Shown here piece by piece: positions 1-64,000 of a stretch of 64,000 nucleotides of DNA; within the stretch, counting starts at the first letter, position 1, and each line of letters starts with the position of its first letter. Source of the stretch: Terriglobales bacterium. Its GTDB lineage: Bacteria > Acidobacteriota > Terriglobia > Terriglobales > Acidobacteriaceae. The notes beneath the pieces were generated by a model. The model searched no databases. It saw only the letters and a list, made by a program, of their open reading frames with translations, and was not told the origin of the DNA. The stretch covers positions 1 to 64,000 of the forward strand of contig DASRER010000043.1 in NCBI GenBank assembly GCA_035651995.1, in the 5' to 3' direction. Made by a program: the position numbers and the translations under genes.

Positions 1-501
1 CGAGTACAGCGGTTTCCGCTGGTCTTTATTTATGCTGGGCGAATACGCGGCCATGATCGCGGTATCGTCGGTCGCGGTGACGCTGTGGCTGGGCGGATGG
101 TTGCGGCCGTTTCCCAATGCGCTGACCGGATCGGGATGGGAGTTCCTGTTTTCGCTGTTCCCGGCCGCGACCTTTCTTGTGCTCGCTGGCTTCGCTTTCC
201 TCGGGGTCAGCAGGATGCCGAAGCATCCTTATTTCAAAATTCAGACCATCGGTCTGGCCGCGTTCGGCGGGGCGCTGGCGTTGATCGGGTTGGTCCTTTT
301 TATTCCGCCGGTCCGCGATCGCATCCAGGACGTTTATTGGTTTGTGGCGAAGGTGGCGGTGTTCATGTACCTCTATATCTGGTATCGCGCCACATTTCCG
401 CGCTACCGTTTTGACCAGCTGATGAAAGTGGGCTGGAAGGTGATGCTGCCGACTGCGATCGGTGTGCTGATCGTTACCGCGGTTGTGGGGGTCGCGCTGA
501 A

Positions 502-505
<4 letters not shown>
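1..505 (+). CDS. nuoH: NADH-quinone oxidoreductase subunit H, copy 1 (5' truncated)
   Basis: This is the C-terminal part of NuoH, the membrane subunit of complex I that helps form the quinone pocket next to the peripheral arm. The reading frame is open from the window edge, and the first visible residues EYSGFRWSLFMLGEYAAM match the conserved NuoH loop. At least three hydrophobic helices follow, including the conserved stretch with RATFPRYRFDQLM. The start lies outside the window. The stop overlaps the nuoJ start (ATGA), so the two are translationally coupled. It is the first visible gene of a nuoH-J-K-L-M-N cluster in which nuoI is absent between H and J. A second, full-length nuoH lies at 17962-18993. 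Confidence 0.96.
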
Positions 506-1011
<506 letters not shown>

Positions 1012-1018
1012 CGAAACC

Positions 1019-1324
1019 ATGGGCGAGATCACCATCTTGCACTATCTGGTCGTGGCGGCGGCGTTGTTCGCCATCGGGACGATTGGTGTGCTCACGCGGC
1101 GCAATGTGGTGATTGTGCTCATGTCCATCGAGCTGATCCTGAACGCGGTGAACCTGAACCTGGTGGCGTTTTCGCGGCTCTACGGGCTGCACGGGCAGGT
1201 GTTCTCGATCTTCGTGATCACCGACGCCGCGGCCGAGGCGGCCGTGGGGCTGGGAATCCTGATCGCGTTCTTCCGGAACAAAGAGACGGTGAACGTGGAC
1301 GAGGTGGACCTGCTGAAGTGGTGA
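1019..1324 (+). CDS. nuoK: NADH-quinone oxidoreductase subunit K, copy 1
   Basis: NuoK is the MrpC-like three-helix subunit of the complex I membrane arm. The 101-residue product has three hydrophobic helices, with the conserved glutamates in [11 protein letters not shown] (helix 2) and the pattern [17 protein letters not shown] (helix 3) that take part in proton translocation. Length and motifs are typical. It sits seven bases downstream of nuoJ. It is followed by about 200 bases of repeat-rich non-coding DNA before nuoL, so the L-M-N part may be expressed somewhat separately. Confidence 0.97.
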
Positions 1325-1528
1325 AACCCCTTACCGCGGATTTACGCGGATGAACGCGGATCAAGGTCAACACCGGTTCACACGAAGGACACGAAGGTTG
1401 CACGAAGGGCACGAAGGAAGGCTCGGGGCTCACGCGGAATAGCGGGGATGGCAATAGGGATCCCTCGCTGCGCTCGGGATTTTATTTTGCAAGCGGTTTT
1501 GCAGGTGCCAGCTAAGAATTAGGACTGA
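1325..1528. repeat. Degenerate short direct repeats between nuoK and nuoL
   Basis: There is no gene here. Three CGCGGAT units stand exactly ten bases apart (1335-1361). Four CACGAAGG units follow at 1381, 1390, 1401 and 1410. Further on, ATCCC (from about 1460) and GGGAT flank a GC-rich loop and are followed by TTTTATTTT, which is a weak terminator or attenuator candidate. A near-copy of the CACGAAGG array occurs at 4080-4110 in the next gap of the same operon. The unit sequence is specific to these two gaps, but the style matches repeats elsewhere in the window. Confidence 0.75.
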
Positions 1529-4024
1529 ATGTTCTTCTTAGATTACATCTGGGTTGTGCCGCTGCTGCCGCTGTTCGGCGCGGCGGTGATGTTTTTCTTT
1601 GGGCGGCCGCTGCCTGGGCCGAGCACTGCCGGCGAGCACGGCGAGCACGATCCGCATGACGTGGCCGACGGCAGTCCGGCGGTGGCGGCCTATGACCCGC
1701 ATGCCGCGCATGGGCCGGCGAACTCGCACTCCCACGCAATTTCGTCTTCTTTGGATTCGAACACCGCTGCTGGTCGCGGCCCCGGTGCGCACGGAACGTC
1801 GGCGCATGGAGGCCATGGCGAGGCGCATCCTCCGGAGCGGCTGCCGAAGGCATTCGTCAACGCGGTTTGCGTGGGCGTAGTGGTCATCGCGTTTTTGTGG
1901 TCGGTGATGGCGGTTTGGCAGTACACCGATTTCGCCGCCACCAAGCACGGCAAGCCCTTCGAGAAAATTCTCTACGTCTGGATGGGCTCCGGCGACGGCC
2001 ACCTGAACTATGCGACCGCCGACGGGCGGTCGGCCGAGTTCAAGGCTGAGTGCGGGTTTCTGCTCGATCCGCTTTCTTCTATATGGCTGCTGTTCGTGAC
2101 CGGGGTGGGGATGCTGATCCACATTTACTCCACCGGGTACATGGCGCACGAAGGCGGCTACTACCGCTTCTTCGGATACCTGAACCTGTTCATGTTCTCC
2201 ATGCTCACGCTGATCCTGGGGAACAACTACGCCATGATGTTCGTGGGGTGGGAAGGCGTGGGCCTGTGTTCGTATCTGCTGATCGGGTTCTACTTCCTGC
2301 GGCACTCGGCCTCGACGGCGGCCAACAAGGCGTTCATCACCAACCGCGTGGGTGACGCCGGCTTCGTGCTCGGGCTGTTCAGCATCGCGTGGTACTTCGG
2401 CTCGATCCGCTTCACGACGGTGACGGAGATGGCGCGCAGCGGACAGTTCCAGGTGGGCGATCCGCTCATCACCTTCGCCACGCTGATGCTGTTCATCGGG
2501 GCGTGCGGGAAGTCGGCGCAGGTGCCGCTCTATGTGTGGCTGCCGGACGCGATGGAAGGTCCCACGCCGGTTTCGGCGCTGATCCACGCCGCGACCATGG
2601 TGACGGCGGGCGTGTACATGGTGGCGCGCTCGAATGCGCTGTTCGTGCTGGCGCCGGAAACGATGAAGATCGTGGCCATCGTGGGCGCGATCACCGCCAT
2701 CTTTGCCGCCTCGATCGGCCTGGTGCAGAACGACATCAAGCGCGTGCTGGCGTACTCAACGGTCTCGCAGCTGGGATACATGTTCCTGGCGCTGGGCGTG
2801 GGCGCGTTCGCCGCGGGCGTGTTCCACGTGTTCACGCATGCGTTCTTCAAGGCGCTGCTGTTCCTCGGCTCGGGCGCGGTGATCCACGCGCTGGCTGGCC
2901 AGCAGGACATGCGCAAGATGGGCGCGCTGCGGCACAAGATCCCGATCACCTACTGGACGATGATGATCGGCACGCTGGCCATCGCCGGCATTCCGGGCCT
3001 GGCGGGCTTCTTCTCCAAGGACGAGATCCTGTGGCAGACGTGGTCGTCGCAGAACGGCGCGTTCCGCTTCCTGTGGTACATCGCGTTCGCCACCGCGCTG
3101 ATGACCTCGTTCTACATGTTCCGGCTGATGTGGCTGACGTTCTTCAGCAAGTCGCGCGTGGACGCGGACGTGGAGCCGCACATCCACGAGTCGCCGCCCT
3201 CGATGACGTTCCCGCTGGTGGCGCTGGCGTTCTTCGCGATCTTCGCCGGGTATCTCGGCCTGCCGCATTCGCTGGGCGGCAGCAATCGGTTTGAGAAGTT
3301 CCTGGAGCCGGTGTTCGCGCCGGAAGCGCGCGAACTTGTCCGTACCGGTGAGGCGGCACAGCTCGCGGCAGGAAAGAAAGAAGAGGAGCACACCAGCCCG
3401 GTGGAGTACGGCCTCATGATCCTCTCGGTTGCCGCGGCGTTTGCCGGGCTTGGCATGGCGTATCGCGCATACAAGGATGCCGGGCCGGGATTCCGCGAGC
3501 CGATCGAGCGCGCGTCGCAGCCGGTGTACTCGACGCTGCTCAACAAGTACTACGTGGACGAGATTTATGACACGGCGTTCACCGGGCGGCGGCCGATTGC
3601 GGGCGACGAACGCCTGGGCGCGATGGGGCTGGGCACGGCGCTTTGGAAGTTTGACGCGAACGTGATTGACGGCGGCGTGAACGGCGCCGGCTGGATCACG
3701 AAGCTTTCCGGCACGATTTCCAATGCCTGGGACAAGTGGATCATCGATGGGCTGCTGGTGAACGGTCCGGCGCTGGTGATTCGCGGGCTGTCGTATCCCA
3801 TGCGGCTGGTGCAGTGGGGCCTGGTGCAGTTCTACGCGCTGGTGATGGTGGCGGGCCTGGTCGGGCTGACGGGCTACTACTTCAACTGGTACACGCGGCG
3901 GACGCTCGAGGCGTTGGGGTATCTGGCGGCGTTCGGCGCGCTGTGCCTGGTCCTTTATCTGATTTTCCGCGCGCCCAGCGGCGCGGCGCCGGGGCAGAGG
4001 GCGAGCGCGGCGCACGGGGATTGA
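1529..4024 (+). CDS. nuoL: NADH-quinone oxidoreductase subunit L, copy 1, with His-rich insertion
   Basis: NuoL is the distal antiporter-like subunit of complex I, with a long lateral helix at its C-terminus. The 831-residue protein is longer than usual (about 600-700). The core antiporter motifs are clear: FVGWEGVGLCSYLLIGFYF, GKSAQVPLYVWLPDAMEGP with the proton-channel lysine, and QNDIKRVLAYSTVSQLGYM. The extra length is partly a hydrophilic insertion at about residues 27-104, right after the first helix, containing 11 histidines in HGEH-, HSH- and GGHGEAH-like patterns. The second NuoL (14743-17007) lacks it. The start ATG at 1529 is preceded by AGGA. Confidence 0.96.
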   Translation: MFFLDYIWVVPLLPLFGAAVMFFFGRPLPGPSTAGEHGEHDPHDVADGSPAVAAYDPHAAHGPANSHSHAISSSLDSNTAAGRGPGAHGTSAHGGHGEAHPPERLPKAFVNAVCVGVVVIAFLWSVMAVWQYTDFAATKHGKPFEKILYVWMGSGDGHLNYATADGRSAEFKAECGFLLDPLSSIWLLFVTGVGMLIHIYSTGYMAHEGGYYRFFGYLNLFMFSMLTLILGNNYAMMFVGWEGVGLCSYLLIGFYFLRHSASTAANKAFITNRVGDAGFVLGLFSIAWYFGSIRFTTVTEMARSGQFQVGDPLITFATLMLFIGACGKSAQVPLYVWLPDAMEGPTPVSALIHAATMVTAGVYMVARSNALFVLAPETMKIVAIVGAITAIFAASIGLVQNDIKRVLAYSTVSQLGYMFLALGVGAFAAGVFHVFTHAFFKALLFLGSGAVIHALAGQQDMRKMGALRHKIPITYWTMMIGTLAIAGIPGLAGFFSKDEILWQTWSSQNGAFRFLWYIAFATALMTSFYMFRLMWLTFFSKSRVDADVEPHIHESPPSMTFPLVALAFFAIFAGYLGLPHSLGGSNRFEKFLEPVFAPEARELVRTGEAAQLAAGKKEEEHTSPVEYGLMILSVAAAFAGLGMAYRAYKDAGPGFREPIERASQPVYSTLLNKYYVDEIYDTAFTGRRPIAGDERLGAMGLGTALWKFDANVIDGGVNGAGWITKLSGTISNAWDKWIIDGLLVNGPALVIRGLSYPMRLVQWGLVQFYALVMVAGLVGLTGYYFNWYTRRTLEALGYLAAFGALCLVLYLIFRAPSGAAPGQRASAAHGD

Positions 4025-4224
4025 AAGGCAGGTTTCACGTTTCCCGTTTCACGTTTCACGAAGGCAAAGGCAAGAGCGGTTCACACGAAGGGCGCGAAGC
4101 TTGCACAAAGGCCCCGGAGGGACCGGGGAATTGAGAAATCGGGTAATCGGGTAAATGGAGCCCGCATGCTCTCTGGATAACGGGGAGCGGAGAGCGGGAA
4201 GCGGAAAGCGGGTCCAGAGAAAAA
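4025..4224. repeat. Heptamer and related repeats between nuoL and nuoM
   Basis: This 200-base gap holds no gene. It contains four heptamers of the type GTTTCAC at 4032-4059, a degenerate copy of the CACGAAGG array (about 4080-4110), and units around ATCGGGTAA near 4137-4157. A purine-rich run of GCGGAGA/GCGGGAA-like units follows, up to about 4212. The ATCGGGTAAATGG string recurs, partly in reverse complement, in the nuoF-nuoG gap at 21585-21650, so separate copies of one repeat family lie in two nuo operons. Confidence 0.75.
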
Positions 4225-5814
4225 ATGCAGCAACACATACTTTCGATCATTCTGTTTGTTCCGCTGGTGGGGGCGGCGCTGCTGCTGTTTGTGCCGCGCG
4301 AGAACAAGGACGCCATCCGGTGGCTGGCGAACATCTTTGCGCTGGCGGGATTCCTGGTCTCGCTGCCGCTGGCGCCGATGTTCTGGGCGGTGAAGGACCA
4401 GCCCGGCTTCAAGTTCGTGGAAGGCGCGCCGGGGAACTGGATCCCCTCGATCGGCGCCGGCTACGTGCTCGGCATCGACGGCATCAGCTTCCTGCTGATC
4501 ATGCTGACGACGCTGCTGGGGTGGATCTCGATCCTCTCGTCGTGGGAGGCGATCCAGGAGCGCACCAAGGAATACTACGTGTGGTTCCTGGTGCTGCAGA
4601 CGGGCATGCTCGGCGTCTTCATGGCGCTGGATTTCTTCCTCTTCTATGTGTTCTGGGAAGTGATGCTGGTGCCGATGTACCTGCTCATCGGCATCTGGGG
4701 CGGGCCGCGCAAACTTTACGCCGCCATCAAGTTTTTCCTGTACACGCTGGTGGGCTCGGTGCTGATGCTGCTCGGCATCCTTTACCTGTACTACCACCAT
4801 CACAGCGTGACCGGGCAGTACACGTTCAGCATCGAAGCGCTCTACCAGACGGCGCCGCAGATCACGGGCGGCGCTGCTGTTCTCCTGTTCATTGCGTTCT
4901 TCGTCGGGTTCGCGATCAAGGTGCCGATGTTCCCGTTCCACACCTGGCTGCCCGACGCGCACGTGGAGGCGCCGACGGCGGGTTCGGTGATCCTGGCCGG
5001 CGTGCTGCTGAAGATGGGCACGTACGGGCTGATCCGCTTCTCGCTGCCGCTGTTCCCGGCGGTGGCGATGAATGCCAAGGTGCGCTTCTGGATGATCTTC
5101 CTCTCGATCGTGGGAATCATCTACGGCGCGCTGGTTTCGCTGATGCAGAAGGACATGAAGAAGCTGGTGGCGTACTCGTCGGTGAGCCACCTGGGCTTCT
5201 GCACGCTGGGAATTTTCGCGCTGAATCCGCTCGGTCTGAGCGGCTCGGTGATTCAGCAGGTCAACCACGGCATCTCGACCGGCGCGCTGTTCCTGATCGT
5301 GGGCATTCTCTACGAGCGGCGGCACACGCGCGAGATCGCCGAGTACGGCGGCATCAGCACCGTGATGCCGTGGTACGCCACGATCACGCTGATCATGTTC
5401 ATGTCGTCGCTCGGGCTGCCGCTGCTGAACGGATTCATTGGCGAGTTCACCATCCTCCAAGGCGCGTTCGCGGAGCAGCGCGCGTGGGCGGCGTGGGCGG
5501 TGAGCGGCGTGGTGCTGGGCGCGGCGTACCTGCTGTGGCTGTATCAGCGCGTGTTCTTCGGACCAGTCACGAATCCCAAGAACGAAAAGCTACATGACCT
5601 GACGCCGCGCGAGCTGCTGACGTTTGCGCCGCTGGTGATTCTGGCGGTGTGGATCGGCGTGTATCCCAAGCCGCTCTTCCAGATACTGGAGCAGCCGGTG
5701 AACCAGATTGTGCGCGTGGCGCGGCCGGATTATCCGGGACTCAAGCCGGCCGTTGAGGCGCAGCGCAAGCAGGCGGCGCCGACGGCGGCTGCCGCGCAGG
5801 AGAGCGGACGTTGA
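4225..5814 (+). CDS. nuoM: NADH-quinone oxidoreductase subunit M, copy 1
   Basis: NuoM is an antiporter-like proton-pumping subunit of complex I. The 529-residue protein has about 14 membrane helices. It has the helix-5 glutamate motif VFWEVMLVPMYLLIGIWGG, the helix-7/8 motif IKVPMFPFHTWLPDAHVEAP, and MQKDMKKLVAYSSVSHLGF. Length is normal. The C-terminus carries a short Ala/Gln-rich cytoplasmic tail. Its TGA overlaps the TTG start of nuoN. A paralogue lies at 13235-14746 in the second cluster. Confidence 0.97.
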   Translation: MQQHILSIILFVPLVGAALLLFVPRENKDAIRWLANIFALAGFLVSLPLAPMFWAVKDQPGFKFVEGAPGNWIPSIGAGYVLGIDGISFLLIMLTTLLGWISILSSWEAIQERTKEYYVWFLVLQTGMLGVFMALDFFLFYVFWEVMLVPMYLLIGIWGGPRKLYAAIKFFLYTLVGSVLMLLGILYLYYHHHSVTGQYTFSIEALYQTAPQITGGAAVLLFIAFFVGFAIKVPMFPFHTWLPDAHVEAPTAGSVILAGVLLKMGTYGLIRFSLPLFPAVAMNAKVRFWMIFLSIVGIIYGALVSLMQKDMKKLVAYSSVSHLGFCTLGIFALNPLGLSGSVIQQVNHGISTGALFLIVGILYERRHTREIAEYGGISTVMPWYATITLIMFMSSLGLPLLNGFIGEFTILQGAFAEQRAWAAWAVSGVVLGAAYLLWLYQRVFFGPVTNPKNEKLHDLTPRELLTFAPLVILAVWIGVYPKPLFQILEQPVNQIVRVARPDYPGLKPAVEAQRKQAAPTAAAAQESGR

Positions 5815-7340
5815 CCCTGACCTCGCAATTCTTCAACAGCGCGGATTACCTGCTCTCGCTGCCGGTAATCATGGTCACGATGTTCGGGTTGGGCACGCTG
5901 CTGATTGACCTGATCCTGCCGCGCGAGTGGAAGGTGGTGAACGCGTGGTCGGCGTTCGCCGGGCTCGTTTTCTCAGCGGTCGCGGTCTACAAGATCCAGC
6001 TTGCGTATCACAACACCGCGCTGCGCGGCATGGCGCCGCTGCACGTGGGCTTCATGGGCTCGTGGGCGGTGGACCCGTTCGCCATCTTCTTCTGGTATCT
6101 GTTCCTGGCGGCGGCGGCGATCACGGTGCTGATGTCGGCGCGCTACCTCGACGTGGAGAACGAGCAGCACGGCGAGTACTACGCGCTCATATTGTTCTCG
6201 GTTGCCGGCATGATGTGCATGGCCGCCGGATACGACATCATTATTCTGTTCATCGGCCTGGAGCTGATGGCCATCTCGACGTACGTGCTGGTCGGGTTTC
6301 TGCGCAACGACCGGCGGTCGAACGAAGCGGCGCTGAAGTATCTGCTGCTGGGCGCGTTTTCCAGCGGCATCTTCGCGTACGGGCTTTCGCTCTTCTACGG
6401 TCTGACCGGCTCCACGAACCTGGGACAGATTGCCGCGCGGCTGCAAGGGCAGCAGTTCGGACCGGTGCATGCGCTGGCGCTGATCACCACGGCCGCGGGA
6501 CTGTTCTTCAAAATTGCGGCCGTGCCGTTCCACCAGTGGGCGCCCGACGCGTACGAAGGCGCGCCCACGGCGATCACGGGATTCATGTCGGTGGCGGGGA
6601 AGTCGGCGGCGTGGGCGCTGCTGCTGCGCATCTTCCTGAACGGGCTGAACCCGCTGCGGCCGGAGTACCTGCCGCTGGTCATCTTTGTCGCCATCGCGAC
6701 CATGACGGGCGGGAACCTGGCGGCGCTGACGCAGAGCAACCTGAAGCGGCTGCTGGCGTATTCCTCGATCGCGCACGTGGGCTACATGCTGCTGGGCCTG
6801 GCGGCGGGAGACAGGGCGTCGCCGAGCGCGACCGGCGTGAAGGGCATCATCGTGTACCTGCTGGTGTACACGTTCATGAATCTGGGCGCGTTCGCGGTGA
6901 TCATCTCGCTGCGGCGGCGCGACATTATCGGCGACGAGCTGGACGATATCTCAGGGCTGTTCTTCAAGGCGCCCACCGAAGCCGTGCTGATGCTGATCTT
7001 CCTGCTCTCGCTGGCGGGGATTCCGCCGCTGGCCGGCTTTTACGGGAAATACTTCATCTTCCTTGGGCTGATGGAGAGCGGACACTACGTGCTGGCGTCG
7101 CTGGCGGTGATCTACGTGGCGGTTTCGCTCTACTACTACCTGAAGATCGCCAACGCGATGTTCATGCGCGAGGCGCTCGATGCCGAGCCGGTGCGTCCGT
7201 CCCCGGGTGTGGCGGTGGCGCTGGCGGTGACGGCGCTGGCGACCGTGTACATCGGCATTTTCCCGGAGTGGTTCATCCGCGTGGCGAACTGGTCGCTGCA
7301 ATTGCCGCAGACGGCGAGCGTGGCGCAGCTGGTGAAGTAG
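5811..7340 (+). CDS. nuoN: NADH-quinone oxidoreductase subunit N, copy 1
   Basis: NuoN is the third antiporter-like subunit of complex I. The 509-residue product shows the family motifs LFIGLELMAISTYVLVGFLR, FFKIAAVPFHQWAPDAYEGA and QSNLKRLLAYSSIAHVGYM. The start is a TTG at 5811 overlapping the nuoM stop (TTGA), which fits tight coupling and the normal N-terminus. It is the last nuo gene of the first cluster and is followed by a repeat-filled gap and then the ATP synthase F0 genes. Confidence 0.96.
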   Translation: MTLTSQFFNSADYLLSLPVIMVTMFGLGTLLIDLILPREWKVVNAWSAFAGLVFSAVAVYKIQLAYHNTALRGMAPLHVGFMGSWAVDPFAIFFWYLFLAAAAITVLMSARYLDVENEQHGEYYALILFSVAGMMCMAAGYDIIILFIGLELMAISTYVLVGFLRNDRRSNEAALKYLLLGAFSSGIFAYGLSLFYGLTGSTNLGQIAARLQGQQFGPVHALALITTAAGLFFKIAAVPFHQWAPDAYEGAPTAITGFMSVAGKSAAWALLLRIFLNGLNPLRPEYLPLVIFVAIATMTGGNLAALTQSNLKRLLAYSSIAHVGYMLLGLAAGDRASPSATGVKGIIVYLLVYTFMNLGAFAVIISLRRRDIIGDELDDISGLFFKAPTEAVLMLIFLLSLAGIPPLAGFYGKYFIFLGLMESGHYVLASLAVIYVAVSLYYYLKIANAMFMREALDAEPVRPSPGVAVALAVTALATVYIGIFPEWFIRVANWSLQLPQTASVAQLVK

Positions 7341-7464
7341 CAGCACTCAGCGTTCAGCAATCAGCATTCAGCCAGTGCACAGCCCGGCGAAAGCTGCGCG
7401 CATTTTCGCTGAAGCCGTCAGGGGCTGAGTGCTGAGTGCTCCAGCCGCGTGCTAACCTCTGCTT
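7341..7464. repeat. Inverted repeat of heptamers around a conserved core (family A)
   Basis: This gap between nuoN and the atp genes begins with heptamers of the type CAGCACT/CAGCGTT/CAGCAAT/CAGCATT. It passes through a core containing TGCACAGCCCGGC and TCGCTGAAGCCGT, and ends with GGGGCTGAGTGCTGAGTGCT, which is complementary to the left arm. The same arrangement, with a closely similar core, recurs at 41699-41838. It could fold into a long imperfect hairpin. No T-tract marks it as a simple terminator. Confidence 0.8.
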
Positions 7465-7707
7465 GTGGGCGCGCCTGAATCCAAGCAGGACAATCCAAAG
7501 CGCGAAAACCCGATGGCGCAGATTGCGCGCTACTCGGAGATCGGGTTCATTCTGCCTGCGGCGGTCCTGATCGGACTGATCTTCGGATTGCTCCTCGACA
7601 AGTGGCTGCACACGAAGTGGCTGTATCTGGCCGGACTGATCTTCGGCGCGGTGGTGGGATTCATCCAGCTCATTCGCAGCGTGACTTCCACGGACACGAA
7701 GCAATGA
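7465..7707 (+). CDS. atpZ: AtpZ/AtpI-family F0F1 ATP synthase accessory protein
   Basis: This is a small two-helix membrane protein of the AtpZ/AtpI type, encoded ahead of ATP synthase F0 genes and thought to assist c-ring assembly or Mg/Ca handling. Two hydrophobic segments (about residues 28-46 and 51-70) are rich in small residues, with GLIFGLLLDKWL and AGLIFGAVVGF; the helix-loop-helix with DKWLHTKWLY is typical. The reading frame opens with a GTG at 7465, and an in-frame ATG at 7513 could also be the start; neither has a convincing ribosome binding site. It overlaps the next gene by four bases. Confidence 0.8.
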   Translation: MGAPESKQDNPKRENPMAQIARYSEIGFILPAAVLIGLIFGLLLDKWLHTKWLYLAGLIFGAVVGFIQLIRSVTSTDTKQ

Positions 7708-8147
7708 ATGCACGCTTGGTTTCGGCGGAGGAGCGCGCGGCGGCGCAGGCGGAGTTGTTCTACGGCGGCGCGGTGGAGCGAGTGGCGCGTTTCACGCTCA
7801 TCCTCGTCATCCCGGGCGCGGTTGGCGCGTTTTTGTGGAAGGGCTGGGAAGGCGCGCTGGGCGCGGCTTTGGGAGGAGCGATCTCCTGGCACAATTTCCG
7901 GGCGCTGGCGCGCGCGGTCAACGGCCTGGCTGACCGGATCACGACCGGCGCGGGCCGAGAGCGCGGCGGACGCATCGTGGCGCGCTTCCTGGGGCGCTAC
8001 CTTTGGGTGGCCGCGGCGGGCTATGCTATATTCAATGTTTCCCTGGCAGGCTTCTACGGATTCATGCTCGGCCTGTGTCTGCCGGCGGCCGCCATGATGT
8101 GCGAGGCCGCGTGGGAAGCCTGGACCGCGCTGCATCGCGGAATTTAG
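7704..8147 (+). CDS. atpI: ATP synthase subunit I-like membrane protein
   Basis: This 147-residue membrane protein lies between atpZ and atpB, the normal position of the atpI product. It has four hydrophobic stretches, at about residues 33-50, 52-65, 95-112 and 115-132. The ATG at 7704 overlaps the atpZ stop (ATGA). The assignment rests mainly on position, size and helix pattern, because AtpI sequences are poorly conserved. The frame is open upstream to 7602, but the overlapping ATG is the natural start. Confidence 0.75.
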   Translation: MNARLVSAEERAAAQAELFYGGAVERVARFTLILVIPGAVGAFLWKGWEGALGAALGGAISWHNFRALARAVNGLADRITTGAGRERGGRIVARFLGRYLWVAAAGYAIFNVSLAGFYGFMLGLCLPAAAMMCEAAWEAWTALHRGI

Positions 8148-8163
8148 TCAGCAACCACAGCGG

Positions 8164-8895
8164 ATGCACGAACAACTGCCCTTTACAGAACTGCTCAACC
8201 GCCTGCTGGGCGGCCCGGTCACGGCCCTGCTGAACGCGCTCGGCATCCATCCTCATTTTCCCGAGGCGCCCATCAGCAATGCGGTCGCGATGCAGGTGCT
8301 GGTCGTCATCCTGCTCACGCTGTTCTTCATCATTGTGCGCACGCGGCTCTCGGTGGAGTCGCCCGGGGCGCTGCAGCTCACGCTGGAGTGGGTGCGCGGC
8401 TTCGTGGCCAACCAGAGCCACGAGATCATCGGACATGGTTACGAGGCCTACACCCCGTACCTGGTGACGCTTGGGCTCTACATCCTGACGTGCAACCTCA
8501 TCGGACTGGTCCCGGGGTTCGAGTCGCCGACGGCGATACCCTCGGTGCCGCTCGGGTGCGCGATCCTCACCTGGTGCTACTACCACTTCCAGGGCATTCG
8601 CGCGAACGGCTTCGGCTACCTGAAGCACTTCATGGGGCCGGTGTGGTGGCTGGCGCCGCTGATGTTCCTGATCGAAGTGTGCAGCCACCTGGCGCGCATC
8701 CTCTCGCTTACCATTCGTCTCTTCGCCAACATGTTCGCGGGCGACATGGTGACGCTGGTCTTCTTTTCGCTGGTGCCGATCGGGATTCCGGTCCTGTTCA
8801 TGGGCCTGCACATCGGCGTGTCGTTCATTCAGACGTACATCTTCGTGCTGCTGGCGACGGTGTATTTGTCGGAAGCGACCGCGCACGAACATTGA
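8164..8895 (+). CDS. atpB: ATP synthase F0 subunit a
   Basis: Subunit a forms the ion half-channels next to the c-ring. The 243-residue protein has about six hydrophobic segments. The conserved penultimate helix reads SLTIRLFANMFAGDM and contains the essential arginine. The last helix has QTYIFVLLATVYLSEA. Length is normal. It starts 16 bases after atpI and is followed by a 183-base repeat-bearing gap before atpE. Confidence 0.96.
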   Translation: MHEQLPFTELLNRLLGGPVTALLNALGIHPHFPEAPISNAVAMQVLVVILLTLFFIIVRTRLSVESPGALQLTLEWVRGFVANQSHEIIGHGYEAYTPYLVTLGLYILTCNLIGLVPGFESPTAIPSVPLGCAILTWCYYHFQGIRANGFGYLKHFMGPVWWLAPLMFLIEVCSHLARILSLTIRLFANMFAGDMVTLVFFSLVPIGIPVLFMGLHIGVSFIQTYIFVLLATVYLSEATAHEH

Positions 8896-9001
8896 GAAGC
8901 AGTTCTCAGTTGTCGGTTCTCAGTTCGAGGCGATGGCCTGGTGAGTGCGGGTGGGACGGGCGTCAACTGAGAACCGGGAGCTGAGAACCGAGAACTGCAG
9001 T
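8896..9001. repeat. Heptamer inverted repeat between atpB and atpE
   Basis: The left arm is made of AGTTCTC, AGTTGTC, GGTTCTC and AGTTCGA units. The right arm reads as their complements, CAACTGA, GAACCGG, GAGCTGA, GAACCGA and GAACTGC. About 40 bases of unique sequence lie between the arms. The two arms can pair imperfectly. It lies inside what should be one atp operon. Confidence 0.8.
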
Positions 9002-9078
9002 TCCGCGAGCGTGAGGGCGTCTGCACGAGGATGACGTCAACCACCCACTGGCGGCAATTCATACGAGGAGAGAGCAAC

Positions 9079-9390
9079 ATGAAGAAAGCAACATTCATCG
9101 TGCTGGCGGGCATGCTGCTGCTGGTGACGCCTGCGTTCGCGCAGGGCACGGCGCCGGCCGCGGCGGGCGGCACCAACTGGATCGCCATTACCTCCGGCTT
9201 CGCCATGGCGCTGGCCGTGGCGCTGGCGGCGCTGGGGCAGTCGAGGGTCGCGTCGGCGGCCTGCGAGGGCCTGGCGCGGAACCCGTCGGCGCGTCCCGGA
9301 ATCCAGCTGGCGCTGATTCTGGGCCTGGCGTTCATCGAGTCGCTGGTGCTGTTCACGCTGGTGGTCATTTTTGCGAAGGTCACGGGGTAG
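9079..9390 (+). CDS. atpE: ATP synthase F0 subunit c, with signal-like N-terminus
   Basis: Subunit c forms the rotating ring. The 103-residue product is longer than the usual 75-85 because residues 1-22 look like a cleavable signal peptide ending AFAQ. Mature helix 1 runs at about 33-60, the polar loop is R67-N68-P69, and helix 2 carries the ion-binding glutamate E87 in AFIESLVLF. Gln54 lies 13 residues before the loop arginine and Ser88 follows the glutamate. The frame is open upstream to 9031, but ATG 9079 has a good ribosome binding site (GAGGAGAG) and begins the signal peptide. No F1 gene follows. Confidence 0.95.
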   Translation: MKKATFIVLAGMLLLVTPAFAQGTAPAAAGGTNWIAITSGFAMALAVALAALGQSRVASAACEGLARNPSARPGIQLALILGLAFIESLVLFTLVVIFAKVTG

Positions 9391-9407
9391 TCTTCTGCGG
9401 ACACAGG

Positions 9408-9427
9408 AGACGTAGCAAGCTACGTCT
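9408..9427. other. Perfect 9-bp hairpin after atpE
   Basis: AGACGTAGC and GCTACGTCT flank a two-base AA loop. There is no T-tract, so it is not a standard intrinsic terminator, but it lies just after the atpE stop and overlaps the end of the convergent small gene. A similar ACGTAGC hairpin with an adjacent A/T run stands at 53356-53386. Confidence 0.45.
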
Positions 9428-9770
9428 CTGCGGTCGTGGGTTCGTGGCCCCTGTCCGGCGTCGCCGGGCAGGGGCCTTCGTTTTGTGATGGCGCCAGGAC
9501 ATCCGCGAACGTGCTCAGGCCGGGCAGCGTGCCGTCGAGGTTGTCCCAGTAGAAGTCGGTCATGGCTTCGTTGTACTTCTCGCGAACGCCGTTGCGGATG
9601 GCGGTGATGCGCAGCCCCAGGTGCATGAGTTCGCGCCCGTGCGGCAGGCGGCGCAGGATGTTGGCCACGGCCACGTGGCGGGCGTGGTTGAGGCCGGTGA
9701 GGCGTCCGGAGAAAAAGAGGGTGAGGACGGGTTCGTATTTCGACTGAATGTCGCGTTCGACGTCGGTCAT
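9420..9770 (-). CDS. Hypothetical protein, 116 residues
   Basis: I do not recognise this gene. The likely start is the ATG at 9770 (MTDVERD); the frame is open further upstream to 9929, but that part would be encoded by two strong hairpins and is unlikely to be coding. The product is soluble, with no signal peptide or membrane helix. It is rich in charged and histidine residues in the middle (LNHARHVAVANILRRLPHG) and contains the aromatic stretch TDFYWDNLDG. It could be an alpha-helical regulatory protein. It lies convergent to atpE and stands alone. Confidence 0.65.
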   Translation of the reverse strand: MTDVERDIQSKYEPVLTLFFSGRLTGLNHARHVAVANILRRLPHGRELMHLGLRITAIRNGVREKYNEAMTDFYWDNLDGTLPGLSTFADVLAPSQNEGPCPATPDRGHEPTTAET

Positions 9771-9777
9771 GGCGGCT

Positions 9778-9857
9778 CCAAAAGAACAGGCCGCCGGGGT
9801 GAACCCCGGCGGCCTGTACTGCGCAAAAATGATGCGCCCGGCGCAAAGCGCCGGGCG
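9778..9857 (-). promoter_or_regulatory. Two terminator-like hairpins in the leader of the 9420-9770 gene
   Basis: Read on the minus strand, a 10-bp stem (CGCCCGGCGC / GCGCCGGGCG, 9835-9857) is followed by CATCATTTTT. A 14-bp stem (9786-9817, TTCA loop) is then followed by TCTTTT immediately before the ribosome binding region of the gene. Each looks like an intrinsic terminator placed upstream of the coding sequence. No minus-strand gene lies close upstream to be terminated, so attenuation of the small gene is possible. They could also be a mobile palindromic repeat. Confidence 0.55.
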
Positions 9858-9968
9858 AAAGATAAGAATATAGCGCGAGCGGAGTGGTGAAGCAAGCGCC
9901 ACTTGTTGTTGGAGCTGCAAAGCGCGCACGGCCTTATCGGTAGCCCTGAAGGCGGTTGCTGGCGTGCC

Positions 9969-9988
9969 GACGGGCGAGGGCGCCCGTC
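9969..9988. other. 8-bp hairpin in the intergenic region before the ABC genes
   Basis: GACGGGCG pairs with CGCCCGTC around a four-base loop. It lies about 80 bases upstream of the ABC ATPase gene. A TACAAT motif at about 10059 stands only about six bases before the ATG at 10071, so the ABC transcript may have a very short leader. Nothing else is seen in 9858-10070. Confidence 0.4.
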
Positions 9989-10070
9989 GCTACATCGTGA
10001 GAGCCAATAGCCAAGAGCGGCAGTTCCCGAAGCCGCACCCGTCCGAAGCCCCACATCTACAATACTGGCG

Positions 10071-10985
10071 ATGGCTGCGGTGCTCGAGTTCGAGGGCATC
10101 ACCAAGCACTACCGGCGGCGGGTGGGGCTGCGGCCGGAGCCGCTGGTGGCGCTCGAGGATTTCTCGTTGGCCGTCGAGCGTGGCGAAATCTTCGGCTTCC
10201 TCGGGCCGAATGGCGCCGGCAAGACCACTGCCATCCACATCGCGATGGGCTTCACGCGGCCGACGCGCGGCGCCGGCCGCATGCTGGGCCGCGCCTTTGG
10301 ACATGCGCCCACGCGGGCGCGGGTGGGGTTTTTGGCCGAAAACGTGGCGCTTTATCACCGGCCGGCACGCAAGCTGGTCGCCTTCTACGGCGCACTCAAC
10401 GGGATGCGCGGGCGGTTTCTGCGCGAGCGCGTGCGCCAGGTACTGGAGGAGCTGGAGCTCACCGCCGATGCCGGCCGCAATGCCGGCCGCTTTTCGCGCG
10501 GCATGCAGCAGCGCGTGGGCCTGGCGCAGGCACTGGTCAACGATCCCGAGCTGCTGATGCTCGACGAACCCACGTCGGCGCTCGATCCGCTGGGGCGCGT
10601 GGCGGTCCGCGAGCTGCTGCTGAAGGCGCGCGAGCGCGGCAAAACGGTGTTCCTCAGCTCGCACCTGCTCTCGGAGGTGGAACTCATCTGCGACCGCGTC
10701 GGCATCCTGCATCGCGGGCGGCTAGTGCGCGTGGCGAAGACCGGCGACCTGCTGGAGCGGCACGACCAGAGCGAACTGGCTGTCCGCAACGTGGCGCCGG
10801 CGATGTTTCCCGGCGCGGAGGCGAGAGACGGCGTGGTGCAGTTCACGGTGCCGCGCGCGGCACAGCGCGCCGCCATCGAGCGCGTATGGGCCGCGGGCGG
10901 CGAGATCGTGGCGGTGAACCCGGCGCGGCGCTCGCTGGAGGAAATCTTCGTCGAGATGACGTCGGAGAGCGGGAGCAACCAGTGA
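10071..10985 (+). CDS. ABC transporter ATP-binding protein
   Basis: This is the nucleotide-binding subunit of an ABC-2-type transporter. The 304-residue protein has Walker A FLGPNGAGKTTA, the signature SRGMQQRVGLAQ, Walker B LLMLDEPTSALDP and the switch histidine in SSHLLSE. The C-terminal 80 residues resemble the accessory domain common in exporter or gliding/Nos-type ATPases. Its stop overlaps the start of the permease gene. The substrate cannot be told from sequence. Confidence 0.93.
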   Translation: MAAVLEFEGITKHYRRRVGLRPEPLVALEDFSLAVERGEIFGFLGPNGAGKTTAIHIAMGFTRPTRGAGRMLGRAFGHAPTRARVGFLAENVALYHRPARKLVAFYGALNGMRGRFLRERVRQVLEELELTADAGRNAGRFSRGMQQRVGLAQALVNDPELLMLDEPTSALDPLGRVAVRELLLKARERGKTVFLSSHLLSEVELICDRVGILHRGRLVRVAKTGDLLERHDQSELAVRNVAPAMFPGAEARDGVVQFTVPRAAQRAAIERVWAAGGEIVAVNPARRSLEEIFVEMTSESGSNQ

Positions 10986-11683
10986 TGCGTCCGGTTGTGC
11001 TCATTGCGGGCAACTTCCTGCGCGAGCAGCGCTGGTTCGTGCTTGTGCTGCTGGTGTGGGTGTTCGGCAGCGCGGCGTTGTTTGGCCTGGATGAGCGGCT
11101 CTCGCGTGACGATGCGCTGTTTTTCCTGCGCCAGCAGGCGGCCTACGCCGTGGCGCTGCCGGTGCTGATCGCGGCGGGCGCCATCCACCAGGAGCGGCGC
11201 TCGCGCCGCATCCTGGCGGTGCTCTCCAAAGCGGTGGAGCGCGGGCAGTACCTGGCGGGGCTGCTGCTGGGATCGGCGTCACTGGGAGTGATCGCCGCCG
11301 TCAGCGTGTGCATTGCCGGCTGGTGGATGGCGGCGCGCGTCCACTGGCCGGGTGCCCACCTGCCCGCCTATGCGCTGCTGCTGATGGCGGCGGCGGCGCT
11401 GGTGGCCAGCCTCGCGATTTTCTTCTCGACGTTTCTGCACCCGCTGCTCGCGGCGAGCGCCACGGTGATTGCCGTGGCGGCGCAGCTTGGCCTCGAGGGC
11501 GCGAGCGGTGTCGAAGCGCTGCCCGCTACGGCGCTGGTGCACGCGCTCTTTGGATTTCAGTTTCAGCCGGAGTGGCACGCGCCGTCGACCGCGGCCGGGC
11601 TTGCGCTCGGGGAAGCGCTCTTGCTCTGGCTGGCGGCGACGGCAGTGTTTGAGCGGCGCGATGTGGCGATGGCCGCCGAGTAG
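10985..11683 (+). CDS. ABC transporter permease
   Basis: This is the membrane partner of the upstream ATPase. The 232-residue protein has about six hydrophobic helices, starting with FVLVLLVWVFGSAALFG, and the cytoplasmic loop HQERRSRRILAVLSKAVERGQYL that is typical of ABC-2 permeases. The ATG at 10985 overlaps the ATPase stop (TGATG); a GTG one codon earlier is an alternative. Together they form a two-gene transporter of unknown substrate. Confidence 0.85.
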   Translation: MRPVVLIAGNFLREQRWFVLVLLVWVFGSAALFGLDERLSRDDALFFLRQQAAYAVALPVLIAAGAIHQERRSRRILAVLSKAVERGQYLAGLLLGSASLGVIAAVSVCIAGWWMAARVHWPGAHLPAYALLLMAAAALVASLAIFFSTFLHPLLAASATVIAVAAQLGLEGASGVEALPATALVHALFGFQFQPEWHAPSTAAGLALGEALLLWLAATAVFERRDVAMAAE

Positions 11684-11737
11684 AAATCAGCCGTCTTCCG
11701 CAACGCGACGGTGGCGCCCACGAACTGCTTCGGTGCC

Positions 11738-11758
11738 GGGCCCGCATACCGCGGGCCC
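11738..11758. terminator. GC-rich hairpin between convergent genes
   Basis: GGGCCCGC pairs with GCGGGCCC around an ATACC loop in the 97-base gap between the convergent ABC permease and nuoN2. There is no T-tract on either strand, so terminator function is inferred only from position. Confidence 0.35.
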
Positions 11759-11780
11759 AGGATGCCCCTTCGATGTTTCG

Positions 11781-13234
11781 TTAGCGGGCAGCGAGCGAGG
11801 CCGCGCCCAGCAGGTCGCGCGCGCCTTGGGCGGCGTAGTCGAGGACGCGTCCGGGAAGCACGCCGAGGTAAATCGTGATGGCTACGCTGGCCACAACAGC
11901 GACGGCCAGCGCGGGCGAGGCGGGCGCGACCGGTTCCATGCCGGACACCGGCTCGCGCATGTACATCACGACGATCAGCCGCAGGTAGTAGTACGTCGCG
12001 ACGGCGCTGTTGATCACAGCGATCAGGCCCAGCCACACCAGGTTCGCCTGGAAGGCGGCGGCGAAGGCGTAGAACTTGGCGAAGAAGCCGCCGGTGGCGG
12101 GAATTCCGATGAGCGAGAGCAGCAGGATGGTGAGCGCCGCGGCGAGCACGGGTGAGCGGCGCCCGAGGCCGGCGTAATCGTCGAGCGTGACGTAGCGCTC
12201 GCCGCGGCTCGCGAGGTGGCTGACGATGGCGAACGCGCCCACGTTCATCACCGCGTACGAGGCGGCGTAGAAGATGGCGGCGCGAATGCCGATCTCCGAC
12301 CCGGTGAAGGCGACGAGCAGATAGCCGGCGTGCGCGATGGAGGAGTAGGCGAGCAGGCGCTTGACGTTCGTCTGCACCAGCGCGCCCAGGTTGCCGAGCG
12401 TCATGGAGAGCGCGGCCGAGACCCATACCAGCCAAAACCATCCCGGCATCGCCGCGCCAAAAAGCACGCGCAGCAGCACGGCGAAGGCCGCAGCTTTCGG
12501 GCCGGTGGACATGAGCGCGACCACCGGCGCGGGCGCGCCTTCGTAGACGTCGGGCGTCCAAACGTGGAACGGCGCGGAGGCGACCTTGAAGCCGAGGCCG
12601 ACGAACATCAGGGCGACGGCGGCGTAAGTGAGCAGGCCCGGCGAGCCGGCGTGCAGCGCCGCGGCGATGGCGTAAACGCTGGTGGACCCGGTGGCGCCGA
12701 AGATGAGAGCAACGCCGTAGAGGAAAAATGCCGTCGCGAACGAGCCCAGCAGGAAGTACTTCAGCGACGACTCCGTGCTGGCGGCCACGCCGCGGCGGAA
12801 GCCGGCGAGGATGTAGGTGGAGATGGACGAAATCTCCAGCGCGATGAAGATCAGCACCAACTCCACTGCCGAGGACATGAGCGACATGCCTACGGCGCCG
12901 AGCAGGATAAGCCCGTAGTACTCGCCGGCACGCAGGCCGTTCACCTCGAAGTATTCAAGCGATGCCAGCGTTGCTAGCGCGGCCACGCCCGCCACCACTA
13001 CGTGGAAAAAGATGCTGAAGGCGTCCACGCGCACCATGCCGAAGAACGCGGCGCCGGTGTACCCGGTCTGGTAGAAGGCGGTGGCCAGCGCAAGCAGCGA
13101 GCCGATAAGCGCCAGAATGCCGAGCGGGCGGCGGCTGGCGCTCTCGTCCATGAGCGGATCGAGCAGCATGACCATGGCGCCGAAGAAGGCGAATACCAGC
13201 TCGGGCAGGATGCGGATGTAGTCGCCGGGGGGAA

Positions 13235-13238
<4 letters not shown>
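11781..13238 (-). CDS. nuoN: NADH-quinone oxidoreductase subunit N, copy 2
   Basis: This is the antiporter-like complex I subunit of the second cluster, 485 residues. Family motifs are visible: LIFIALEISSISTYILAGFRR, FKVASAPFHVWTPDVYEGAP and QTNVKRLLAYSSIAHAGYLL. The ATG at 13238 overlaps the nuoM2 stop. The frame is open to 13325, but the extra part is an Arg-rich translation of the nuoM end. It is clearly diverged from NuoN copy 1. It is the last gene of the minus-strand operon. Confidence 0.96.
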
Positions 13239-17007
<3,769 letters not shown>

Positions 17008-17010
17008 TCG

Positions 17011-17313
17011 CTATAGCTTCAGCAGGTTCACGCGGTCCACGTTCAGGGTCTCGCGCGTGCGGTACACACTAATAATGATGGCCAGGCCGACGGCGGCCTC
17101 GGCGGCGGCCACGACCATGACGAAGAAAACAAATACCTGTCCGCTGAGCTGCTGCCACTGCGCCGCGAAGGCCACGAACGACAGGTTCACCGCGTTGAGC
17201 ATCAGCTCGATGGACATGAAAATCGTGATGATGTTGCGCTTGATGAGGAACCCGGCCACGCCGAGCGCGAACAGGACGGCGCTGAGCACCAGGTAGCAGG
17301 CGATGGGGACCAT
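17011..17313 (-). CDS. nuoK: NADH-quinone oxidoreductase subunit K, copy 2
   Basis: This 100-residue, three-helix MrpC-like subunit has the glutamate motifs [12 protein letters not shown] and [13 protein letters not shown]. The ATG at 17313 shares its last base pair with the nuoJ2 stop (TAATG), giving coupled translation. It is clearly paralogous to 1019-1324, with an almost identical C-terminal pattern ending VNLLKL. Confidence 0.96.
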
Positions 17314-17834
17314 TACGGCTCCCTCCGCCCAGGTGCTTCGCTTTCCTGGCTCCGCGCGCGCTGGGCCAGCACCACCGCGCCCATGATGGCGATGAGGATC
17401 AAAACAGACGTCACTTCGAAGGGCAGCAGGAAGTCGCGGAAGAGCAGGCGCCCGACCTGCTGCGGCGGCCCGTAGAGCGCGCCGACGGGGAGCACGCCGG
17501 ATTGGCGCATCAGGACATAGGTGACCACGCCAGCCAGCAGCAGCACAGCTGGAACGCCGAATCGAGTGGCCACACGGCTGCCGCGGGTGCGCTCCTCTTC
17601 GCCGGCGTTGAGCAGCATGATGACGAACACGAACAGCACCATGATGGCGCCGGCGTAGACGATCACCTGGATGGCGGCCACGAATTCGGCGCCCAGCAGC
17701 ATGTAGAGCGCCGCCAGCGACGCCATCACGACGATGAGCGAAAGCGCGCTGTTGATGGGATGGCGCTGAATCAGCAGGTTCAGCGCGCCCGCCACGCAGG
17801 CTGCGGCGAAGATGATGAATAAAGTTAAGTGCAT
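17313..17834 (-). CDS. nuoJ: NADH-quinone oxidoreductase subunit J, copy 2
   Basis: This is NuoJ, 173 residues, with five helices and the conserved segment [21 protein letters not shown]. It follows nuoH2 after a 127-base repeat-bearing gap rather than after nuoI. The C-terminal tail ends in a charged stretch beyond the last helix. Confidence 0.95.
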
Positions 17835-17961
17835 TTCCGTTCAGGACCCGGCACTTAGCATTTAGCGCTCGGCACTTGGCCCGTGTGGCCCCGTGCCACT
17901 CCGCGAGAACCTGACGGCTCAATGCCAATTGCCAAGCGCCAAGCGCCCGCCCACCCAAAAA
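17835..17961. repeat. Heptamer inverted repeat between nuoH2 and nuoJ2
   Basis: The left part has GCACTTA, GCATTTA, GCGCTCG and GCACTTG units. The right part has TGCCAAT, TGCCAAG and CGCCAAG units that are broadly complementary to it. It occupies the place where nuoI would normally be. Confidence 0.75.
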
Positions 17962-18993
17962 TTAACTCATCAATCCGACCACCAAGCTCGTCACGAGAAT
18001 GTTCGCAATCGCGACGGGCAGCAGAAATTTCCAGCCAAAGGACATCAGCTGGTCATAACGGAAGCGCGGCAGCGTGCCGCGGATCCAAATGTAAAGAAAG
18101 ATGAACGCGAAAACTTTCAGCAGGAACCAGAACACAGGCAAAAGCTGGCGCAGCAGCGTCCAGGAGGCCGGAGCGAAGTCGGGGCCGTCCCATCCGCCCA
18201 AGAACAGGATGGTGGCGAGGCACGCGACCGTGATCATGTTGGTGTACTCGGCCATGAAGAACATGGCGAACTTCATGGCGCTGTACTCGGTGTGATAGCC
18301 GGCTACGAGCTCGGTTTCTGCTTCCGGCAGGTCGAAGGGGATGCGGTTGGTCTCGGCGAAGGCGGCCATCAGGTAAATGAAGAAGGCGACAATCTGCCCG
18401 CGCCACACAATGTTCCAGTGGCCGTGGAGCTGGCTGGTCACGATGTCGCGCAGGCTGAAGCTGCCGGCGAAGATGAGCACGCCGATGAGCGACAGGCCGA
18501 GCGCCAGCTCATAACTCACCATCTGCGCGCTGGCGCGCAGCGAGCCGAGCAGCGAGTACTTGCTGTTCGACGACCAGCCGGCCAGCGCGATGCCGTACAC
18601 GCCGATGGATGTGACGCCAAGGATGATGAGCAGGCCGATGTTGACGTCGGTGATCTGGATGGGCGTGGTGAAGTTGCCGATGGTGATGCGGTCGCCGATC
18701 GGGATCACACTGATGGAAAGCAGCGCCAGAGTGACCGACAGGATTGGCGCAAGAATGTAGAGCGGCCGATAGACGTTGGCCGGGATGATGTCTTCCTTCA
18801 GGATGAACTTCAGGCCGTCGGCCAGCGGCTGCAGCAGGCCGAACGGGCCGACGCGCGTGGGGCCCCAGCGGTTCTGCATCCTTCCAACCAATTTGCGCTC
18901 GAGCCAGACAGCATAAGCGACCGCCGTCAACAGCACGAAGAGCGTGATCGCGATCTTGACCAGCGAAACGATGGTGTCGGTAAGGAGACTCAA
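17962..18993 (-). CDS. nuoH: NADH-quinone oxidoreductase subunit H, copy 2
   Basis: This full-length NuoH has 343 residues and eight predicted helices. It has the quinone-site signatures RMQNRWGPTRVGPFGLLQPL, ADGLKFILKED and PFDLPEAETELVAGYHTEYS. The only plausible start is a TTG at 18993; AGTTCTC heptamers abut it on the upstream side, leaving no visible ribosome binding site. It lies between nuoG and nuoJ2 in the order G-H-J, without nuoI. Confidence 0.95.
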   Translation of the reverse strand: MSLLTDTIVSLVKIAITLFVLLTAVAYAVWLERKLVGRMQNRWGPTRVGPFGLLQPLADGLKFILKEDIIPANVYRPLYILAPILSVTLALLSISVIPIGDRITIGNFTTPIQITDVNIGLLIILGVTSIGVYGIALAGWSSNSKYSLLGSLRASAQMVSYELALGLSLIGVLIFAGSFSLRDIVTSQLHGHWNIVWRGQIVAFFIYLMAAFAETNRIPFDLPEAETELVAGYHTEYSAMKFAMFFMAEYTNMITVACLATILFLGGWDGPDFAPASWTLLRQLLPVFWFLLKVFAFIFLYIWIRGTLPRFRYDQLMSFGWKFLLPVAIANILVTSLVVGLMS

Positions 18994-19169
18994 GTTCTCA
19001 GTTCTCGGTTCTCAGTTGTCAGCGAAACCAAAGTACTTCAGGGCCAAGGCCCATTACACTTTGCTTGCTCCACCAACGGCGCGGCTGGAAGCCGCGCCCC
19101 TTCAAAGCACAAAGTCAGTTGCCAGTCGCCACTTGATGAAACTTGAACCGCAAAACGTGAAGCCTGGGA
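18994..19169. repeat. Composite repeats between nuoG and nuoH2
   Basis: AGTTCTC-type heptamers stand at 18994-19021. A perfect 9-bp hairpin (GGCGCGGCT, loop GGA, AGCCGCGCC) lies at 19078-19098, and CAGTTGC/CAGTCGC and GAAACTT-like units at about 19112-19160. Several different short palindromic repeats seem to have accumulated in one 176-base gap. Confidence 0.7.
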
Positions 19170-21557
19170 CTAGACCAACTGTTCCTTTTTCTCCAGCGGC
19201 TTGTCGGCGCGCCGCTCGATGACCGATTGCAGCGTGTTGGAGTAGCGGCCGAGGGTGCCGGAGGTGAACAGGGAATCTTCCGACGGCACGATCAGACCCG
19301 GGTCCTGCGCGACGCTGAACTGGCCCATCTCGGCGGCGGCCGTGTGCACATCGTTGCCGGCGACCAGGTTCCGCCGGCTGACGCCGTGTTCGGGCGCGTA
19401 GCCGGGGACGAGGCGCTGAATCTCGTCGAGGATCGCCATCGGATCCAGCGGGCTCAGCTTCGGCTCCAGGCCGTGAGCTTCGAGCCAGACTGCGTGCCGA
19501 TCGGCCTCGCCGGACTGCGCGCCGCGCGACTGTCCCATGTCAACGCGAGTGCTACCCGGGCCGAAGGGGACGAGCCGGTGAACGTCGCAACCCAGCCGCT
19601 CGGCCACGCGCACAATGATTTCGAAATCGGACCTGGTGCCGGTCACGTCGCCGGCCTTCTTCACCAGCTGCAGGTCGCCGGCGGTGTTGGTGAATGTGCC
19701 CTCTTTCTCGTAGGCGCAGGCGGCCGGGAACACGACGTCGGCCAGCATCGCCGTCTCGGTGAGGAACATGTCGTGCACCACGACGAAGGTGCGCGAGAGC
19801 CCGAACGGATCGATGCCATAGCGGGCGACGGGATTCGATCCGACCACGTAGAGCGCGCCCAGCTTGCCGTCGCGCGCGGCGGAGAACATTTCCGGCAGCG
19901 CGAGGCCGGACCGCGTGGGAAACGCCGCCTTCCACTCGACCGAATAGCGCGCGCCATCGGCCAGGGGAACGTAGCCGGGGAGCAGGTCGGGGTAGAGGCC
20001 CATGTCGGCCGCGCCGCGCGAGTTGGCGTAGTCACCCAGGCACATAAAGTTGGCGTTGGGCAGCGCGCGGACCAGGTCCGCGATCGCCGGACCGCGGAGC
20101 TCGGCGCCAAAAATGACGGTGAGCGCAGCCTCCGCCTTGAGCTTGTCGCGCAGGGCGGCTAGCGACTCGGGCGTCGAGCCATTCACGCCGAGATCGGAGG
20201 GCGCGCCCGACGATGATGCGAGGAACTCGACGAAGCGCGCCTCGCCGTTGTTTTCCGAGACCTGGATGAACACCGTTGCCTGGCGGCGCAGCTTGATGGG
20301 CGCGTCGTTCACCACGTAGAGCCGCGCCTTGTGCAGGCGGACGTTGTTGCGGATGTTGTAGGCGGCGAGCGGGTGCTGCTCGGTAGGATCGTTGCCGATT
20401 ACCAGAATAGCGGGCGCGGTGAACAGGTCGCGCATGCTGGCCGTTTTGCCCTTCGCGCCGCGCAACGCGGCGGAGAAAGCAGGGAAGTCGGCGGTGCGAT
20501 GATGGTCGATGTTGTTGGTGCCCAGCACCGTGCGCGCAAATTTCTGGAGCAGGTAGTTCTCTTCGTTGGTAGTGCGGTTGGAGCCGATCACGCCGACTGA
20601 CTCGGGCCCGCCGTTTTCAAGCGCCGAGCGCAGCCCAGTCGCTGCGGCTTCGAACGCCTCTTCCCAGGTCGCAGGCACCAGGTGCTGGTTGCGGCGGAGG
20701 AGCGGCTGGGTGACGCGCTCGTCGTTCTGCGTGACGTCGAAGGCGTAGCGGCCCTTGATGCAGAGGAAGTCGCCGTTGATGCCGCTCTTGTCGCGATTGT
20801 CCCCGCGGACGATCTGCAGTCCGCCTTCGTTGCGGCGGACGCCGAGCGTGGTCTTGCAGCCATCGGCGCAATGCATGCACGGCGTGCCGACGTGCTTCAT
20901 CTCCCAGGGGCGCGTCTTGTAGCGATAAGCGCCCGAGGTGAGCGCGCCGACCGGGCAGATATCGATGCACATGCCGCACTCTTCGCATTCCAGGTGGTCG
21001 CCCTGGTTGGGCGCGATGACGGAGGCGGCGCCGCGGTTCTGCACGCCGAGCGCCCACACGTCCATGGCCTCGCCGCAGACGCGCACGCAGCGGTAGCAGA
21101 GGATGCAGCGCGGCCGGTCGAAGAAGACCACCGGCGACCACTGCTGCTCTTCTTTGTGGAGCTTGGCTTCCATGAAGCGCGATTCGGCGGCGCCGTAGCT
21201 GAAGGTCATGTCCTGCAGTTCGCACTCGCCGCCGGCGTCGCAGACGGGGCAGTCGAGCGGATGGTTGCCGAGCAGAAACTCGAGCGTGGACTTGCGCGCC
21301 TGGCGGACTTTTTCGCTGGCGGTGGTGACGACCATGCCGTCGGTGATGGGGACGGTGCAGGCCGTCTGCATCTTCGGCATCTTCTCGATCTCGACCAGGC
21401 ACATGCGGCAGGCGGCCTGGAGCGAGAGACCCGGGTAATAGCAGAACGACGGCACCTCGATGCCCACGCTCTTGCAGGCCTCGATGAGGAGCGTGCCCGC
21501 GGGAGCCTGTACCTGCTTGCCATCTACCGTGATTGTGACCATCTTTCCGTCAGGCAT
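19170..21557 (-). CDS. nuoG: NADH-quinone oxidoreductase subunit G
   Basis: NuoG is the large iron-sulfur subunit of the peripheral arm. The N-terminal third has a [2Fe-2S] ferredoxin domain with cysteines in SFCYYPGLSLQAACRMCLVE, a His-Cys cluster region (NHPLDCPVCDAGGECELQ), and two CxxCxxCxxxC clusters (CILCYRCVRVC and CEECGMCIDICPVG). A molybdopterin-oxidoreductase-like domain follows, with an N7-type cluster ligand set (TPCMHCADGC). I place the start at the ATG at 21557; ATG 21542 (MVTITVDG) is equally possible. An upstream frame to 21620 is repeat DNA. Only one nuoG is in the window. Confidence 0.95.
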   Translation of the reverse strand: MPDGKMVTITVDGKQVQAPAGTLLIEACKSVGIEVPSFCYYPGLSLQAACRMCLVEIEKMPKMQTACTVPITDGMVVTTASEKVRQARKSTLEFLLGNHPLDCPVCDAGGECELQDMTFSYGAAESRFMEAKLHKEEQQWSPVVFFDRPRCILCYRCVRVCGEAMDVWALGVQNRGAASVIAPNQGDHLECEECGMCIDICPVGALTSGAYRYKTRPWEMKHVGTPCMHCADGCKTTLGVRRNEGGLQIVRGDNRDKSGINGDFLCIKGRYAFDVTQNDERVTQPLLRRNQHLVPATWEEAFEAAATGLRSALENGGPESVGVIGSNRTTNEENYLLQKFARTVLGTNNIDHHRTADFPAFSAALRGAKGKTASMRDLFTAPAILVIGNDPTEQHPLAAYNIRNNVRLHKARLYVVNDAPIKLRRQATVFIQVSENNGEARFVEFLASSSGAPSDLGVNGSTPESLAALRDKLKAEAALTVIFGAELRGPAIADLVRALPNANFMCLGDYANSRGAADMGLYPDLLPGYVPLADGARYSVEWKAAFPTRSGLALPEMFSAARDGKLGALYVVGSNPVARYGIDPFGLSRTFVVVHDMFLTETAMLADVVFPAACAYEKEGTFTNTAGDLQLVKKAGDVTGTRSDFEIIVRVAERLGCDVHRLVPFGPGSTRVDMGQSRGAQSGEADRHAVWLEAHGLEPKLSPLDPMAILDEIQRLVPGYAPEHGVSRRNLVAGNDVHTAAAEMGQFSVAQDPGLIVPSEDSLFTSGTLGRYSNTLQSVIERRADKPLEKKEQLV

Positions 21558-21647
21558 AGCAATCGGCGAATCGGGTGATTGAGTCATCGGGTAAATGGGC
21601 CGGCCGAGACATTTTCTCAATTACCCGATTTCTCAATTTCTCAATCT
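21558..21647. repeat. ATCGGGTAA-type inverted repeat between nuoF and nuoG
   Basis: The left arm contains AATCGGCGAATCGGGTGATT-like units and ATCGGGTAAATGG. The right arm contains CAATTACCCGATTTCTCAAT, the reverse complement of the same theme. The motif also occurs in the nuoL-nuoM gap at about 4128-4157. In-frame translation of the left arm creates a false N-terminal extension of nuoG. Confidence 0.75.
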
Positions 21648-22967
<1,320 letters not shown>

Positions 22968-22970
22968 TGG

Positions 22971-23453
22971 CTATTGGCCCTTAGCTCTCAGCTGATCAAA
23001 GACTGCGTCGACGCTTTCCTGCGTCAGGTTTTCGTAAAAGTCGTAGTTCACCTGCATTGCCGGGGCCCAGGAGCAGGCGCCGATGCACTCCACTTCTTCC
23101 AGCGTGAAGAGGCCGTCGGGCGTGGTCTGTTTGTGGCCGATGCCGAGTTTTTCGCGGCAGTAGTCGAACACTTCATCGCCGCCGCGCAGCAGGCAGCTGA
23201 TGTTGGTGCACACCTGCACGTGGAAGCGTCCGCGGGGCCGGGTGGTCAGCATGGAGTAGTAGCTGATCACGTTGCGCACCTCGAGTTCGGTCAGCGCGGT
23301 CTTTTCGGCGATGTAGGCGATGGCCTCTTCGGTCAGGTAGCCCAGTTCGTCCTGCGTGTAGAGGAGCATCGGCACGAGAAAAGATCGTTGCGTGGGGTAA
23401 TCACGCATTTTCTCGGTGAAGAAGCGATCGAGTTGGTCGGAGACCGGTGGCAT
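22971..23453 (-). CDS. nuoE: NADH-quinone oxidoreductase subunit E
   Basis: NuoE is the 24-kDa thioredoxin-like [2Fe-2S] subunit carrying cluster N1a. The 160-residue product has cluster ligands in VCTNISCLLRG and ECIGACSWAPAMQVN. The start is the ATG at 23453 (MPPVSDQLDRFF). An upstream in-frame start at 23507 would translate an octamer repeat and is rejected. Confidence 0.96.
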   Translation of the reverse strand: MPPVSDQLDRFFTEKMRDYPTQRSFLVPMLLYTQDELGYLTEEAIAYIAEKTALTELEVRNVISYYSMLTTRPRGRFHVQVCTNISCLLRGGDEVFDYCREKLGIGHKQTTPDGLFTLEEVECIGACSWAPAMQVNYDFYENLTQESVDAVFDQLRAKGQ

Positions 23454-23653
23454 TTGCAAAGTCGTTTCTGACTGCCGAACCGCCGAATTGCCGAACTGCC
23501 GAATCAACGGCCTGACCGTGCGGTATTCTGCGAAGCCGTAAAGATTGCGGTCAGTTCGCGCGCTTCTTGCAGTAAGGGTACGATGGCTCCTTTTCTACGC
23601 AGCCTGCTTCCAACAAAAGCTCCCACCACAGCACAGACTCATCCGCAGTGTCG
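23454..23653. repeat. Octamer repeat and gap between nuoD and nuoE
   Basis: Four octamers (ACTGCCGA, ACCGCCGA, ATTGCCGA, ACTGCCGA) run from 23471 to 23502, so the unit length here is eight, not seven. The remaining 150 bases to the nuoD stop hold nothing I recognise. Confidence 0.7.
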
Positions 23654-24859
23654 TTATCGGTCTATTTCTCCCAGCACGATGTCGATGCTCCCGATGGCGG
23701 CGACCACGTCGGCGATCAAGCGGCCTTCGCACATGGGCGCAAGCGCCTGCAAATTCGCGAACGATGGAGCGCGCATGTGGACGCGGTATGGCTTCGCCGT
23801 GCCATCGCTGACCACGTAGTAGCCCATTTCGCCGCGCGGCGATTCGATGGGCATGTAGACCTCGCCCGCCGGCACCGCGAAGCCTTCGGTGACGATCTTG
23901 AAGTGGTAGATGAGCGCCTCCATCTGCGTCTTCATCTTGTCGCGATCGGGCAGGACGACCTTGGGCGCGTCGGCTTTCACTGGGCCTTCGGGCATGCCGT
24001 CGAGCGCCTGGCGAACCATGGCGATGGACTCGCGCATCTCCTGCACGCGCACGATGTAGCGCGCCCACACATCGCCGTCGCGCGAGATCGGCACGTTGAA
24101 TTTGAAATGTTCGTAGCCGGAGTAGGGCTGGTCGCGGCGCAGGTCCCAGTCCACGCCGCTGGCGCGCAGCGTGGGGCCGGTGACGCCGAGCGCGATGGCG
24201 TCGCCGGCCGATATGTGGGCCACGCCCTTGAGGCGTCCCTGGAAAATGGGATTGCCGGTGAGCAGGGCCTCGTACTCGTCCACGCGATCGGGGAAGCGGT
24301 CGGCGAACTTGCGGACGCGGTCCATGAAGCCGAGCGGCGGCTCCAGCGCCAGCCCGCCCACGCGGAAGTACGACGTCATCATGCGCTGGCCGCTCACGGC
24401 TTCGAACAGCCGCAGGATGTCTTCACGCTCGCGGAAGCAATAAAGAAAGACCGACATCGCGCCGATGTCGAGCGCGTGTGTGCCCAGCCATACCAGGTGC
24501 GACGAGATGCGGGTGAGCTCGTTGAGCATCACGCGGATCCACTGCGCGCGCGGCGGAACCTCCAGGCCGAGGAGCTTTTCGACCGCCAGGCAGTAGGCCA
24601 GGTTGTTGGTCATGGGGCAGAGATAGTCGATGCGGTCGGTGAGCGGGACGACCTGCTGGTAGAACTTGGCCTCGCACGTCTTCTCGATGCCGGTGTGCAG
24701 GTAGCCGATGTCAGGCATCATGCGCACCACGTTCTCGCCGTCAATTTCCAGCAGCAGGCGCAGCACGCCGTGCGTGGACGGATGCTGCGGGCCCATGTTC
24801 AGGATCATGGTGCGGTCCTGGCCGGGCTCGAGAACGGGAGTGGGAGTCAGGTGTGCCAT
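23654..24859 (-). CDS. nuoD: NADH-quinone oxidoreductase subunit D
   Basis: NuoD is the 49-kDa subunit forming the quinone site with NuoB. The 401-residue protein has the signature NMGPQHPSTHGVLRLLLEIDG and the hydrogenase-like C-terminus ending SIDIVLGEIDR. It is not fused to NuoC. ATTTGTT heptamers overlap its start codon at 24857-24859, so no ribosome binding site is visible. Confidence 0.97.
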   Translation of the reverse strand: MAHLTPTPVLEPGQDRTMILNMGPQHPSTHGVLRLLLEIDGENVVRMMPDIGYLHTGIEKTCEAKFYQQVVPLTDRIDYLCPMTNNLAYCLAVEKLLGLEVPPRAQWIRVMLNELTRISSHLVWLGTHALDIGAMSVFLYCFREREDILRLFEAVSGQRMMTSYFRVGGLALEPPLGFMDRVRKFADRFPDRVDEYEALLTGNPIFQGRLKGVAHISAGDAIALGVTGPTLRASGVDWDLRRDQPYSGYEHFKFNVPISRDGDVWARYIVRVQEMRESIAMVRQALDGMPEGPVKADAPKVVLPDRDKMKTQMEALIYHFKIVTEGFAVPAGEVYMPIESPRGEMGYYVVSDGTAKPYRVHMRAPSFANLQALAPMCEGRLIADVVAAIGSIDIVLGEIDR

Positions 24860-24958
24860 TTGTTATTTGCTGTTGGTCATTTGTTATTTGTCAATTGTTT
24901 TGCCGATCGAGGCGCAGCGCGCTCAATAGCAAATCACAAATAACAAATCACAAGATCG
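24860..24958. repeat. ATTTGTT heptamer inverted repeat between nuoC and nuoD
   Basis: Six heptamers (ATTTGTT, ATTTGCT, GTTGGTC, ATTTGTT, ATTTGTC, AATTGTT) run from 24858 to 24899. A right arm of CAAATCA, CAAATAA, CAAATCA lies at 24930-24950. The arms are complementary and enclose 30 bases of GC-rich unique sequence. The left arm overlaps the nuoD start codon. Confidence 0.85.
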
Positions 24959-25447
24959 TCAGCGGTATCCCTCCACCGGATAGTCCTTGCGCAGCGGATG
25001 TCCCTTCCAGTCCTGCGGCATGAGCAGGCGATTCAGGTTCGGATGCCCGGAGAAGCGCACGCCGAACAGGTCAAAGACCTCGCGCTCAAAAAAATTCGCC
25101 GCCGGCCAGACGCCGGTCACTGATTCAATGTCGAGGTCCGTGCCCGCCAGGCGGACCTTCAGCCGCACGCGGTCTTTGCGCTCCATCGAGAGCAGGTGAT
25201 AGACGACCTCGAAGCGCGGCTCGCTTGGATACCAGTCCACGCAGGTCAGGTCGGCGAGCGCGGTGAACTTCAGGCCGCTGCGCAGCAGGGCGCAGGCCTC
25301 GCGCAGATAGGCACGCTCGATCCAGACGGTGAGTTCGCCGCGGTCGAGCCTGGCCGACTGTACCGCGGCCGGGTTCCAGGCTTGCAGCGCGGCGATCGTG
25401 GGCTGCTGGCCAAGCTGGGCCAGGTCGGTGATGGCGGGGTCAATCAT
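24959..25447 (-). CDS. nuoC: NADH-quinone oxidoreductase subunit C
   Basis: NuoC is the 30-kDa peripheral-arm subunit. The 162-residue product carries the family signature around ERKDRVRLKVRLAG and FEREVFDLFGVRFSGHPNLNR, ending in RKDYPVEGYR. The ATG at 25447 overlaps the nuoA stop; a GTG three codons upstream is possible. It directly follows nuoA, whereas nuoB normally lies between them. Confidence 0.95.
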   Translation of the reverse strand: MIDPAITDLAQLGQQPTIAALQAWNPAAVQSARLDRGELTVWIERAYLREACALLRSGLKFTALADLTCVDWYPSEPRFEVVYHLLSMERKDRVRLKVRLAGTDLDIESVTGVWPAANFFEREVFDLFGVRFSGHPNLNRLLMPQDWKGHPLRKDYPVEGYR

Positions 25448-25853
25448 GATTCGCACCCCAGGAAGCGCTCCGCGATCGGCTTTCGCCCGCCCAGTCGAGG
25501 ACGCCTTTCTTCCATACGTAGAAGAAGCCGACCAGCACGATGCCGATGTACACCAGCATCTCCCAGAATCCGAACATCTTCAGCTCGCGGAAAATCACCG
25601 CCCAGGGGTAGAGGAAGACGGCTTCCACGTCGAACAGGATGAACAGCATAGCGACGAGGTAGAACTTCACCGAGAAGCTCTGGCGGGCGTCGCCGGTGGG
25701 CGTGATGCCGCATTCGTAGGGCTGGAGTTTGACGCGGCTGGGCCGGTGCTTGCCGAGCAGCCAGGAGAGGGTCACCATCGCGCCCGCGATCAACAACGCC
25801 ACGCAGCCTTGAAGGAGCAGCGGCACGTAGCGGGCGAAATAGTTTTCAGGCAT
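25440..25853 (-). CDS. nuoA: NADH-quinone oxidoreductase subunit A
   Basis: NuoA is a three-helix membrane subunit. The 137-residue protein has the conserved loop PYECGITPTGDARQSFSVKFY followed by LFILFDVEAVFLYPW. Length is near normal, with a short hydrophilic tail. It is the first gene of the second cluster and lies 47 bases from the -10 element of a near-consensus promoter. Confidence 0.96.
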   Translation of the reverse strand: MPENYFARYVPLLLQGCVALLIAGAMVTLSWLLGKHRPSRVKLQPYECGITPTGDARQSFSVKFYLVAMLFILFDVEAVFLYPWAVIFRELKMFGFWEMLVYIGIVLVGFFYVWKKGVLDWAGESRSRSASWGANHD

Positions 25854-25900
25854 AAGAACGCACTGTATATAATGCGCGCGCTGCGACAGGGAAACATTCA

Positions 25901-25929
25901 GTTATAGATTTCACGCTCACGGGTGTCAA
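25901..25929 (-). promoter_or_regulatory. Sigma-70 promoter of the second nuo operon
   Basis: On the minus strand, TTGACA (complement of 25924-25929) is separated by exactly 17 bases from TATAAC (complement of 25901-25906). This is close to the bacterial housekeeping consensus and faces nuoA, giving a leader of about 40 bases. Confidence 0.75.
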
Positions 25930-25986
25930 GTTGCTGAAAGCCGCGTGTTTAGCGGCGTTTCACAGTGCGGTGCGCAGGCGGCCACG

Positions 25987-26280
25987 GTGACCATTTTCGG
26001 GTTTAACACGGAAGTAAAAAACGGCGACACGGTCTATCACGTGCAGAGCGAGGCGCGCCAGCGCCAGCAGCTTCTGCAAACGCAGGTCTTCGTGCGCGGC
26101 CGCATTCTCGGCAAGCGCGCCACGTCCTACGCCGAGCAGGTGGGCCAGCCCGGCTTCTCGGAAGACAAGATGCACGAGCTGCTCAAGGCGCAGCACAAGC
26201 TCGTGGTCGAAGCCGTGCGGGCAGGGAAGGTGGATGATGTGCTGCATCCCGAGGAGCACGGCGGGACGTCGGGCGCGTAG
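25987..26280 (+). CDS. Conserved-type hypothetical protein, 97 residues
   Basis: This is a small soluble protein of unknown function that reads as a compact domain: TIFGFNTEVKNGDTVYHVQS, then a charged helix, LLQTQVFVRGRILGKRATSY, and a C-terminal helix. I recall similar short proteins beginning with a GFNT-(D/E)-V-x-x-GDTVYHVQ pattern in Acidobacteriota but cannot name the family. I chose the GTG at 25987; the frame is open to 25945, where an upstream start is less natural. It is divergent from nuoA. A heptamer repeat separates it from thiS. Confidence 0.65.
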   Translation: MTIFGFNTEVKNGDTVYHVQSEARQRQQLLQTQVFVRGRILGKRATSYAEQVGQPGFSEDKMHELLKAQHKLVVEAVRAGKVDDVLHPEEHGGTSGA

Positions 26281-26286
26281 GTCGCG

Positions 26287-26393
26287 AGTTCACAGTTCAC
26301 AGTTCACAGTTCACAATTCACAATTCACAGTTCAGGCCCATTCAGCGGCGGCTTGGTTTGCTGTGAACTGAAAACGGTAAACTGTGAACTGAG
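26287..26393. repeat. AGTTCAC heptamer inverted repeat abutting thiS
   Basis: Seven units (AGTTCAC four times, AATTCAC twice, AGTTCAG) run from 26287 to 26335. The right arm TGTGAAC, TGAAAAC, GGTAAAC, TGTGAAC occupies 26362-26389, and the thiS ATG follows four bases later. This is the most regular heptamer array in the window. No ribosome binding site is left for thiS. Confidence 0.9.
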
Positions 26394-26609
26394 ATGCGCC
26401 TCATCATCAACGGAGAAGAGCGCGAGTTTCCGCAACTGGCGAGCGTGGCCGACCTGGTCGCCCAACTCGCCATGAAAGCTGATCGCGTGGCGGTGGAATT
26501 GAATCGCGACATCGTGCCACGGGGGCAGTGGTCTTCGACACCGGTCGCCGACGGCGATCGGCTGGAGATTGTGCACTTCGTGGGCGGCGGCTCTTTTCGG
26601 TCATCCTGA
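26394..26609 (+). CDS. thiS: Sulfur carrier protein ThiS with C-terminal extension
   Basis: ThiS is the ubiquitin-like sulfur carrier for thiamine thiazole synthesis; its C-terminal Gly-Gly is adenylated and converted to a thiocarboxylate. The 71-residue product is a typical ThiS, with MRLIINGEEREFP at the start, AVELNRDIVPRGQW, and IVHFVGGG near the end. It does not stop at the glycines: SFRSS follows. The last two residues and the stop codon are encoded by an inverted-repeat element beginning at 26600. Standard ThiS proteins end at the glycines, so this one would need trimming or may be inactive. No other thi gene is adjacent. Confidence 0.88.
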   Translation: MRLIINGEEREFPQLASVADLVAQLAMKADRVAVELNRDIVPRGQWSSTPVADGDRLEIVHFVGGGSFRSS

Positions 26610-26730
26610 GCGCCGCCGGAGCGCAGGCGACGGCAAGTCGAAGGATCCCTACTCGATCCGCGAGTGCTGGGTGAGGCAGCGATCCTTACGACTCGCCCCT
26701 CGCCTTCGCTCGGGACTCGCGCAGGATGAC
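26600..26730. repeat. TCATCCTGAG inverted-repeat element, copy 1
   Basis: The element begins GTCATCCTGAG and ends GCAGGATGAC. Inside are AGTCGAAGGATCCCT and, complementary to it, GCGATCCTTACGACT. The second copy at 62988-63120 has the same outer and inner arms with a different middle. It supplies the stop codon of thiS. This type of intergenic element is common in GC-rich bacterial genomes. Confidence 0.75.
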
Positions 26731-26780
26731 TGCAACTCCCGTTTTTCCTCAGGAATCCTCTCCGTTACCCCTGAATCCCG

Positions 26781-26820
26781 TTGACATCACACAATTGACC
26801 CCTAGAATGTTTTAAACATT
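26781..26820 (+). promoter_or_regulatory. Strong promoter with palindromic operator for the MerR-like gene
   Basis: TTGACA (26781-26786) and TAGAAT (26803-26808) are 16 bases apart. A perfect palindrome AATGTTTTAAACATT (26806-26820) overlaps the end of the -10 and the expected transcription start, 21 bases before the ATG. The local AT-richness stands out. The placement fits repression by the product of the next gene, which is inference. Confidence 0.7.
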
Positions 26821-26841
26821 TTTGCAGTTTTTTGTTTGCGC

Positions 26842-27348
26842 ATGGAAAAAGGGTACACGTCGAACCGGGTGGTGGAGCTGACGGGCATCACGCCGCGCCA
26901 GCTGCAGTGGTGGGATGAGCGCGGCATCGTGGCGCCGGCGCGCGAGGGGCGCAACCGGCTCTACTCGATGGCCGACCTCGCCGAAATCGCCGTCATCTGC
27001 GAGCTGCGGCGCAAGGGCTTCTCGCTGCAGCGCGTGCGCAAGGTGATGCGCTTCCTGCAGCGCGAGCTTGGCAAGCGGCTGGTGGACACGGTCAGCGCCG
27101 GCTCGGACTGCCACCTGCTCACCGACGGTCGCACGGTGTACCTGGAAACCTCGGCCCGGCAGGTGATTGACATTCTGAAGAACGCGCGCCAGCCCATGTT
27201 CGCCGTCTGCCTGAGCGACACGGTGCGCCAGGTGAAAGCGGAGCTGCGCGGCCTCGATGCAAGGGGCCGGCGCAATGGGCGGGCGGCTCGGCGCAAGCCA
27301 GCTGCGCGCGCGCGTGTGCAGCCGAGCGTGCGGCGCCGCGCCGGGTAG
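26842..27348 (+). CDS. MerR-family transcriptional regulator
   Basis: The N-terminal 70 residues form a MerR-type winged helix-turn-helix: YTSNRVVELTGITPRQLQWW, DERGIVAPAREGRNRLYS, then LAEIAVICELRRKGFSLQRV. The middle part (SDCHLLTDGRTVYLETSARQ) resembles no effector domain I can name, and the C-terminal 30 residues are a basic Arg/Ala tail. The product has 168 residues. The ATG at 26842 follows a strong promoter and palindrome and has no clear ribosome binding site. No cysteine cluster suggests metal sensing. No obvious target gene is adjacent. Confidence 0.85.
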   Translation: MEKGYTSNRVVELTGITPRQLQWWDERGIVAPAREGRNRLYSMADLAEIAVICELRRKGFSLQRVRKVMRFLQRELGKRLVDTVSAGSDCHLLTDGRTVYLETSARQVIDILKNARQPMFAVCLSDTVRQVKAELRGLDARGRRNGRAARRKPAARARVQPSVRRRAG

Positions 27349-27499
27349 TTACCGGCGGGGTGTTGTGGCGGTTACTTAGGTTTGGAGCGGACGGCGGGAA
27401 AGGGCGCTTCTCAGCCCGCTGGAAGCGTTCAATACAAGCAGCACCCGATCGGCCGGGCTCTGAAACGACAGCAACCCGATCACCGAACACGGAGGTGCC

Positions 27500-27763
27500 A
27501 TGGTCGCAGAGATCAACGTCCTGAACGAGTGGATCCCCGAGCAGATGGGCCCGGGCACGTTGTTCGTTCTGGAAAATGCCGGCGAGGTGGGCGAGAGCGA
27601 AGATCCCTACTGGGCCGTGCTCGCTTGCCCCGAATGCGGCTCGCTGGGCCTGATCACCAAGCGCCAGATCGCGGGACTGCTGCCGGTGATCTGCGGATCG
27701 GACCAGTGCTCGGCACAGTTCTTCATCCGCGATAGCGACATTCTGGTGCGCAAGCCCAGCTGA
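27500..27763 (+). CDS. Small zinc-ribbon-like protein, 87 residues
   Basis: The product has CPECGSLG in the middle and CGSDQCSAQFFI near the end, so two Cys pairs (CxxC and CxxxxC) could bind zinc. The N-terminal half is acidic (EWIPEQMGPGTLFVLENAGEVGE is representative of its composition). The ribosome binding site GGAGGT is strong, six bases before the ATG. A leader of about 150 bases precedes it, and an intrinsic terminator follows the gene. The function is unknown; it could be an adaptor or a nucleic-acid-binding protein. Confidence 0.75.
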   Translation: MVAEINVLNEWIPEQMGPGTLFVLENAGEVGESEDPYWAVLACPECGSLGLITKRQIAGLLPVICGSDQCSAQFFIRDSDILVRKPS

Positions 27764-27800
27764 GGAGCGCGCGCCGGCCAAGTTGGCCTGAGCAGAGCAA

Positions 27801-27834
27801 GGGAGCGGCACGTCGCCGCTCCCGATTTTTTTTT
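27801..27834 (+). terminator. Intrinsic terminator after the zinc-ribbon gene
   Basis: GGGAGCGGC pairs with GCCGCTCCC around a five-base loop and is followed by GATTTTTTTTT. This is a textbook rho-independent terminator. Confidence 0.93.
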
Positions 27835-27917
27835 GCCTCAGGCAAATCCCTTAGCTTCTCCGTGAACGCGTTCCGCGACTTCCCGGACATGAGAAGATGG
27901 CCCTTCGACTTTCCTGC

Positions 27918-28307
27918 ATGCCGGCCATTGTGAAGATCGATCCGCGGCGGCGGATCGTTTACTCCACCTTCCACGGTCCTGTGACCGGCGACGAACTGCT
28001 GCGCCACCAGGCGACCATCCAGGGCGATCCCGACTTCAACCCCGAGTTCGCCGACGTGGTGGACTTGAGCGCAGCCGCATTGACCGCGTCCATTTCTCCG
28101 GAGACGCTTTCCCGGCTGGCGCAAAGCAAAAGCCTGTTCAGCGAGCAGACGCCGCACATCGTGGTGGCGCCCGCGCCGCTGGCGCGGGAGATGGCGCGCG
28201 GCTACAAGAAGATGGTACGGTCGTCGCGTCCGAACTTCTTCGTCGTTGCCTCGCTCACCGAGGCCAACACGCTGCTGCATGGCCTGGGGTACGGTCCCGA
28301 GCCGTAG
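27918..28307 (+). CDS. Hypothetical protein with SpoIIAA/STAS-like character
   Basis: This is a soluble 129-residue protein. The pattern KIDPRRRIVYSTFHGPVTGDELLRHQATI, then VVDLSAAALT and a second half with IVVAPAPLAREMARGYKKM, resembles small single-domain SpoIIAA/STAS-like proteins, but no phosphorylatable serine motif is clear. I prefer the ATG at 27918 (MPAIVKID) over the one at 27897. It stands alone, convergent with the next gene. Confidence 0.65.
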   Translation: MPAIVKIDPRRRIVYSTFHGPVTGDELLRHQATIQGDPDFNPEFADVVDLSAAALTASISPETLSRLAQSKSLFSEQTPHIVVAPAPLAREMARGYKKMVRSSRPNFFVVASLTEANTLLHGLGYGPEP

Positions 28308-28319
28308 CCTGCCCGACGC

Positions 28320-29285
28320 TCAGCCGACGCTGAAGAATCCGTTCATCGGGGCTGCTCCGCCGGCCGCTCCCGGCAGCCCGCCGGCGCCGAGCAACTCGAG
28401 CACCAGGCGAAGCGTGCTCTGGTGCTGGAACAAAGTCGCGGATTGCAGGCCCTGCCGCACGGCAGGTCCGATGAGAAGGCAGGCAACGTGTCCGCCGCCG
28501 TTTTGCGTGTCATGAACGGCGCCTTCATCGAACAGGATGATCAGCAGGCCGTGCTGGTTGAACGAGCTGCTCCCGAGCAACGGACCGATATGTGAACCCA
28601 GCCAGCCGTCGGCCGCAGCGAGTTTCACACTCAGGGAGCAGTTCGATGTGCCGTCGGGGCAGTCGTGTGCATTGTGCAGGTTGTTGGGGACGATGAAATT
28701 GAAGTCCGCGACGCGGTCCGCGGCAGAATCGGCCGCGAACTCGGAAAATGGCCGCAGGTTCCCCGCCTGCGCTGGATTGTTGACGACGTCGGTGAGATAT
28801 GCGAACGGATTGTGGTGCTTGATATAGGGATAAACGTCATCGCCCAGATATCCGCGAGACGGCAGGCTCTCCAGGTACGCGTGCCAGGTCTTTCCGGCGG
28901 CCGCGAGCTGGCGCACGACGTTATCGGAATCGACCGTGCCGGAGAAGCTGTCGTCGCCGGCGATCAGCCGGCCGGTGGTGAGCATGAAGTAGTTGGGCAG
29001 CGACGGGTGGGTGTTGCCGAAGTAGGCCGTTGCCAGCGCGCCGCGCGCCGGCAGGGAATTAAAGAAGGGCATCACCGGGTTGCCGATGACAGATGCGTAC
29101 GATGTGTTTTCCAGCACGACGAGATAGATCGGCGTCGCTTGAGCTTGGACCGCCTCCGGCGGCGGGGAGCCGGCCGTCGTCCCACCGCCGGAAGACGATG
29201 AGCCGCCGCAACCGAAAAACATACCGGCAGCCACCAGCGGCGCCGCCAGACGGCGCATCCGGTTCCAAAATGCTCTTGTGAACAT
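28320..29285 (-). CDS. Secreted lipoprotein phosphoesterase (acid phosphatase/phospholipase C-like)
   Basis: The N-terminus is a lipoprotein signal (APLVAAGMFFGCGG) followed by a Ser/Gly linker. The body resembles the alkaline-phosphatase-fold phosphoesterase family: VVLENTSYASV near the start, NTHPSLPNYFMLTTG, FIVPNNLHNAHDC, and LLIILFDEG followed by GGGHVACLLIG near the end. These fit the metal-binding Asp/Asn/His pattern. The 321-residue length is normal. It probably hydrolyses phosphate esters at the outer face of a membrane; the substrate is unknown. It is separated from the RND operon by about 200 bases of non-coding DNA in which I see no feature. Confidence 0.85.
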   Translation of the reverse strand: MFTRAFWNRMRRLAAPLVAAGMFFGCGGSSSSGGGTTAGSPPPEAVQAQATPIYLVVLENTSYASVIGNPVMPFFNSLPARGALATAYFGNTHPSLPNYFMLTTGRLIAGDDSFSGTVDSDNVVRQLAAAGKTWHAYLESLPSRGYLGDDVYPYIKHHNPFAYLTDVVNNPAQAGNLRPFSEFAADSAADRVADFNFIVPNNLHNAHDCPDGTSNCSLSVKLAAADGWLGSHIGPLLGSSSFNQHGLLIILFDEGAVHDTQNGGGHVACLLIGPAVRQGLQSATLFQHQSTLRLVLELLGAGGLPGAAGGAAPMNGFFSVG

Positions 29286-29489
29286 CAGGGGGTTAGATTC
29301 CCTGCCGCCGCGTGCGGATGCCCTTCGCGGCCAGGGACGTATTCGTCTTCAACCACTTCGCGGCCAAGACGTGAACGGCCGACTGAACGCGGCCGGGTTC
29401 AAGCCAGACATCAATTTGGCTCACCAGGGAAGAGGCATCGCCGCCGAAAGGGCAGCGGAAAGCGACAGCATCAGTCGCCGGCGCGGGAA

Positions 29490-32400
29490 TCAGTTCTGCC
29501 CGGCCTCCGGCGGGGTCGCGATCCTCTGCACCGAGCTGTAGAAGACCGGGATCGCGACCAGCGTGATCAGCGTGGAGACTGTGAGCCCGCCGATCACCGC
29601 GATGGCCAGCGGCTTCTGCAGCTCGGCGCCGGAGCCGATGCCCAGCGCCAGGGGCAGCAGTCCGAAGAGCGTGCACAGGGTGGTCATCAGAATGGGGCGC
29701 AGGCGGATGCGCCCGGCGGCCACGAGCGCTTCGCTGACCGGCATGGTGCCGTGCAGCCGCTCGTAGTACTCGAACAGGATGATGCCGTTCTTTACCACCA
29801 GCCCCACCATCAGGATGATGCCCATGAAGGAAGACACGTTGAGCGGCGTGCGCGTGACGAGCAACAGCAGAAAGACGCCGACCAGCGACATGGGCGCGGC
29901 CGAGATGATGACCAGCGCCGGCAGGTACGCGCGGAACTGAATCACCAGCACGGTGAAGACTGCCGCGATGGAAAGCGCCAGCACGAACAACAGCTCGCGG
30001 AACGAGCTTTGCTGGCTCTCGTACTGGCCGCCGATCTCCCACGTGTAGCCGACGGGCAGCCGGGCGTCGCCCAGGATTTTTCGCACGTCGGCGATGGCGC
30101 TGCCCAGGTCGCGGTTCTCCAGGCGCGCGGTGAGCACCACCATCAGGCGCTGGTTCTCGCGCAGCAGCTCGTTTTGCCCGCGCGATTGCCCGATGCTTGC
30201 CAGCGACTGCAGCGGCACGGTCTGCTTGGCGGGCGTCACGATGGGGAATTGCCGGATGCTGGCTTCCTGGAAGCGAAACGCGTCGGGATAGCGCAGGCGA
30301 ATGGGAATCAGCCGGTCGCTCAGGCGGAAGTCGGTCGCCGAGTTTCCCAGCAGGCCCGAGCTCACCTGCTGCGAGACCTGGTCCACCGTCAGCCCGACGT
30401 GCGCCGCCAGCGCCGGGTCAACATTGATGACCAGCTCAGGATTGCCGCGCCGCGGGCCCTTGAAGTCCACGATGCCGGCGACTTTCTCGATCCGCGGGCC
30501 GAGCTCGTCGGCGATGCGGTTCAACTCGTCGCTGTTGTTGCCGAAGATCTTCACCTCGACCGGCTCGGGCGAACCTTCCAGATCACCGAGCATGTCCTGC
30601 AGAATCTGGATGAACTCCACGTCCACGCCGGCGATGCCGGAGGTGATCTGCTGGCGGAGGCCGGCCATGATCTCGTCGGCGCTGCGGTTGCGCTCCGAGC
30701 GCGGCTTGAGCTTGACCAAAATGTCGCCCTTGTTCTGCTCGGTGGCAAACAGGCCGAGCTCGGCGCCGGTGCGGCGCGAGAATGCCGCCAACTCCGGCAG
30801 CTTGGCGACTTTGGCTTCGATCTGGCGCACCAGCGCGTCGGTTTCACTCAACGATGTGCCGGCGGGCGTCAAGTAGTCGATGACGAAGCCGCCTTCGTCC
30901 ATCTCGGGCAAGAAACCGGTGCCGAGGTTCAGGTATGCGACCACGGCGGCGGCGATCATTAGGGCCGCGGCGGCGCTGACCACGAGCCTGCGGCCGAGCG
31001 CCCAGCGGATGCCGCGCTCGTACAGCCGGTTCACCGGCTCGATGAACCGCGCGGACGACTCGCGAAAGCTGCTGCGCCCCAGTAGAAATTCCGCGACGAG
31101 CGGCACCAGGAACAGCGAAAAGACCAGAGAGAGCAGCACGGACGCGGTGAGGGTGACCGACAGCGCCACGAAGAACTCGCCGACGGCGCCCTTCAAGAAC
31201 CCGAGCGGCAGGAAAACGACAACCGTAGTGAGCGTGGAGCCCACCACCGGGCCGATCAACTCCTGCGTGCCTTTTTCGGCGGCGGCTTCGGCGGTCTCAC
31301 CCTGGCCGATGTGACGGTAGATGTTTTCGACGACCACGACGGCGTCGTCGATCACCAGACCGATGGCGATGGCCAGCCCGCCGAGCGACATCAGGTTCAA
31401 GGTGCCGCCGAGCAGCGCGACGAAGAAAAACGTGGCGATCACCGTCAGCGGGAGGCTGAGGGCGGCGACCACGGTGATGCGCAGGTCGCGCAGGAAGACG
31501 AACAGGACTACCACTGCCAGCACCGCGCCGATGATGATGGCATCGCGCACGCTGGCGATCGATTCAGCCACGAACTCGGCCAGGTCGTACACCACCGAGA
31601 GGTGCAGCGTGGCGGGGATAAGGTTCGCCGAGGAAAACGCGATGTCCTTCACCTGCCTTGCCACGTTCAGGATGTTGCCGCCGATCTGGCGCGTCACGTT
31701 AATGATGGCTGCCGGCTTGCCGTTGCCGGTGACCAGGGTCCGCCGGTCGGCCGTGCCTTCGCGCACGATGGCAATGTCGCGCAGGCGCACAGGGTTGGTG
31801 GCGTCGGCGCCGACCACGGTGTTGCCGATGTCGTCCACGCTCCTGTACTGCGAGTTGGTAAGCACCAAAAACTGCTGATAGTTGGCGTCGAGGCGGCCAA
31901 CGCTCGAGATGTTGTTGGTCGCCTTCAGGCGGTCCGCGATGTCGGTAAGGCTGAGCCGGTGCGCAAGCGCCTTCTGCGGATCGATGACGACGGAGATCTC
32001 GCGCGTGTCGGTGGCGTCAACCTCCACGCGGGCGACGCCGGGCACGCGGCTGAACGCTGGACGCAGGTTGTAGACGGCATAGTCGCGCAGGTCGGCGTCG
32101 GGGACGTTGCCGTTCAGCACCAGGCTGAGGATGGGCCACACGGTTGGACTCAGGCGCTCGACCTGGATCTCGGTATCGGGCGGCAGGTTGGCGCGGGCTT
32201 CGTTGACGCGCGCCTGCACCAGTTGCAGCGCCTGCTGCATGTCCATGTTGTCGCTGAACAGCACGGAAATCTCGCTGCCGCCGCGGATCGTCCGCGAGCG
32301 CACGCGGCGGACGCCGAGCACGGTCGAGACCTGCTCTTCGATGGGCCGCGTGACGGTGAGCAGCATCGTTTCGGGCGAGAGGTCGCCGGCGTGCACAAGA

Positions 32401-32540
32401 ACAACGATGCGCGGGAAGTTCAGCTCCGGATAAATATTGCTGGGCAGGCGCGTGAGCGCGACGGCCCCGGCCATTGTCAGCATCGCGGTCAGGAGAAACA
32501 CCGCGCGGCTGTTGTTGCGGCATGCCCGGACCAGGTTCAT
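29490..32540 (-). CDS. RND-family efflux pump, inner-membrane transporter
   Basis: This 1016-residue AcrB/MdtB-like transporter is driven by the proton gradient. It has a first helix near the N-terminus and large periplasmic regions after helices 1 and 7. The helix-4 motif GLAIAIGLVIDDAVVVVENI has the adjacent aspartates of the hydrophobe/drug-exporting class rather than the single-Asp metal pumps. It is the third gene of a TolC-adaptor-pump operon, and its start overlaps the adaptor stop. The substrate is unknown. Confidence 0.93.
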   Translation of the reverse strand: MNLVRACRNNSRAVFLLTAMLTMAGAVALTRLPSNIYPELNFPRIVVLVHAGDLSPETMLLTVTRPIEEQVSTVLGVRRVRSRTIRGGSEISVLFSDNMDMQQALQLVQARVNEARANLPPDTEIQVERLSPTVWPILSLVLNGNVPDADLRDYAVYNLRPAFSRVPGVARVEVDATDTREISVVIDPQKALAHRLSLTDIADRLKATNNISSVGRLDANYQQFLVLTNSQYRSVDDIGNTVVGADATNPVRLRDIAIVREGTADRRTLVTGNGKPAAIINVTRQIGGNILNVARQVKDIAFSSANLIPATLHLSVVYDLAEFVAESIASVRDAIIIGAVLAVVVLFVFLRDLRITVVAALSLPLTVIATFFFVALLGGTLNLMSLGGLAIAIGLVIDDAVVVVENIYRHIGQGETAEAAAEKGTQELIGPVVGSTLTTVVVFLPLGFLKGAVGEFFVALSVTLTASVLLSLVFSLFLVPLVAEFLLGRSSFRESSARFIEPVNRLYERGIRWALGRRLVVSAAAALMIAAAVVAYLNLGTGFLPEMDEGGFVIDYLTPAGTSLSETDALVRQIEAKVAKLPELAAFSRRTGAELGLFATEQNKGDILVKLKPRSERNRSADEIMAGLRQQITSGIAGVDVEFIQILQDMLGDLEGSPEPVEVKIFGNNSDELNRIADELGPRIEKVAGIVDFKGPRRGNPELVINVDPALAAHVGLTVDQVSQQVSSGLLGNSATDFRLSDRLIPIRLRYPDAFRFQEASIRQFPIVTPAKQTVPLQSLASIGQSRGQNELLRENQRLMVVLTARLENRDLGSAIADVRKILGDARLPVGYTWEIGGQYESQQSSFRELLFVLALSIAAVFTVLVIQFRAYLPALVIISAAPMSLVGVFLLLLVTRTPLNVSSFMGIILMVGLVVKNGIILFEYYERLHGTMPVSEALVAAGRIRLRPILMTTLCTLFGLLPLALGIGSGAELQKPLAIAVIGGLTVSTLITLVAIPVFYSSVQRIATPPEAGQN

Positions 32541-33628
32541 TGCCGAATCCGCACTTTTGCTTTTTCCGGCAGGCCGTATCCGCCGGTGAGCACCACGGTG
32601 TCGCCCTCGTTCACGCCGGAGAGGACTTCGACCGCGTCCCTGGTCTGAATGCCGATTTCGACCGGCACGAACTCGGTCGAGTCGCCGTTGACTTTGTAGA
32701 CGTGCGGCGCTCCGTTCTCGTCGGGATAGACGGCGGCACGCGGCAGCACCAGGCGCGGCCCACGCTGCCTGAGCGGCAACTCGACGGAGAGGAATTCGCC
32801 CAGCTTGAGAGCGGCGCTTGGGTTCTCGATGCGGATGCGCACCGTGCCATTGTTCGTGGCGGGATCAACCGCCGGGAGAACCGAAACGACGACGGCGGTG
32901 AACCTGCTTCCGGAAGCCGCATTGGTTTCGACCTGGAATTTCTCGCCCGTCCTGATCTCGCCCAGCCGCGTTGCGGGTACAGTGCCGAGAAGCTCGAGCG
33001 GATTGACGTCGGCGACCTCGACCACCGGCTGCGCCGCGGTGCCGTCCACCTGCTCGCCGGCGTTGACGAAGCGCCGCACCACGGTGCCGGCGAAGGGCGC
33101 CCGCACGATGGCGCGCTCGAGTTGCGCCTTCGCGGTGGCCAGCGCCGCCTGCGCCTGCTTCAGCGTGGCCTCGGCCACGGCCGCGGCGGTGCGCGCGTCT
33201 TCCACTTCTTTGCGCGACGAGATGCCGCGCCCCAGCAGGCCTTCCTCGCGCTGCTCGGCGATGCGGGCGTTGTTCAACGAAGCCTGCGCCTGGGCCACTG
33301 CGGCTTCGGTCTGGCGTTCCTGTTCGCGCAGCAGCGTGCTGTCGAGTTCCGCCAGCTCCTGTCCGGCGGCGACGCGGTCGCCCTCAACCACCGAGACGCG
33401 CGCGATGCGTCCCGGCACCAGCGGCGCGATCTTGGCGTCGCGATTCGGGAGCGAGGCCAGGTTGCCGGTAACGATCAGGCTGGCCGCAATCTCGCCCTTC
33501 TTCACCTTCGTGACCGTGACTTCCGGCACCGCGCTCTCGGTTTTTTCTTCCGCGGCGTTCTTGCCGCAGGCGGAGAGCGCGAGCGTGAGCGCGAGTGGGA
33601 ACAAAAGACGTCGGCGAGCGTTAGTCAA
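32537..33628 (-). CDS. RND efflux periplasmic adaptor lipoprotein
   Basis: This membrane-fusion protein links the pump to the TolC-type channel. The signal sequence has a lipobox LALSACGK. A lipoyl/barrel-sandwich half (NLASLPNRDAKIAPLVPGRI), a coiled-coil hairpin with many Ala/Glu/Gln residues at about 90-160, and a beta-barrel region follow. I chose the TTG at 33628, which overlaps the TolC-gene stop; the frame is open to another TTG at 33661. The product is about 363 residues. Confidence 0.9.
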   Translation of the reverse strand: MTNARRRLLFPLALTLALSACGKNAAEEKTESAVPEVTVTKVKKGEIAASLIVTGNLASLPNRDAKIAPLVPGRIARVSVVEGDRVAAGQELAELDSTLLREQERQTEAAVAQAQASLNNARIAEQREEGLLGRGISSRKEVEDARTAAAVAEATLKQAQAALATAKAQLERAIVRAPFAGTVVRRFVNAGEQVDGTAAQPVVEVADVNPLELLGTVPATRLGEIRTGEKFQVETNAASGSRFTAVVVSVLPAVDPATNNGTVRIRIENPSAALKLGEFLSVELPLRQRGPRLVLPRAAVYPDENGAPHVYKVNGDSTEFVPVEIGIQTRDAVEVLSGVNEGDTVVLTGGYGLPEKAKVRIRQ

Positions 33629-34832
33629 GGGGCGCTCCCACGGTTTCCTCCAGCGCGGCAAAGGAAGTATGCGCCGCGAGAAGCGTGTCCAAATAGGACT
33701 TGCGTGTGTCGCTCAGGCGGCGCTGCGCGTCAATGAGCGTGAGCAGGTTGCTCTTTCCGGAGCGGTAGCTTTCCTCGGCCATCTCCAGCAGCCGGACCAT
33801 CTCCGGCACGATGCGCTGCGAGTACTGCTGCGCCTGGTTGGCCTTGGCGAGGTAGTCGTAATAGGCCGCGGCCACCTGCGCCGAGGCATTGATGCGCTGA
33901 AAGCCAAGCGTGAGGCGAAGCAGCTCGAGCCGCGCGCTGGACGCGGCGACTTCGCCCTGGCCGTGGTAGAGCAGCGGTAGCGTCACGGTGATCCCGCCTT
34001 TGGCGCCGGCCTGGAAGTCCGGGGGCGAATTGAAGTCGGCGCCGGCGGAGAGATCTACGTTCGGGATGCGCTGCGCCCTGGCCAGGGCCAGGCGGCGTTC
34101 TTCGCTGCGCAGGTCCTGCGACGTCTTCAGCAGATCGGAGTTCGACTCCATGGCTTGCGCCGTGACCGTCTCGAGCGTCGCGGCCGGCGGCAATTCCTCG
34201 GCGTTGCCGGCCAGCCCAAGCTGATCGCTCAGGGGCCGATTCAGCAGCGCCGCCAGCAGGACATCGGCCGAGCGCTGCGCCTGCACGGTCAGCTGGTAAT
34301 CGGCGGCGGCGCGGGCGGCCTCGACGTCGGCCTGGAACACGTCGAGCTGGGCGACGTCGCCGGCATCGAAGCGGCTCTGCGCGATGTCGCGCGTGCGGTT
34401 GGCCAGGTCGAGCGCGGTCTTCGCCTGTTGGCTTTGCGCGCGTGCCACCAGGGAGCGGAAGAACGCCTCGCGCGTGCGGCGGCGCACCTGCCGCTCCAGC
34501 ACGCCGATGTCGACCTCGATGGCTTTCTGCTCTTCCTGCGCCAGCGCGATGCGCTTGGACCGCTTGCCGCCGAGTTCGATAGGCAGGTCGAGCGCGACGC
34601 CTTCGTGCGGCGTATCGCGCGCGGCCGTGAATCCCAGCGCAGGATTGGGCAGCTGTCGCGCCGTGGTGATGCCGGCCAGCGCAATGGCGCGCTGCTGGCG
34701 CGCGGCGCGCAGCTCCAGGTTGCCCGTCTGGGCTGCCGCAAGCGCAGTCTTCAGGTCGAGCGCCTGCTGCGCCGCCGCCGGCTGGGGCAGCAGCAACAGC
34801 AATGAGCACATCGCCGGAAGATGACGTGTCAA
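33621..34832 (-). CDS. TolC-family outer-membrane efflux protein
   Basis: This outer-membrane channel component of 403 residues has a signal peptide (MCSLLLLLPQPAAAQ region) and two internally similar Ala/Gln/Leu-rich halves, each with long helical segments, as in the outer-membrane efflux protein family. It is the first gene of the efflux operon. The start is uncertain: a TTG at 34832 gives a normal charged signal-peptide start, and an ATG at 34811 is the alternative. Confidence 0.9.
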   Translation of the reverse strand: MTRHLPAMCSLLLLLPQPAAAQQALDLKTALAAAQTGNLELRAARQQRAIALAGITTARQLPNPALGFTAARDTPHEGVALDLPIELGGKRSKRIALAQEEQKAIEVDIGVLERQVRRRTREAFFRSLVARAQSQQAKTALDLANRTRDIAQSRFDAGDVAQLDVFQADVEAARAAADYQLTVQAQRSADVLLAALLNRPLSDQLGLAGNAEELPPAATLETVTAQAMESNSDLLKTSQDLRSEERRLALARAQRIPNVDLSAGADFNSPPDFQAGAKGGITVTLPLLYHGQGEVAASSARLELLRLTLGFQRINASAQVAAAYYDYLAKANQAQQYSQRIVPEMVRLLEMAEESYRSGKSNLLTLIDAQRRLSDTRKSYLDTLLAAHTSFAALEETVGAPLD

Positions 34833-34922
34833 GAGTAAGACGCCCGCGCTAGGAAGCAGGAAATGCGCATCGTACTCCGCCGCTGCGGAGCGCGCAATGC
34901 GCCGCCGCCGGAGCGGAAAACG

Positions 34923-35939
34923 TTACTTGCCCACTACCAGGATCACGAACGACCCCGGCTTGATGGTGCGCCGAGGACGCTGTGACGGGTCGGCCGCAGG
35001 CGTTTCCACGTACTCGGCCGCGGAAAGGAACACCTTCTTCGTCCTGGGGTCGAATGCCATGGTCCTGGCGCCGGGCTGCGTCTTCACTGCGCCCGCGTCT
35101 TCGTATTGGTCGGCCGACTTCTCGTGGAAGAGGTTCAGCACGCCTTCACCGCAGGAGAACATAACCAGGTTCGACGACGGATCGAACGCCGCGTAGTCCA
35201 CGCCCTTGCCGATGGGGAAGCTGCCGATGACCTTGCCATTGGCGGCGTCCATCACCACCATCCTGGGCTCGTCGCGCGTGCCGATGAACAGACGGTTGGT
35301 TTTGCTGTCGTATGCCAGGCCGGTCGGCACCTTGGCGACGCCGATGGCGAAGCGGTTTTTCACTTCGAGCGACCTGGGATCGAACACCACGACCTCGCCG
35401 CTCTCCTCGCTGTTCACGTAGATCAGTCCGTTCGAGCCGATCACGGCCTGCTCGCCGTCGCCTTCCAGCTTGACCGTGCCGACGACCTCGCCAGTGGAAG
35501 CGTCAATGGCGGTGATGTCGTGCGTGCCGTGGTTGTTGGTGAACACGCGCTTTGTCGCGGGATCGTAGTAGATGCCGTCGGGGCCCTTGCCCACGTCAAT
35601 CTTCTTGATCAGCGCCAGTGTGGCGGGATCGAACATGGAGACCTTGTTCTCGCGGCCGTTGCTGGTGAAGCCGTGCTTGAACTCGGGCGCGACGGCGACG
35701 CCGTGCACGCCGGGCGTGTCGGCGATGGCGCCAACCACTTTTCCGGAGTCGGCGTCCACGATGTCCACCTGCGTGCCGTGCGAGAGGTAGACGCGGCGCG
35801 CGGCGCTGTCGATGTACACGTAGTCGAAGCCGCCGTCGCCGGGAATGGGATATTTGGCAACCACCTTGTAGCCGGTCTCGCCGGACGCCGAGATCGCGGC
35901 CGAGAACACCAATAAGAGGACAGACGTGAACTTCTTCAT
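34923..35939 (-). CDS. Secreted YncE-like beta-propeller protein
   Basis: The protein has a signal peptide ([14 protein letters not shown]) and about seven repeats of the YVTN type, for example [20 protein letters not shown] and [20 protein letters not shown], each of about 40 residues. Such proteins form propellers in the periplasm or outside the cell. The ATG at 35939 has a strong GGAGGGATC ribosome binding site. The frame is open further upstream, but that part lies antisense to ribBA. The product is 338 residues; no function can be assigned. Confidence 0.85.
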
Positions 35940-36039
35940 GATCCCTCCGAAGGGCGGAATTATAGGGCAGCGCAGCTCTCTCACCGCGCAGCACCGGCAA
36001 AAATTTGCTCCGTAGCTGCTAAAATTGCTTCCTCCAGCC

Positions 36040-37203
36040 ATGTCACCGCAGGCGCCATTTAGCGACGTCCCCACCGCCATCGCCGACATCCGCGATGGAC
36101 GCATGGTCGTGGTGGTGGACGACGAAGACCGCGAAAACGAGGGCGACCTGACGCTGGCTGCCGAAAAAGTCACGCCGGAAGCGATCAACTTCATGGCGCG
36201 CGAGGGCCGCGGGCTGGTGTGCCTGGCGCTGACCGAAGAGCGGCTCGACCACCTGCGCATCGGCCCCATGACGGTGGAGAACACGAGCAACTACGGCACC
36301 GCGTTTTGCGAATCGATCGACGCGCGCGAAGGCGTGACGACAGGCATCAGCGCCTACGACCGCGCCCATACGATTCAGGTGGCGATCGATCCCAAGTCGC
36401 GCCCCGGCGACCTGGCGCGCCCCGGTCACATTTTTCCGCTGAAGGCGAAAAAGGGCGGCGTGCTGGTGCGGGCCGGGCAGACGGAAGCGGCCGTCGATCT
36501 GGCGCGCATGGCCGGACTGGTTCCGGCGGGCGTGATCTGCGAGATCATGAATGAAGACGGCACCATGGCGCGCGTGCCGCACCTCATCGAGTTCTGCCGC
36601 AGGCACAACCTGAAGATGCTGACGGTGGCCGAACTCATCCGCTACCGGCTGCAGCACGAGCGCTGTGTGCGCCGGGTTGGCGAGTCGCTGCTGCCCACGC
36701 GCTTCGGCGACTTCCGCATGATCGCCTACGAGAGCGAAAGCGACGGCTCCACCCACATGGCGCTGGTGCGCGGCGACGTGGAGCACGCCTCCGGGCCGGT
36801 GCTGGTGCGCATGCACTCGCACTGCGTTGCCGGCGACATCTTTGGCGCCACCTGGTGCGGCTGCCGCGAGTCGCTGGAAGGATCCATGAAGCGGATCGCC
36901 AAGGAAGGGCTCGGCGCGGTGATTTATCTGCACTCCACCGGCCGGGGCTTTACCGTGGAGCGCGTGGACGGGCAGCGCGTCCTCACCTTCCACCGCGAAG
37001 TGCGCGATCCGCAGCGCCTCGAGCACCAGCGCACCACCCAGCGCGAGATCGGCATCGGCGCGCAGATCCTCTCGGACCTGAACCTGCACAGCATCCGCCT
37101 GCTGACGAACCACCCCCGGCGCGTGGCCGCCCTGGAAGGCTTCGCGGTGAAGATCGTGGAGCAGGTGCCGATCGCCAATTCAAAACTAAAAATTCAAAAT
37201 TAG
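36040..37203 (+). CDS. ribBA: RibBA: DHBP synthase with atypical GTP cyclohydrolase II domain
   Basis: This bifunctional riboflavin enzyme has 387 residues. The N-terminal half is a clear DHBP synthase: [29 protein letters not shown] and ICEIMNEDG. The C-terminal half keeps the GTP cyclohydrolase II zinc ligands (HSHC...WCGC) and the end ([26 protein letters not shown]). Where most family members have QEGRGIGL it reads [14 protein letters not shown], with an altered stretch after it. The last eight residues and stop are encoded by AATTCAA-type heptamers (37177-37203). The gene stands alone; no rib riboswitch is visible upstream. Confidence 0.88.
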
Positions 37204-37279
37204 GGACCACCCCCAGGTGTTGGGCGCGTCAGCAGCGCCGCACTTGGCATTGATTTTCACTTTGTATTTTGAAATTGAG
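37177..37279. repeat. AATTCAA heptamer inverted repeat overlapping the ribBA end
   Basis: AATTCAA, AACTAAA, AATTCAA, AATTAGG run from 37177 to 37204 and include the ribBA stop. A partly complementary AT-rich arm (TTGATTTTCACTTTGTATTT and on) lies at 37250-37275, just beyond the convergent pit gene end. Confidence 0.75.
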
Positions 37280-38305
37280 CTAGGCTCCCGGATGGAAGAA
37301 CCGAATCGCCCAGTAGACCAGCGCGGCCACGGCGGCCGACGCCGGAATGGTCAAGATCCACGCCCACACGATGCGCGTGGCAACGCCCCACCTCACCGCT
37401 GACAGGCGATTGATCGCGCCTACGCCGATGATGGCGCCGGTGATGGTGTGCGTGGTCGAGACGGGAATGCCGGCCAGCGCGGTGCCGAAGAGCGTGACGG
37501 CGCCGGCGCTTTCGGCGCAAAAGCCGCCCACCGGCTTCAGCTTGGTGATCTTCGAGCCCATGGTGTGCACGATGCGCCAGCCGCCAAAGTACGTTCCAAG
37601 GGCGATCGCCAAGTGCGCGGCGAGAATAATTGGCCAGTGGTAGACGCCCCAGTTCGTCGCGACCTCCTGCTTGCTCATCAACCCGGCGGTGTAGAGGGCG
37701 CCGGCCACAATGCCCATGGTCTTCTGCGCGTCGTTGCCGCCGTGTCCCAGGCTATAGGCGGCCGCGGAAAGCAGCTGCGCCTTTCGGAACCATGAGTCCA
37801 CCTGTTGCGGCGCCTTGTTCCGGAAAAGCCAGTAGACGGTGGTCATGAACACCAGCGCCAGCACCATGCCCATGACCGGCGCCACCACGATGAAGATGAG
37901 CGTCTTGGTCCAGCCCTCGGGCAGGATGGCGCCAAAACCGGCGCGGGCCACGGCGGCGCCGGCATAGCCGCCGATCAGCGCGTGAGAACTCGAAGTCGGC
38001 AGTCCCCACCACCACGTGAGCAGGTCCCACACGATCGCGCCGACCAGCCCGGCAAGGACGACGTACTGTGTGACCACCTCCAGGTGGATCATCCCCTTGC
38101 CAATGGTCTTGGCGACCGCCGTGCCCAGGAAGAACGCGGCCAGGAAGTTGAACACCGCCGCCCACACCACCGCCAGGCGTGGCGACAACACGCGCGTGGA
38201 GACCACGGTCGCGATGCTGTTGGCCGCGTCGTGGAAGCCGTTCAGGAAGTCGAATATCAGCGCGGTCAGGACCGTGATCAGCAGCAGCCAGGTGGAGGTT
38301 TCCAC
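37280..38305 (-). CDS. pit: PiT-family inorganic phosphate transporter
   Basis: This low-affinity phosphate permease has 341 residues and about ten helices. The family signatures are present: FDFLNGFHDAANSIATVVSTR near the N-terminus, TWWWGLPTSSSHALIGGYAG, and GGNDAQKTMGI and GIPVSTTHTITGAIIGVG in the second half. It lies directly downstream of a DUF47/PhoU-like gene on the same strand, the usual pairing for these transporters. Confidence 0.95.
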   Translation of the reverse strand: METSTWLLLITVLTALIFDFLNGFHDAANSIATVVSTRVLSPRLAVVWAAVFNFLAAFFLGTAVAKTIGKGMIHLEVVTQYVVLAGLVGAIVWDLLTWWWGLPTSSSHALIGGYAGAAVARAGFGAILPEGWTKTLIFIVVAPVMGMVLALVFMTTVYWLFRNKAPQQVDSWFRKAQLLSAAAYSLGHGGNDAQKTMGIVAGALYTAGLMSKQEVATNWGVYHWPIILAAHLAIALGTYFGGWRIVHTMGSKITKLKPVGGFCAESAGAVTLFGTALAGIPVSTTHTITGAIIGVGAINRLSAVRWGVATRIVWAWILTIPASAAVAALVYWAIRFFHPGA

Positions 38306-38401
38306 TGTGTCCTTATATCTCCGCTTGCGACGATGTCCGCGAGAACAACGGCTCGCGCGAAGCCAAAAGGGAAATCAAAGCAGGACGATCCGAATTGCGG
38401 C

Positions 38402-39019
38402 TCACGTGCTCTTCAGCACCACGGTCTCCAGCACGTTGGCCACGTCTTCGGCCTTGTCGGTGGCCGTCTCGAGCACCTCGAACAGCTCTTTCAGCTTGAT
38501 CAGCGCGATGGGATCTTTTTCACGCTCGAACAGCCGCCCGATCGCCTCGCGGGCAACGCCATCGGCTTCGTTTTCCAGGCGGTTGATCTCCACACAGTAG
38601 TTCAGGACGCCGCTTTTGTTGCGGTCGAGCAGCGCCATGGCCTTCTCCAGTTGCTCGCATTGGCGGACGATGAGCTGCGCCAATTCGGCCGCCGCCGGCG
38701 GCGGGTTGGTGATCTTGTAGACCTGCAAGCGCTCTCCGGCCGCATTGACGAAGTCGAGGACGTCGTCAAGCGACGACGCCAGGTGATGAATGTCCTCGCG
38801 GTCGAAGGGGGTGATGAACGTCTGGTTGAGCTTGGTGAGGATGGCGTGAGTCATCTCGTCGCCACGGTGCTCCACGTCCTTGATCTTCTGCAGGCGCGGA
38901 TCAGAGCTGTTGTAGTTGGCCAGGATGTCGGCCAGCAGGCGGGCGCCTTCGGTAAGGTTCCCGGCCATCTGGGCAAACATGTCGAAAAACTTGACGTCAC
39001 GCGGGACGATGCGGACCAA
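38402..39019 (-). CDS. DUF47/PhoU-like regulator of the PiT transporter
   Basis: This all-helical protein of about 205 residues belongs to the DUF47 (PhoU-related) family that accompanies PiT transporters. It contains KIKDVEHRGDEMTHAILTKL, DREDIHHLASSLDDVLDFV and INRLENEADGVAREAIGRLF. I chose the TTG at 39019 (LVRIVPRDVKFFDMF) because it gives the family's usual N-terminus; another TTG at 39082 is possible. The pit gene follows after about 96 bases. Confidence 0.88.
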   Translation of the reverse strand: MVRIVPRDVKFFDMFAQMAGNLTEGARLLADILANYNSSDPRLQKIKDVEHRGDEMTHAILTKLNQTFITPFDREDIHHLASSLDDVLDFVNAAGERLQVYKITNPPPAAAELAQLIVRQCEQLEKAMALLDRNKSGVLNYCVEINRLENEADGVAREAIGRLFEREKDPIALIKLKELFEVLETATDKAEDVANVLETVVLKST

Positions 39020-39162
39020 TCGGGCGGCTCCGAAGGCGACGTTGGGCCCCACTGCACGGGGCAGCGTGAAAAAGCCACTCAATATCTCACGCAGGCAAAA
39101 GTAGCGTCAAACCGGCGGCTGCTGGCCGTCAGGGCGTCGCCGGGCCCCGTCCGTGAGCGCGG

Positions 39163-39196
39163 AAAAAGAAACAGGCCGCCGTTTCCGGCGGCCTGT
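39163..39196 (-). terminator. Intrinsic terminator of the 39216-39443 gene
   Basis: On the minus strand, ACAGGCCGCCG pairs with CGGCGGCCTGT around GAAA and is followed by TTCTTTTT. It lies 20 bases after the stop of the small gene. Confidence 0.9.
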
Positions 39197-39215
39197 TTTC
39201 CGCTTGCAGGAGCAG

Positions 39216-39443
39216 TTACAGAGTGGATTCGATCTCGAAACCCCAGGCCTCGAGCAGTGGCTCGGGGATGAACTTCGAGTTCTTGTTGCGCCGCGCCCAT
39301 TCGCGCAAACGGGTGGAGCGGATGTACTGGTCGGGCTGGAGCTTGAACTCCTTCACCACCTGCTCGAACTCGGTGATGGTGGGAGTGACCGGGCCAATCG
39401 GCTCCGGCTTGCCCCAGTTTGGATTGCCGCGTCGCTTAGCCAT
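39216..39443 (-). CDS. Small hypothetical protein, 75 residues
   Basis: This is a basic, soluble protein starting MAKRRGNPNWGKPEP, with EFEQVVKEFKLQPDQYIRST, RLREWARRNKNSKFIPEPLL and a terminal WGFEIESTL. The middle looks helical and could bind nucleic acid. It has its own terminator and an isolated position after a nearly 500-base non-coding stretch, which argues that it is a real, separately expressed gene. I do not recognise the family. Confidence 0.7.
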   Translation of the reverse strand: MAKRRGNPNWGKPEPIGPVTPTITEFEQVVKEFKLQPDQYIRSTRLREWARRNKNSKFIPEPLLEAWGFEIESTL

Positions 39444-39936
39444 GGATGAGTCCTGCCTCTTTCTAAAAGGTCCTTATCAACTGATCGGGTATCAAAACCG
39501 CCCTTGCACCGGGCCTACGCAAATTTGGATTCCCCGGGTCGTATTTTGGATTCACGAGGTTACAAAGACCCGCGACCTATGTTCACGGACAGAAACCGCG
39601 CTCAAAAAGACCGGTTATTTTACGCGAACCGCGCCCTTGTAGCAATCAGAAAATGGGGCATTGGTTTAATAGTAAACGCTTTGTTTGCTGATGCTTAGAA
39701 GAGGGTAGAGGGGCCTCGCCCGGAGGGCAGGTCCAGGCATTCTCCCTGGACTCCACTGCAACTAGTTTATTTTTCAGCAGCTTAAGGCCAAAGTGACTGG
39801 TTATCGTCACCCTACGGCGTGGATACGAACCATTGGCGCGCATGGCGTTAATTGACCTACCCCAATCTTCAGGAACTCAGCAATAATCCCGCGGGCCTTC
39901 GTTCCTCGGCACAGCTTGCCCTGGAGGTTGTTGCGC
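39444..39936. other. 493-base non-coding stretch of lower GC
   Basis: No convincing gene is seen. The stretch is more AT-rich than its surroundings. It contains a repeated TTTGGATTC (about 39528 and 39546), a hairpin GTCCAGG...CCTGGAC at about 39730-39750, and an AGTAAAC/GTTTGCT hairpin at about 39670-39690. It may hold promoters for both flanking genes or an unrecognised RNA. Confidence 0.4.
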
Positions 39937-41697
39937 ATGCACGTTTCGCGGCGGCAACTCGTCTTATGGATCGCCCTAGCAGCCACCACGGCCGCACACG
40001 GCCAAAACCCGGCGCCATCGATGAGCACGCCGAAGACGCCCGCGCCGCTCACCGCCAAGCCGGCGGAGCTGTGCACGCTCGAAGGCCGCGTGCTGGCGGC
40101 CGACACCGGTGAGCCGCTGAGGAAGGCGCGCGTCATTATGGTTCGCGAGCAGACCCTCACGCCGCAGACGCCCGGCACGAACCAAGCCGCGCAGCGCATG
40201 CGCCAATTTGTGGCGACCACCGACCAGGAAGGTCATTTCATCTTTAAAGAACTTGACTCCGGGCGCTACACGCTGAGCGCCACGCGCAACGGATACGCGC
40301 AGCAGTACTACGGCGCCACAGCCGCGAACCGGCCGGGAACACCGCTCACGCTGGCGCCGGGGTCGAACACGAAAGACATCGCGCTGCGCATGACGCGCGC
40401 CGCCGTCATCAGCGGCCGCGTGCTCGACAATGACGGCGAGCCGCTCAGCTACGTCGGCGTGCAGGCGATGCAGTACGGATACCAGCGTGGGCAGCGCATG
40501 CTGCGTCCGCGCGGCTACGGTCAGACCGACGACCGCGGCATGTATCGCATCCACGACCTGCCGCCGGGGAAGTACTACGTCAGCGCCACCTATCGCGATC
40601 CCGGCCAGGTCGAGTTCGTTCGCGACGGCACAGTGAGCACCGAAGCCGACATGAGCTATCCAACCACCTACTACCCGGCCACGACGGATGCCGCCAGCGC
40701 CCAGGCCATGCTGGTGCGGGCGGGCGAGGAGCAGGAGGTTGATTTTCAGCTCGTTCCGCAGCGCGCGGTCAGCGTGCGCGGCCGGGTGATCAACGCCGCA
40801 ACCGGAAAACCCGCGATCAATTCCTCGGTCTTTGTCCTGCCACGAAGCTCCATCACCAGCGGCTTCTTCGGCAATTTTTCCTCGACAGCCTACGTCCAGA
40901 ACGCGGAAGGCGAATTCCAGTTGCGCGGCATCCTGCCCGGCGCCTACGTCCTGATGACGCAGCAAATGGATGAAGGCAAGCGCTACAGCGCCTACATGAA
41001 CCTCGACGTGGGCACGCAGGATGTGGAAGGCGTGCAGCTGGTTCTTTCCGCCGGTTCCACGATCGAAGGCCAGGTGCGCATCGAGGGGCCGCCACTCCCG
41101 GCCGGGCGCCCGCCGGTCACGGTGTTGCTGACGCAGGCCACGTTCCTGCCGCTCTCGGGCTTTGGCGGCTCAGCCCGCGTGAAAGATGACGGCAGCTTCG
41201 TCATCGAGAACCTCGGCCAGGGGTCTTACCGCGTGAACGTGAACAACGCCGGCGAGACCTCGTATCTGAAGTCCGTCCGCATGGGGAACCAGGACCTGCT
41301 CGACAAGGAACTGGTGGTCCAGACCGGCGCCAAGCTGCAGCCGCTGGAGATCGTCGTCAGCCAGAATGCCGGCGCGGTACAGGGCGCGGTGGAAGATGGC
41401 GACCACAAGCCGTGGGCCGGCGCTCAGGTGGTGCTGGTGCCCGAGCGCAAGAACGAGCTGGGCCGCCTCTTCGCCTCGGGACGCTCGGACCAGTACGGAC
41501 ACTTCTCCGTTCGCGGCATTACGCCGGGCAAGTATCGCGTTTATGCGTTTGAGCAGATCGAAGCCGGGGCGTGGCAGGACCCGGAGTTCATGCGCAAGTA
41601 TGAAGACCGCGGCTCGCGCGTGGAGATCGGCGAAAGCTCGCAGCCTTCGCTGACCCTCAAGCTGATTCCGGCGAGCGAAACCAGCGCGGACCAGTAA
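39937..41697 (+). CDS. Secreted protein with repeated carboxypeptidase-regulatory-like domains
   Basis: This 586-residue exported protein has a signal peptide at residues 1-22 (VLWIALAATTAAHGQ). Several beta-sandwich repeats of the carboxypeptidase regulatory-like type follow, each with a G(R/Q)V...G.P...V pattern and a G.(F/Y).(L/I)..LPPG.Y-like ending. Examples are CTLEGRVLAADTGEPLRKA, FIFKELDSGRYTLSATRNG and RIHDLPPGKYYVSATYRD. Such proteins are abundant in Acidobacteriota and are thought to act in surface or periplasmic binding. The ATG at 39937 is preferred to 39916 because it begins the signal peptide. Confidence 0.88.
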   Translation: MHVSRRQLVLWIALAATTAAHGQNPAPSMSTPKTPAPLTAKPAELCTLEGRVLAADTGEPLRKARVIMVREQTLTPQTPGTNQAAQRMRQFVATTDQEGHFIFKELDSGRYTLSATRNGYAQQYYGATAANRPGTPLTLAPGSNTKDIALRMTRAAVISGRVLDNDGEPLSYVGVQAMQYGYQRGQRMLRPRGYGQTDDRGMYRIHDLPPGKYYVSATYRDPGQVEFVRDGTVSTEADMSYPTTYYPATTDAASAQAMLVRAGEEQEVDFQLVPQRAVSVRGRVINAATGKPAINSSVFVLPRSSITSGFFGNFSSTAYVQNAEGEFQLRGILPGAYVLMTQQMDEGKRYSAYMNLDVGTQDVEGVQLVLSAGSTIEGQVRIEGPPLPAGRPPVTVLLTQATFLPLSGFGGSARVKDDGSFVIENLGQGSYRVNVNNAGETSYLKSVRMGNQDLLDKELVVQTGAKLQPLEIVVSQNAGAVQGAVEDGDHKPWAGAQVVLVPERKNELGRLFASGRSDQYGHFSVRGITPGKYRVYAFEQIEAGAWQDPEFMRKYEDRGSRVEIGESSQPSLTLKLIPASETSADQ

Positions 41698-41698
41698 A

Positions 41699-41838
41699 CG
41701 GCAGCACTCAGCAGTCAGCAATCAGCAGTTAGCACTCAGCATTCAGCCCTTGCACATCCCGGCTCAAGCCGCGACCCTCGCTGAAGCCGTTCGGGGGCTG
41801 AGTGCTGACTGCTGAGTGCTGAGTGCTGACTGCTGCCC
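41699..41838. repeat. Inverted repeat of heptamers around a conserved core (family A, copy 2)
   Basis: CAGCACT, CAGCAGT, CAGCAAT, CAGCAGT, TAGCACT, CAGCATT units lead into a core with TGCACATCCCGGC and TCGCTGAAGCCGT. GGGGCTGAGTGCTGACTGCT-type units form the return arm. The core is closely similar to that at 7341-7440, while the arms differ in unit order and number. It nearly fills the gap between two convergent genes. Confidence 0.85.
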
Positions 41839-41839
41839 T

Positions 41840-42349
41840 TCACACAGCTGCGGCCAGCTGTTCGTATTCGCGGTCCGAGCCGCTGCCCATCAGCACCCAC
41901 AGCGTGTAAATGCCGAGCGCGGTGCCGAACGGCATATTGATCAGGCTGATCACGCCCAGCACGATGGCCAGCATGCGCGCCCAGGTGGCGCGCTGCATCA
42001 GGCCAACACCCGCCGCCAGACCCAACGCGCCCTTCACCAGGATGACCAAACCGATTGCCGATATCAGCGGCCGCACAAACGGGGGCGGCCCCTCGCCGCC
42101 GGCAGCCGCTATGTGCGCCAGGATGACGCGCGACACCAGCAGCATGCACGCGCCCGCGATGGCGTGCAGCACCGAGTAAATCATCCACAATACCGCCAGA
42201 ATGCCGATGTGCCGCTCAACCCGCCCCGCCCCCGGCGCGCTGGGTCTCCCTGCCACCGGAACAGCGGTTGTGACCGGTACTACCGCGCCACACTTCGGGC
42301 AGGCCGACATCCCACGCGTTACCTCAGATCCGCACTGGTTGCAGAACAT
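41840..42349 (-). CDS. Zinc-ribbon membrane protein
   Basis: The N-terminus is a zinc ribbon (MFCNQCGSEVTRGMSACPKCG) of the kind found on many small bacterial membrane proteins. About four hydrophobic helices follow from residue 50 (LAVLWMIYSVLHAIAGACML, LISAIGLVILVKGALGLAAG and so on). The product has 169 residues and unknown function. It is convergent with the preceding gene. Confidence 0.8.
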   Translation of the reverse strand: MFCNQCGSEVTRGMSACPKCGAVVPVTTAVPVAGRPSAPGAGRVERHIGILAVLWMIYSVLHAIAGACMLLVSRVILAHIAAAGGEGPPPFVRPLISAIGLVILVKGALGLAAGVGLMQRATWARMLAIVLGVISLINMPFGTALGIYTLWVLMGSGSDREYEQLAAAV

Positions 42350-42597
42350 GACGCCTCTTTCCGATCATTACGACCGACGACGAAAAAGTTTCCGGCAGGC
42401 CCGGCCAACCCGGGCGTCCGGGTCAAAACGATGGTAGAGCCGGGCTCAGCCTGCACCAAGCAAAAAGAGAACTCGGACCAGTTTGGGAAATCGCTTCGCC
42501 ACTGGTAATCCCTGTTTGGCAGCTTGCCGCGCCGGCGGGCGCATCTTCTTCGTAAGCTGAACCAGGCGCAGTTTCCTGTACGCAAGGGAGGCCCTGT

Positions 42598-42921
42598 ATG
42601 TTCAAAGAGGTGCTGCGTGGCGCAGCGTCGAAGGCGGAGGTGGAGCGGCGCGCCGCGCCTCGCTGTTTTGCCGATCAGCAGGTGGTCGTCAGCGTGGAAG
42701 GTGAAAAGCCGCTGGTGATGTCGGGACGGGTGCGCGACGCCAGCCCGAAGGGCATGCGGCTCGAACATGATCATCCGCTCAGTCCGGGGGGAGTGGTCCA
42801 CGTACTCACGCCGAGCATGGACCTGGTCGCCACCGTCGTCTGGACCCGCCGTATCGAAAACCGCTGGGAGAGCGGCCTGCGAACCGACGATGCCCGCACC
42901 ATGCTGCTTACCGGGCGCTGA
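42598..42921 (+). CDS. PilZ-domain protein, first of a tandem pair
   Basis: This 107-residue single-domain protein has the c-di-GMP-binding-type motifs ERRAAPR (RxxxR) and RDASPKGMRL (D-x-S-x-x-G). The pattern continues with VVHVLTPSMDLVATVVWTRR and WESGLRTDDA. It is preceded by a GGGAGG ribosome binding site. A paralogue of exactly the same length follows at 43177. It probably binds c-di-GMP, although motif presence does not prove it. Confidence 0.83.
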   Translation: MFKEVLRGAASKAEVERRAAPRCFADQQVVVSVEGEKPLVMSGRVRDASPKGMRLEHDHPLSPGGVVHVLTPSMDLVATVVWTRRIENRWESGLRTDDARTMLLTGR

Positions 42922-43176
42922 GGAAGTGGAGAGTGGACAGTGAATGAATAGCGAGAAGAGCGGCCATCGGCGTCGGGCTCGCTTTCCGAAAGCCTCACTT
43001 CGACTCCCGGCCATCCTCGCCATTTTCCACTTCCAAGTGCTCCCGGCGTGCATATTCACTATCCACTTTTCACTGCTTTACCAGGTGACCTTTGTAATGC
43101 GCGCTCCCCGATTCCGCTGTCCCGCCAGCTCGCGTTGCGGAATAATTCTGGCCGACGGCTGGCACATCACCGCCGC
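42922..43176. repeat. Repeat-bearing gap between the two PilZ genes
   Basis: AGTGGAG, AGTGGAC, AGTGAAT units stand directly after the first PilZ stop. Partly complementary ATTCACTATCCACTTTTCACT lies at about 43052-43072. The last 100 bases hold nothing I recognise. Confidence 0.6.
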
Positions 43177-43500
43177 ATGCTCATGCCGCAACCGCCTCCA
43201 CAGCGACCGAAAAACCCCGTCGAGCGCCGCGCCTACCCGCGCTTCGTCGCCGACCAGGTCGTCGTACTCCAGACCGAAGGCGAGGCCAAGGTGCTGTGCG
43301 CCGGTCGCGTCCTGGACGTGAGCGAGCGCGGCCTCCGCGTGCGGCACGAAAAGGAGATGCAATCGGGACTCACCGTCCATGTGCTCACCGCCGACCTGGA
43401 CTTGCCCGCCATCGTGGTCTGGACGCGCCCCGCCGGCCAGCAGTGGGAAAGCGGCTTACGCACCGACGACCGCCGCGCGATTCTGCTGCGCAAGGCATAG
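43177..43500 (+). CDS. PilZ-domain protein, second of a tandem pair
   Basis: This 107-residue paralogue of the previous gene has ERRAYPR and LDVSERGLRV in the PilZ motif positions, then VHVLTADLDLPAIVVWTRP and WESGLRTDDRR. The start ATG at 43177 follows no clear ribosome binding site; ATG 43183 is an alternative. Equal length and shared architecture point to tandem duplication, with a heptamer repeat later occupying the spacer. Confidence 0.8.
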   Translation: MLMPQPPPQRPKNPVERRAYPRFVADQVVVLQTEGEAKVLCAGRVLDVSERGLRVRHEKEMQSGLTVHVLTADLDLPAIVVWTRPAGQQWESGLRTDDRRAILLRKA

Positions 43501-43513
43501 CCTCGGGCATCAG

Positions 43514-44872
43514 CTATGCAAGGAACCGCGACAGCCACGTCGCCATTCCCAGGAAAACCGAGAACCCGATCACGTCCTGAAACGCGGTCTCGAACGGTCC
43601 AGCCGTCGTGGCGGGATCGAACCCGAAGCGCTTCGAGAGCATGGGAATCACCGTGCCCATGAGACCGGCGGTGATGATGGAGCACATCATCGCCGCGCCC
43701 ACCACAAAGCCAAACGGGATGCGCCGCGACCAGAGCACGGCGACCGCGGCCAGCGCGCCGCCGGCCACCAGCGCGATGGCCAGCGCCGTGGCCAGTTCAC
43801 GCCGCACTGCTTTGGCCCAGTTCGCAAGCGTCACGTGACCGGTGTCGAGCCCGCGGACGACCATGGTCGCCGCTTGCAGCCCGACATTTCCCGAAACCGC
43901 CGAAATCACCGGCATAAACGATGCCAGCAGAATCACTTGCCGGAGCACGTTGTCGAACTGCGCAATGATGCCGCCCGCACCCAGCTCGATCAACATCGTA
44001 CCCAGCAGCCACGGCAGGCGCAGACGCGCGACCTGCGCCGGCGTGCGGCGGTCCATTTCGGCCGCGTCGGCGCCGATCAGGCTGGCAATGTCCTCGTTGA
44101 ACTCCTCGGCGACCACGTCGAGCACGTCGTCTACGGTAACGATGCCCAGCGGCCGTTCCTGCGCGTCGGTGACCGGGACCGCCGGAAGGTCGTAGCGGGA
44201 GATGATCTGGGCCACCTCCTGCTGATCGGTTTCCGGGTGCACTGCGACAACGTCGCGCGTCATGATCTCGGCAATGGGCTGCTCCGGACGCGCGCGCAAC
44301 AAGTCGCGGATACTGAAAACGCCTGCGAGCCGGTCGGCGCCGTCGAGCACATAGACGGCGGCAATCGTCTCCGCGGTCGCGGCGCTGGCGCGCACATAGT
44401 CGAGCGCGCGACCGGCCGAGATGCCGAGGGGCACCGCCGCAAAGCGCGTCGACATCAGGCGTCCGGCCGTCTGCTCCGGATAGTCGAGCAGTTGCCTGAC
44501 GTCGCGAGCGTTGCCGTTGGGCATGAGCGCGAGCAGTTGGCGGCCTTCATCGCCTGCTTCCGAGACGATTTCGGCCGCCTCGTCGGCCGGCAGCCGGTTG
44601 AGCAGTGCCACTACGCGAGCCGGCGGCGACGTGCGCAGCAGGTACTCGCAGGTCGCCGGCGCGGCGTGCGTGAGCGCCTCGGCGGCGCACGCGTTGTCGA
44701 GCAGGCGAAACACCTGTTCCGCCTCAGGCAAGGTGAGTTCGTCGAGGACCACCGCGACATCCGACGGATGCAGGCCGCCAACAAGCTTCCCGATGGCCGC
44801 CGGATCCAGCGATCTTCCGCGATGCCCCAGGGCTTCGCGCAGATTTTCAATGAGTGTTTCGCGCACAGTCAT
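43514..44872 (-). CDS. mgtE: Magnesium transporter MgtE
   Basis: This 452-residue MgtE has an N-terminal helical domain (to about 130) and two CBS domains (about 130-255, with IAEIMTRDVVAVHPETDQQE). About five C-terminal helices follow, with the pore-lining segment AVSGNVGLQAATMVVRGL. It transports Mg2+ or related divalent ions. The 296-base upstream leader could hold a regulatory RNA, but I do not see the conserved M-box core there. Confidence 0.94.
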   Translation of the reverse strand: MTVRETLIENLREALGHRGRSLDPAAIGKLVGGLHPSDVAVVLDELTLPEAEQVFRLLDNACAAEALTHAAPATCEYLLRTSPPARVVALLNRLPADEAAEIVSEAGDEGRQLLALMPNGNARDVRQLLDYPEQTAGRLMSTRFAAVPLGISAGRALDYVRASAATAETIAAVYVLDGADRLAGVFSIRDLLRARPEQPIAEIMTRDVVAVHPETDQQEVAQIISRYDLPAVPVTDAQERPLGIVTVDDVLDVVAEEFNEDIASLIGADAAEMDRRTPAQVARLRLPWLLGTMLIELGAGGIIAQFDNVLRQVILLASFMPVISAVSGNVGLQAATMVVRGLDTGHVTLANWAKAVRRELATALAIALVAGGALAAVAVLWSRRIPFGFVVGAAMMCSIITAGLMGTVIPMLSKRFGFDPATTAGPFETAFQDVIGFSVFLGMATWLSRFLA

Positions 44873-45168
44873 CTCCCTTCGAGCGACGGCACGAGCAGGG
44901 AAGCGCGAGAAGCGAAAGGCGAGAGTTGTGCCCCGCGTCTCGACCAGGCTGGCGGGCCTTGTCGGACGAGGGCGGTCAGGAAACGAGCGTCCTCAACGGA
45001 TAAGGTCGGTCAGCGTTGTTGGTTCCAGCACCTACTGCCGTCGTCGGTCATGTTCAAACTCTGTTGGCATAGTAACGGCTGCCGCGCGCAGGCGTCTATC
45101 GGACTTTGGTGGCATTTTTCGCACGGGAGTGATCGCTCCTTCGAAACCGGCGTTTAGAATTGCAGCGT
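44873..45168. other. Leader region between mgtE and tRNA-Leu
   Basis: This non-coding stretch contains the divergent upstream regions of mgtE and the tRNA. A TAGAAT hexamer at 45155-45160 stands eight bases before the tRNA and is a likely -10 element. I see no confident riboswitch or other gene. Confidence 0.45.
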
Positions 45169-45258
45169 GCCCGGGTGGCGAAACTGGCAGACGCACGGGA
45201 CTTAAAATCCCGAGGCCCCAAAAGGGCCGTGACGGTTCGACTCCGTCCCCGGGCACCA
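45169..45258 (+). tRNA. tRNA-Leu (UAA)
   Basis: The acceptor stem GCCCGGG pairs with CCCGGGC. The anticodon loop CTTAAAA sits on a CGGGA/TCCCG stem and gives anticodon TAA. A long variable arm (class II) is followed by the T-loop GGTTCGACTCC. The 3' CCA is encoded. The length of 90 bases fits tRNA-Leu. Confidence 0.96.
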
Positions 45259-45588
45259 AACCTGGTCCCCCAATGACAAGCCCACCTCCAGACGACAGAG
45301 ATCGGCCCAGGACAGATGTGGGCCCGTTGCTGTTCGTCAGTAAAACCGGAAGCTTCCTTCGACGTTGATCTGCACCGCAACCTCGATGCTGTCTTTGCGC
45401 CTAAACCGGAGTTCGAGGAAGCAACGTCACGGGCGCGGGAAGAAATGTTTTCAGCCGACTCGCCCCTGGCCGGAAATGAGGGGACGAGTTGGCCGGCAGC
45501 CATCGAGCGGAGAACGACGCTCCCAGTCAGAGTTGCGGAAAGCGTTTCAGTGGCTGGCCCGGCTGTGTTAGGTTCGTGCTTCTCTCCT
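45259..45588. other. Gap between tRNA-Leu and the nuclease gene
   Basis: The frame of the downstream nuclease stays open from 45316, but the translated sequence has no signal peptide or recognisable domain, so I treat this 330-base stretch as non-coding. There are no repeats of the tRNA end that would suggest an integration site. Confidence 0.45.
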
Positions 45589-46686
45589 ATGCGACCCAAC
45601 CTCGTGCGCCGCCTGCTGGCGCTGCTGCTGTGTGCGGCAGTGCTTCTTCCCCTCGAATTCCTCTTCAGTTGGGGCAATGAAGGACACCTGCTGATCAGCG
45701 GTGTGGCCGCGCGCCATGTCCCGAAGAGCATGCCGCTGTTCTTTCGCACGGCGTCGGCGCGGGCTCGCATCGAGTACCTGGGACCGGAGCCGGACCGGTG
45801 GCGCTTCAACACCGAGCCCGAGCTGAAGCAGTCGCAGGAGCCCGACCACTACCTGAATCTGGAAACGATCGCCGGCATACCGCTGCCGCCGGGACGCTAC
45901 GACTTCTATCGCAAGCTGGAAGAGAAGCGCGCGGCCGCGGTCGCCGCCGGCGCCAAGCCGGCCGAGGTCGAGGCGCTTCTGCCCGAACACGTGGGCTTGC
46001 AGCCCTACATCGCCATGGAGATCTACGGGCGGCTGAAGGTCGCCTTCCGCGAGTATCGGCGCCTGCGCCGGGAGAAGAAACCCACGCTTCCCGCCGAGCA
46101 GAACGCCGTTTTCTACGCCGGATGGCTCGGGCACTACGTGGCCGACGCCTCGCAGCCGCTGCACGCCACCGTTCATTACAACGGCTGGACCGGCCCGAAT
46201 CCCAACGGCTACACCACCGACAAGAAGACGCACTGGAACTTCGAAGGCCAGTTTGTCCAGAACCATCTCAAGGATCTCCAGAACATCGGCGATCGCCTTA
46301 AACCGCCGGTGAAGCTCCAGCATCCGTTCGACGATTACATGGCCTACATCCGCGAGTCCAACGGCCAGGTGAAACGGCTCTACCAGTTGGAAAAAACCGG
46401 CGCGTTCAAGGACGCCGGAACGCCGGAAGGCGTGGAGTTTGTCCGCGCGCGCATGGCCGCCGGCGCGCAGATGCTGCTGAACCTGTGGTACACGGCGTGG
46501 CTGGAGAGCGCGGTCGAGCCGCCGAATCCATTTGCCGAGCCCGCCAGGCCGGCCGCGCCGGGACAGAAAGCGCGCGCCAGCGGCGCCAAGCCGGTGTCTA
46601 AGGGTGCAGGCACGGCGTCTGGGAAGGCTGGGCCGAAGACGCCGGCGCCGATGAAGCCGGAAAATCCGGGGCCGCCGCCGAAGTAA
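45589..46686 (+). CDS. Secreted S1/P1-type nuclease
   Basis: This 365-residue exported protein has a signal peptide (LLALLLCAAVLLPLEFLFS) followed at once by WGNEGHLLISGVAA, the family's N-terminal Trp/His zinc-ligand segment. Further ligand motifs are PDHYLNLE, WLGHYVADASQPLHATVHYN and HWNFEGQFV, matching the tri-zinc site of S1/P1 single-strand nucleases. The C-terminal 60 residues are a Pro/Ala/Lys linker-like tail. The ATG at 45589 gives the signal peptide. The exported TldD-like pair follows in the same direction. Confidence 0.88.
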   Translation: MRPNLVRRLLALLLCAAVLLPLEFLFSWGNEGHLLISGVAARHVPKSMPLFFRTASARARIEYLGPEPDRWRFNTEPELKQSQEPDHYLNLETIAGIPLPPGRYDFYRKLEEKRAAAVAAGAKPAEVEALLPEHVGLQPYIAMEIYGRLKVAFREYRRLRREKKPTLPAEQNAVFYAGWLGHYVADASQPLHATVHYNGWTGPNPNGYTTDKKTHWNFEGQFVQNHLKDLQNIGDRLKPPVKLQHPFDDYMAYIRESNGQVKRLYQLEKTGAFKDAGTPEGVEFVRARMAAGAQMLLNLWYTAWLESAVEPPNPFAEPARPAAPGQKARASGAKPVSKGAGTASGKAGPKTPAPMKPENPGPPPK

Positions 46687-46712
46687 CTTTCAGGTAAACT
46701 GGTCACCTCGCC

Positions 46713-48497
46713 ATGAAGAAGTCCGCTTCGTTCGCCGCACTGGTGTTGTGTCTGTTTTGTCTGCCTTCGCAGTTTTCCGCGCGCGGTGCAGCCGCGCGCG
46801 TCGCGGCGGCCGTGGATTCGTCTGGCCCCGCTCCCGTCCTGCTCAACGTGATGGAGCAGGAGCTGAAGCGGGCGATGGGCGCGCTGTCGAAGGCCGACCC
46901 GGCGCCCTACTACCTGAGCTACGCCGCCACCGACAAGAACAACATCACCATCGTGGGCTCGCATGGCGCGCTGATGAGCACCACCGTGCGCCACACCCGC
47001 ATGGTTGACGTTTCGGTGCGCGTGGCCGGGCCGGAGCTGGACAACACGCACGGCGAGAGCCGCGGCTCGGGCATTGCCAACGCGCTGCTGCCGCTGAACG
47101 ACGATCCTGACGCCATCGCCCGCGTCCTCTGGCAGACCACCGACAAGGAATACAAGACCGCGGCCCGCGCTTACCTCCAGGTGAAGACCAACACCGCCGT
47201 GCGCGCGCAGGAAGAGGACACCTCGGCCGATTTCTCCAGGGAGCAGCCCGAGTCGCGCGTGGCCGCGGTCAGGCCGCCGCCGCGCATTGACGTGGGCGCC
47301 TGGGAGCAGAAGCTGCGCAAGTTCTCGGCGGTCTTCCGCGCGCATCCTGACGTGTACGGCTCGTCGGTCACGCTGGTGGTGGACGACACGGCGCGCTACT
47401 TCGTTTCCAGCGAAGGCAGCCGCATCGTGAGCCATCGTCCCAGCGCGCGGCTCATCGCGGTCGCCGAAACCCGCGCCAATGACGGCATGGAGCTGCTGCG
47501 CTCGGAGAACTTCGACGACGCCACCCTCGACCGCCTGCCCTCCGACGCCGAAGTGATGGCGCGCATCGAGAAGATGGCTGGCGACCTGGAGAAGCTGCGC
47601 GTGGCGCCGGTCGTGGAGCCCTACAACGGCCCGGCGCTGCTCTCGGGACGCGCCGCCGCCGTGTTCTTCCACGAAGTGCTCGGGCATCGCGTGGAGGGGC
47701 ACCGCCAGCGCGGCATCCAGGAAGGCCAGACGTTCACGAAAAAACTTAACCAGCAGGTCCTGCCCGCATTTCTCAGCGTGGTTGACGATCCCACCGTGCA
47801 GCAGCTCAATGGCGTGGACCTGAGCGGCAGCTACGACTACGACGAAGAGGGCGTGCGCGCGCGCAAGGTCGAAGTGGTGCGCGACGGAGTGCTGAAGGAC
47901 TTCCTGCTCTCGCGGCTGCCGATCCACGGCTTTGAAAACTCCAACGGCCACGGCCGCGGCGAAGCGGGCATGATGCCGGTGGGACGGCAGGGCAATCTGA
48001 TCGTCAGCTCCACGCAAACGCTCTCCGATTCGCAACTGCGCGCCCGCTTCATCGAAGAGTTGAAGAAGCAGAACAAGCCCTACGGCCTCTACTTTGAGGA
48101 CATCGCCGGCGGATTTACGCTGACCACGCGCCAGTTGCCGCAGGCCTTCCAGATCCTGCCGCTGATGGTGTGGCGCGTTTACGCCGACGGACGCCCTGAC
48201 GAGCTGGTGCGCGGCGTGGACATTGTGGGCACGCCGCTGGCGGCGCTCACGCGCATCATCGCCGCCGGCGACAAGCAGCAGGTGTTTAATGGCGTGTGCG
48301 GCGCCGAATCCGGCGCCGTGCCGGTTGCGGCGGTGGCGCCGGCGCTGCTGTTCTCGGAAATCGAAGTGCAGAAGCGCCGCCAGACGCAGGACCGCCCGCC
48401 CATCCTGCCGGCGCCCGGCGCGCCGGTAAAGAAGGCCGGCGCAAGAGACGCCGCGCCCACAGCGCCGTCGGCGCCGGGGAAGGGAGGCCGGCCGTGA
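46713..48497 (+). CDS. Exported TldD/PmbA-family metalloprotease (catalytic subunit)
   Basis: This 594-residue protein starts with a signal peptide (residues 1 to about 26). It has the TldD zinc motif HEVLGH at 320-325 followed by RVEGH, and the third-ligand cysteine in NGVCGAESG. TldD acts with TldE/PmbA on unfolded peptides in the cytoplasm, for example in microcin maturation; this one is predicted to be exported. The C-terminal 50 residues are Pro/Ala/Lys-rich. Its stop overlaps the start of a partner gene, matching the TldD-TldE pairing. Confidence 0.88.
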   Translation: MKKSASFAALVLCLFCLPSQFSARGAAARVAAAVDSSGPAPVLLNVMEQELKRAMGALSKADPAPYYLSYAATDKNNITIVGSHGALMSTTVRHTRMVDVSVRVAGPELDNTHGESRGSGIANALLPLNDDPDAIARVLWQTTDKEYKTAARAYLQVKTNTAVRAQEEDTSADFSREQPESRVAAVRPPPRIDVGAWEQKLRKFSAVFRAHPDVYGSSVTLVVDDTARYFVSSEGSRIVSHRPSARLIAVAETRANDGMELLRSENFDDATLDRLPSDAEVMARIEKMAGDLEKLRVAPVVEPYNGPALLSGRAAAVFFHEVLGHRVEGHRQRGIQEGQTFTKKLNQQVLPAFLSVVDDPTVQQLNGVDLSGSYDYDEEGVRARKVEVVRDGVLKDFLLSRLPIHGFENSNGHGRGEAGMMPVGRQGNLIVSSTQTLSDSQLRARFIEELKKQNKPYGLYFEDIAGGFTLTTRQLPQAFQILPLMVWRVYADGRPDELVRGVDIVGTPLAALTRIIAAGDKQQVFNGVCGAESGAVPVAAVAPALLFSEIEVQKRRQTQDRPPILPAPGAPVKKAGARDAAPTAPSAPGKGGRP

Positions 48498-50251
48498 CGC
48501 GCGCCTGCCAAGCCGCCATCCGCGGCGCGTTGCTGATCTGCCTGCTGTCGCCGGCCGCGCCGCTACTCGCTCAAAAAGCAACAGCAAAATCGGCCGACCA
48601 AAAACCGCCTGCCGCCGCGCCGGCCCCCGTGCCCGCCGCCGATCCGGTGCTCGAAGCCATGCAGGCGGAACTGGCGCGCTCCAGGGACCAGCTGCAGCTG
48701 GAGCAGATGCAGCGGCCGTACTACATCGAGTACGTCGTCACCGATCTGGACCTCTACACGGCCGAGGCCGCCTTCGGGGCGGTGCGCGTGGAGCAGCGCC
48801 AGCGCGCGCGCCTGCTGCGCGCGGTGGTCCGCATTGGCGACTACAAACAGGACAGCTACTTCGGCGCCGGCCAGGGCTCGATTGACCTCATGCCAATTGA
48901 CGGCGACGTCCAGGCGCTGCGCCACCAGCTCTGGCTCGCCACCGACAAGGCGTACAAGATGGCCATCGAAGCCTTCACGCGCAAGCAGGCGGCGCTGAAG
49001 CAGTTTGAGAGCGCCACCACGCCGTCTGACGATTTCTCGCACGAGGAGCCGGCCTTCTACGAGGCGCCGGTGCAGAAGCTTGACTTCGACGCGGCGAAGT
49101 GGCGCGGGCTGCTCGAGTCGGCCACCGCGCTCTATCGCAGCGATCCTGACGTGCAGCTGCTTGTCGCCCACGCCATGTTCCGCGAGCAGACGCGCTACCT
49201 GGTGAACAGCGAAGGTACCGTGCTGCGGCGCTCCGAGCCGCTTTACGCCGTCAATGTGCAGGGCGAGACGCAGGCTCCTGACGGCATGCGCCTGGAACGC
49301 AGCCGCTCGTTCGTGGTGGGCGCGGCGGCTGAGCTGCCTTCGCCCGAGCAATATCGCGCGGCCGCCGAGCAGGTGGTCGCGCAGCTCGCCGAGCTGCGCA
49401 AGGCCCCGCTGGTTGACGACGAGTATCACGGGCCGGTGCTGTTCTCCAGCGACGCCGCCGGCAACGTCTTTGCGCGGCTCATCGCGCCCTCGGTCGCCGG
49501 ACGCAAGCCCGGTCCCGGGACGACCTCGCGGACGCTCGGCGAATACGCCTCCAGCTACAAGTCGCGCGTGCTGCCCGACTTCATTTCGCTGGTGGATGAC
49601 CCCACGGTTTCCGTTTTCGGTGGCCGCACCCTGCTGGGCAGCTATCAATACGACGACGAGGGGGTGAAAGCGCGCGCGGTCAACGTGGTCCAGAAGGGCG
49701 AGCTGGTCAGCTACCTGCTCGGCCGCCAGCCCATCCGCGATTTTCCCAGCTCCAATGGACACGGCCGCGGCCCGGGCATGATGGCGCCCATGCCGCACGT
49801 GGGGAACCTGTTCGTGAACGTTTCCACCCCGCAGACGTTCGCCGCCATGCGGCAAAAACTGATTGATATTTGCCGTGATCGTGGATTGCCTTATGGCTAT
49901 TACGTGAAAGCGCTGGGCGGCGCCGGGCTGGGCCTGGCGCCCGGAATTCTCTACCGCGTGTGGGTGAACGACGGACGCGAGGAGCTGGTGCGCGGCGCCG
50001 AGTTCAGCCAGCTCGACGCCCGCGCGCTGCGCAACGACCTGATCGCCGCCGGCGACGATCCGAAAGTGGACAACCACGCCGAAGTGGTGAACTACTCAGT
50101 GATCGCGCCGTCCATCCTCATGGGCGAGCTGGTCATCAAGCCCAGCGCTCAGGCCAAAGACAAGCTGCCGCAGTATCCCGCCCCGGGAACCAAGGTCGCG
50201 CTCCAGGCGCCCGGGACGACATCGCCGGGCGGCGCGGCGCAGCACCCGTAA
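48494..50251 (+). CDS. Exported TldE/PmbA-like partner without zinc motif
   Basis: This 585-residue paralogue of the upstream protein aligns over most of its length (RVLPDFISLVDDPTV, GSYQYDDEGVKAR, FPSSNGHGRG). At the zinc site it has VLFSSDAAGNVFARL instead of HEVLGH, and it lacks the ligand cysteine. It begins with a GTG at 48494 overlapping the previous stop, then a signal peptide (LLICLLSPAAPLLAQ). The arrangement mirrors the TldD (active) and TldE (inactive) heterodimer. The substrate is unknown. Confidence 0.85.
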   Translation: MTRACQAAIRGALLICLLSPAAPLLAQKATAKSADQKPPAAAPAPVPAADPVLEAMQAELARSRDQLQLEQMQRPYYIEYVVTDLDLYTAEAAFGAVRVEQRQRARLLRAVVRIGDYKQDSYFGAGQGSIDLMPIDGDVQALRHQLWLATDKAYKMAIEAFTRKQAALKQFESATTPSDDFSHEEPAFYEAPVQKLDFDAAKWRGLLESATALYRSDPDVQLLVAHAMFREQTRYLVNSEGTVLRRSEPLYAVNVQGETQAPDGMRLERSRSFVVGAAAELPSPEQYRAAAEQVVAQLAELRKAPLVDDEYHGPVLFSSDAAGNVFARLIAPSVAGRKPGPGTTSRTLGEYASSYKSRVLPDFISLVDDPTVSVFGGRTLLGSYQYDDEGVKARAVNVVQKGELVSYLLGRQPIRDFPSSNGHGRGPGMMAPMPHVGNLFVNVSTPQTFAAMRQKLIDICRDRGLPYGYYVKALGGAGLGLAPGILYRVWVNDGREELVRGAEFSQLDARALRNDLIAAGDDPKVDNHAEVVNYSVIAPSILMGELVIKPSAQAKDKLPQYPAPGTKVALQAPGTTSPGGAAQHP

Positions 50252-50321
50252 GACCCGGACCGCAGAGGACGGGGAGCGCTCTGGATTGTCTTTTCCTCTG
50301 CGTCCCGTGCGTCCTCGGCCG
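50252..50321. repeat. Degenerate CAGAGGACG-type repeats after the TldE-like gene
   Basis: CCGCAGAGGACGG near 50260 and CCTCTGCGTCCCGTGCGTCC near 50296 form a loose inverted repeat in this short convergent gap. There is no T-tract. Confidence 0.5.
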
Positions 50322-51296
50322 CTAGCCTTCGGGCCTCGCGCCGGCCAGCAGAAATTTACCGTCCTCCGACTTCGCGCGGAGCTCCACTCTGAACCCGCCA
50401 TCTTCAATGAGCCGAAAAAACGCCGTTTCGTCGTATTTCACTGAGCCCGACATGCGCAGGAGCTCGCCCTTTTTCAGCCCCAGCTCCCGCCCGGCCACGT
50501 TCAGGCGCAAGTCCCGCGCGGGCACGAAGTACTTCACCACCTCGTGCAAGCCTTCGCCGGCCCGCGCGCTGCTCAGCTCGAACACCAGCTTGCCGTCGCG
50601 TCCCTCTTCCAGCCCGAGCCCGGCGAGCGGCGAAAAGGCAAAGCGACGGTTCACGGGATGGTCGTAGCCGCGCAGGGTTTCTTCACCCGCGAAAACCTCG
50701 CCATCGAAGATCGTTCTATCGCCGGGACGCATTACCTTCTGCAACCGCGCCGGAAAGCCGGTCGGATCGAAGGCGCCCAGCGTGTTGCCCAGCACCGCAA
50801 AGATTGCGCCGCCATTGCCGGCGGCGATTCGGGCAAGGGAAGCGAGCTGTGCGGCGCTGGTGACGTCGAACTTCACCCCTTCGGCGCCGCATCCGGCAGC
50901 GAGCGCGCGGCGGCACGCCATCTCCAGCAGCGACTCGCTGAAGTCGGCGGCGACGTAACGCAAGCGGCGCCCTTTGTGCGCGAATCCGCGGAGCAGGGCT
51001 TCATCTTTGCTGCCGTCGCCGCAGCCCACGCCGCAGAGAACGCGGGCATCCGGCCACAAGTCCGCGAGCCGCGCGGCGTTGGCCGTGAGCACCTGCAATG
51101 CGCGGTCCGCGTTGCGGTAAGCCGGCGCCGAACCCAGGTCCACCCAGGCCTGCACCGAGAGCGGCAGCCAGTAGAAGAACTTCTCGTCGAGATACCGCTG
51201 CTCGATGGCGGCGGCAAAGTCGCGCGCTATCTCGGCCTCGGTGAGCATCACGCGGACCGGAAAGTCCTGATCGGCAGATTGCCATGAAGACGTCAT
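50322..51296 (-). CDS. EgtD-like SAM-dependent methyltransferase
   Basis: This 324-residue methyltransferase of the histidine-specific (EgtD, Methyltransf_33) family has a SAM-binding loop VLCGVGCGDGSKDEALL at about 87-102 and the family segment FAVLGNTLGAFDP at about 166-178. The C-terminal half resembles the EgtD substrate domain, with YDHPVNRRFAFSPLAG. EgtD trimethylates the alpha-amine of free histidine. Here the gene is divergent from a peptide gene whose three motifs each contain Cys-His, so a peptide or amino-acid substrate linked to that system is plausible but unproven. The start is taken at ATG 51296; ATG 51248 is possible. Confidence 0.82.
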   Translation of the reverse strand: MTSSWQSADQDFPVRVMLTEAEIARDFAAAIEQRYLDEKFFYWLPLSVQAWVDLGSAPAYRNADRALQVLTANAARLADLWPDARVLCGVGCGDGSKDEALLRGFAHKGRRLRYVAADFSESLLEMACRRALAAGCGAEGVKFDVTSAAQLASLARIAAGNGGAIFAVLGNTLGAFDPTGFPARLQKVMRPGDRTIFDGEVFAGEETLRGYDHPVNRRFAFSPLAGLGLEEGRDGKLVFELSSARAGEGLHEVVKYFVPARDLRLNVAGRELGLKKGELLRMSGSVKYDETAFFRLIEDGGFRVELRAKSEDGKFLLAGARPEG

Positions 51297-51355
51297 GCAG
51301 CGGGTCGCAATTATTTTTCAGCGGTATTGTCGCATGGTGCTCTTTTGAGGCCGGC

Positions 51356-51386
51356 TTGCACGCAACGCGCGCCGCAGGCGTACAAT
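51356..51386 (+). promoter_or_regulatory. Candidate promoter of the precursor peptide gene
   Basis: TTGCAC (51356-51361) and TACAAT (51381-51386) are separated by 19 bases, slightly longer than ideal. Transcription would start about 50 bases before the peptide gene ATG. It lies in the 148-base divergent region shared with the methyltransferase gene. Confidence 0.5.
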
Positions 51387-51444
51387 CCAAGTCTTTAGGG
51401 ACTGGGTGCGCAGGGCAACTGCCACCTGCCCGAAAGGAGAAAGC

Positions 51445-51582
51445 ATGAAGGTTGTCGAAATCAGTGACGTGGCCCCGGCCTGCCACAACTTCAAACTGGT
51501 GGAGACGGCGGAGGTCGCTCCCACTTGTCACAGCCATTTCAAGCTCGTGGAGACTTCCGAAACAGCCCCCACGTGCCACTAA
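51445..51582 (+). CDS. RiPP-like precursor peptide with three AP(A/T)CH motifs
   Basis: This is a 45-codon gene with a strong ribosome binding site (AAAGGAGA, five-base spacing). After a short leader (MKVVEISD) the peptide has APACH at 10-14, APTCH at 25-29 and APTCH at 41-45, the last ending the protein. The first two motifs are each followed by FKLVET, so the unit is AP(A/T)CH-x1-2-FKLVET-x-E, repeating every 15-16 residues. All three cysteines are directly followed by histidine. It is upstream of a DUF692/MNIO oxidase and its partner, enzymes known to modify cysteine-bearing peptides. I infer it is their substrate. I do not recognise this precursor from a described family. Confidence 0.85.
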   Translation: MKVVEISDVAPACHNFKLVETAEVAPTCHSHFKLVETSETAPTCH

Positions 51583-51604
51583 CTTCCTGCTGACCTTGCA
51601 CCCA

Positions 51605-51651
51605 GACCTCCGCGGCGGCCACCATGGAGTGTCCCGCGGAGGTCAGTTTTT
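51605..51651 (+). terminator. Attenuator-like terminator between peptide and MNIO genes
   Basis: An 11-bp perfect stem (GACCTCCGCGG / CCGCGGAGGTC, 51605-51615 and 51634-51644) with an 18-base loop is followed by AGTTTTTC. It lies 22 bases after the peptide stop. Partial read-through would give more peptide than enzyme transcript, which is usual for such clusters. Confidence 0.8.
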
Positions 51652-51693
51652 CTGTGCAGGGGCGGCTGCACTGATGTTTGCGGCGGTTGGTCC

Positions 51694-52521
51694 ATGACGA
51701 ATGACCCGCGCGCGCTGCCGGAAGGACGCCTGGCGGTCGGCGCTTTCTACAATCCGCATCTCGCTTCGGCATTGCTCGAGGCGCGTGACGAGATTGACCA
51801 CCTCGCCATGGCCGATCCGCCCGCCGCCAACGACGCCCACTTCGAAACTGTTCGCGAGCGTTATCCGTTATTGCTGCACGACTACCTGGGCCAGCTCTCC
51901 GATCCGCTCAGTGAGCACGCGCTGGCGCGCGCCCGCGACTTGCAGCAGCGCTACCAGGGCCCGTGGGTGGCCGAGCACTTCCAGTGCCTGCACACGCAGG
52001 ACCACCGGCGCACGCTCGACTACGTCTTTCCGCCGCTCTACACGGAAGAGTTTTTGTCGCGCTTCGTGGCCAACGCCCGCATTCTGCGCGACGCGGTGCA
52101 GGCCGAGCTCGTGATGGAGAACATTCCCGGGTTCTTTTCACTGCAGCACGCGCAGATGAGCGAGCCCGAATTCCTGCGCCGCTTCTTCGACCAGACCGGC
52201 TGCGGCCTGCTGCTCGACCTGCCTCACGTGTGGCTGGCCGCGCACTACTCCGGTCGCGCCGCCCGCGAGTACCTGGCGCAATTTCCGCTGGAGCGCGTGG
52301 TGGAGATTCACGTGGCCGGCGTGGAGCACGACCACGACCTCGACGGGCCGTGGATTGCGCCGGCGGCGCCGTCAGAAGAGATCCTGGCGCTGGCCGTCTG
52401 GCTGGCTGAGCGCGCGCCCAAGCTGCGCGCCGTGACCTTCGACGCGTTCGCGCCCTCGCTCACCGCCGGTGTCCTGCTCGAATCGGTGCGCGCCACGCGG
52501 AGGGCGTTTGGCATCGCCTGA
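51694..52521 (+). CDS. DUF692/MNIO-family multinuclear iron oxidase
   Basis: This 275-residue TIM-barrel-type enzyme belongs to the DUF692 family (MbnB/TglH relatives), which use two or three irons to oxidise cysteine residues of peptides. Family pattern residues are visible: LLLH (H62), VAEHFQ (H95), VMENIPGF (E142), GCGLLLDLPHVW (D175, H178), VVEIHVAG (H206) and FDAF (D250). The part after H206 is histidine- and aspartate-rich (GVEHDHDLDGPW). The DLPHVW stretch differs from the DVNN pattern of many relatives. It is downstream of the Cys-His peptide gene and overlaps the next gene by 14 bases. Confidence 0.87.
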   Translation: MTNDPRALPEGRLAVGAFYNPHLASALLEARDEIDHLAMADPPAANDAHFETVRERYPLLLHDYLGQLSDPLSEHALARARDLQQRYQGPWVAEHFQCLHTQDHRRTLDYVFPPLYTEEFLSRFVANARILRDAVQAELVMENIPGFFSLQHAQMSEPEFLRRFFDQTGCGLLLDLPHVWLAAHYSGRAAREYLAQFPLERVVEIHVAGVEHDHDLDGPWIAPAAPSEEILALAVWLAERAPKLRAVTFDAFAPSLTAGVLLESVRATRRAFGIA

Positions 52522-53290
52522 AAAGCCTTCGCCGTCCGGCGACCGCGACGTGCAGGACGAGATCATCCGCTACCTCGCCGACGGTGAATTTCGCGCCCAG
52601 GGCAGCGCCAACCTGCCGCTCACTCCTGCCGACGCACAAAAAGCCGAGCGCTTCGCCCGCTTCCTGATCCGGCGCTACTACCGCGATCGCCTCGCGCGCG
52701 GCTTTCGCACGTCGCGCCTCCTGGCCGAGCACTACGGGCGCCTGCCCGAAGAAACAGTGGACCAGCCCGGCTTTGGCCCGCTCCTGGAAACCGGCGTCCT
52801 CGGCTCGTTCCTCACCTCGCGCATCGTGGCCCAGCTCGCCAAGCAACACCTGATGGCGCACATCCCCGAACTCGGGCCGTGGTGGTGGGACATGCTCCGG
52901 TACGACATTGCGTATTTCATGCAGCTCGCCACCTCCGATCCCGGCGCGCCGTCCCAGTTGCCGCGCCGCGGTACAAGCGCCATGACCGCGGAGCTGGACT
53001 GGTACCTGCCGCAAGTAGTTGGCAGTCTGCGTGCGCGCCAGGAACCGACACCGGAAATGGAACGAAAGTGGAGCCTGCTGTTCTCGCGCACGCACGGCGG
53101 CCGCGTGTACGTGATGGAAATCGATAGCGACGCCCTTTCGCTGTTCGAAGCGGTAGACGGGAAGCGCGCGCGCCAGGAGATCATCCACGCCTCCGGGGTG
53201 CGGCCTTCGATCGCCGAGCCCATGCTGGCGGACCTGGAGCGCATCGGCGCGGTGATCTTGCCGCAACAGGCAGTTTCGCCGGCCACATAG
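52508..53290 (+). CDS. MNIO partner protein with PqqD-like C-terminal domain
   Basis: MNIO enzymes usually act with a partner (MbnC/TglI type) that helps bind the leader peptide. This 260-residue protein follows the MNIO gene with a 14-base overlap. Its N-terminal part is helical (FARFLIRRYYRDRLARGFRT, WWWDMLRYDIAYFMQL). The last 70 residues resemble a PqqD-like winged-helix peptide-binding domain, with LLFSRTHGGRVYVMEIDSDA, LFEAVDGKRARQEI and MLADLERIGAVILP. I chose the TTG at 52508 (GGAGG four bases before it); a GTG at 52550 is possible. Family assignment is by context and pattern only. Confidence 0.75.
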   Translation: MASPEKPSPSGDRDVQDEIIRYLADGEFRAQGSANLPLTPADAQKAERFARFLIRRYYRDRLARGFRTSRLLAEHYGRLPEETVDQPGFGPLLETGVLGSFLTSRIVAQLAKQHLMAHIPELGPWWWDMLRYDIAYFMQLATSDPGAPSQLPRRGTSAMTAELDWYLPQVVGSLRARQEPTPEMERKWSLLFSRTHGGRVYVMEIDSDALSLFEAVDGKRARQEIIHASGVRPSIAEPMLADLERIGAVILPQQAVSPAT

Positions 53291-53355
53291 CCGGCGGCAG
53301 CACGGCTCCCTTCGTTCCTTCTTGTCCCTTGCGTTTAGGTTTTCCTTTTCGCAAC

Positions 53356-53386
53356 AAAAAAAAATAAAGACGTAGCCGAGCTACGT
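53356..53386 (-). terminator. Intrinsic terminator of the CADD-like gene
   Basis: On the minus strand, ACGTAGC and GCTACGT flank a three-base loop and are followed by CTTTATTTTTTTTT. It lies in the gap between the convergent MNIO-partner gene and the CADD-like gene and may serve only the minus strand. Confidence 0.85.
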
Positions 53387-53408
53387 TCCTATCGACTACT
53401 TCTGCCGG

Positions 53409-54110
53409 CTACCGAACGCTCGCCATCCGCTCCTGGCGCGCAGCGTCGATGCCGTCCAGCGCGGTCCACAATGCCCGCGCCGCAGCTTCCGCGGCGTCGA
53501 GGGCGGCTGCTTTCGCTGCGGGCGAATCGACCGCCGCCAACACCTGGTCGCGCCACACGCGTGAATGGTGAGCGTCAGCGGTGGTGTGCAGCGTGAAGTA
53601 TCGGCAGGTATGCTCGTCGGCGCCATAGCGCTCGCGCAATCCGCGCGCTTTCTCGGCCGCCACTCGCGGCACCTGCGACTCGTAGGCGTAGAAGCTGGCC
53701 AGCGCTTCCACGGGCGAGGCCTCGCGCGCCACGCGCCGGAAGTGCCATATCAGATCAGCCAGCTCCGGGAGCGGTTCGCGGTCCTTCACCTGGCCCGCAC
53801 CAGCGCCCATGCCCGAAGCGAACTGCAGCCACAGTTCATGATGCGGACGCCCGTCGGGAGAGTTCACACCCAATTCGTCGTCGCGGTTGGCACTCACCGC
53901 GGCGCATAGCTCGCCTTCCGGCAGCCGCGCAGCAAATTCGCCCAGGTACTCCGGGAAAGCCGCAACGTGGTGGTAGTAATCGGCGGCGTACTCGCGCAGG
54001 TCTGCGCGGGTCAGCGAGCCCTCCGACCATGCCTTATAGAAGGGATGGCATAGCAGGTCGTACTTCGCAATGCGGCGATCAAGTTCGGCAACGAAAGCAG
54101 CGTCGTTCAT
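53409..54110 (-). CDS. CADD/PqqC-like heme-oxygenase-fold diiron protein
   Basis: This 233-residue helical protein has a diiron ligand pattern: DDE at 77-79, HHELW around 90-94, YES with E144, and LHTTADAHH with H175, D179 and H181/182. This spacing matches the CADD protein of Chlamydia, which makes p-aminobenzoate from its own tyrosine. Y25, Y143 and K154 fall near the positions of the residues important in CADD. It could be a p-aminobenzoate synthase. Alternatively, as a diiron oxidase convergent to the MNIO cluster, it could act in that pathway; the opposite strand and its own terminator make that less certain. Confidence 0.82.
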   Translation of the reverse strand: MNDAAFVAELDRRIAKYDLLCHPFYKAWSEGSLTRADLREYAADYYHHVAAFPEYLGEFAARLPEGELCAAVSANRDDELGVNSPDGRPHHELWLQFASGMGAGAGQVKDREPLPELADLIWHFRRVAREASPVEALASFYAYESQVPRVAAEKARGLRERYGADEHTCRYFTLHTTADAHHSRVWRDQVLAAVDSPAAKAAALDAAEAAARALWTALDGIDAARQERMASVR

Positions 54111-54190
54111 TCGTGAGTTGACTCCGAGTGAGATTCAGAGAGTGTAAAGGTAAATTTAGCAGTTCGGCAATTGGCACGTCTCCAATCTCT

Positions 54191-54604
54191 TTACTCGCCC
54201 ATCACCTTCACGATCACTCGCTTCGACCGCTGCCCATCGAATTCGGCGTAGAACACGCGCTGCCACGTCCCCAGGTCGAGTTTGCCGCTGGTGATGGGGA
54301 GCGTCACCTGGTGATGAATGAGCAGCGCCTTCAGATGCGAGTCGCCGTTGTCCTCGCCGGTCCGGTGATGCAGATACTCCTGCCGGAACGGCGCCAGCTG
54401 CTCGAGCCACTTGTCGATGTCGGCAATCAGCCCCGGTTCATCGTCATTCACATACACGCCCGCGGTGATGTGCATCGCCGACACCAGCGCCATGCCCTCG
54501 CGCACGCCGCTCTTGCGCACCGCCGCCTCCACCTGCGGCGTGATGTGCACGTACTCGCGATGCTTCTTCGTATTGAACGTCAGGTATTCGGTGTGGAATT
54601 TCAT
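54191..54604 (-). CDS. yjbQ: YjbQ-family protein (UPF0047)
   Basis: This 137-residue protein of the YjbQ family has the signatures [36 protein letters not shown] and [16 protein letters not shown]. The family is annotated as secondary thiamine-phosphate synthase from suppression data in E. coli; the true role is unclear. The ATG at 54604 gives the normal start MKFHTEYL; the frame is open to 54637. It is a single gene between the CADD-like gene and the M48 protease, on the same strand as both. Confidence 0.92.
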
Positions 54605-54640
54605 GCGGGGAAGGATAAACGAACACGCGGCGCGCAATGG

Positions 54641-55615
54641 TCAACGCCCGGTGTCGCGGCGCAGCATACCGGGAACAACGCATGGCGGAGGGGCCGGTTT
54701 TTGGGGGTTGGCCGGGCGTGACCGACGGCGGAGCGTCGACAGCTGCTCACGTCCGGCGCTGCAATCGAGTTCCAAGCTGCGCTCGGCGCGTGCGGGCCAT
54801 CCCTTGTCATTGATCAGGGCACGAATTGCCTGCTCGCGCTCGCGGGCCAAAGGATGCGAGCGGAAATATCCCGCGAGCAAGTCCCCGGCAATGTGCAGTA
54901 CTTCGCCCGCGGGCGACGCCGCTTTGCGAGTAGGGGTGGCGGGCCCATACTTCTCAAACTTCTCAAACATCCGCAGGGCGCCCACGGGCGCGTAGCCGGC
55001 GAGCCATAGCAGGTTGACGCCGTCCACGTCCGCCTCCGACTCCTGTTCCTTCGCATAGCCCGCCTGGAACAACTCAATGGGAATGGCCGCCAAGGCGCCG
55101 CCGGCAGGCAACTTCTGCAGGGTGACACGCGTCTGCAGGCGCTCGGCGGCATGGTAGTGGTCAATGTGCTCGATCTCGTGCGCCAGAACGGAAGCGAGCT
55201 CGTCTTCACTGTCCATGAACGAGAGCAAGCCGGCGCCGATGAAGACATGCCCGCCGGGCACGGCAAAGGCATTGATAAAGCCGGCGTCTCCGATGTAGTG
55301 AAACCTATACGGAAGCTTGCGGTGGGCGAAGGCCCCCAGTCGCGAGCCGACGCGGCTGACATACGCTTCCACCGCCGCGTCGACCGAGGTGCGAGCGTGC
55401 CAGCGCCCCGCCATTTCATTTCCGTACCGGATCTCGTCTTCGTCCGGCATGCGGGTGAGCCGTGCGGGTATGCGTGTGGCTCCCCGTTCGCTGTCGGCGA
55501 TCGCGCTCAGCACCGCCTGTGCCCCGACCGGTGCTTCCGCCTTGCGCCGCTGGGCGACGATGATTGCGGCGACCGCCGACGCCAATACCACAAGCAGGGC
55601 GAGCCAGCGCTTCAT
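54641..55615 (-). CDS. M48-family metalloprotease, membrane-anchored or secreted
   Basis: The protein has an N-terminal hydrophobic segment (WLALLVVLASAVAAIIVA), then a zinc-protease domain with HEIEHIDHYH and the third-ligand ESEADVDGVNL. This is the M48 (BepA/YcaL-like) pattern, usually involved in outer-membrane or periplasmic protein quality control. FINAFAVPGGHVFIGAGLL is also typical. The product has 324 residues, with a Pro/Arg-rich tail. The start overlaps the end of the DUF2339 gene. Confidence 0.92.
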   Translation of the reverse strand: MKRWLALLVVLASAVAAIIVAQRRKAEAPVGAQAVLSAIADSERGATRIPARLTRMPDEDEIRYGNEMAGRWHARTSVDAAVEAYVSRVGSRLGAFAHRKLPYRFHYIGDAGFINAFAVPGGHVFIGAGLLSFMDSEDELASVLAHEIEHIDHYHAAERLQTRVTLQKLPAGGALAAIPIELFQAGYAKEQESEADVDGVNLLWLAGYAPVGALRMFEKFEKYGPATPTRKAASPAGEVLHIAGDLLAGYFRSHPLAREREQAIRALINDKGWPARAERSLELDCSAGREQLSTLRRRSRPANPQKPAPPPCVVPGMLRRDTGR

Positions 55616-58611
55616 AAATATTGGCGGATAGTTTCACGATGCCGCGAATAGAGGAACGAAACCAGCATCAGGGCGCCGCCAAGAATGATGAGCGTAATCC
55701 ATTTGTCGCGCAGCGTCAGGTCCCAGAAGTCCACGACCGCAATCTTGCCCACGCAGAGCAGGAGCAGGCCAAGACCGCACAGCCGGAAGCTGCGTTCGCC
55801 GGCCCACAGCGCAAACAAAAACACGGCCACGCCCTCCAGGCCCCAGGAAACGGTGATCATGCCGCTGCGCGTGGTGAAGCCGAGCATGAGGGTGAGCAAG
55901 GCAACCGCGGAGAAGAACAGGGGCTGCTCGGGGCGGACGTCGCACAGGTATGCGAGCGGGCCCACGTCCGTTGCCTCGCGGTCGCCGAGCCGCATGGCGG
56001 CCGCCATCGCCGCCAACAATCCCGCTACGGCGACGCCCGTCGTCAGCGAGCGGCTGTGCCAGGGCGTAACCGAGAAATACGGGAGTTGCAGCAGGTTGTA
56101 CGTCAATCCGCGAACCGCAACCGCACATCCAAGCAGCACGCCCTGGTGCAGAAATGTGCGACGCGACGTTGCCCACGCCACTATCACCAGCGCGAAGGCC
56201 ACGCCGGCCCACGCCGCCGCCACCCAGTCGCGGTCCAGTTCGAAATAAGACAGGGCGACCAGCGTCGTGGTTCCCAGCCACGCATAGAGGTTGCTGAATA
56301 AGCGCGCCTCTCTCGGATGCTGCTCGGCCAGTGTTGCCACGCGTGTATAGGCGTAATAAAGGACCAGGGCGACCGGCACGGTAGTGTAGAAACGCGGGCT
56401 GATCTCGCCCGGCGCGCCGTCTGCGTTCAGATTGACGAAGAGAATCCGGACAAAGGCGGCCACCAGCGCCGCGTATCCCTGCCAACGCAAGTGTCGTGAT
56501 CGAAGAGGGATGCTCGTCTCAACCAAGACCAAGCCGAACGCGGCCCATGCCGGCGCGACCGCAACCGGGCGCAATTCATACCAGACGAGCAGCGCGACGA
56601 AAAATGACGCCGCCCATGTGAACCCCGGTGCGATGCTGACCGGGCCCAGCTTGCGTGGCCGCAGGGCGGCGGCCAGCGCGTAAAGCAGCGCAGCCGCCAG
56701 CGCCAGTGTGAGCAGCCGCTCCGAGACGCCGTGCCACGATGTTTCCAGTTGCGTGTTCACGGCCAGCGTGCGGGCGGCGGCGATGGTCGCGAAGGCCACG
56801 GACTGCAGCGTCAGGTCGGTCTCATCGAGCGCGCGGGCCGCAACGGCCATCAGCAGGGCCGCCGCCAGCCAGCCCGGCCCCACCCACGCGTCAGACGCCG
56901 CCAGACCGATCGCCACCAGGACGGCGGCGGCGCCGAAGTGGGAGATCGCGCGCAACGCCGCGTGATCAATGCCCTCGGCAAAGAGCGGCCGATTGCGCCG
57001 GCCGAACCATAGAGCGTTGAGATAGAAGACCGCAGCGGCGACGGCCAAGGTCACGCTCACGTGCCAGTTGTTTGCGTGGTAAGCGCGCGGCGCCTCCCAG
57101 ACAAAGAGGTATGCGGTCGTGACCGTCGCGACCAGCATCCCCAAGCGCCGGAACACCAGTTCGCGCAGCCAGAGGCCGGCCAGAAACAGCGCCTCCGCCT
57201 CCACCAGCCACAGTACCGCCAGCGACGACCCCGAGTAGCGGAACGGGATGGCCGCCACCATCAGCGTTGACCCGATGATCGCAAGTACCACAAACGGCGT
57301 GCGGCGCCGTCGCGCGGCGGGCAGTTGCGCCAGCAGGAATTCGACTGCACCCAGCAGGAGCAGGAACCGGTACGCCCATTCCGGATGCGCCGACTGGTAC
57401 TTCATCAGCCCGAGAAAGAGCGCGCCGTTCAGGATGGCGGCGACGGTCGAGATCGTTTCCTGTTCCTCGTCAATGTCGCGCCGCAGCAGGTAGGACGCGC
57501 GAAAGATCGCCCAGTAGAAAGCAAGCAGGCCCGCACTGATCATGAACTCCGGAAACGGCGGCCGTGGGTAGGGCAGCTTCTCGATGACCGGCCTGAGCCA
57601 CAGGTAGTGGTCCAGGAACGCCGCCAGAATTCCGAAGACCTCCAGTTGGTACCAGCGCCGCCGCAGTACCAGCACAACCAGGCCGAGCGATAGGATCGCG
57701 CCAGCAGCGAGGCTCAGCCCGACGGAACGGTGAATGGTCAGTGTAGCGAACCCGAGCAGGAAGGCGACGCCGGTTACTACCTGCGAGTCATACCGCAGCG
57801 TATGCCACACCATGCACGCCGCGATGGCCAGCGTGAGCACGAGGTCGGCGGTCTGCGAGTCCAGCACGTGCGCCGCCGGCACGTAGTACATGGCATACGC
57901 AACAAAATAAATCAGTGCCCATCCGCCGCCGATCAGCGCGCGCGCCGGAATCCGGTACCGCTCGTTGCGCTCCAGCCATACCCCGCCGCCGAGCATGACT
58001 GCCGCGACCAGGAAGCCGACCACATCCTTGCCGGCTGGGCCAAGGTTCTTGAGTTGATACGCCAGGAAAAATGCAACGCCGAACACCAGGATGGTGACTC
58101 CCAGCTTGTTCAGCCAGTTCGCGCCCAGCGTTTCCTCAATGTCGAACGACTTTTGCGGATTCGTTGATTGCTCACCAAGCGCGGCGAAGGGCATCGTCGG
58201 CGCTTCGCCTGGCGGGGACGATGTCGGCGGCGAAGCGGCAAAGCGACCTTCAATCGCAACCGGCGACGCAGGTTCCGGCGCGATCGCGGCGGGCTGTTCG
58301 ATGGCTGGCGCAGCAACTTCAGCGGACGCCTGAGGCGGCGGTCCCGGCGCTGCCGGCGTCACTGGCGGCGCAGCGGCAGGTTCGGCGGCGGCGGTGCGCT
58401 GTTCTGCCTCAATGACGGCGCGCGCCTCGCCGCCTAGCGCCTGCTCAAGGGCGTAGATGCGCGCAGTAAGGTCGCGCCAGCGGGTTTCCCAAGCGGCAAA
58501 TTCCTGCCGGCTCCTGCGCTCCGCACGGGAGACGTAAATTATCGCGATGACTGCTGCGATAAAAGCCAGGAACGCGCCCAAAGCTCCCCCTGCAACGGAA
58601 CGGCAGTGCAA
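55612..58611 (-). CDS. DUF2339 multi-spanning membrane protein
   Basis: This is a very large membrane protein (999 residues) with more than 20 hydrophobic helices after an N-terminal coiled-coil-like region (about 25-70) and an Ala/Pro/Glu-rich linker (about 70-150). The first core helices (LGANWLNKLGVTILVFGVAF, then GKDVVGFLVAAVMLGGGVWL) match the DUF2339 family, whose function is unknown. Its stop overlaps the M48 protease start (ATGA), so they are likely co-expressed. Confidence 0.88.
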   Translation of the reverse strand: MHCRSVAGGALGAFLAFIAAVIAIIYVSRAERRSRQEFAAWETRWRDLTARIYALEQALGGEARAVIEAEQRTAAAEPAAAPPVTPAAPGPPPQASAEVAAPAIEQPAAIAPEPASPVAIEGRFAASPPTSSPPGEAPTMPFAALGEQSTNPQKSFDIEETLGANWLNKLGVTILVFGVAFFLAYQLKNLGPAGKDVVGFLVAAVMLGGGVWLERNERYRIPARALIGGGWALIYFVAYAMYYVPAAHVLDSQTADLVLTLAIAACMVWHTLRYDSQVVTGVAFLLGFATLTIHRSVGLSLAAGAILSLGLVVLVLRRRWYQLEVFGILAAFLDHYLWLRPVIEKLPYPRPPFPEFMISAGLLAFYWAIFRASYLLRRDIDEEQETISTVAAILNGALFLGLMKYQSAHPEWAYRFLLLLGAVEFLLAQLPAARRRRTPFVVLAIIGSTLMVAAIPFRYSGSSLAVLWLVEAEALFLAGLWLRELVFRRLGMLVATVTTAYLFVWEAPRAYHANNWHVSVTLAVAAAVFYLNALWFGRRNRPLFAEGIDHAALRAISHFGAAAVLVAIGLAASDAWVGPGWLAAALLMAVAARALDETDLTLQSVAFATIAAARTLAVNTQLETSWHGVSERLLTLALAAALLYALAAALRPRKLGPVSIAPGFTWAASFFVALLVWYELRPVAVAPAWAAFGLVLVETSIPLRSRHLRWQGYAALVAAFVRILFVNLNADGAPGEISPRFYTTVPVALVLYYAYTRVATLAEQHPREARLFSNLYAWLGTTTLVALSYFELDRDWVAAAWAGVAFALVIVAWATSRRTFLHQGVLLGCAVAVRGLTYNLLQLPYFSVTPWHSRSLTTGVAVAGLLAAMAAAMRLGDREATDVGPLAYLCDVRPEQPLFFSAVALLTLMLGFTTRSGMITVSWGLEGVAVFLFALWAGERSFRLCGLGLLLLCVGKIAVVDFWDLTLRDKWITLIILGGALMLVSFLYSRHRETIRQYL

Positions 58612-58691
58612 TCCGCCCTTGCAGCAGCCAGTTTAGTCGCATAGCAGCATGTACTTGCAAGTGAACGAATGTGTCACTCCTACCGCTGGTG

Positions 58692-61121
58692 TTAGCGCAG
58701 GCTCTCTTCCACTTCATTCAGCCAGTCCGGCTTCTTCAGCACTTCGCGCGGCTTGGGGCCGTCGGCGGCGCCGACGATGCCGTCCTGCTCCATCAGGTCG
58801 ATCAGGTGGGCCGCGCGCCCGTAGCCGATGCGCAGGCGCCGTTGCAGCAGGGAAGTGGACGCCTTGCCGAACTCGACCACCAGGCGGACCGCGTCTTCGA
58901 ACAGCTCGTCGTGCTCGCCTTCGCCGCCACCTTCTCCGTCGGCCGCATCGCCGGAGGCGCCGGCGCGGCGCTCGCCATCTTCTTTGGGGGCCTGGAGAAA
59001 TTTTTCTTCGTACTGCGCCAGGCCCTGGGCGCGCCAGAATTCGACCACGCTGGCGATTTCCTTTTCCGTGACGTAGGGCGCATGCAGCCGGTGCACGCGC
59101 GCCGAGCCCGAGGGCAGATACAGCATGTCGCCGCGTCCGAGCAGCGCTTCGGCGCCGTTGGCGTCGAGAATCGTCCGCGAGTCGACCTTGGTCGCCACGC
59201 GGAAGGAAACGCGCGCCGGAAAGTTCGCCTTGATCAGGCCGGTGATCACGTCCACCGACGGCCGCTGCGTCGCCAGCACCAGGTGGATGCCCACCGCGCG
59301 CGCCATCTGCGCGAGGCGCGTGATTGATTCTTCCACGTTGTTGCCGTCCAGCATCATCAGGTCGGCCAGCTCGTCAATGATGATCACGATGTACGGCAGC
59401 GGGCGGTGCTCCTGCGCGTCGGCGCCGGCCTGGAACAGGCTCGGCGTCTTCTCGTCGTCGAACAACCGGTTGTACTGGTCGATGTTGCGCGTGCCCTTTT
59501 CGGCGAGCAGCTTCAGGCGGCGCTCCATTTCGCGCACCGCGTTGCGCAGCGCGTTCGACGCCAGCCGCGGCTCGGTGATGATCGGCGTGTACAGGTGCGG
59601 CACGCCTTCGTAAACGCCCAGCTCCAGCCGCTTCGGATCCACAAGGATCAGCCTCACCTGCTCGGGCGTCGCCTTGTAGAGCAGCGACATGATCATGGCG
59701 TTGATGGCCACGCTCTTGCCCGATCCGGTCGAGCCGGCGATCAACAGGTGCGGCATCGTCGCCAGGTCGGCCGTGACGATGCGCCCGTTGATGTCCTTGC
59801 CCATCGCCAGCGTGAGCTTCGACTTGTTGCCGATGAAGTCAGTGGACTCCAGCACCTCGCGCAGCCAGATCGTCTCGCGCTCGCGGTTCGGGACCTGGAT
59901 GCCGACGGTGCTCTTGCCCGGCATACGTTCGATCAGGATGCTCTCCGCGCGCAGACCCAGGCACAGGTCTTCCGAAAGCCCGGTGATGCGGTTGTACTTG
60001 ATGCCCGCCTCGGGCTTGTATTCGAACGTGGTCACCACCGGCCCGGGATTGATTTGCGTCACCTGGCCGTGCACGTCGAACTCGGCGCACTTTTCGGTGA
60101 GCACCTGGGCGAGCGTCTTCAGCTCGTCTTCGTTGATCTGGTTGTGCTCATCGGGACGGTGCAGCAGCGACGACGAGGGCAGGCGATAGCTGCCGGCGAT
60201 GCGCGGCATCGTGGTCTTCGCCTTCGACGTGGCATCGGCGCGGCTGCCCATGGTGATGGGCGCAATCTCTTCGTTCTCCGGCGCGGCTGCCGCCTGCGGC
60301 TTTGGCGGACGCGCCATGCGCGACGCCAGCTCCTGCTCTTCTTCAGCACGGGCGGCGTCTTCTTCCGCCCGCGCTTTTTCGATGCCCGTACGCGGCGGGG
60401 CCGGCGGTACCGGCTTCACCGGCACAACCTCGGTCGCCATCACCATGGCCGGCGCGGCGCGGCGCTTCATCCTGGCGTGGCGCTCGGCCAGGCGCTGCTC
60501 GTGAGCCTTGACGCGAGCGGCGCGCCAGTCGTTGAAGCGCTGCCACGCGGCGAACAGGAACGCGCATCGCGTGCGCAGCCACAGGTCAATCTTGCCGAAG
60601 CTGAAGGCGGTGGAGAGATACAGCGCCACTGCGATAATCGCCGCGCACAGAATGGTTGCGCCCGCCACGTTGAAGTAGTGGATGAAGGCGTCGCCTACGA
60701 TCCTCCCCAACAGCCCCTCGATCGGGACGGCGTGCAGCCAGCGCAGCTGGAAGGGAAGCAGCGCCAGCAGCGCCGGCGTGAACACCAGCAGCATCGCGGC
60801 GCCGGCCAGCTTGGCCAGCGCGGCGTCGATCTTGCGCGAGCGGAACCAGCGCGCCGCCAGCATCCCGATGAACATGGGAATCATGAACACGCTGATGCCG
60901 CCCAGTTGCAGCATCAGGTCGCTCAGCCCCGCGCCGACCACGCCGATCCAGTTGTGCGTGCCGCGCGCCGAGCCGGCGGCGGTGTTGATCGAAGGATCGA
61001 GGGGCGAGTACGAGGCGAGCGCGAGGAAAAGGAGGGTCGCGCAGGCGAACAGGAGGAAGCCCACCAGCTCGTTCAGCCGACGATTGTCGGTCGGAGCAAA
61101 GGCGCGCGCGAGCAGCTTCAT
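58692..61121 (-). CDS. ftsK: DNA translocase FtsK/SpoIIIE
   Basis: This 809-residue septal DNA pump clears chromosome ends during division. It has about four N-terminal membrane helices, a short charged linker, and a motor with Walker A IAGSTGSGKSVAINAMI and Walker B YIVIIIDELADLMM. LATQRPSVDVITGLIKANFP is also present. The C-terminal gamma winged helix (STSLLQRRLRIGYGRAAHLI) recognises polar DNA motifs. The ATG at 61121 (MKLLARAF) is preferred to an upstream start at 61166. Confidence 0.96.
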   Translation of the reverse strand: MKLLARAFAPTDNRRLNELVGFLLFACATLLFLALASYSPLDPSINTAAGSARGTHNWIGVVGAGLSDLMLQLGGISVFMIPMFIGMLAARWFRSRKIDAALAKLAGAAMLLVFTPALLALLPFQLRWLHAVPIEGLLGRIVGDAFIHYFNVAGATILCAAIIAVALYLSTAFSFGKIDLWLRTRCAFLFAAWQRFNDWRAARVKAHEQRLAERHARMKRRAAPAMVMATEVVPVKPVPPAPPRTGIEKARAEEDAARAEEEQELASRMARPPKPQAAAAPENEEIAPITMGSRADATSKAKTTMPRIAGSYRLPSSSLLHRPDEHNQINEDELKTLAQVLTEKCAEFDVHGQVTQINPGPVVTTFEYKPEAGIKYNRITGLSEDLCLGLRAESILIERMPGKSTVGIQVPNRERETIWLREVLESTDFIGNKSKLTLAMGKDINGRIVTADLATMPHLLIAGSTGSGKSVAINAMIMSLLYKATPEQVRLILVDPKRLELGVYEGVPHLYTPIITEPRLASNALRNAVREMERRLKLLAEKGTRNIDQYNRLFDDEKTPSLFQAGADAQEHRPLPYIVIIIDELADLMMLDGNNVEESITRLAQMARAVGIHLVLATQRPSVDVITGLIKANFPARVSFRVATKVDSRTILDANGAEALLGRGDMLYLPSGSARVHRLHAPYVTEKEIASVVEFWRAQGLAQYEEKFLQAPKEDGERRAGASGDAADGEGGGEGEHDELFEDAVRLVVEFGKASTSLLQRRLRIGYGRAAHLIDLMEQDGIVGAADGPKPREVLKKPDWLNEVEESLR

Positions 61122-61458
61122 GAAGGGCGTATCGCGTCCCGGGCAAGCCGGAACGGCGCGGTACACCAGAGCAGGCCAATTATGGCAGATATCTTTTTGG
61201 AAACAATGGGAAAAGTGGAGCAGGTACCGTGAGGATTATGGGCCCATCTGGTGATTCGGCAATTAGCGCCTAGTGCTTGGCATTTGGCCGCCACGGCCGT
61301 GGCTGTTGTCATCGCTCCCACCCCGGACGTGCCCGGCCAAATGCTGATTGCTAACTGCTAAGTGCCTTCACTCGAAACTTGAAACTCGAAACTGTTCCGT
61401 AACCTTTCCCCTCCCCGCCAGTTAACCTAGCCAGACGGCCAGTCCCGGGAGACGCTGG
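61122..61458. repeat. Repeat-rich gap between ftsK and the ECF sigma gene
   Basis: Around 61245-61285, ATTCGGCAATTAGCGCCTAG and GTGCTTGGCATTTGGCC units form a left arm. GGCCAAATGCTGATTGCTAA and CTGCTAAGTGC at about 61335-61366 form a complementary right arm. GAAACTT/GAAACTC units follow to 61392. There is no gene. Confidence 0.7.
61399..61427 (+). promoter_or_regulatory. Candidate ECF-type promoter of the sigma factor operon
   Basis: GTAACCTTT at 61399-61407 and GTTAACC at 61421-61427 are spaced like -35 and -10 elements, with AACC near the -35 as in many ECF promoters. Autoregulation of the downstream sigma factor is an inference. Confidence 0.4.
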
Positions 61459-61995
61459 TTGAAGGCCCAGACGCAGGAAGCCGGCGAGCGGCTGCTGGTG
61501 GAGGCGGCGCAGCGCGATCCGCGCCGTTTTGCCGAGCTCTACGAGCGCCACTTCGAGCGCGTGTACGCGTTCGTGGTCAAACGTGTGCGCGACCGCGACG
61601 CCGCCGAAGACGTCACCTCCGAGGTATTCCACCAAGCGCTCGCCGCGCTGCCGCGTTTTCAGTGGCGCGGTGTCCCGTTTGCCGCCTGGCTGCTCCGCAT
61701 TGCCTCCAACGCGGTGAAGGATCGCTGGCAGCAGTCTTCCCGCGAAGCGGGCGAACCGGATTTGGCCGGCGCCGCCGACCCGAACTCGCCCGACGTCGAG
61801 CAGCGCGCCATGCTGTTCCAGCTGGTCAACGAATTGGAAGGCGACCAGCAGCGCGTGATCGTCGCCCGCTTCGTTGAGCAGCAGAGCATTCGCGACATCG
61901 CCCAGGAGCTCGGTCGCACCGAGGGAGCAGTGAAGCAGTTGCAGTTCCGCGCGCTGGAGAAGTTGCGCGCGCGCATGGAGGGCGGCAATGCCTGA
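61459..61995 (+). CDS. ECF-family RNA polymerase sigma factor
   Basis: This 178-residue sigma-70-family regulator has region 2 at about 20-90 (FAELYERHFERVYAFVVKRV, DAAEDVTSEVFHQAL). Region 4 lies at about 118-172 (LVNELEGDQQRVIVARFVEQ, IRDIAQELGRTEGAVKQLQF). The start is a TTG at 61459. The stop overlaps the start of the next gene, whose product has a sigma-associated-looking N-terminus and two VOC domains. Confidence 0.92.
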   Translation: MKAQTQEAGERLLVEAAQRDPRRFAELYERHFERVYAFVVKRVRDRDAAEDVTSEVFHQALAALPRFQWRGVPFAAWLLRIASNAVKDRWQQSSREAGEPDLAGAADPNSPDVEQRAMLFQLVNELEGDQQRVIVARFVEQQSIRDIAQELGRTEGAVKQLQFRALEKLRARMEGGNA

Positions 61996-62983
61996 AGAGC
62001 GCTCTCTGCACGATCAACTCAATGCCGCGATTGACGCCATCCTGGCGCGGCGCAGCGCCGCTCCGCTCGCGCCCGAGCTCGCGGCCCTGGCCGCGCTCGC
62101 GGTGGACCTGCGCGGCCTGCCGCGTCCTGAGTTCAAGCGGCGCTTGAAAGAAGAATTGGAAAAGGAGGCAAACGAAATGCCGGCGCTCGAGATCGCATCC
62201 GAGACAAAGAAGGCGAAATTCCGCGAGGGTTTCACGACCGTGACGCCCTACCTCTCCATCGACCACTTCGAAGAGGCGATGAACTTCATGAAGCAGGCCT
62301 TCGGCGCCGTCGAACTTTTCCGCGGCGGCCCTGGCTCGGCCGGCGGATACCACGCCGAAGTCCGCATCGGCGATTCCATCCTGATGATCGGCGGCGGCGG
62401 CAACTTCAAGGGCCCGTACACGCCCACTTCGCTGCATCTCTACGTCCCCGATGCAGACGCCGTGTACCACCGGGCGATCGCAGCGGGCGCCACCTCGCTG
62501 CACGAGCCAACCGACCAGTTCTACGGCGATCGCGAAGCGGGTGTGCGCGACGTGGCCGGCAACGAGTGGTGGATCGCCACCCACAAAGGCGCGAGCTATC
62601 GCCGCGAAGGCTTGCGCGCCGTGACAACTTTCCTGCGCGTGCACGGCGCAGGCCGCATGCTGGACTTCATCACCGAGGCGCTGGGCGGCGAAGTGGTTGA
62701 GCGCCACTCCTCGCCCGACGGCGTGGTGCACTATTCGCAGGCGCGCATCGGCAACGGCATCCTCGAGGTGAACGAAGCGCACGGCCCCTGGCAGCCGATG
62801 CCGACCATGTTCTACCTCTATGTCCCCGACCCGGATGCGCTCTACGCCCGCGCCGTCGCCGCCGGCGCCCAATCAATGTTCCCGCCCCAGGACCAGCCCT
62901 ACGGCGACCGCGTCGCCGCCGTCAAAGACGAGTGGGGCAACCAGTGGTACATGGGAACGCCGACGGAGAAGCCCGGAGCTTGA
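61988..62983 (+). CDS. Double VOC-domain protein with N-terminal helical segment, coupled to sigma factor
   Basis: This 331-residue protein has a helical, charged N-terminus at residues 1-65 (ELAALAALAVDLRGLPRPEF, KRRLKEELEKEANE) that resembles the start of sigma-factor-associated proteins. Two PhnB-like vicinal-oxygen-chelate domains follow, at about 84-200 and 205-325, each ending with a GDR-x-A/G-x-V-x-D-x-x-GN-x-W motif. The ATG overlaps the sigma gene. It could be a ligand-sensing regulator of the sigma factor; that is inference. Confidence 0.82.
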   Translation: MPEERSLHDQLNAAIDAILARRSAAPLAPELAALAALAVDLRGLPRPEFKRRLKEELEKEANEMPALEIASETKKAKFREGFTTVTPYLSIDHFEEAMNFMKQAFGAVELFRGGPGSAGGYHAEVRIGDSILMIGGGGNFKGPYTPTSLHLYVPDADAVYHRAIAAGATSLHEPTDQFYGDREAGVRDVAGNEWWIATHKGASYRREGLRAVTTFLRVHGAGRMLDFITEALGGEVVERHSSPDGVVHYSQARIGNGILEVNEAHGPWQPMPTMFYLYVPDPDALYARAVAAGAQSMFPPQDQPYGDRVAAVKDEWGNQWYMGTPTEKPGA

Positions 62984-62987
62984 GTCT

Positions 62988-63120
62988 GTCATCCTGAGCG
63001 AGCGCGATCCCGCCAAGCGGGAGAGCCGGAGTCGAAGGGTCCCTGCCGCAACTGTGCTTTCAGGGTCGAAGTGGGATGCTTCGACTCGGCCCGCAAGGCG
63101 CGGGCCTCGCTCAGCATGAC
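62988..63120. repeat. TCATCCTGAG inverted-repeat element, copy 2
   Basis: The outer arms GTCATCCTGAGC and GCTCAGCATGAC, and the inner arms GTCGAAGGGTCCC and GGGATGCTTCGAC, match the copy at 26600-26730. It lies just after the VOC-protein stop. Confidence 0.8.
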
Positions 63121-63150
63121 CAGGGAGTGCTGGAGACGTGGGCGCGCCGC

Positions 63151-63176
63151 TCACCTCACCTCACCTCACCTCACCT
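63151..63176. repeat. (TCACC)5 pentanucleotide microsatellite
   Basis: Five perfect TCACC units are followed by TCG. They lie in the 307-base gap between the VOC gene and uppP, which also contains the TCATCCTGAG element and a CAGGGGCTGACCGCTGACTG heptamer stretch near 63263-63290. There is no gene in the gap. Confidence 0.85.
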
Positions 63177-63290
63177 CGCACCGTCGTGGTCAGCGCGAAC
63201 CATGTGGCGCGGACGCCCCCGTGCGCGCGGCTTCTGCGACACCGTTTGTCCTGGGAAAGCTTTCAGGGGCTGACCGCTGACTGTTGATCG

Positions 63291-64000
63291 CTAACTCCGC
63301 ATCCACAACCACGCCGCCAGGCCCGCGCCCAGCACGATCCGATAGATCGCGAACGGCACAAACCCGCCGCGCCGCACCCAGCGCATGAACCACGCCACGA
63401 CTGCGTAGGCGACGACGAAAGAAACCACGAAGCCGGTCGCCAGCAGCATCCACTCCTGCGCGTTCACCGGCGCGGCGCCCACCGCGGTGCCGGCCGCTCC
63501 GTGGCGCATTGACTTGAGCAGGTCATAGAGCGTAGCCGTGACCATGGTTGGAATCGAAAGCAGGAAGCTGAACTCCAGCGCCGTGGCGCGCGTCATCCCG
63601 GCAATCTGACCGCTGGCAATCGTGGCCATCGAGCGAGACGTCCCGGGAAACACGGCGGAAAGGACCTGGCACGCGCCAACCCACAGCGCCTGCGGCAGCG
63701 AGGTCTGCTCCACATCGTCGGTGCGCGCCGCCAGAATACGCGCGTCGTAAAGCGCCTCCACCACCCACATCACGATGCCGCCGGCCAGCAGCGACATGGC
63801 CATGACCCACAGGCTTTCCAGGTTCTTGCCGATCACTTTGGTCAGCGCCCACGCCGGGCCGGCCGTGACCACGAACGCGATCAGCACCAGCGTGAGCGGA
63901 TGGGTGAAAAGCGTCTTCTCGCCGCGATGTCCGCGCGGAAACGTTCGCAGGAAATCGGCAATGCGTTTGCGGAAGTAAATCGGCAGGCAGAGAATGGCGC
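63291..64000 (-). CDS. uppP: Undecaprenyl-diphosphatase UppP/BacA (5' truncated by window edge)
   Basis: This membrane enzyme recycles undecaprenyl diphosphate for cell-wall synthesis. The frame continues past the window edge, so the start is missing. The visible part has the family motif VFPGTSRSMATIASGQIAGM with the catalytic-region PGTSRS, and several helices (MSLLAGGIVMWVVEALYD and so on). It ends AIYRIVLGAGLAAWLWMRS, typical for the family. Confidence 0.94.
   Translation of the reverse strand, partial: AILCLPIYFRKRIADFLRTFPRGHRGEKTLFTHPLTLVLIAFVVTAGPAWALTKVIGKNLESLWVMAMSLLAGGIVMWVVEALYDARILAARTDDVEQTSLPQALWVGACQVLSAVFPGTSRSMATIASGQIAGMTRATALEFSFLLSIPTMVTATLYDLLKSMRHGAAGTAVGAAPVNAQEWMLLATGFVVSFVVAYAVVAWFMRWVRRGGFVPFAIYRIVLGAGLAAWLWMRS

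Follow-up and report, generated by a model that had tools for sequence, protein, structure and literature searches.

In the pearlin/3-thiaglutamate system (TglA, TglHI) an MNIO modifies the terminal Cys of a scaffold peptide from which the product is then cut off (PMC9016710, in excerpt), and a similar use of a scaffold is proposed here. Among solved structures the MNIO of the present locus is nearest to TglH, and the predicted fold of its partner protein is nearest to chain A of TglHI, but the Cys or selenocysteine (Sec) is here encoded, by a Cys codon or a TGA, with no addition by a PEARL enzyme, and the family has a His after the Cys/Sec, several modules, an EgtD-fold methyltransferase and a Sec type. 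The bufferins and oxazolins (BufB) also involve an MNIO acting on Cys motifs, repeated in the oxazolins, and BufB is the best NCBIfam match of the enzyme here; however no DUF2063 match (PME type 1) and no signal-peptide-like start is seen, and the motif and the neighbours are others. Enzyme and partner both have weak sequence similarity to ApyH and ApyI of the aminopyruvatide system, although both scores fall far under the NCBIfam cut-offs, the precursors here end in Cys-His and not in Asp, and no P450 or B12-radical SAM gene is among the recurring neighbours identified here.

Ergothioneine and selenoneine biosynthesis proceeds through EgtD-EgtB and SenA-SenB-SenC. With these pathways and with EgtU uptake the family shares an EgtD-fold methyltransferase, an iron enzyme, a Cys S or a Se adjoining a His and the quaternary-amine ABC transporter family, but a scaffold peptide takes the place of free histidine, the EgtD pocket is not kept, and EgtB scores over its cut-off in 1 of 45 genomes and TIGR04348, which we take to be SenB, in 0 of 13. 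In the selenobacteriocin/SbtM thio(seleno)oxazole RiPPs a Sec-containing precursor with a SECIS lies beside an oxidising enzyme, as it apparently does here, but that enzyme is a radical SAM protein (PMC11002830, in excerpt) and the motif is SGUG (PMC13188914, in excerpt), in contrast to an MNIO and PTUH in the present family.

Literature searches yielded no such peptide/MNIO/partner system, nor an MNIO whose substrate contains selenocysteine, nor a link between MNIOs and ergothioneine. The main text of PMC12452194 has no mention of Gemmatimonad-, methyltransf- or TCH, and the peptide family is absent from the 2026 inventory of 119 prokaryotic selenoprotein families as it stands in Table 1 of PMC13188914 (in excerpt), through which the families of Haft and Tolstoy 2025 are covered only as credited there. 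The RiPP-type trio of precursor, MNIO and MNIO partner put forward in the initial annotation, with Cys-His as its conserved point, is upheld and is undescribed within the literature searched.

The peptide gene and its family

The window, the whole stretch of 64,000 nucleotides analysed here, from a Terriglobales bacterium, has a precursor peptide gene at 51445..51582 on the plus strand that encodes 45 residues with three Cys-His modules (translation MKVVEISDVAPACHNFKLVETAEVAPTCHSHFKLVETSETAPTCH). The RBS AAAGGAG (51433..51439, plus strand) precedes it with a gap of 5 bases to the ATG, in agreement with the 45-codon gene and strong RBS first reported. On the same strand the translation gives module 1, MKVVEISDVAPACH (51445..51486), module 2, KLVETAEVAPTCH (51493..51531), and module 3, KLVETSETAPTCH (51541..51579), the last being the C-terminal end of the peptide. 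APACH, APTCH and APTCH have their last residues at positions 14, 29 and 45, and so three AP(A/T)CH motifs at a spacing of 15 and 16 residues are present as claimed. FKLVET does come after two of the motifs (as NFKLVET after the first and SHFKLVET after the second), but it opens the next module and is not a tail.

Peptide, MNIO (DUF692) and overlapping partner are a family of their own. Of 49 distinct loci of the MNIO subfamily, in five phyla, 47 have the peptide upstream of the enzyme, these 47 being 43 of 45 genome-scan loci (including L068 and L073, which are shorter than the length limit of the main listing), the window, L032 and two Rokubacteria loci found later. In the two loci without a peptide (L063 and L065) the reductase gene between peptide and MNIO is cut: L065 starts inside this gene, and L063 has only its end, the front being on a further contig from that genome (L092), which also carries the peptide and the methyltransferase. 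Absence of the peptide where the enzymes are kept, the outcome named in the initial annotation as counting against it, was looked for and not found. Since the scan retrieves an MNIO only if its peptide fits one of two exact patterns, distant members are missed. Across 395 other genomes of the phylum of the window three loci were found, and these have DNA in common with L061, L062 and L072, so that the cluster is rare in that phylum.

The module approximates to V-E-x-x-E-x-x-P-T-C-H and is present in 2 to 4 copies in the Cys types. Both C and H are kept in all 75 P[T/S/A]CH motifs of 32 Cys-type peptides, which have no Cys outside these motifs; L032, outside the 32, has APTSH as one module. Peptides are 18-65 residues long, end in CH/UH or in CH/UH and one more residue, and by inspection have no signal-peptide-like start.

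The MNIO and its partner

The MNIO (DUF692) enzyme is a protein of 275 residues (51694..52521, plus strand) assigned by Pfam and NCBIfam profiles, with 61 invariant columns in 42 rows. Its Pfam MbnB_TglH_ChrH score of 116 bits, over a cut-off of 25, makes it a member of that family and bears out the DUF692/MNIO gene reported after the peptide. It is below the cut-offs of all NCBIfam MNIO equivalogs matched, the best being BufB at 109.5 bits against 310, with ApyH at 103.7 bits against 400. A profile search of solved structures matches it to TglH and MbnB, with TglH the closest, and the His, Asp and Glu residues invariant in the 42 rows include H62, H95, E142, D175, H178 and H206. Four columns (L99, L108, P177 and P254) distinguish the Sec types from the Cys types, and P177 adjoins the invariant H178; these were rejected as evidence because 30 other groupings of six lineages give 0 to 22 such columns, 12 of them more than four and one an equal number.

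The partner gene (52508..53290, plus strand) overlaps the MNIO stop, as had been said, and its best start is TTG at 52508 with GGAGGG upstream, GTG at 52469 being a possible alternative. The further description of its product as PqqD-like finds no support in the sequence, since neither the window protein nor the L061 homologue has a Pfam family and the one NCBIfam match, ApyI, scores 24 bits where the cut-off is 200. The predicted structure, however, best matches chain A of two TglHI entries, taken to be TglI, and then NGO1945. The C-terminal part of TglI is described as an RRE domain (PMC9016710, in excerpt), and the TglI/NGO1945-like fold of the model would fit the "PME-type 2" of PMC12452194 (in excerpt).

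In-frame TGA codons at the Cys position

An in-frame TGA stands at the Cys position in 14 loci, of Acidobacteriota, Rokubacteria and Planctomycetota, these being 12 of the 43 scan peptides and both later-found Rokubacteria loci. In all 14 the TGA is followed by CAC and then by a stop, immediately or after one Asn, and this arrangement recurs in three phyla with differing hairpin sequences. The Sec-type peptides of the 12 scan loci are of 18-28 residues with a single Cys/Sec-His pair. Judged from sequence, Cys and selenocysteine have apparently been exchanged on an MNIO substrate.

By the bSECIS rule quoted in PMC13188914 (in excerpt; loop 3-9 with a G in the first two, stem 4-16, spacing 16-37, MFE <= -7.5) a hairpin with a stem of at least 4 unbroken pairs follows 12 of 12 peptide TGAs, against a background of 991 of 2518 other TGAs of those loci (39%). 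With a stem of at least 6 the counts are 10 of 12 and 346 of 2518, the hairpins of L064 and L076 having four unbroken pairs only, and with looser spacing and a stem of at least 6 they are 11 of 12 and 253 of 2522. The 48-base stretches downstream of the TGA have folding energies of -10.1 or lower, and their z-scores are modest, with a mean of -1.19 for Sec types (n=12) against -0.03 for Cys types (n=32), a difference with p 0.0016 on related rows. The bSECIS counts too come from related rows.

A tRNA-Sec or SelB is present in 12 of 12 Sec-type scan genomes, and a tRNA-Sec in both later genomes; two Nitrospirota Cys-type genomes have neither, and across the family SelB or tRNA-Sec occurs in 43 of 45 genomes. 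The Sec trait was considered as a marker of the pathway and rejected, being common in relatives of the window (tRNA-Sec with a score of at least 58 bits in 67 of 99) and confounded by taxonomy, and so the machinery is weak evidence by itself and serves as a consistency check only. Branches with good support in the MNIO tree require the Sec label to have changed twice, and the Cys-type Nitrospirota adjoin the Planctomycetota Sec type with support 94/79.

Methyltransferase, transporter and other neighbours

Next to the peptide, and missed in the initial annotation, is a divergent EgtD-fold methyltransferase (Methyltransf_33; 50322..51296, minus strand), assigned by profiles and by a structure model of its L061 homologue, whose top 15 PDB matches are all EgtD with TM 0.78-0.83. 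The TIGR03438 (EgtD) scores, 47.5 bits for the window and 57.2 for L061, fall below the cut-off of 290.9. A homologue lies near the peptide or the MNIO in 40 of 46 loci, the window included. Orthologues (E < 1e-70) occur in the same four of 99 relatives as those of the MNIO, the other 95 having none and 37 of these only weak matches, the best at 4.5e-11. Of N166, M252, E282 and S284, presumably the EgtD pocket residues and numbered on chain 4pim, S284 alone is kept in 14 methyltransferase rows: the N166 position holds Ala/Gly in 11 rows and Ile/Val in the other 3, that of M252 is Lys and that of E282 is Asn/Ser. The substrate is therefore, on these aligned positions, probably one other than plain histidine. 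Four of four Rokubacteria genomes lack a methyltransferase match at E 1e-20, which places methylation outside the core, and have an ATP-grasp-like gene upstream of the peptide.

A quaternary-amine ABC transporter, with a binding protein of the OpuAC/ProX/OpuC/EgtUC kind, is found in 23 of 46 loci, none being within about 6 kb of the window MNIO. In L061 methyltransferase, ATPase, permease, binding protein, PTUH peptide, MNIO and partner all run in one direction. EgtU has an invariant G244, and also F293 (PMC9732360, in excerpt). By a gapless hand count the L061 binding protein has Phe at the G244 and Tyr at the F293 position, as does the glycine-betaine ProX, and so an ergothioneine-specific binding protein was rejected despite a clear family match and the transporter is labelled "quaternary amine". 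No protease gene was seen to recur in the cluster, and the TldD/PmbA-like genes beside the window locus were rejected as the protease, no counterpart having been noticed by eye among the large ORFs of L031-L034.

The observation of peptide, MNIO and partner in the initial annotation is confirmed. Its interpretation is partly supported, the account being incomplete in the methyltransferase, and the UGA relatives and the transporter not having been visible to it.

Proposed pathway and alternatives

We think it fairly probable that the locus encodes a RiPP-type scaffold pathway, in which MNIO and partner oxidise the Cys/Sec-His site and the product is cut out, usually N-methylated, and transported. 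The scaffold would comprise one to four modules ending in Pro-Thr-Cys-His (with Ser/Ala variants) or Pro-Thr-Sec-His, and the acidic V-E-x-x-E stretch before these is a likely recognition element for the partner. The MNIO with its TglI-like partner would oxidise the chalcogen residue adjoining the His, and since Cys and Sec are exchanged exactly there the S or Se atom may well be the reactive centre. A protease would excise the modified residue or residues from a disposable scaffold, the EgtD-fold methyltransferase, from its gene presence, would N-methylate the product in most lineages, and the quaternary-amine-type ABC transporter, where present, would move it. Against this reading, a Sec analogue of TglA inhibits TglHI (PMC9016710, in excerpt), and so not every MNIO simply accepts Sec.

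A metal-binding RiPP, in which the MNIO makes a thiooxazole or an oxazolone/thioamide at the Cys and the intact peptide with its His binds copper or another metal as bufferins and methanobactin do, would accord with most described MNIO substrates being Cys peptides and the largest families copper-linked (PMC12452194, in excerpt), and with Cys-type peptides having as many as four Cys-His pairs. It seems unlikely, however, given short peptides (18-65 residues) with no signal-peptide-like start by inspection, a single Cys/Sec-His pair in the Sec types and no metal-homeostasis gene among the recurring neighbours identified, part of the neighbours being annotated; the EgtD-like enzyme and the quaternary-amine transporter nearby are more suggestive of a small molecule excised from a scaffold. 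The MNIO might also form a thio- or selenooxazole at PT(C/U)H, as SbtM, a radical SAM enzyme, does on a precursor containing Cys or Sec, the other genes only tailoring or moving a fragment of it, since there are thio(seleno)oxazole RiPPs made from Sec precursors (PMC11002830, in excerpt) and MNIOs make thiooxazoles (PMC13097082, PMC13419390, in excerpt), but this tentative possibility by itself leaves the invariant His after the Cys/Sec and the EgtD-fold enzyme unexplained. Were the TGA an ordinary stop, these peptides would terminate in ...PT and their Cys-His would have been lost, and the loose-rule hairpins after 39% of the other TGAs of the same loci and the modest energy z-scores (mean -1.19, n=12) are in keeping with this; a CAC after the TGA with a further stop no more than two codons on, seen in 14 of 14 loci of three phyla with differing hairpins, P[T/S/A]CH invariant in 32 Cys-type peptides and Sec machinery in 14 of 14 genomes make it highly improbable.

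More specific than the scaffold pathway preferred here, and doubtful, is a ribosomal scaffold-borne route to thio-/selenohistidine betaines, in which the MNIO would shift S or Se from the encoded Cys/Sec onto the adjoining His, or fuse the two, a protease would free the residue, the EgtD-like enzyme would N-methylate it and an EgtU/OpuC-like transporter would carry it. If true, an ergothioneine/selenoneine-like antioxidant would be made without EgtB or SenA-SenB, and there would be a natural MNIO substrate with genetically encoded Se, of which none was found in print.

Implications

MNIOs are a fast-growing enzyme family with mostly Cys peptides as known substrates, and a natural Cys/Sec replacement at the likely reactive site offers a direct handle on their mechanism. 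The gene clusters are short and so the question is testable by co-expression. Among predicted selenoproteins the peptides form an additional family of very small size (18-28 residues, 12 scan loci), and the loci point to an undescribed S/Se metabolite in soil and groundwater phyla and suggest an undescribed ribosomal-scaffold route to small S- or Se-containing molecules in soil bacteria.

The peptide and its modules

In the window the genes for the short Cys-His peptide (51445-51582, plus strand), the MNIO/DUF692 enzyme (51694-52521, plus strand) and the partner protein (52508-53290, plus strand) lie where the initial annotation placed them, and the ribosome binding site it called strong is indeed a good one. 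The peptide ends in Cys-His-stop and reads as three modules, MKVVEISDVAPACH, KLVETAEVAPTCH and KLVETSETAPTCH, with linkers NF and SHF; the FKLVET described as following two of the motifs is present, and on this modular reading is therefore the head of the next module. Among 99 relatives of the window's genome a close MNIO orthologue occurs in four (53-76% identity, remaining matches at most 33%), three of which have a three-module peptide like that of the window upstream of the enzyme. In one of these three, L003/L032 (genome and contig G053:C36), the 46-residue peptide has APTSH in module 1, a natural Cys-to-Ser core, and its other two modules are intact. At the fourth relative's locus, L034, a peptide is apparent only on reading through TGA, as MEDDKKMIDLLPEEALVERESLVPT-TGA-CAC-TAA.

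An 84,980-species collection was scanned with five MNIO proteins as queries, a search that can reach an MNIO only if it comes with one of two exact peptide patterns. The 45 loci obtained belong to Acidobacteriota, Gemmatimonadota, Rokubacteria, Planctomycetota and Nitrospirota, and 43 of these have the peptide when the upstream DNA is read with TGA as a sense codon. L065 starts within the reductase gene that separates peptide from MNIO, and L063 holds only that gene's end, the front part lying with a peptide and a methyltransferase on another contig of the same genome (L092). That the peptide is kept where related genomes keep the enzymes is borne out in 47 of 49 distinct loci (the 45 plus the window, L032, L085 and L086; L031, L033, L034, L084 and L087 repeat other loci and stand outside the count), 33 being of Cys type and 14 of Sec type. 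In a census of 32 Cys-type peptides (the window's and those of 31 scan loci, that of L050 being cut by a contig end) there are two modules in 22, three in nine and four in one, with 75 P[T/S/A]CH motifs in total and no Cys outside them.

Putative selenocysteine at the cysteine place

Twelve scan loci have TGA at the Cys place, followed by CAC and stop or by CAC, an Asn codon and stop, and the same pattern recurs in two further Rokubacteria genomes found later through the MNIO alone, so that the pattern predicted new data. A hairpin lies 3' of the TGA, at the position of bacterial SECIS elements. Under the published rules (PMC13188914) a hairpin of four or more unbroken pairs follows 12 of 12 Sec-type TGAs vs 991 of 2518 other TGAs in the same loci, and requiring six or more leaves 10 of 12 vs 346 of 2518. 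At a spacing of 13-30 instead, with six or more pairs, the figures are 11 of 12 vs 253 of 2522. The hairpin of L064 and L076 is CCTC[GGTC]GAGG, with four pairs, and the sequence in Acidobacteriota (of the CCGGCT-loop-GGCCGG kind) is unlike that in Rokubacteria and Planctomycetota. Folding energy is lower in Sec types (mean z -1.19, n=12) than in Cys types (-0.03, n=32; Mann-Whitney p 0.0016, on related rows and with several individual z-scores near 0).

tRNA-Sec scores over cut-off in 39 of the 45 genomes of the family and SelB in 35, that of the window included; no Sec-type genome lacks both, and the genomes of L074 and L075 (Nitrospirota, Cys type) yielded neither. Well supported branches of the MNIO tree (42 rows, omitting L044, L046 and L079, with no usable MNIO frame, and L077, too short) force two changes of Sec label. 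MNIO residues 99, 108, 177 and 254, at which the types share no residue, were tried as Sec/Cys discriminators and rejected, their count being unexceptional vs grouping controls.

The radical SAM Sbt system is the only one for which Sec-containing RiPPs were found in print (PMC11002830; PMC13188914, Table 1), and TglHI is inhibited by an analogue of its TglA substrate that carries Sec (PMC9016710). Searches of open-licence papers, which are not proof, listed no MNIO whose natural substrate contains Sec and none with an EgtD-like neighbour.

Partner protein and neighbouring genes

The window's partner, modelled from alignment A2 (23 rows; mean pLDDT 92.5), has just two PDB matches at E < 0.001, both to chain A of TglHI (8hci and 8hi7); the next, NGO1945 (3dee), has an E of 0.0047. 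NGO1945 and TglI are the structures named for MNIO partners in PMC12452194, so the predicted fold places the protein among the 'PME-type 2' partners. Of 46 loci, 42 have a match to the partner 3' of the MNIO, and the other four (L041, L051, L076, L079) end soon after or within the MNIO.

By tblastn of seed proteins against the 46 loci, a Methyltransf_33-like gene (window 50322-51296, minus strand) is found in 40, and not at L050, L062, L063, L064, L065 or L076. Genome searches give it on another contig for L063 (G138), as a fragment for L065 (G139) and on the contig of L079 for L050 (G127); at E 1e-20 there is none in the L062 genome (G101) or in four Rokubacteria genomes (G102, G111, G226, G236). 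Among the 99 relatives, its orthologues are present in all four genomes that carry the MNIO and in no other. The protein, METHYLTRANSFERASE, has low sequence similarity to EgtD (47.5 bits, cut-off 290.9), and the L061 model (alignment A3, 14 rows; pLDDT 93.8) has the EgtD fold. Aligned with EgtD, it retains S284 and also Y39, Y56 and Y206, which we take to be the tyrosines close to the substrate amine and carboxylate. E282 is replaced by Asn or Ser and M252 by Lys, the pair altered, by its entry title, in the tryptophan-bound EgtD variant 4pip. From this fold and these retained and replaced residues we infer a probable amino-acid N-methyltransferase whose substrate would have an altered side chain. 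Canonical ergothioneine synthesis is mostly absent, 1 genome of 45 having an EgtB above the cut-off, and TIGR04348, presumably SenB, is over cut-off in none of 13 (the window's and 12 Sec types).

The cluster transporter is of the ProV/ProW/OpuAC kind, with its binding protein in 23 of 46 loci; by tblastn none was seen close to the MNIO of the window or in the nearest Acidobacteriales loci, where ATPase-only matches are distant. The quaternary-amine binding proteins (L061:4883-5755 and others) have a conserved GGTFxCH stretch where an acetylcholine-sensor relative has GGTNVNF. In 19 Gemmatimonadota loci an aldo/keto reductase gene separates the peptide from the MNIO, and in several loci of this phylum a gene of about 400 codons, by eye presumably LssY C-terminal-like, stands between MNIO and partner (L042:6684-7979, L058:6783-7985). 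In Rokubacteria the gene immediately 5' of the PTUHN peptide is ATP-grasp-like and conserved across L064, L076, L095 (G226) and L096 (G236) (Pfam score 30.0, just below the cut-off of 32; no NCBIfam match). In the window, two adjacent TldD/PmbA-type metalloprotease-like genes (46713-50251) come just before the methyltransferase, the second (48341-50248) matching Pfam PmbA_TldD_3rd and the first similar by eye, and a haem-oxygenase-like protein (53409-54110, minus strand; CADD family 175 bits, cut-off 200), with no homologue at the other 45 loci by tblastn, adjoins the partner gene.

A proposed chalcogen pathway

What the lineages have in common is the module, its Cys/Sec-His terminus, the MNIO and the partner. 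That Cys and Sec exchange at one place while the rest is kept suggests a pathway centred on the chalcogen. Two to four modules with Cys and one with Sec fit a scaffold that can yield several identical units; metal binding by the peptide, which the initial annotation had raised as a possibility for modified Cys-His sites, would be a function less easily kept with one unit, as in Sec types. Tailoring genes that vary (methyltransferase and transporter, reductase, ATP-grasp) are as expected if a small product from such a scaffold leaves it, to be finished in lineage-specific ways. A step from Cys-His to thio- or selenohistidine would be chemically attractive by analogy, since ergothioneine synthesis likewise joins Cys sulfur to His by means of a non-haem iron enzyme.
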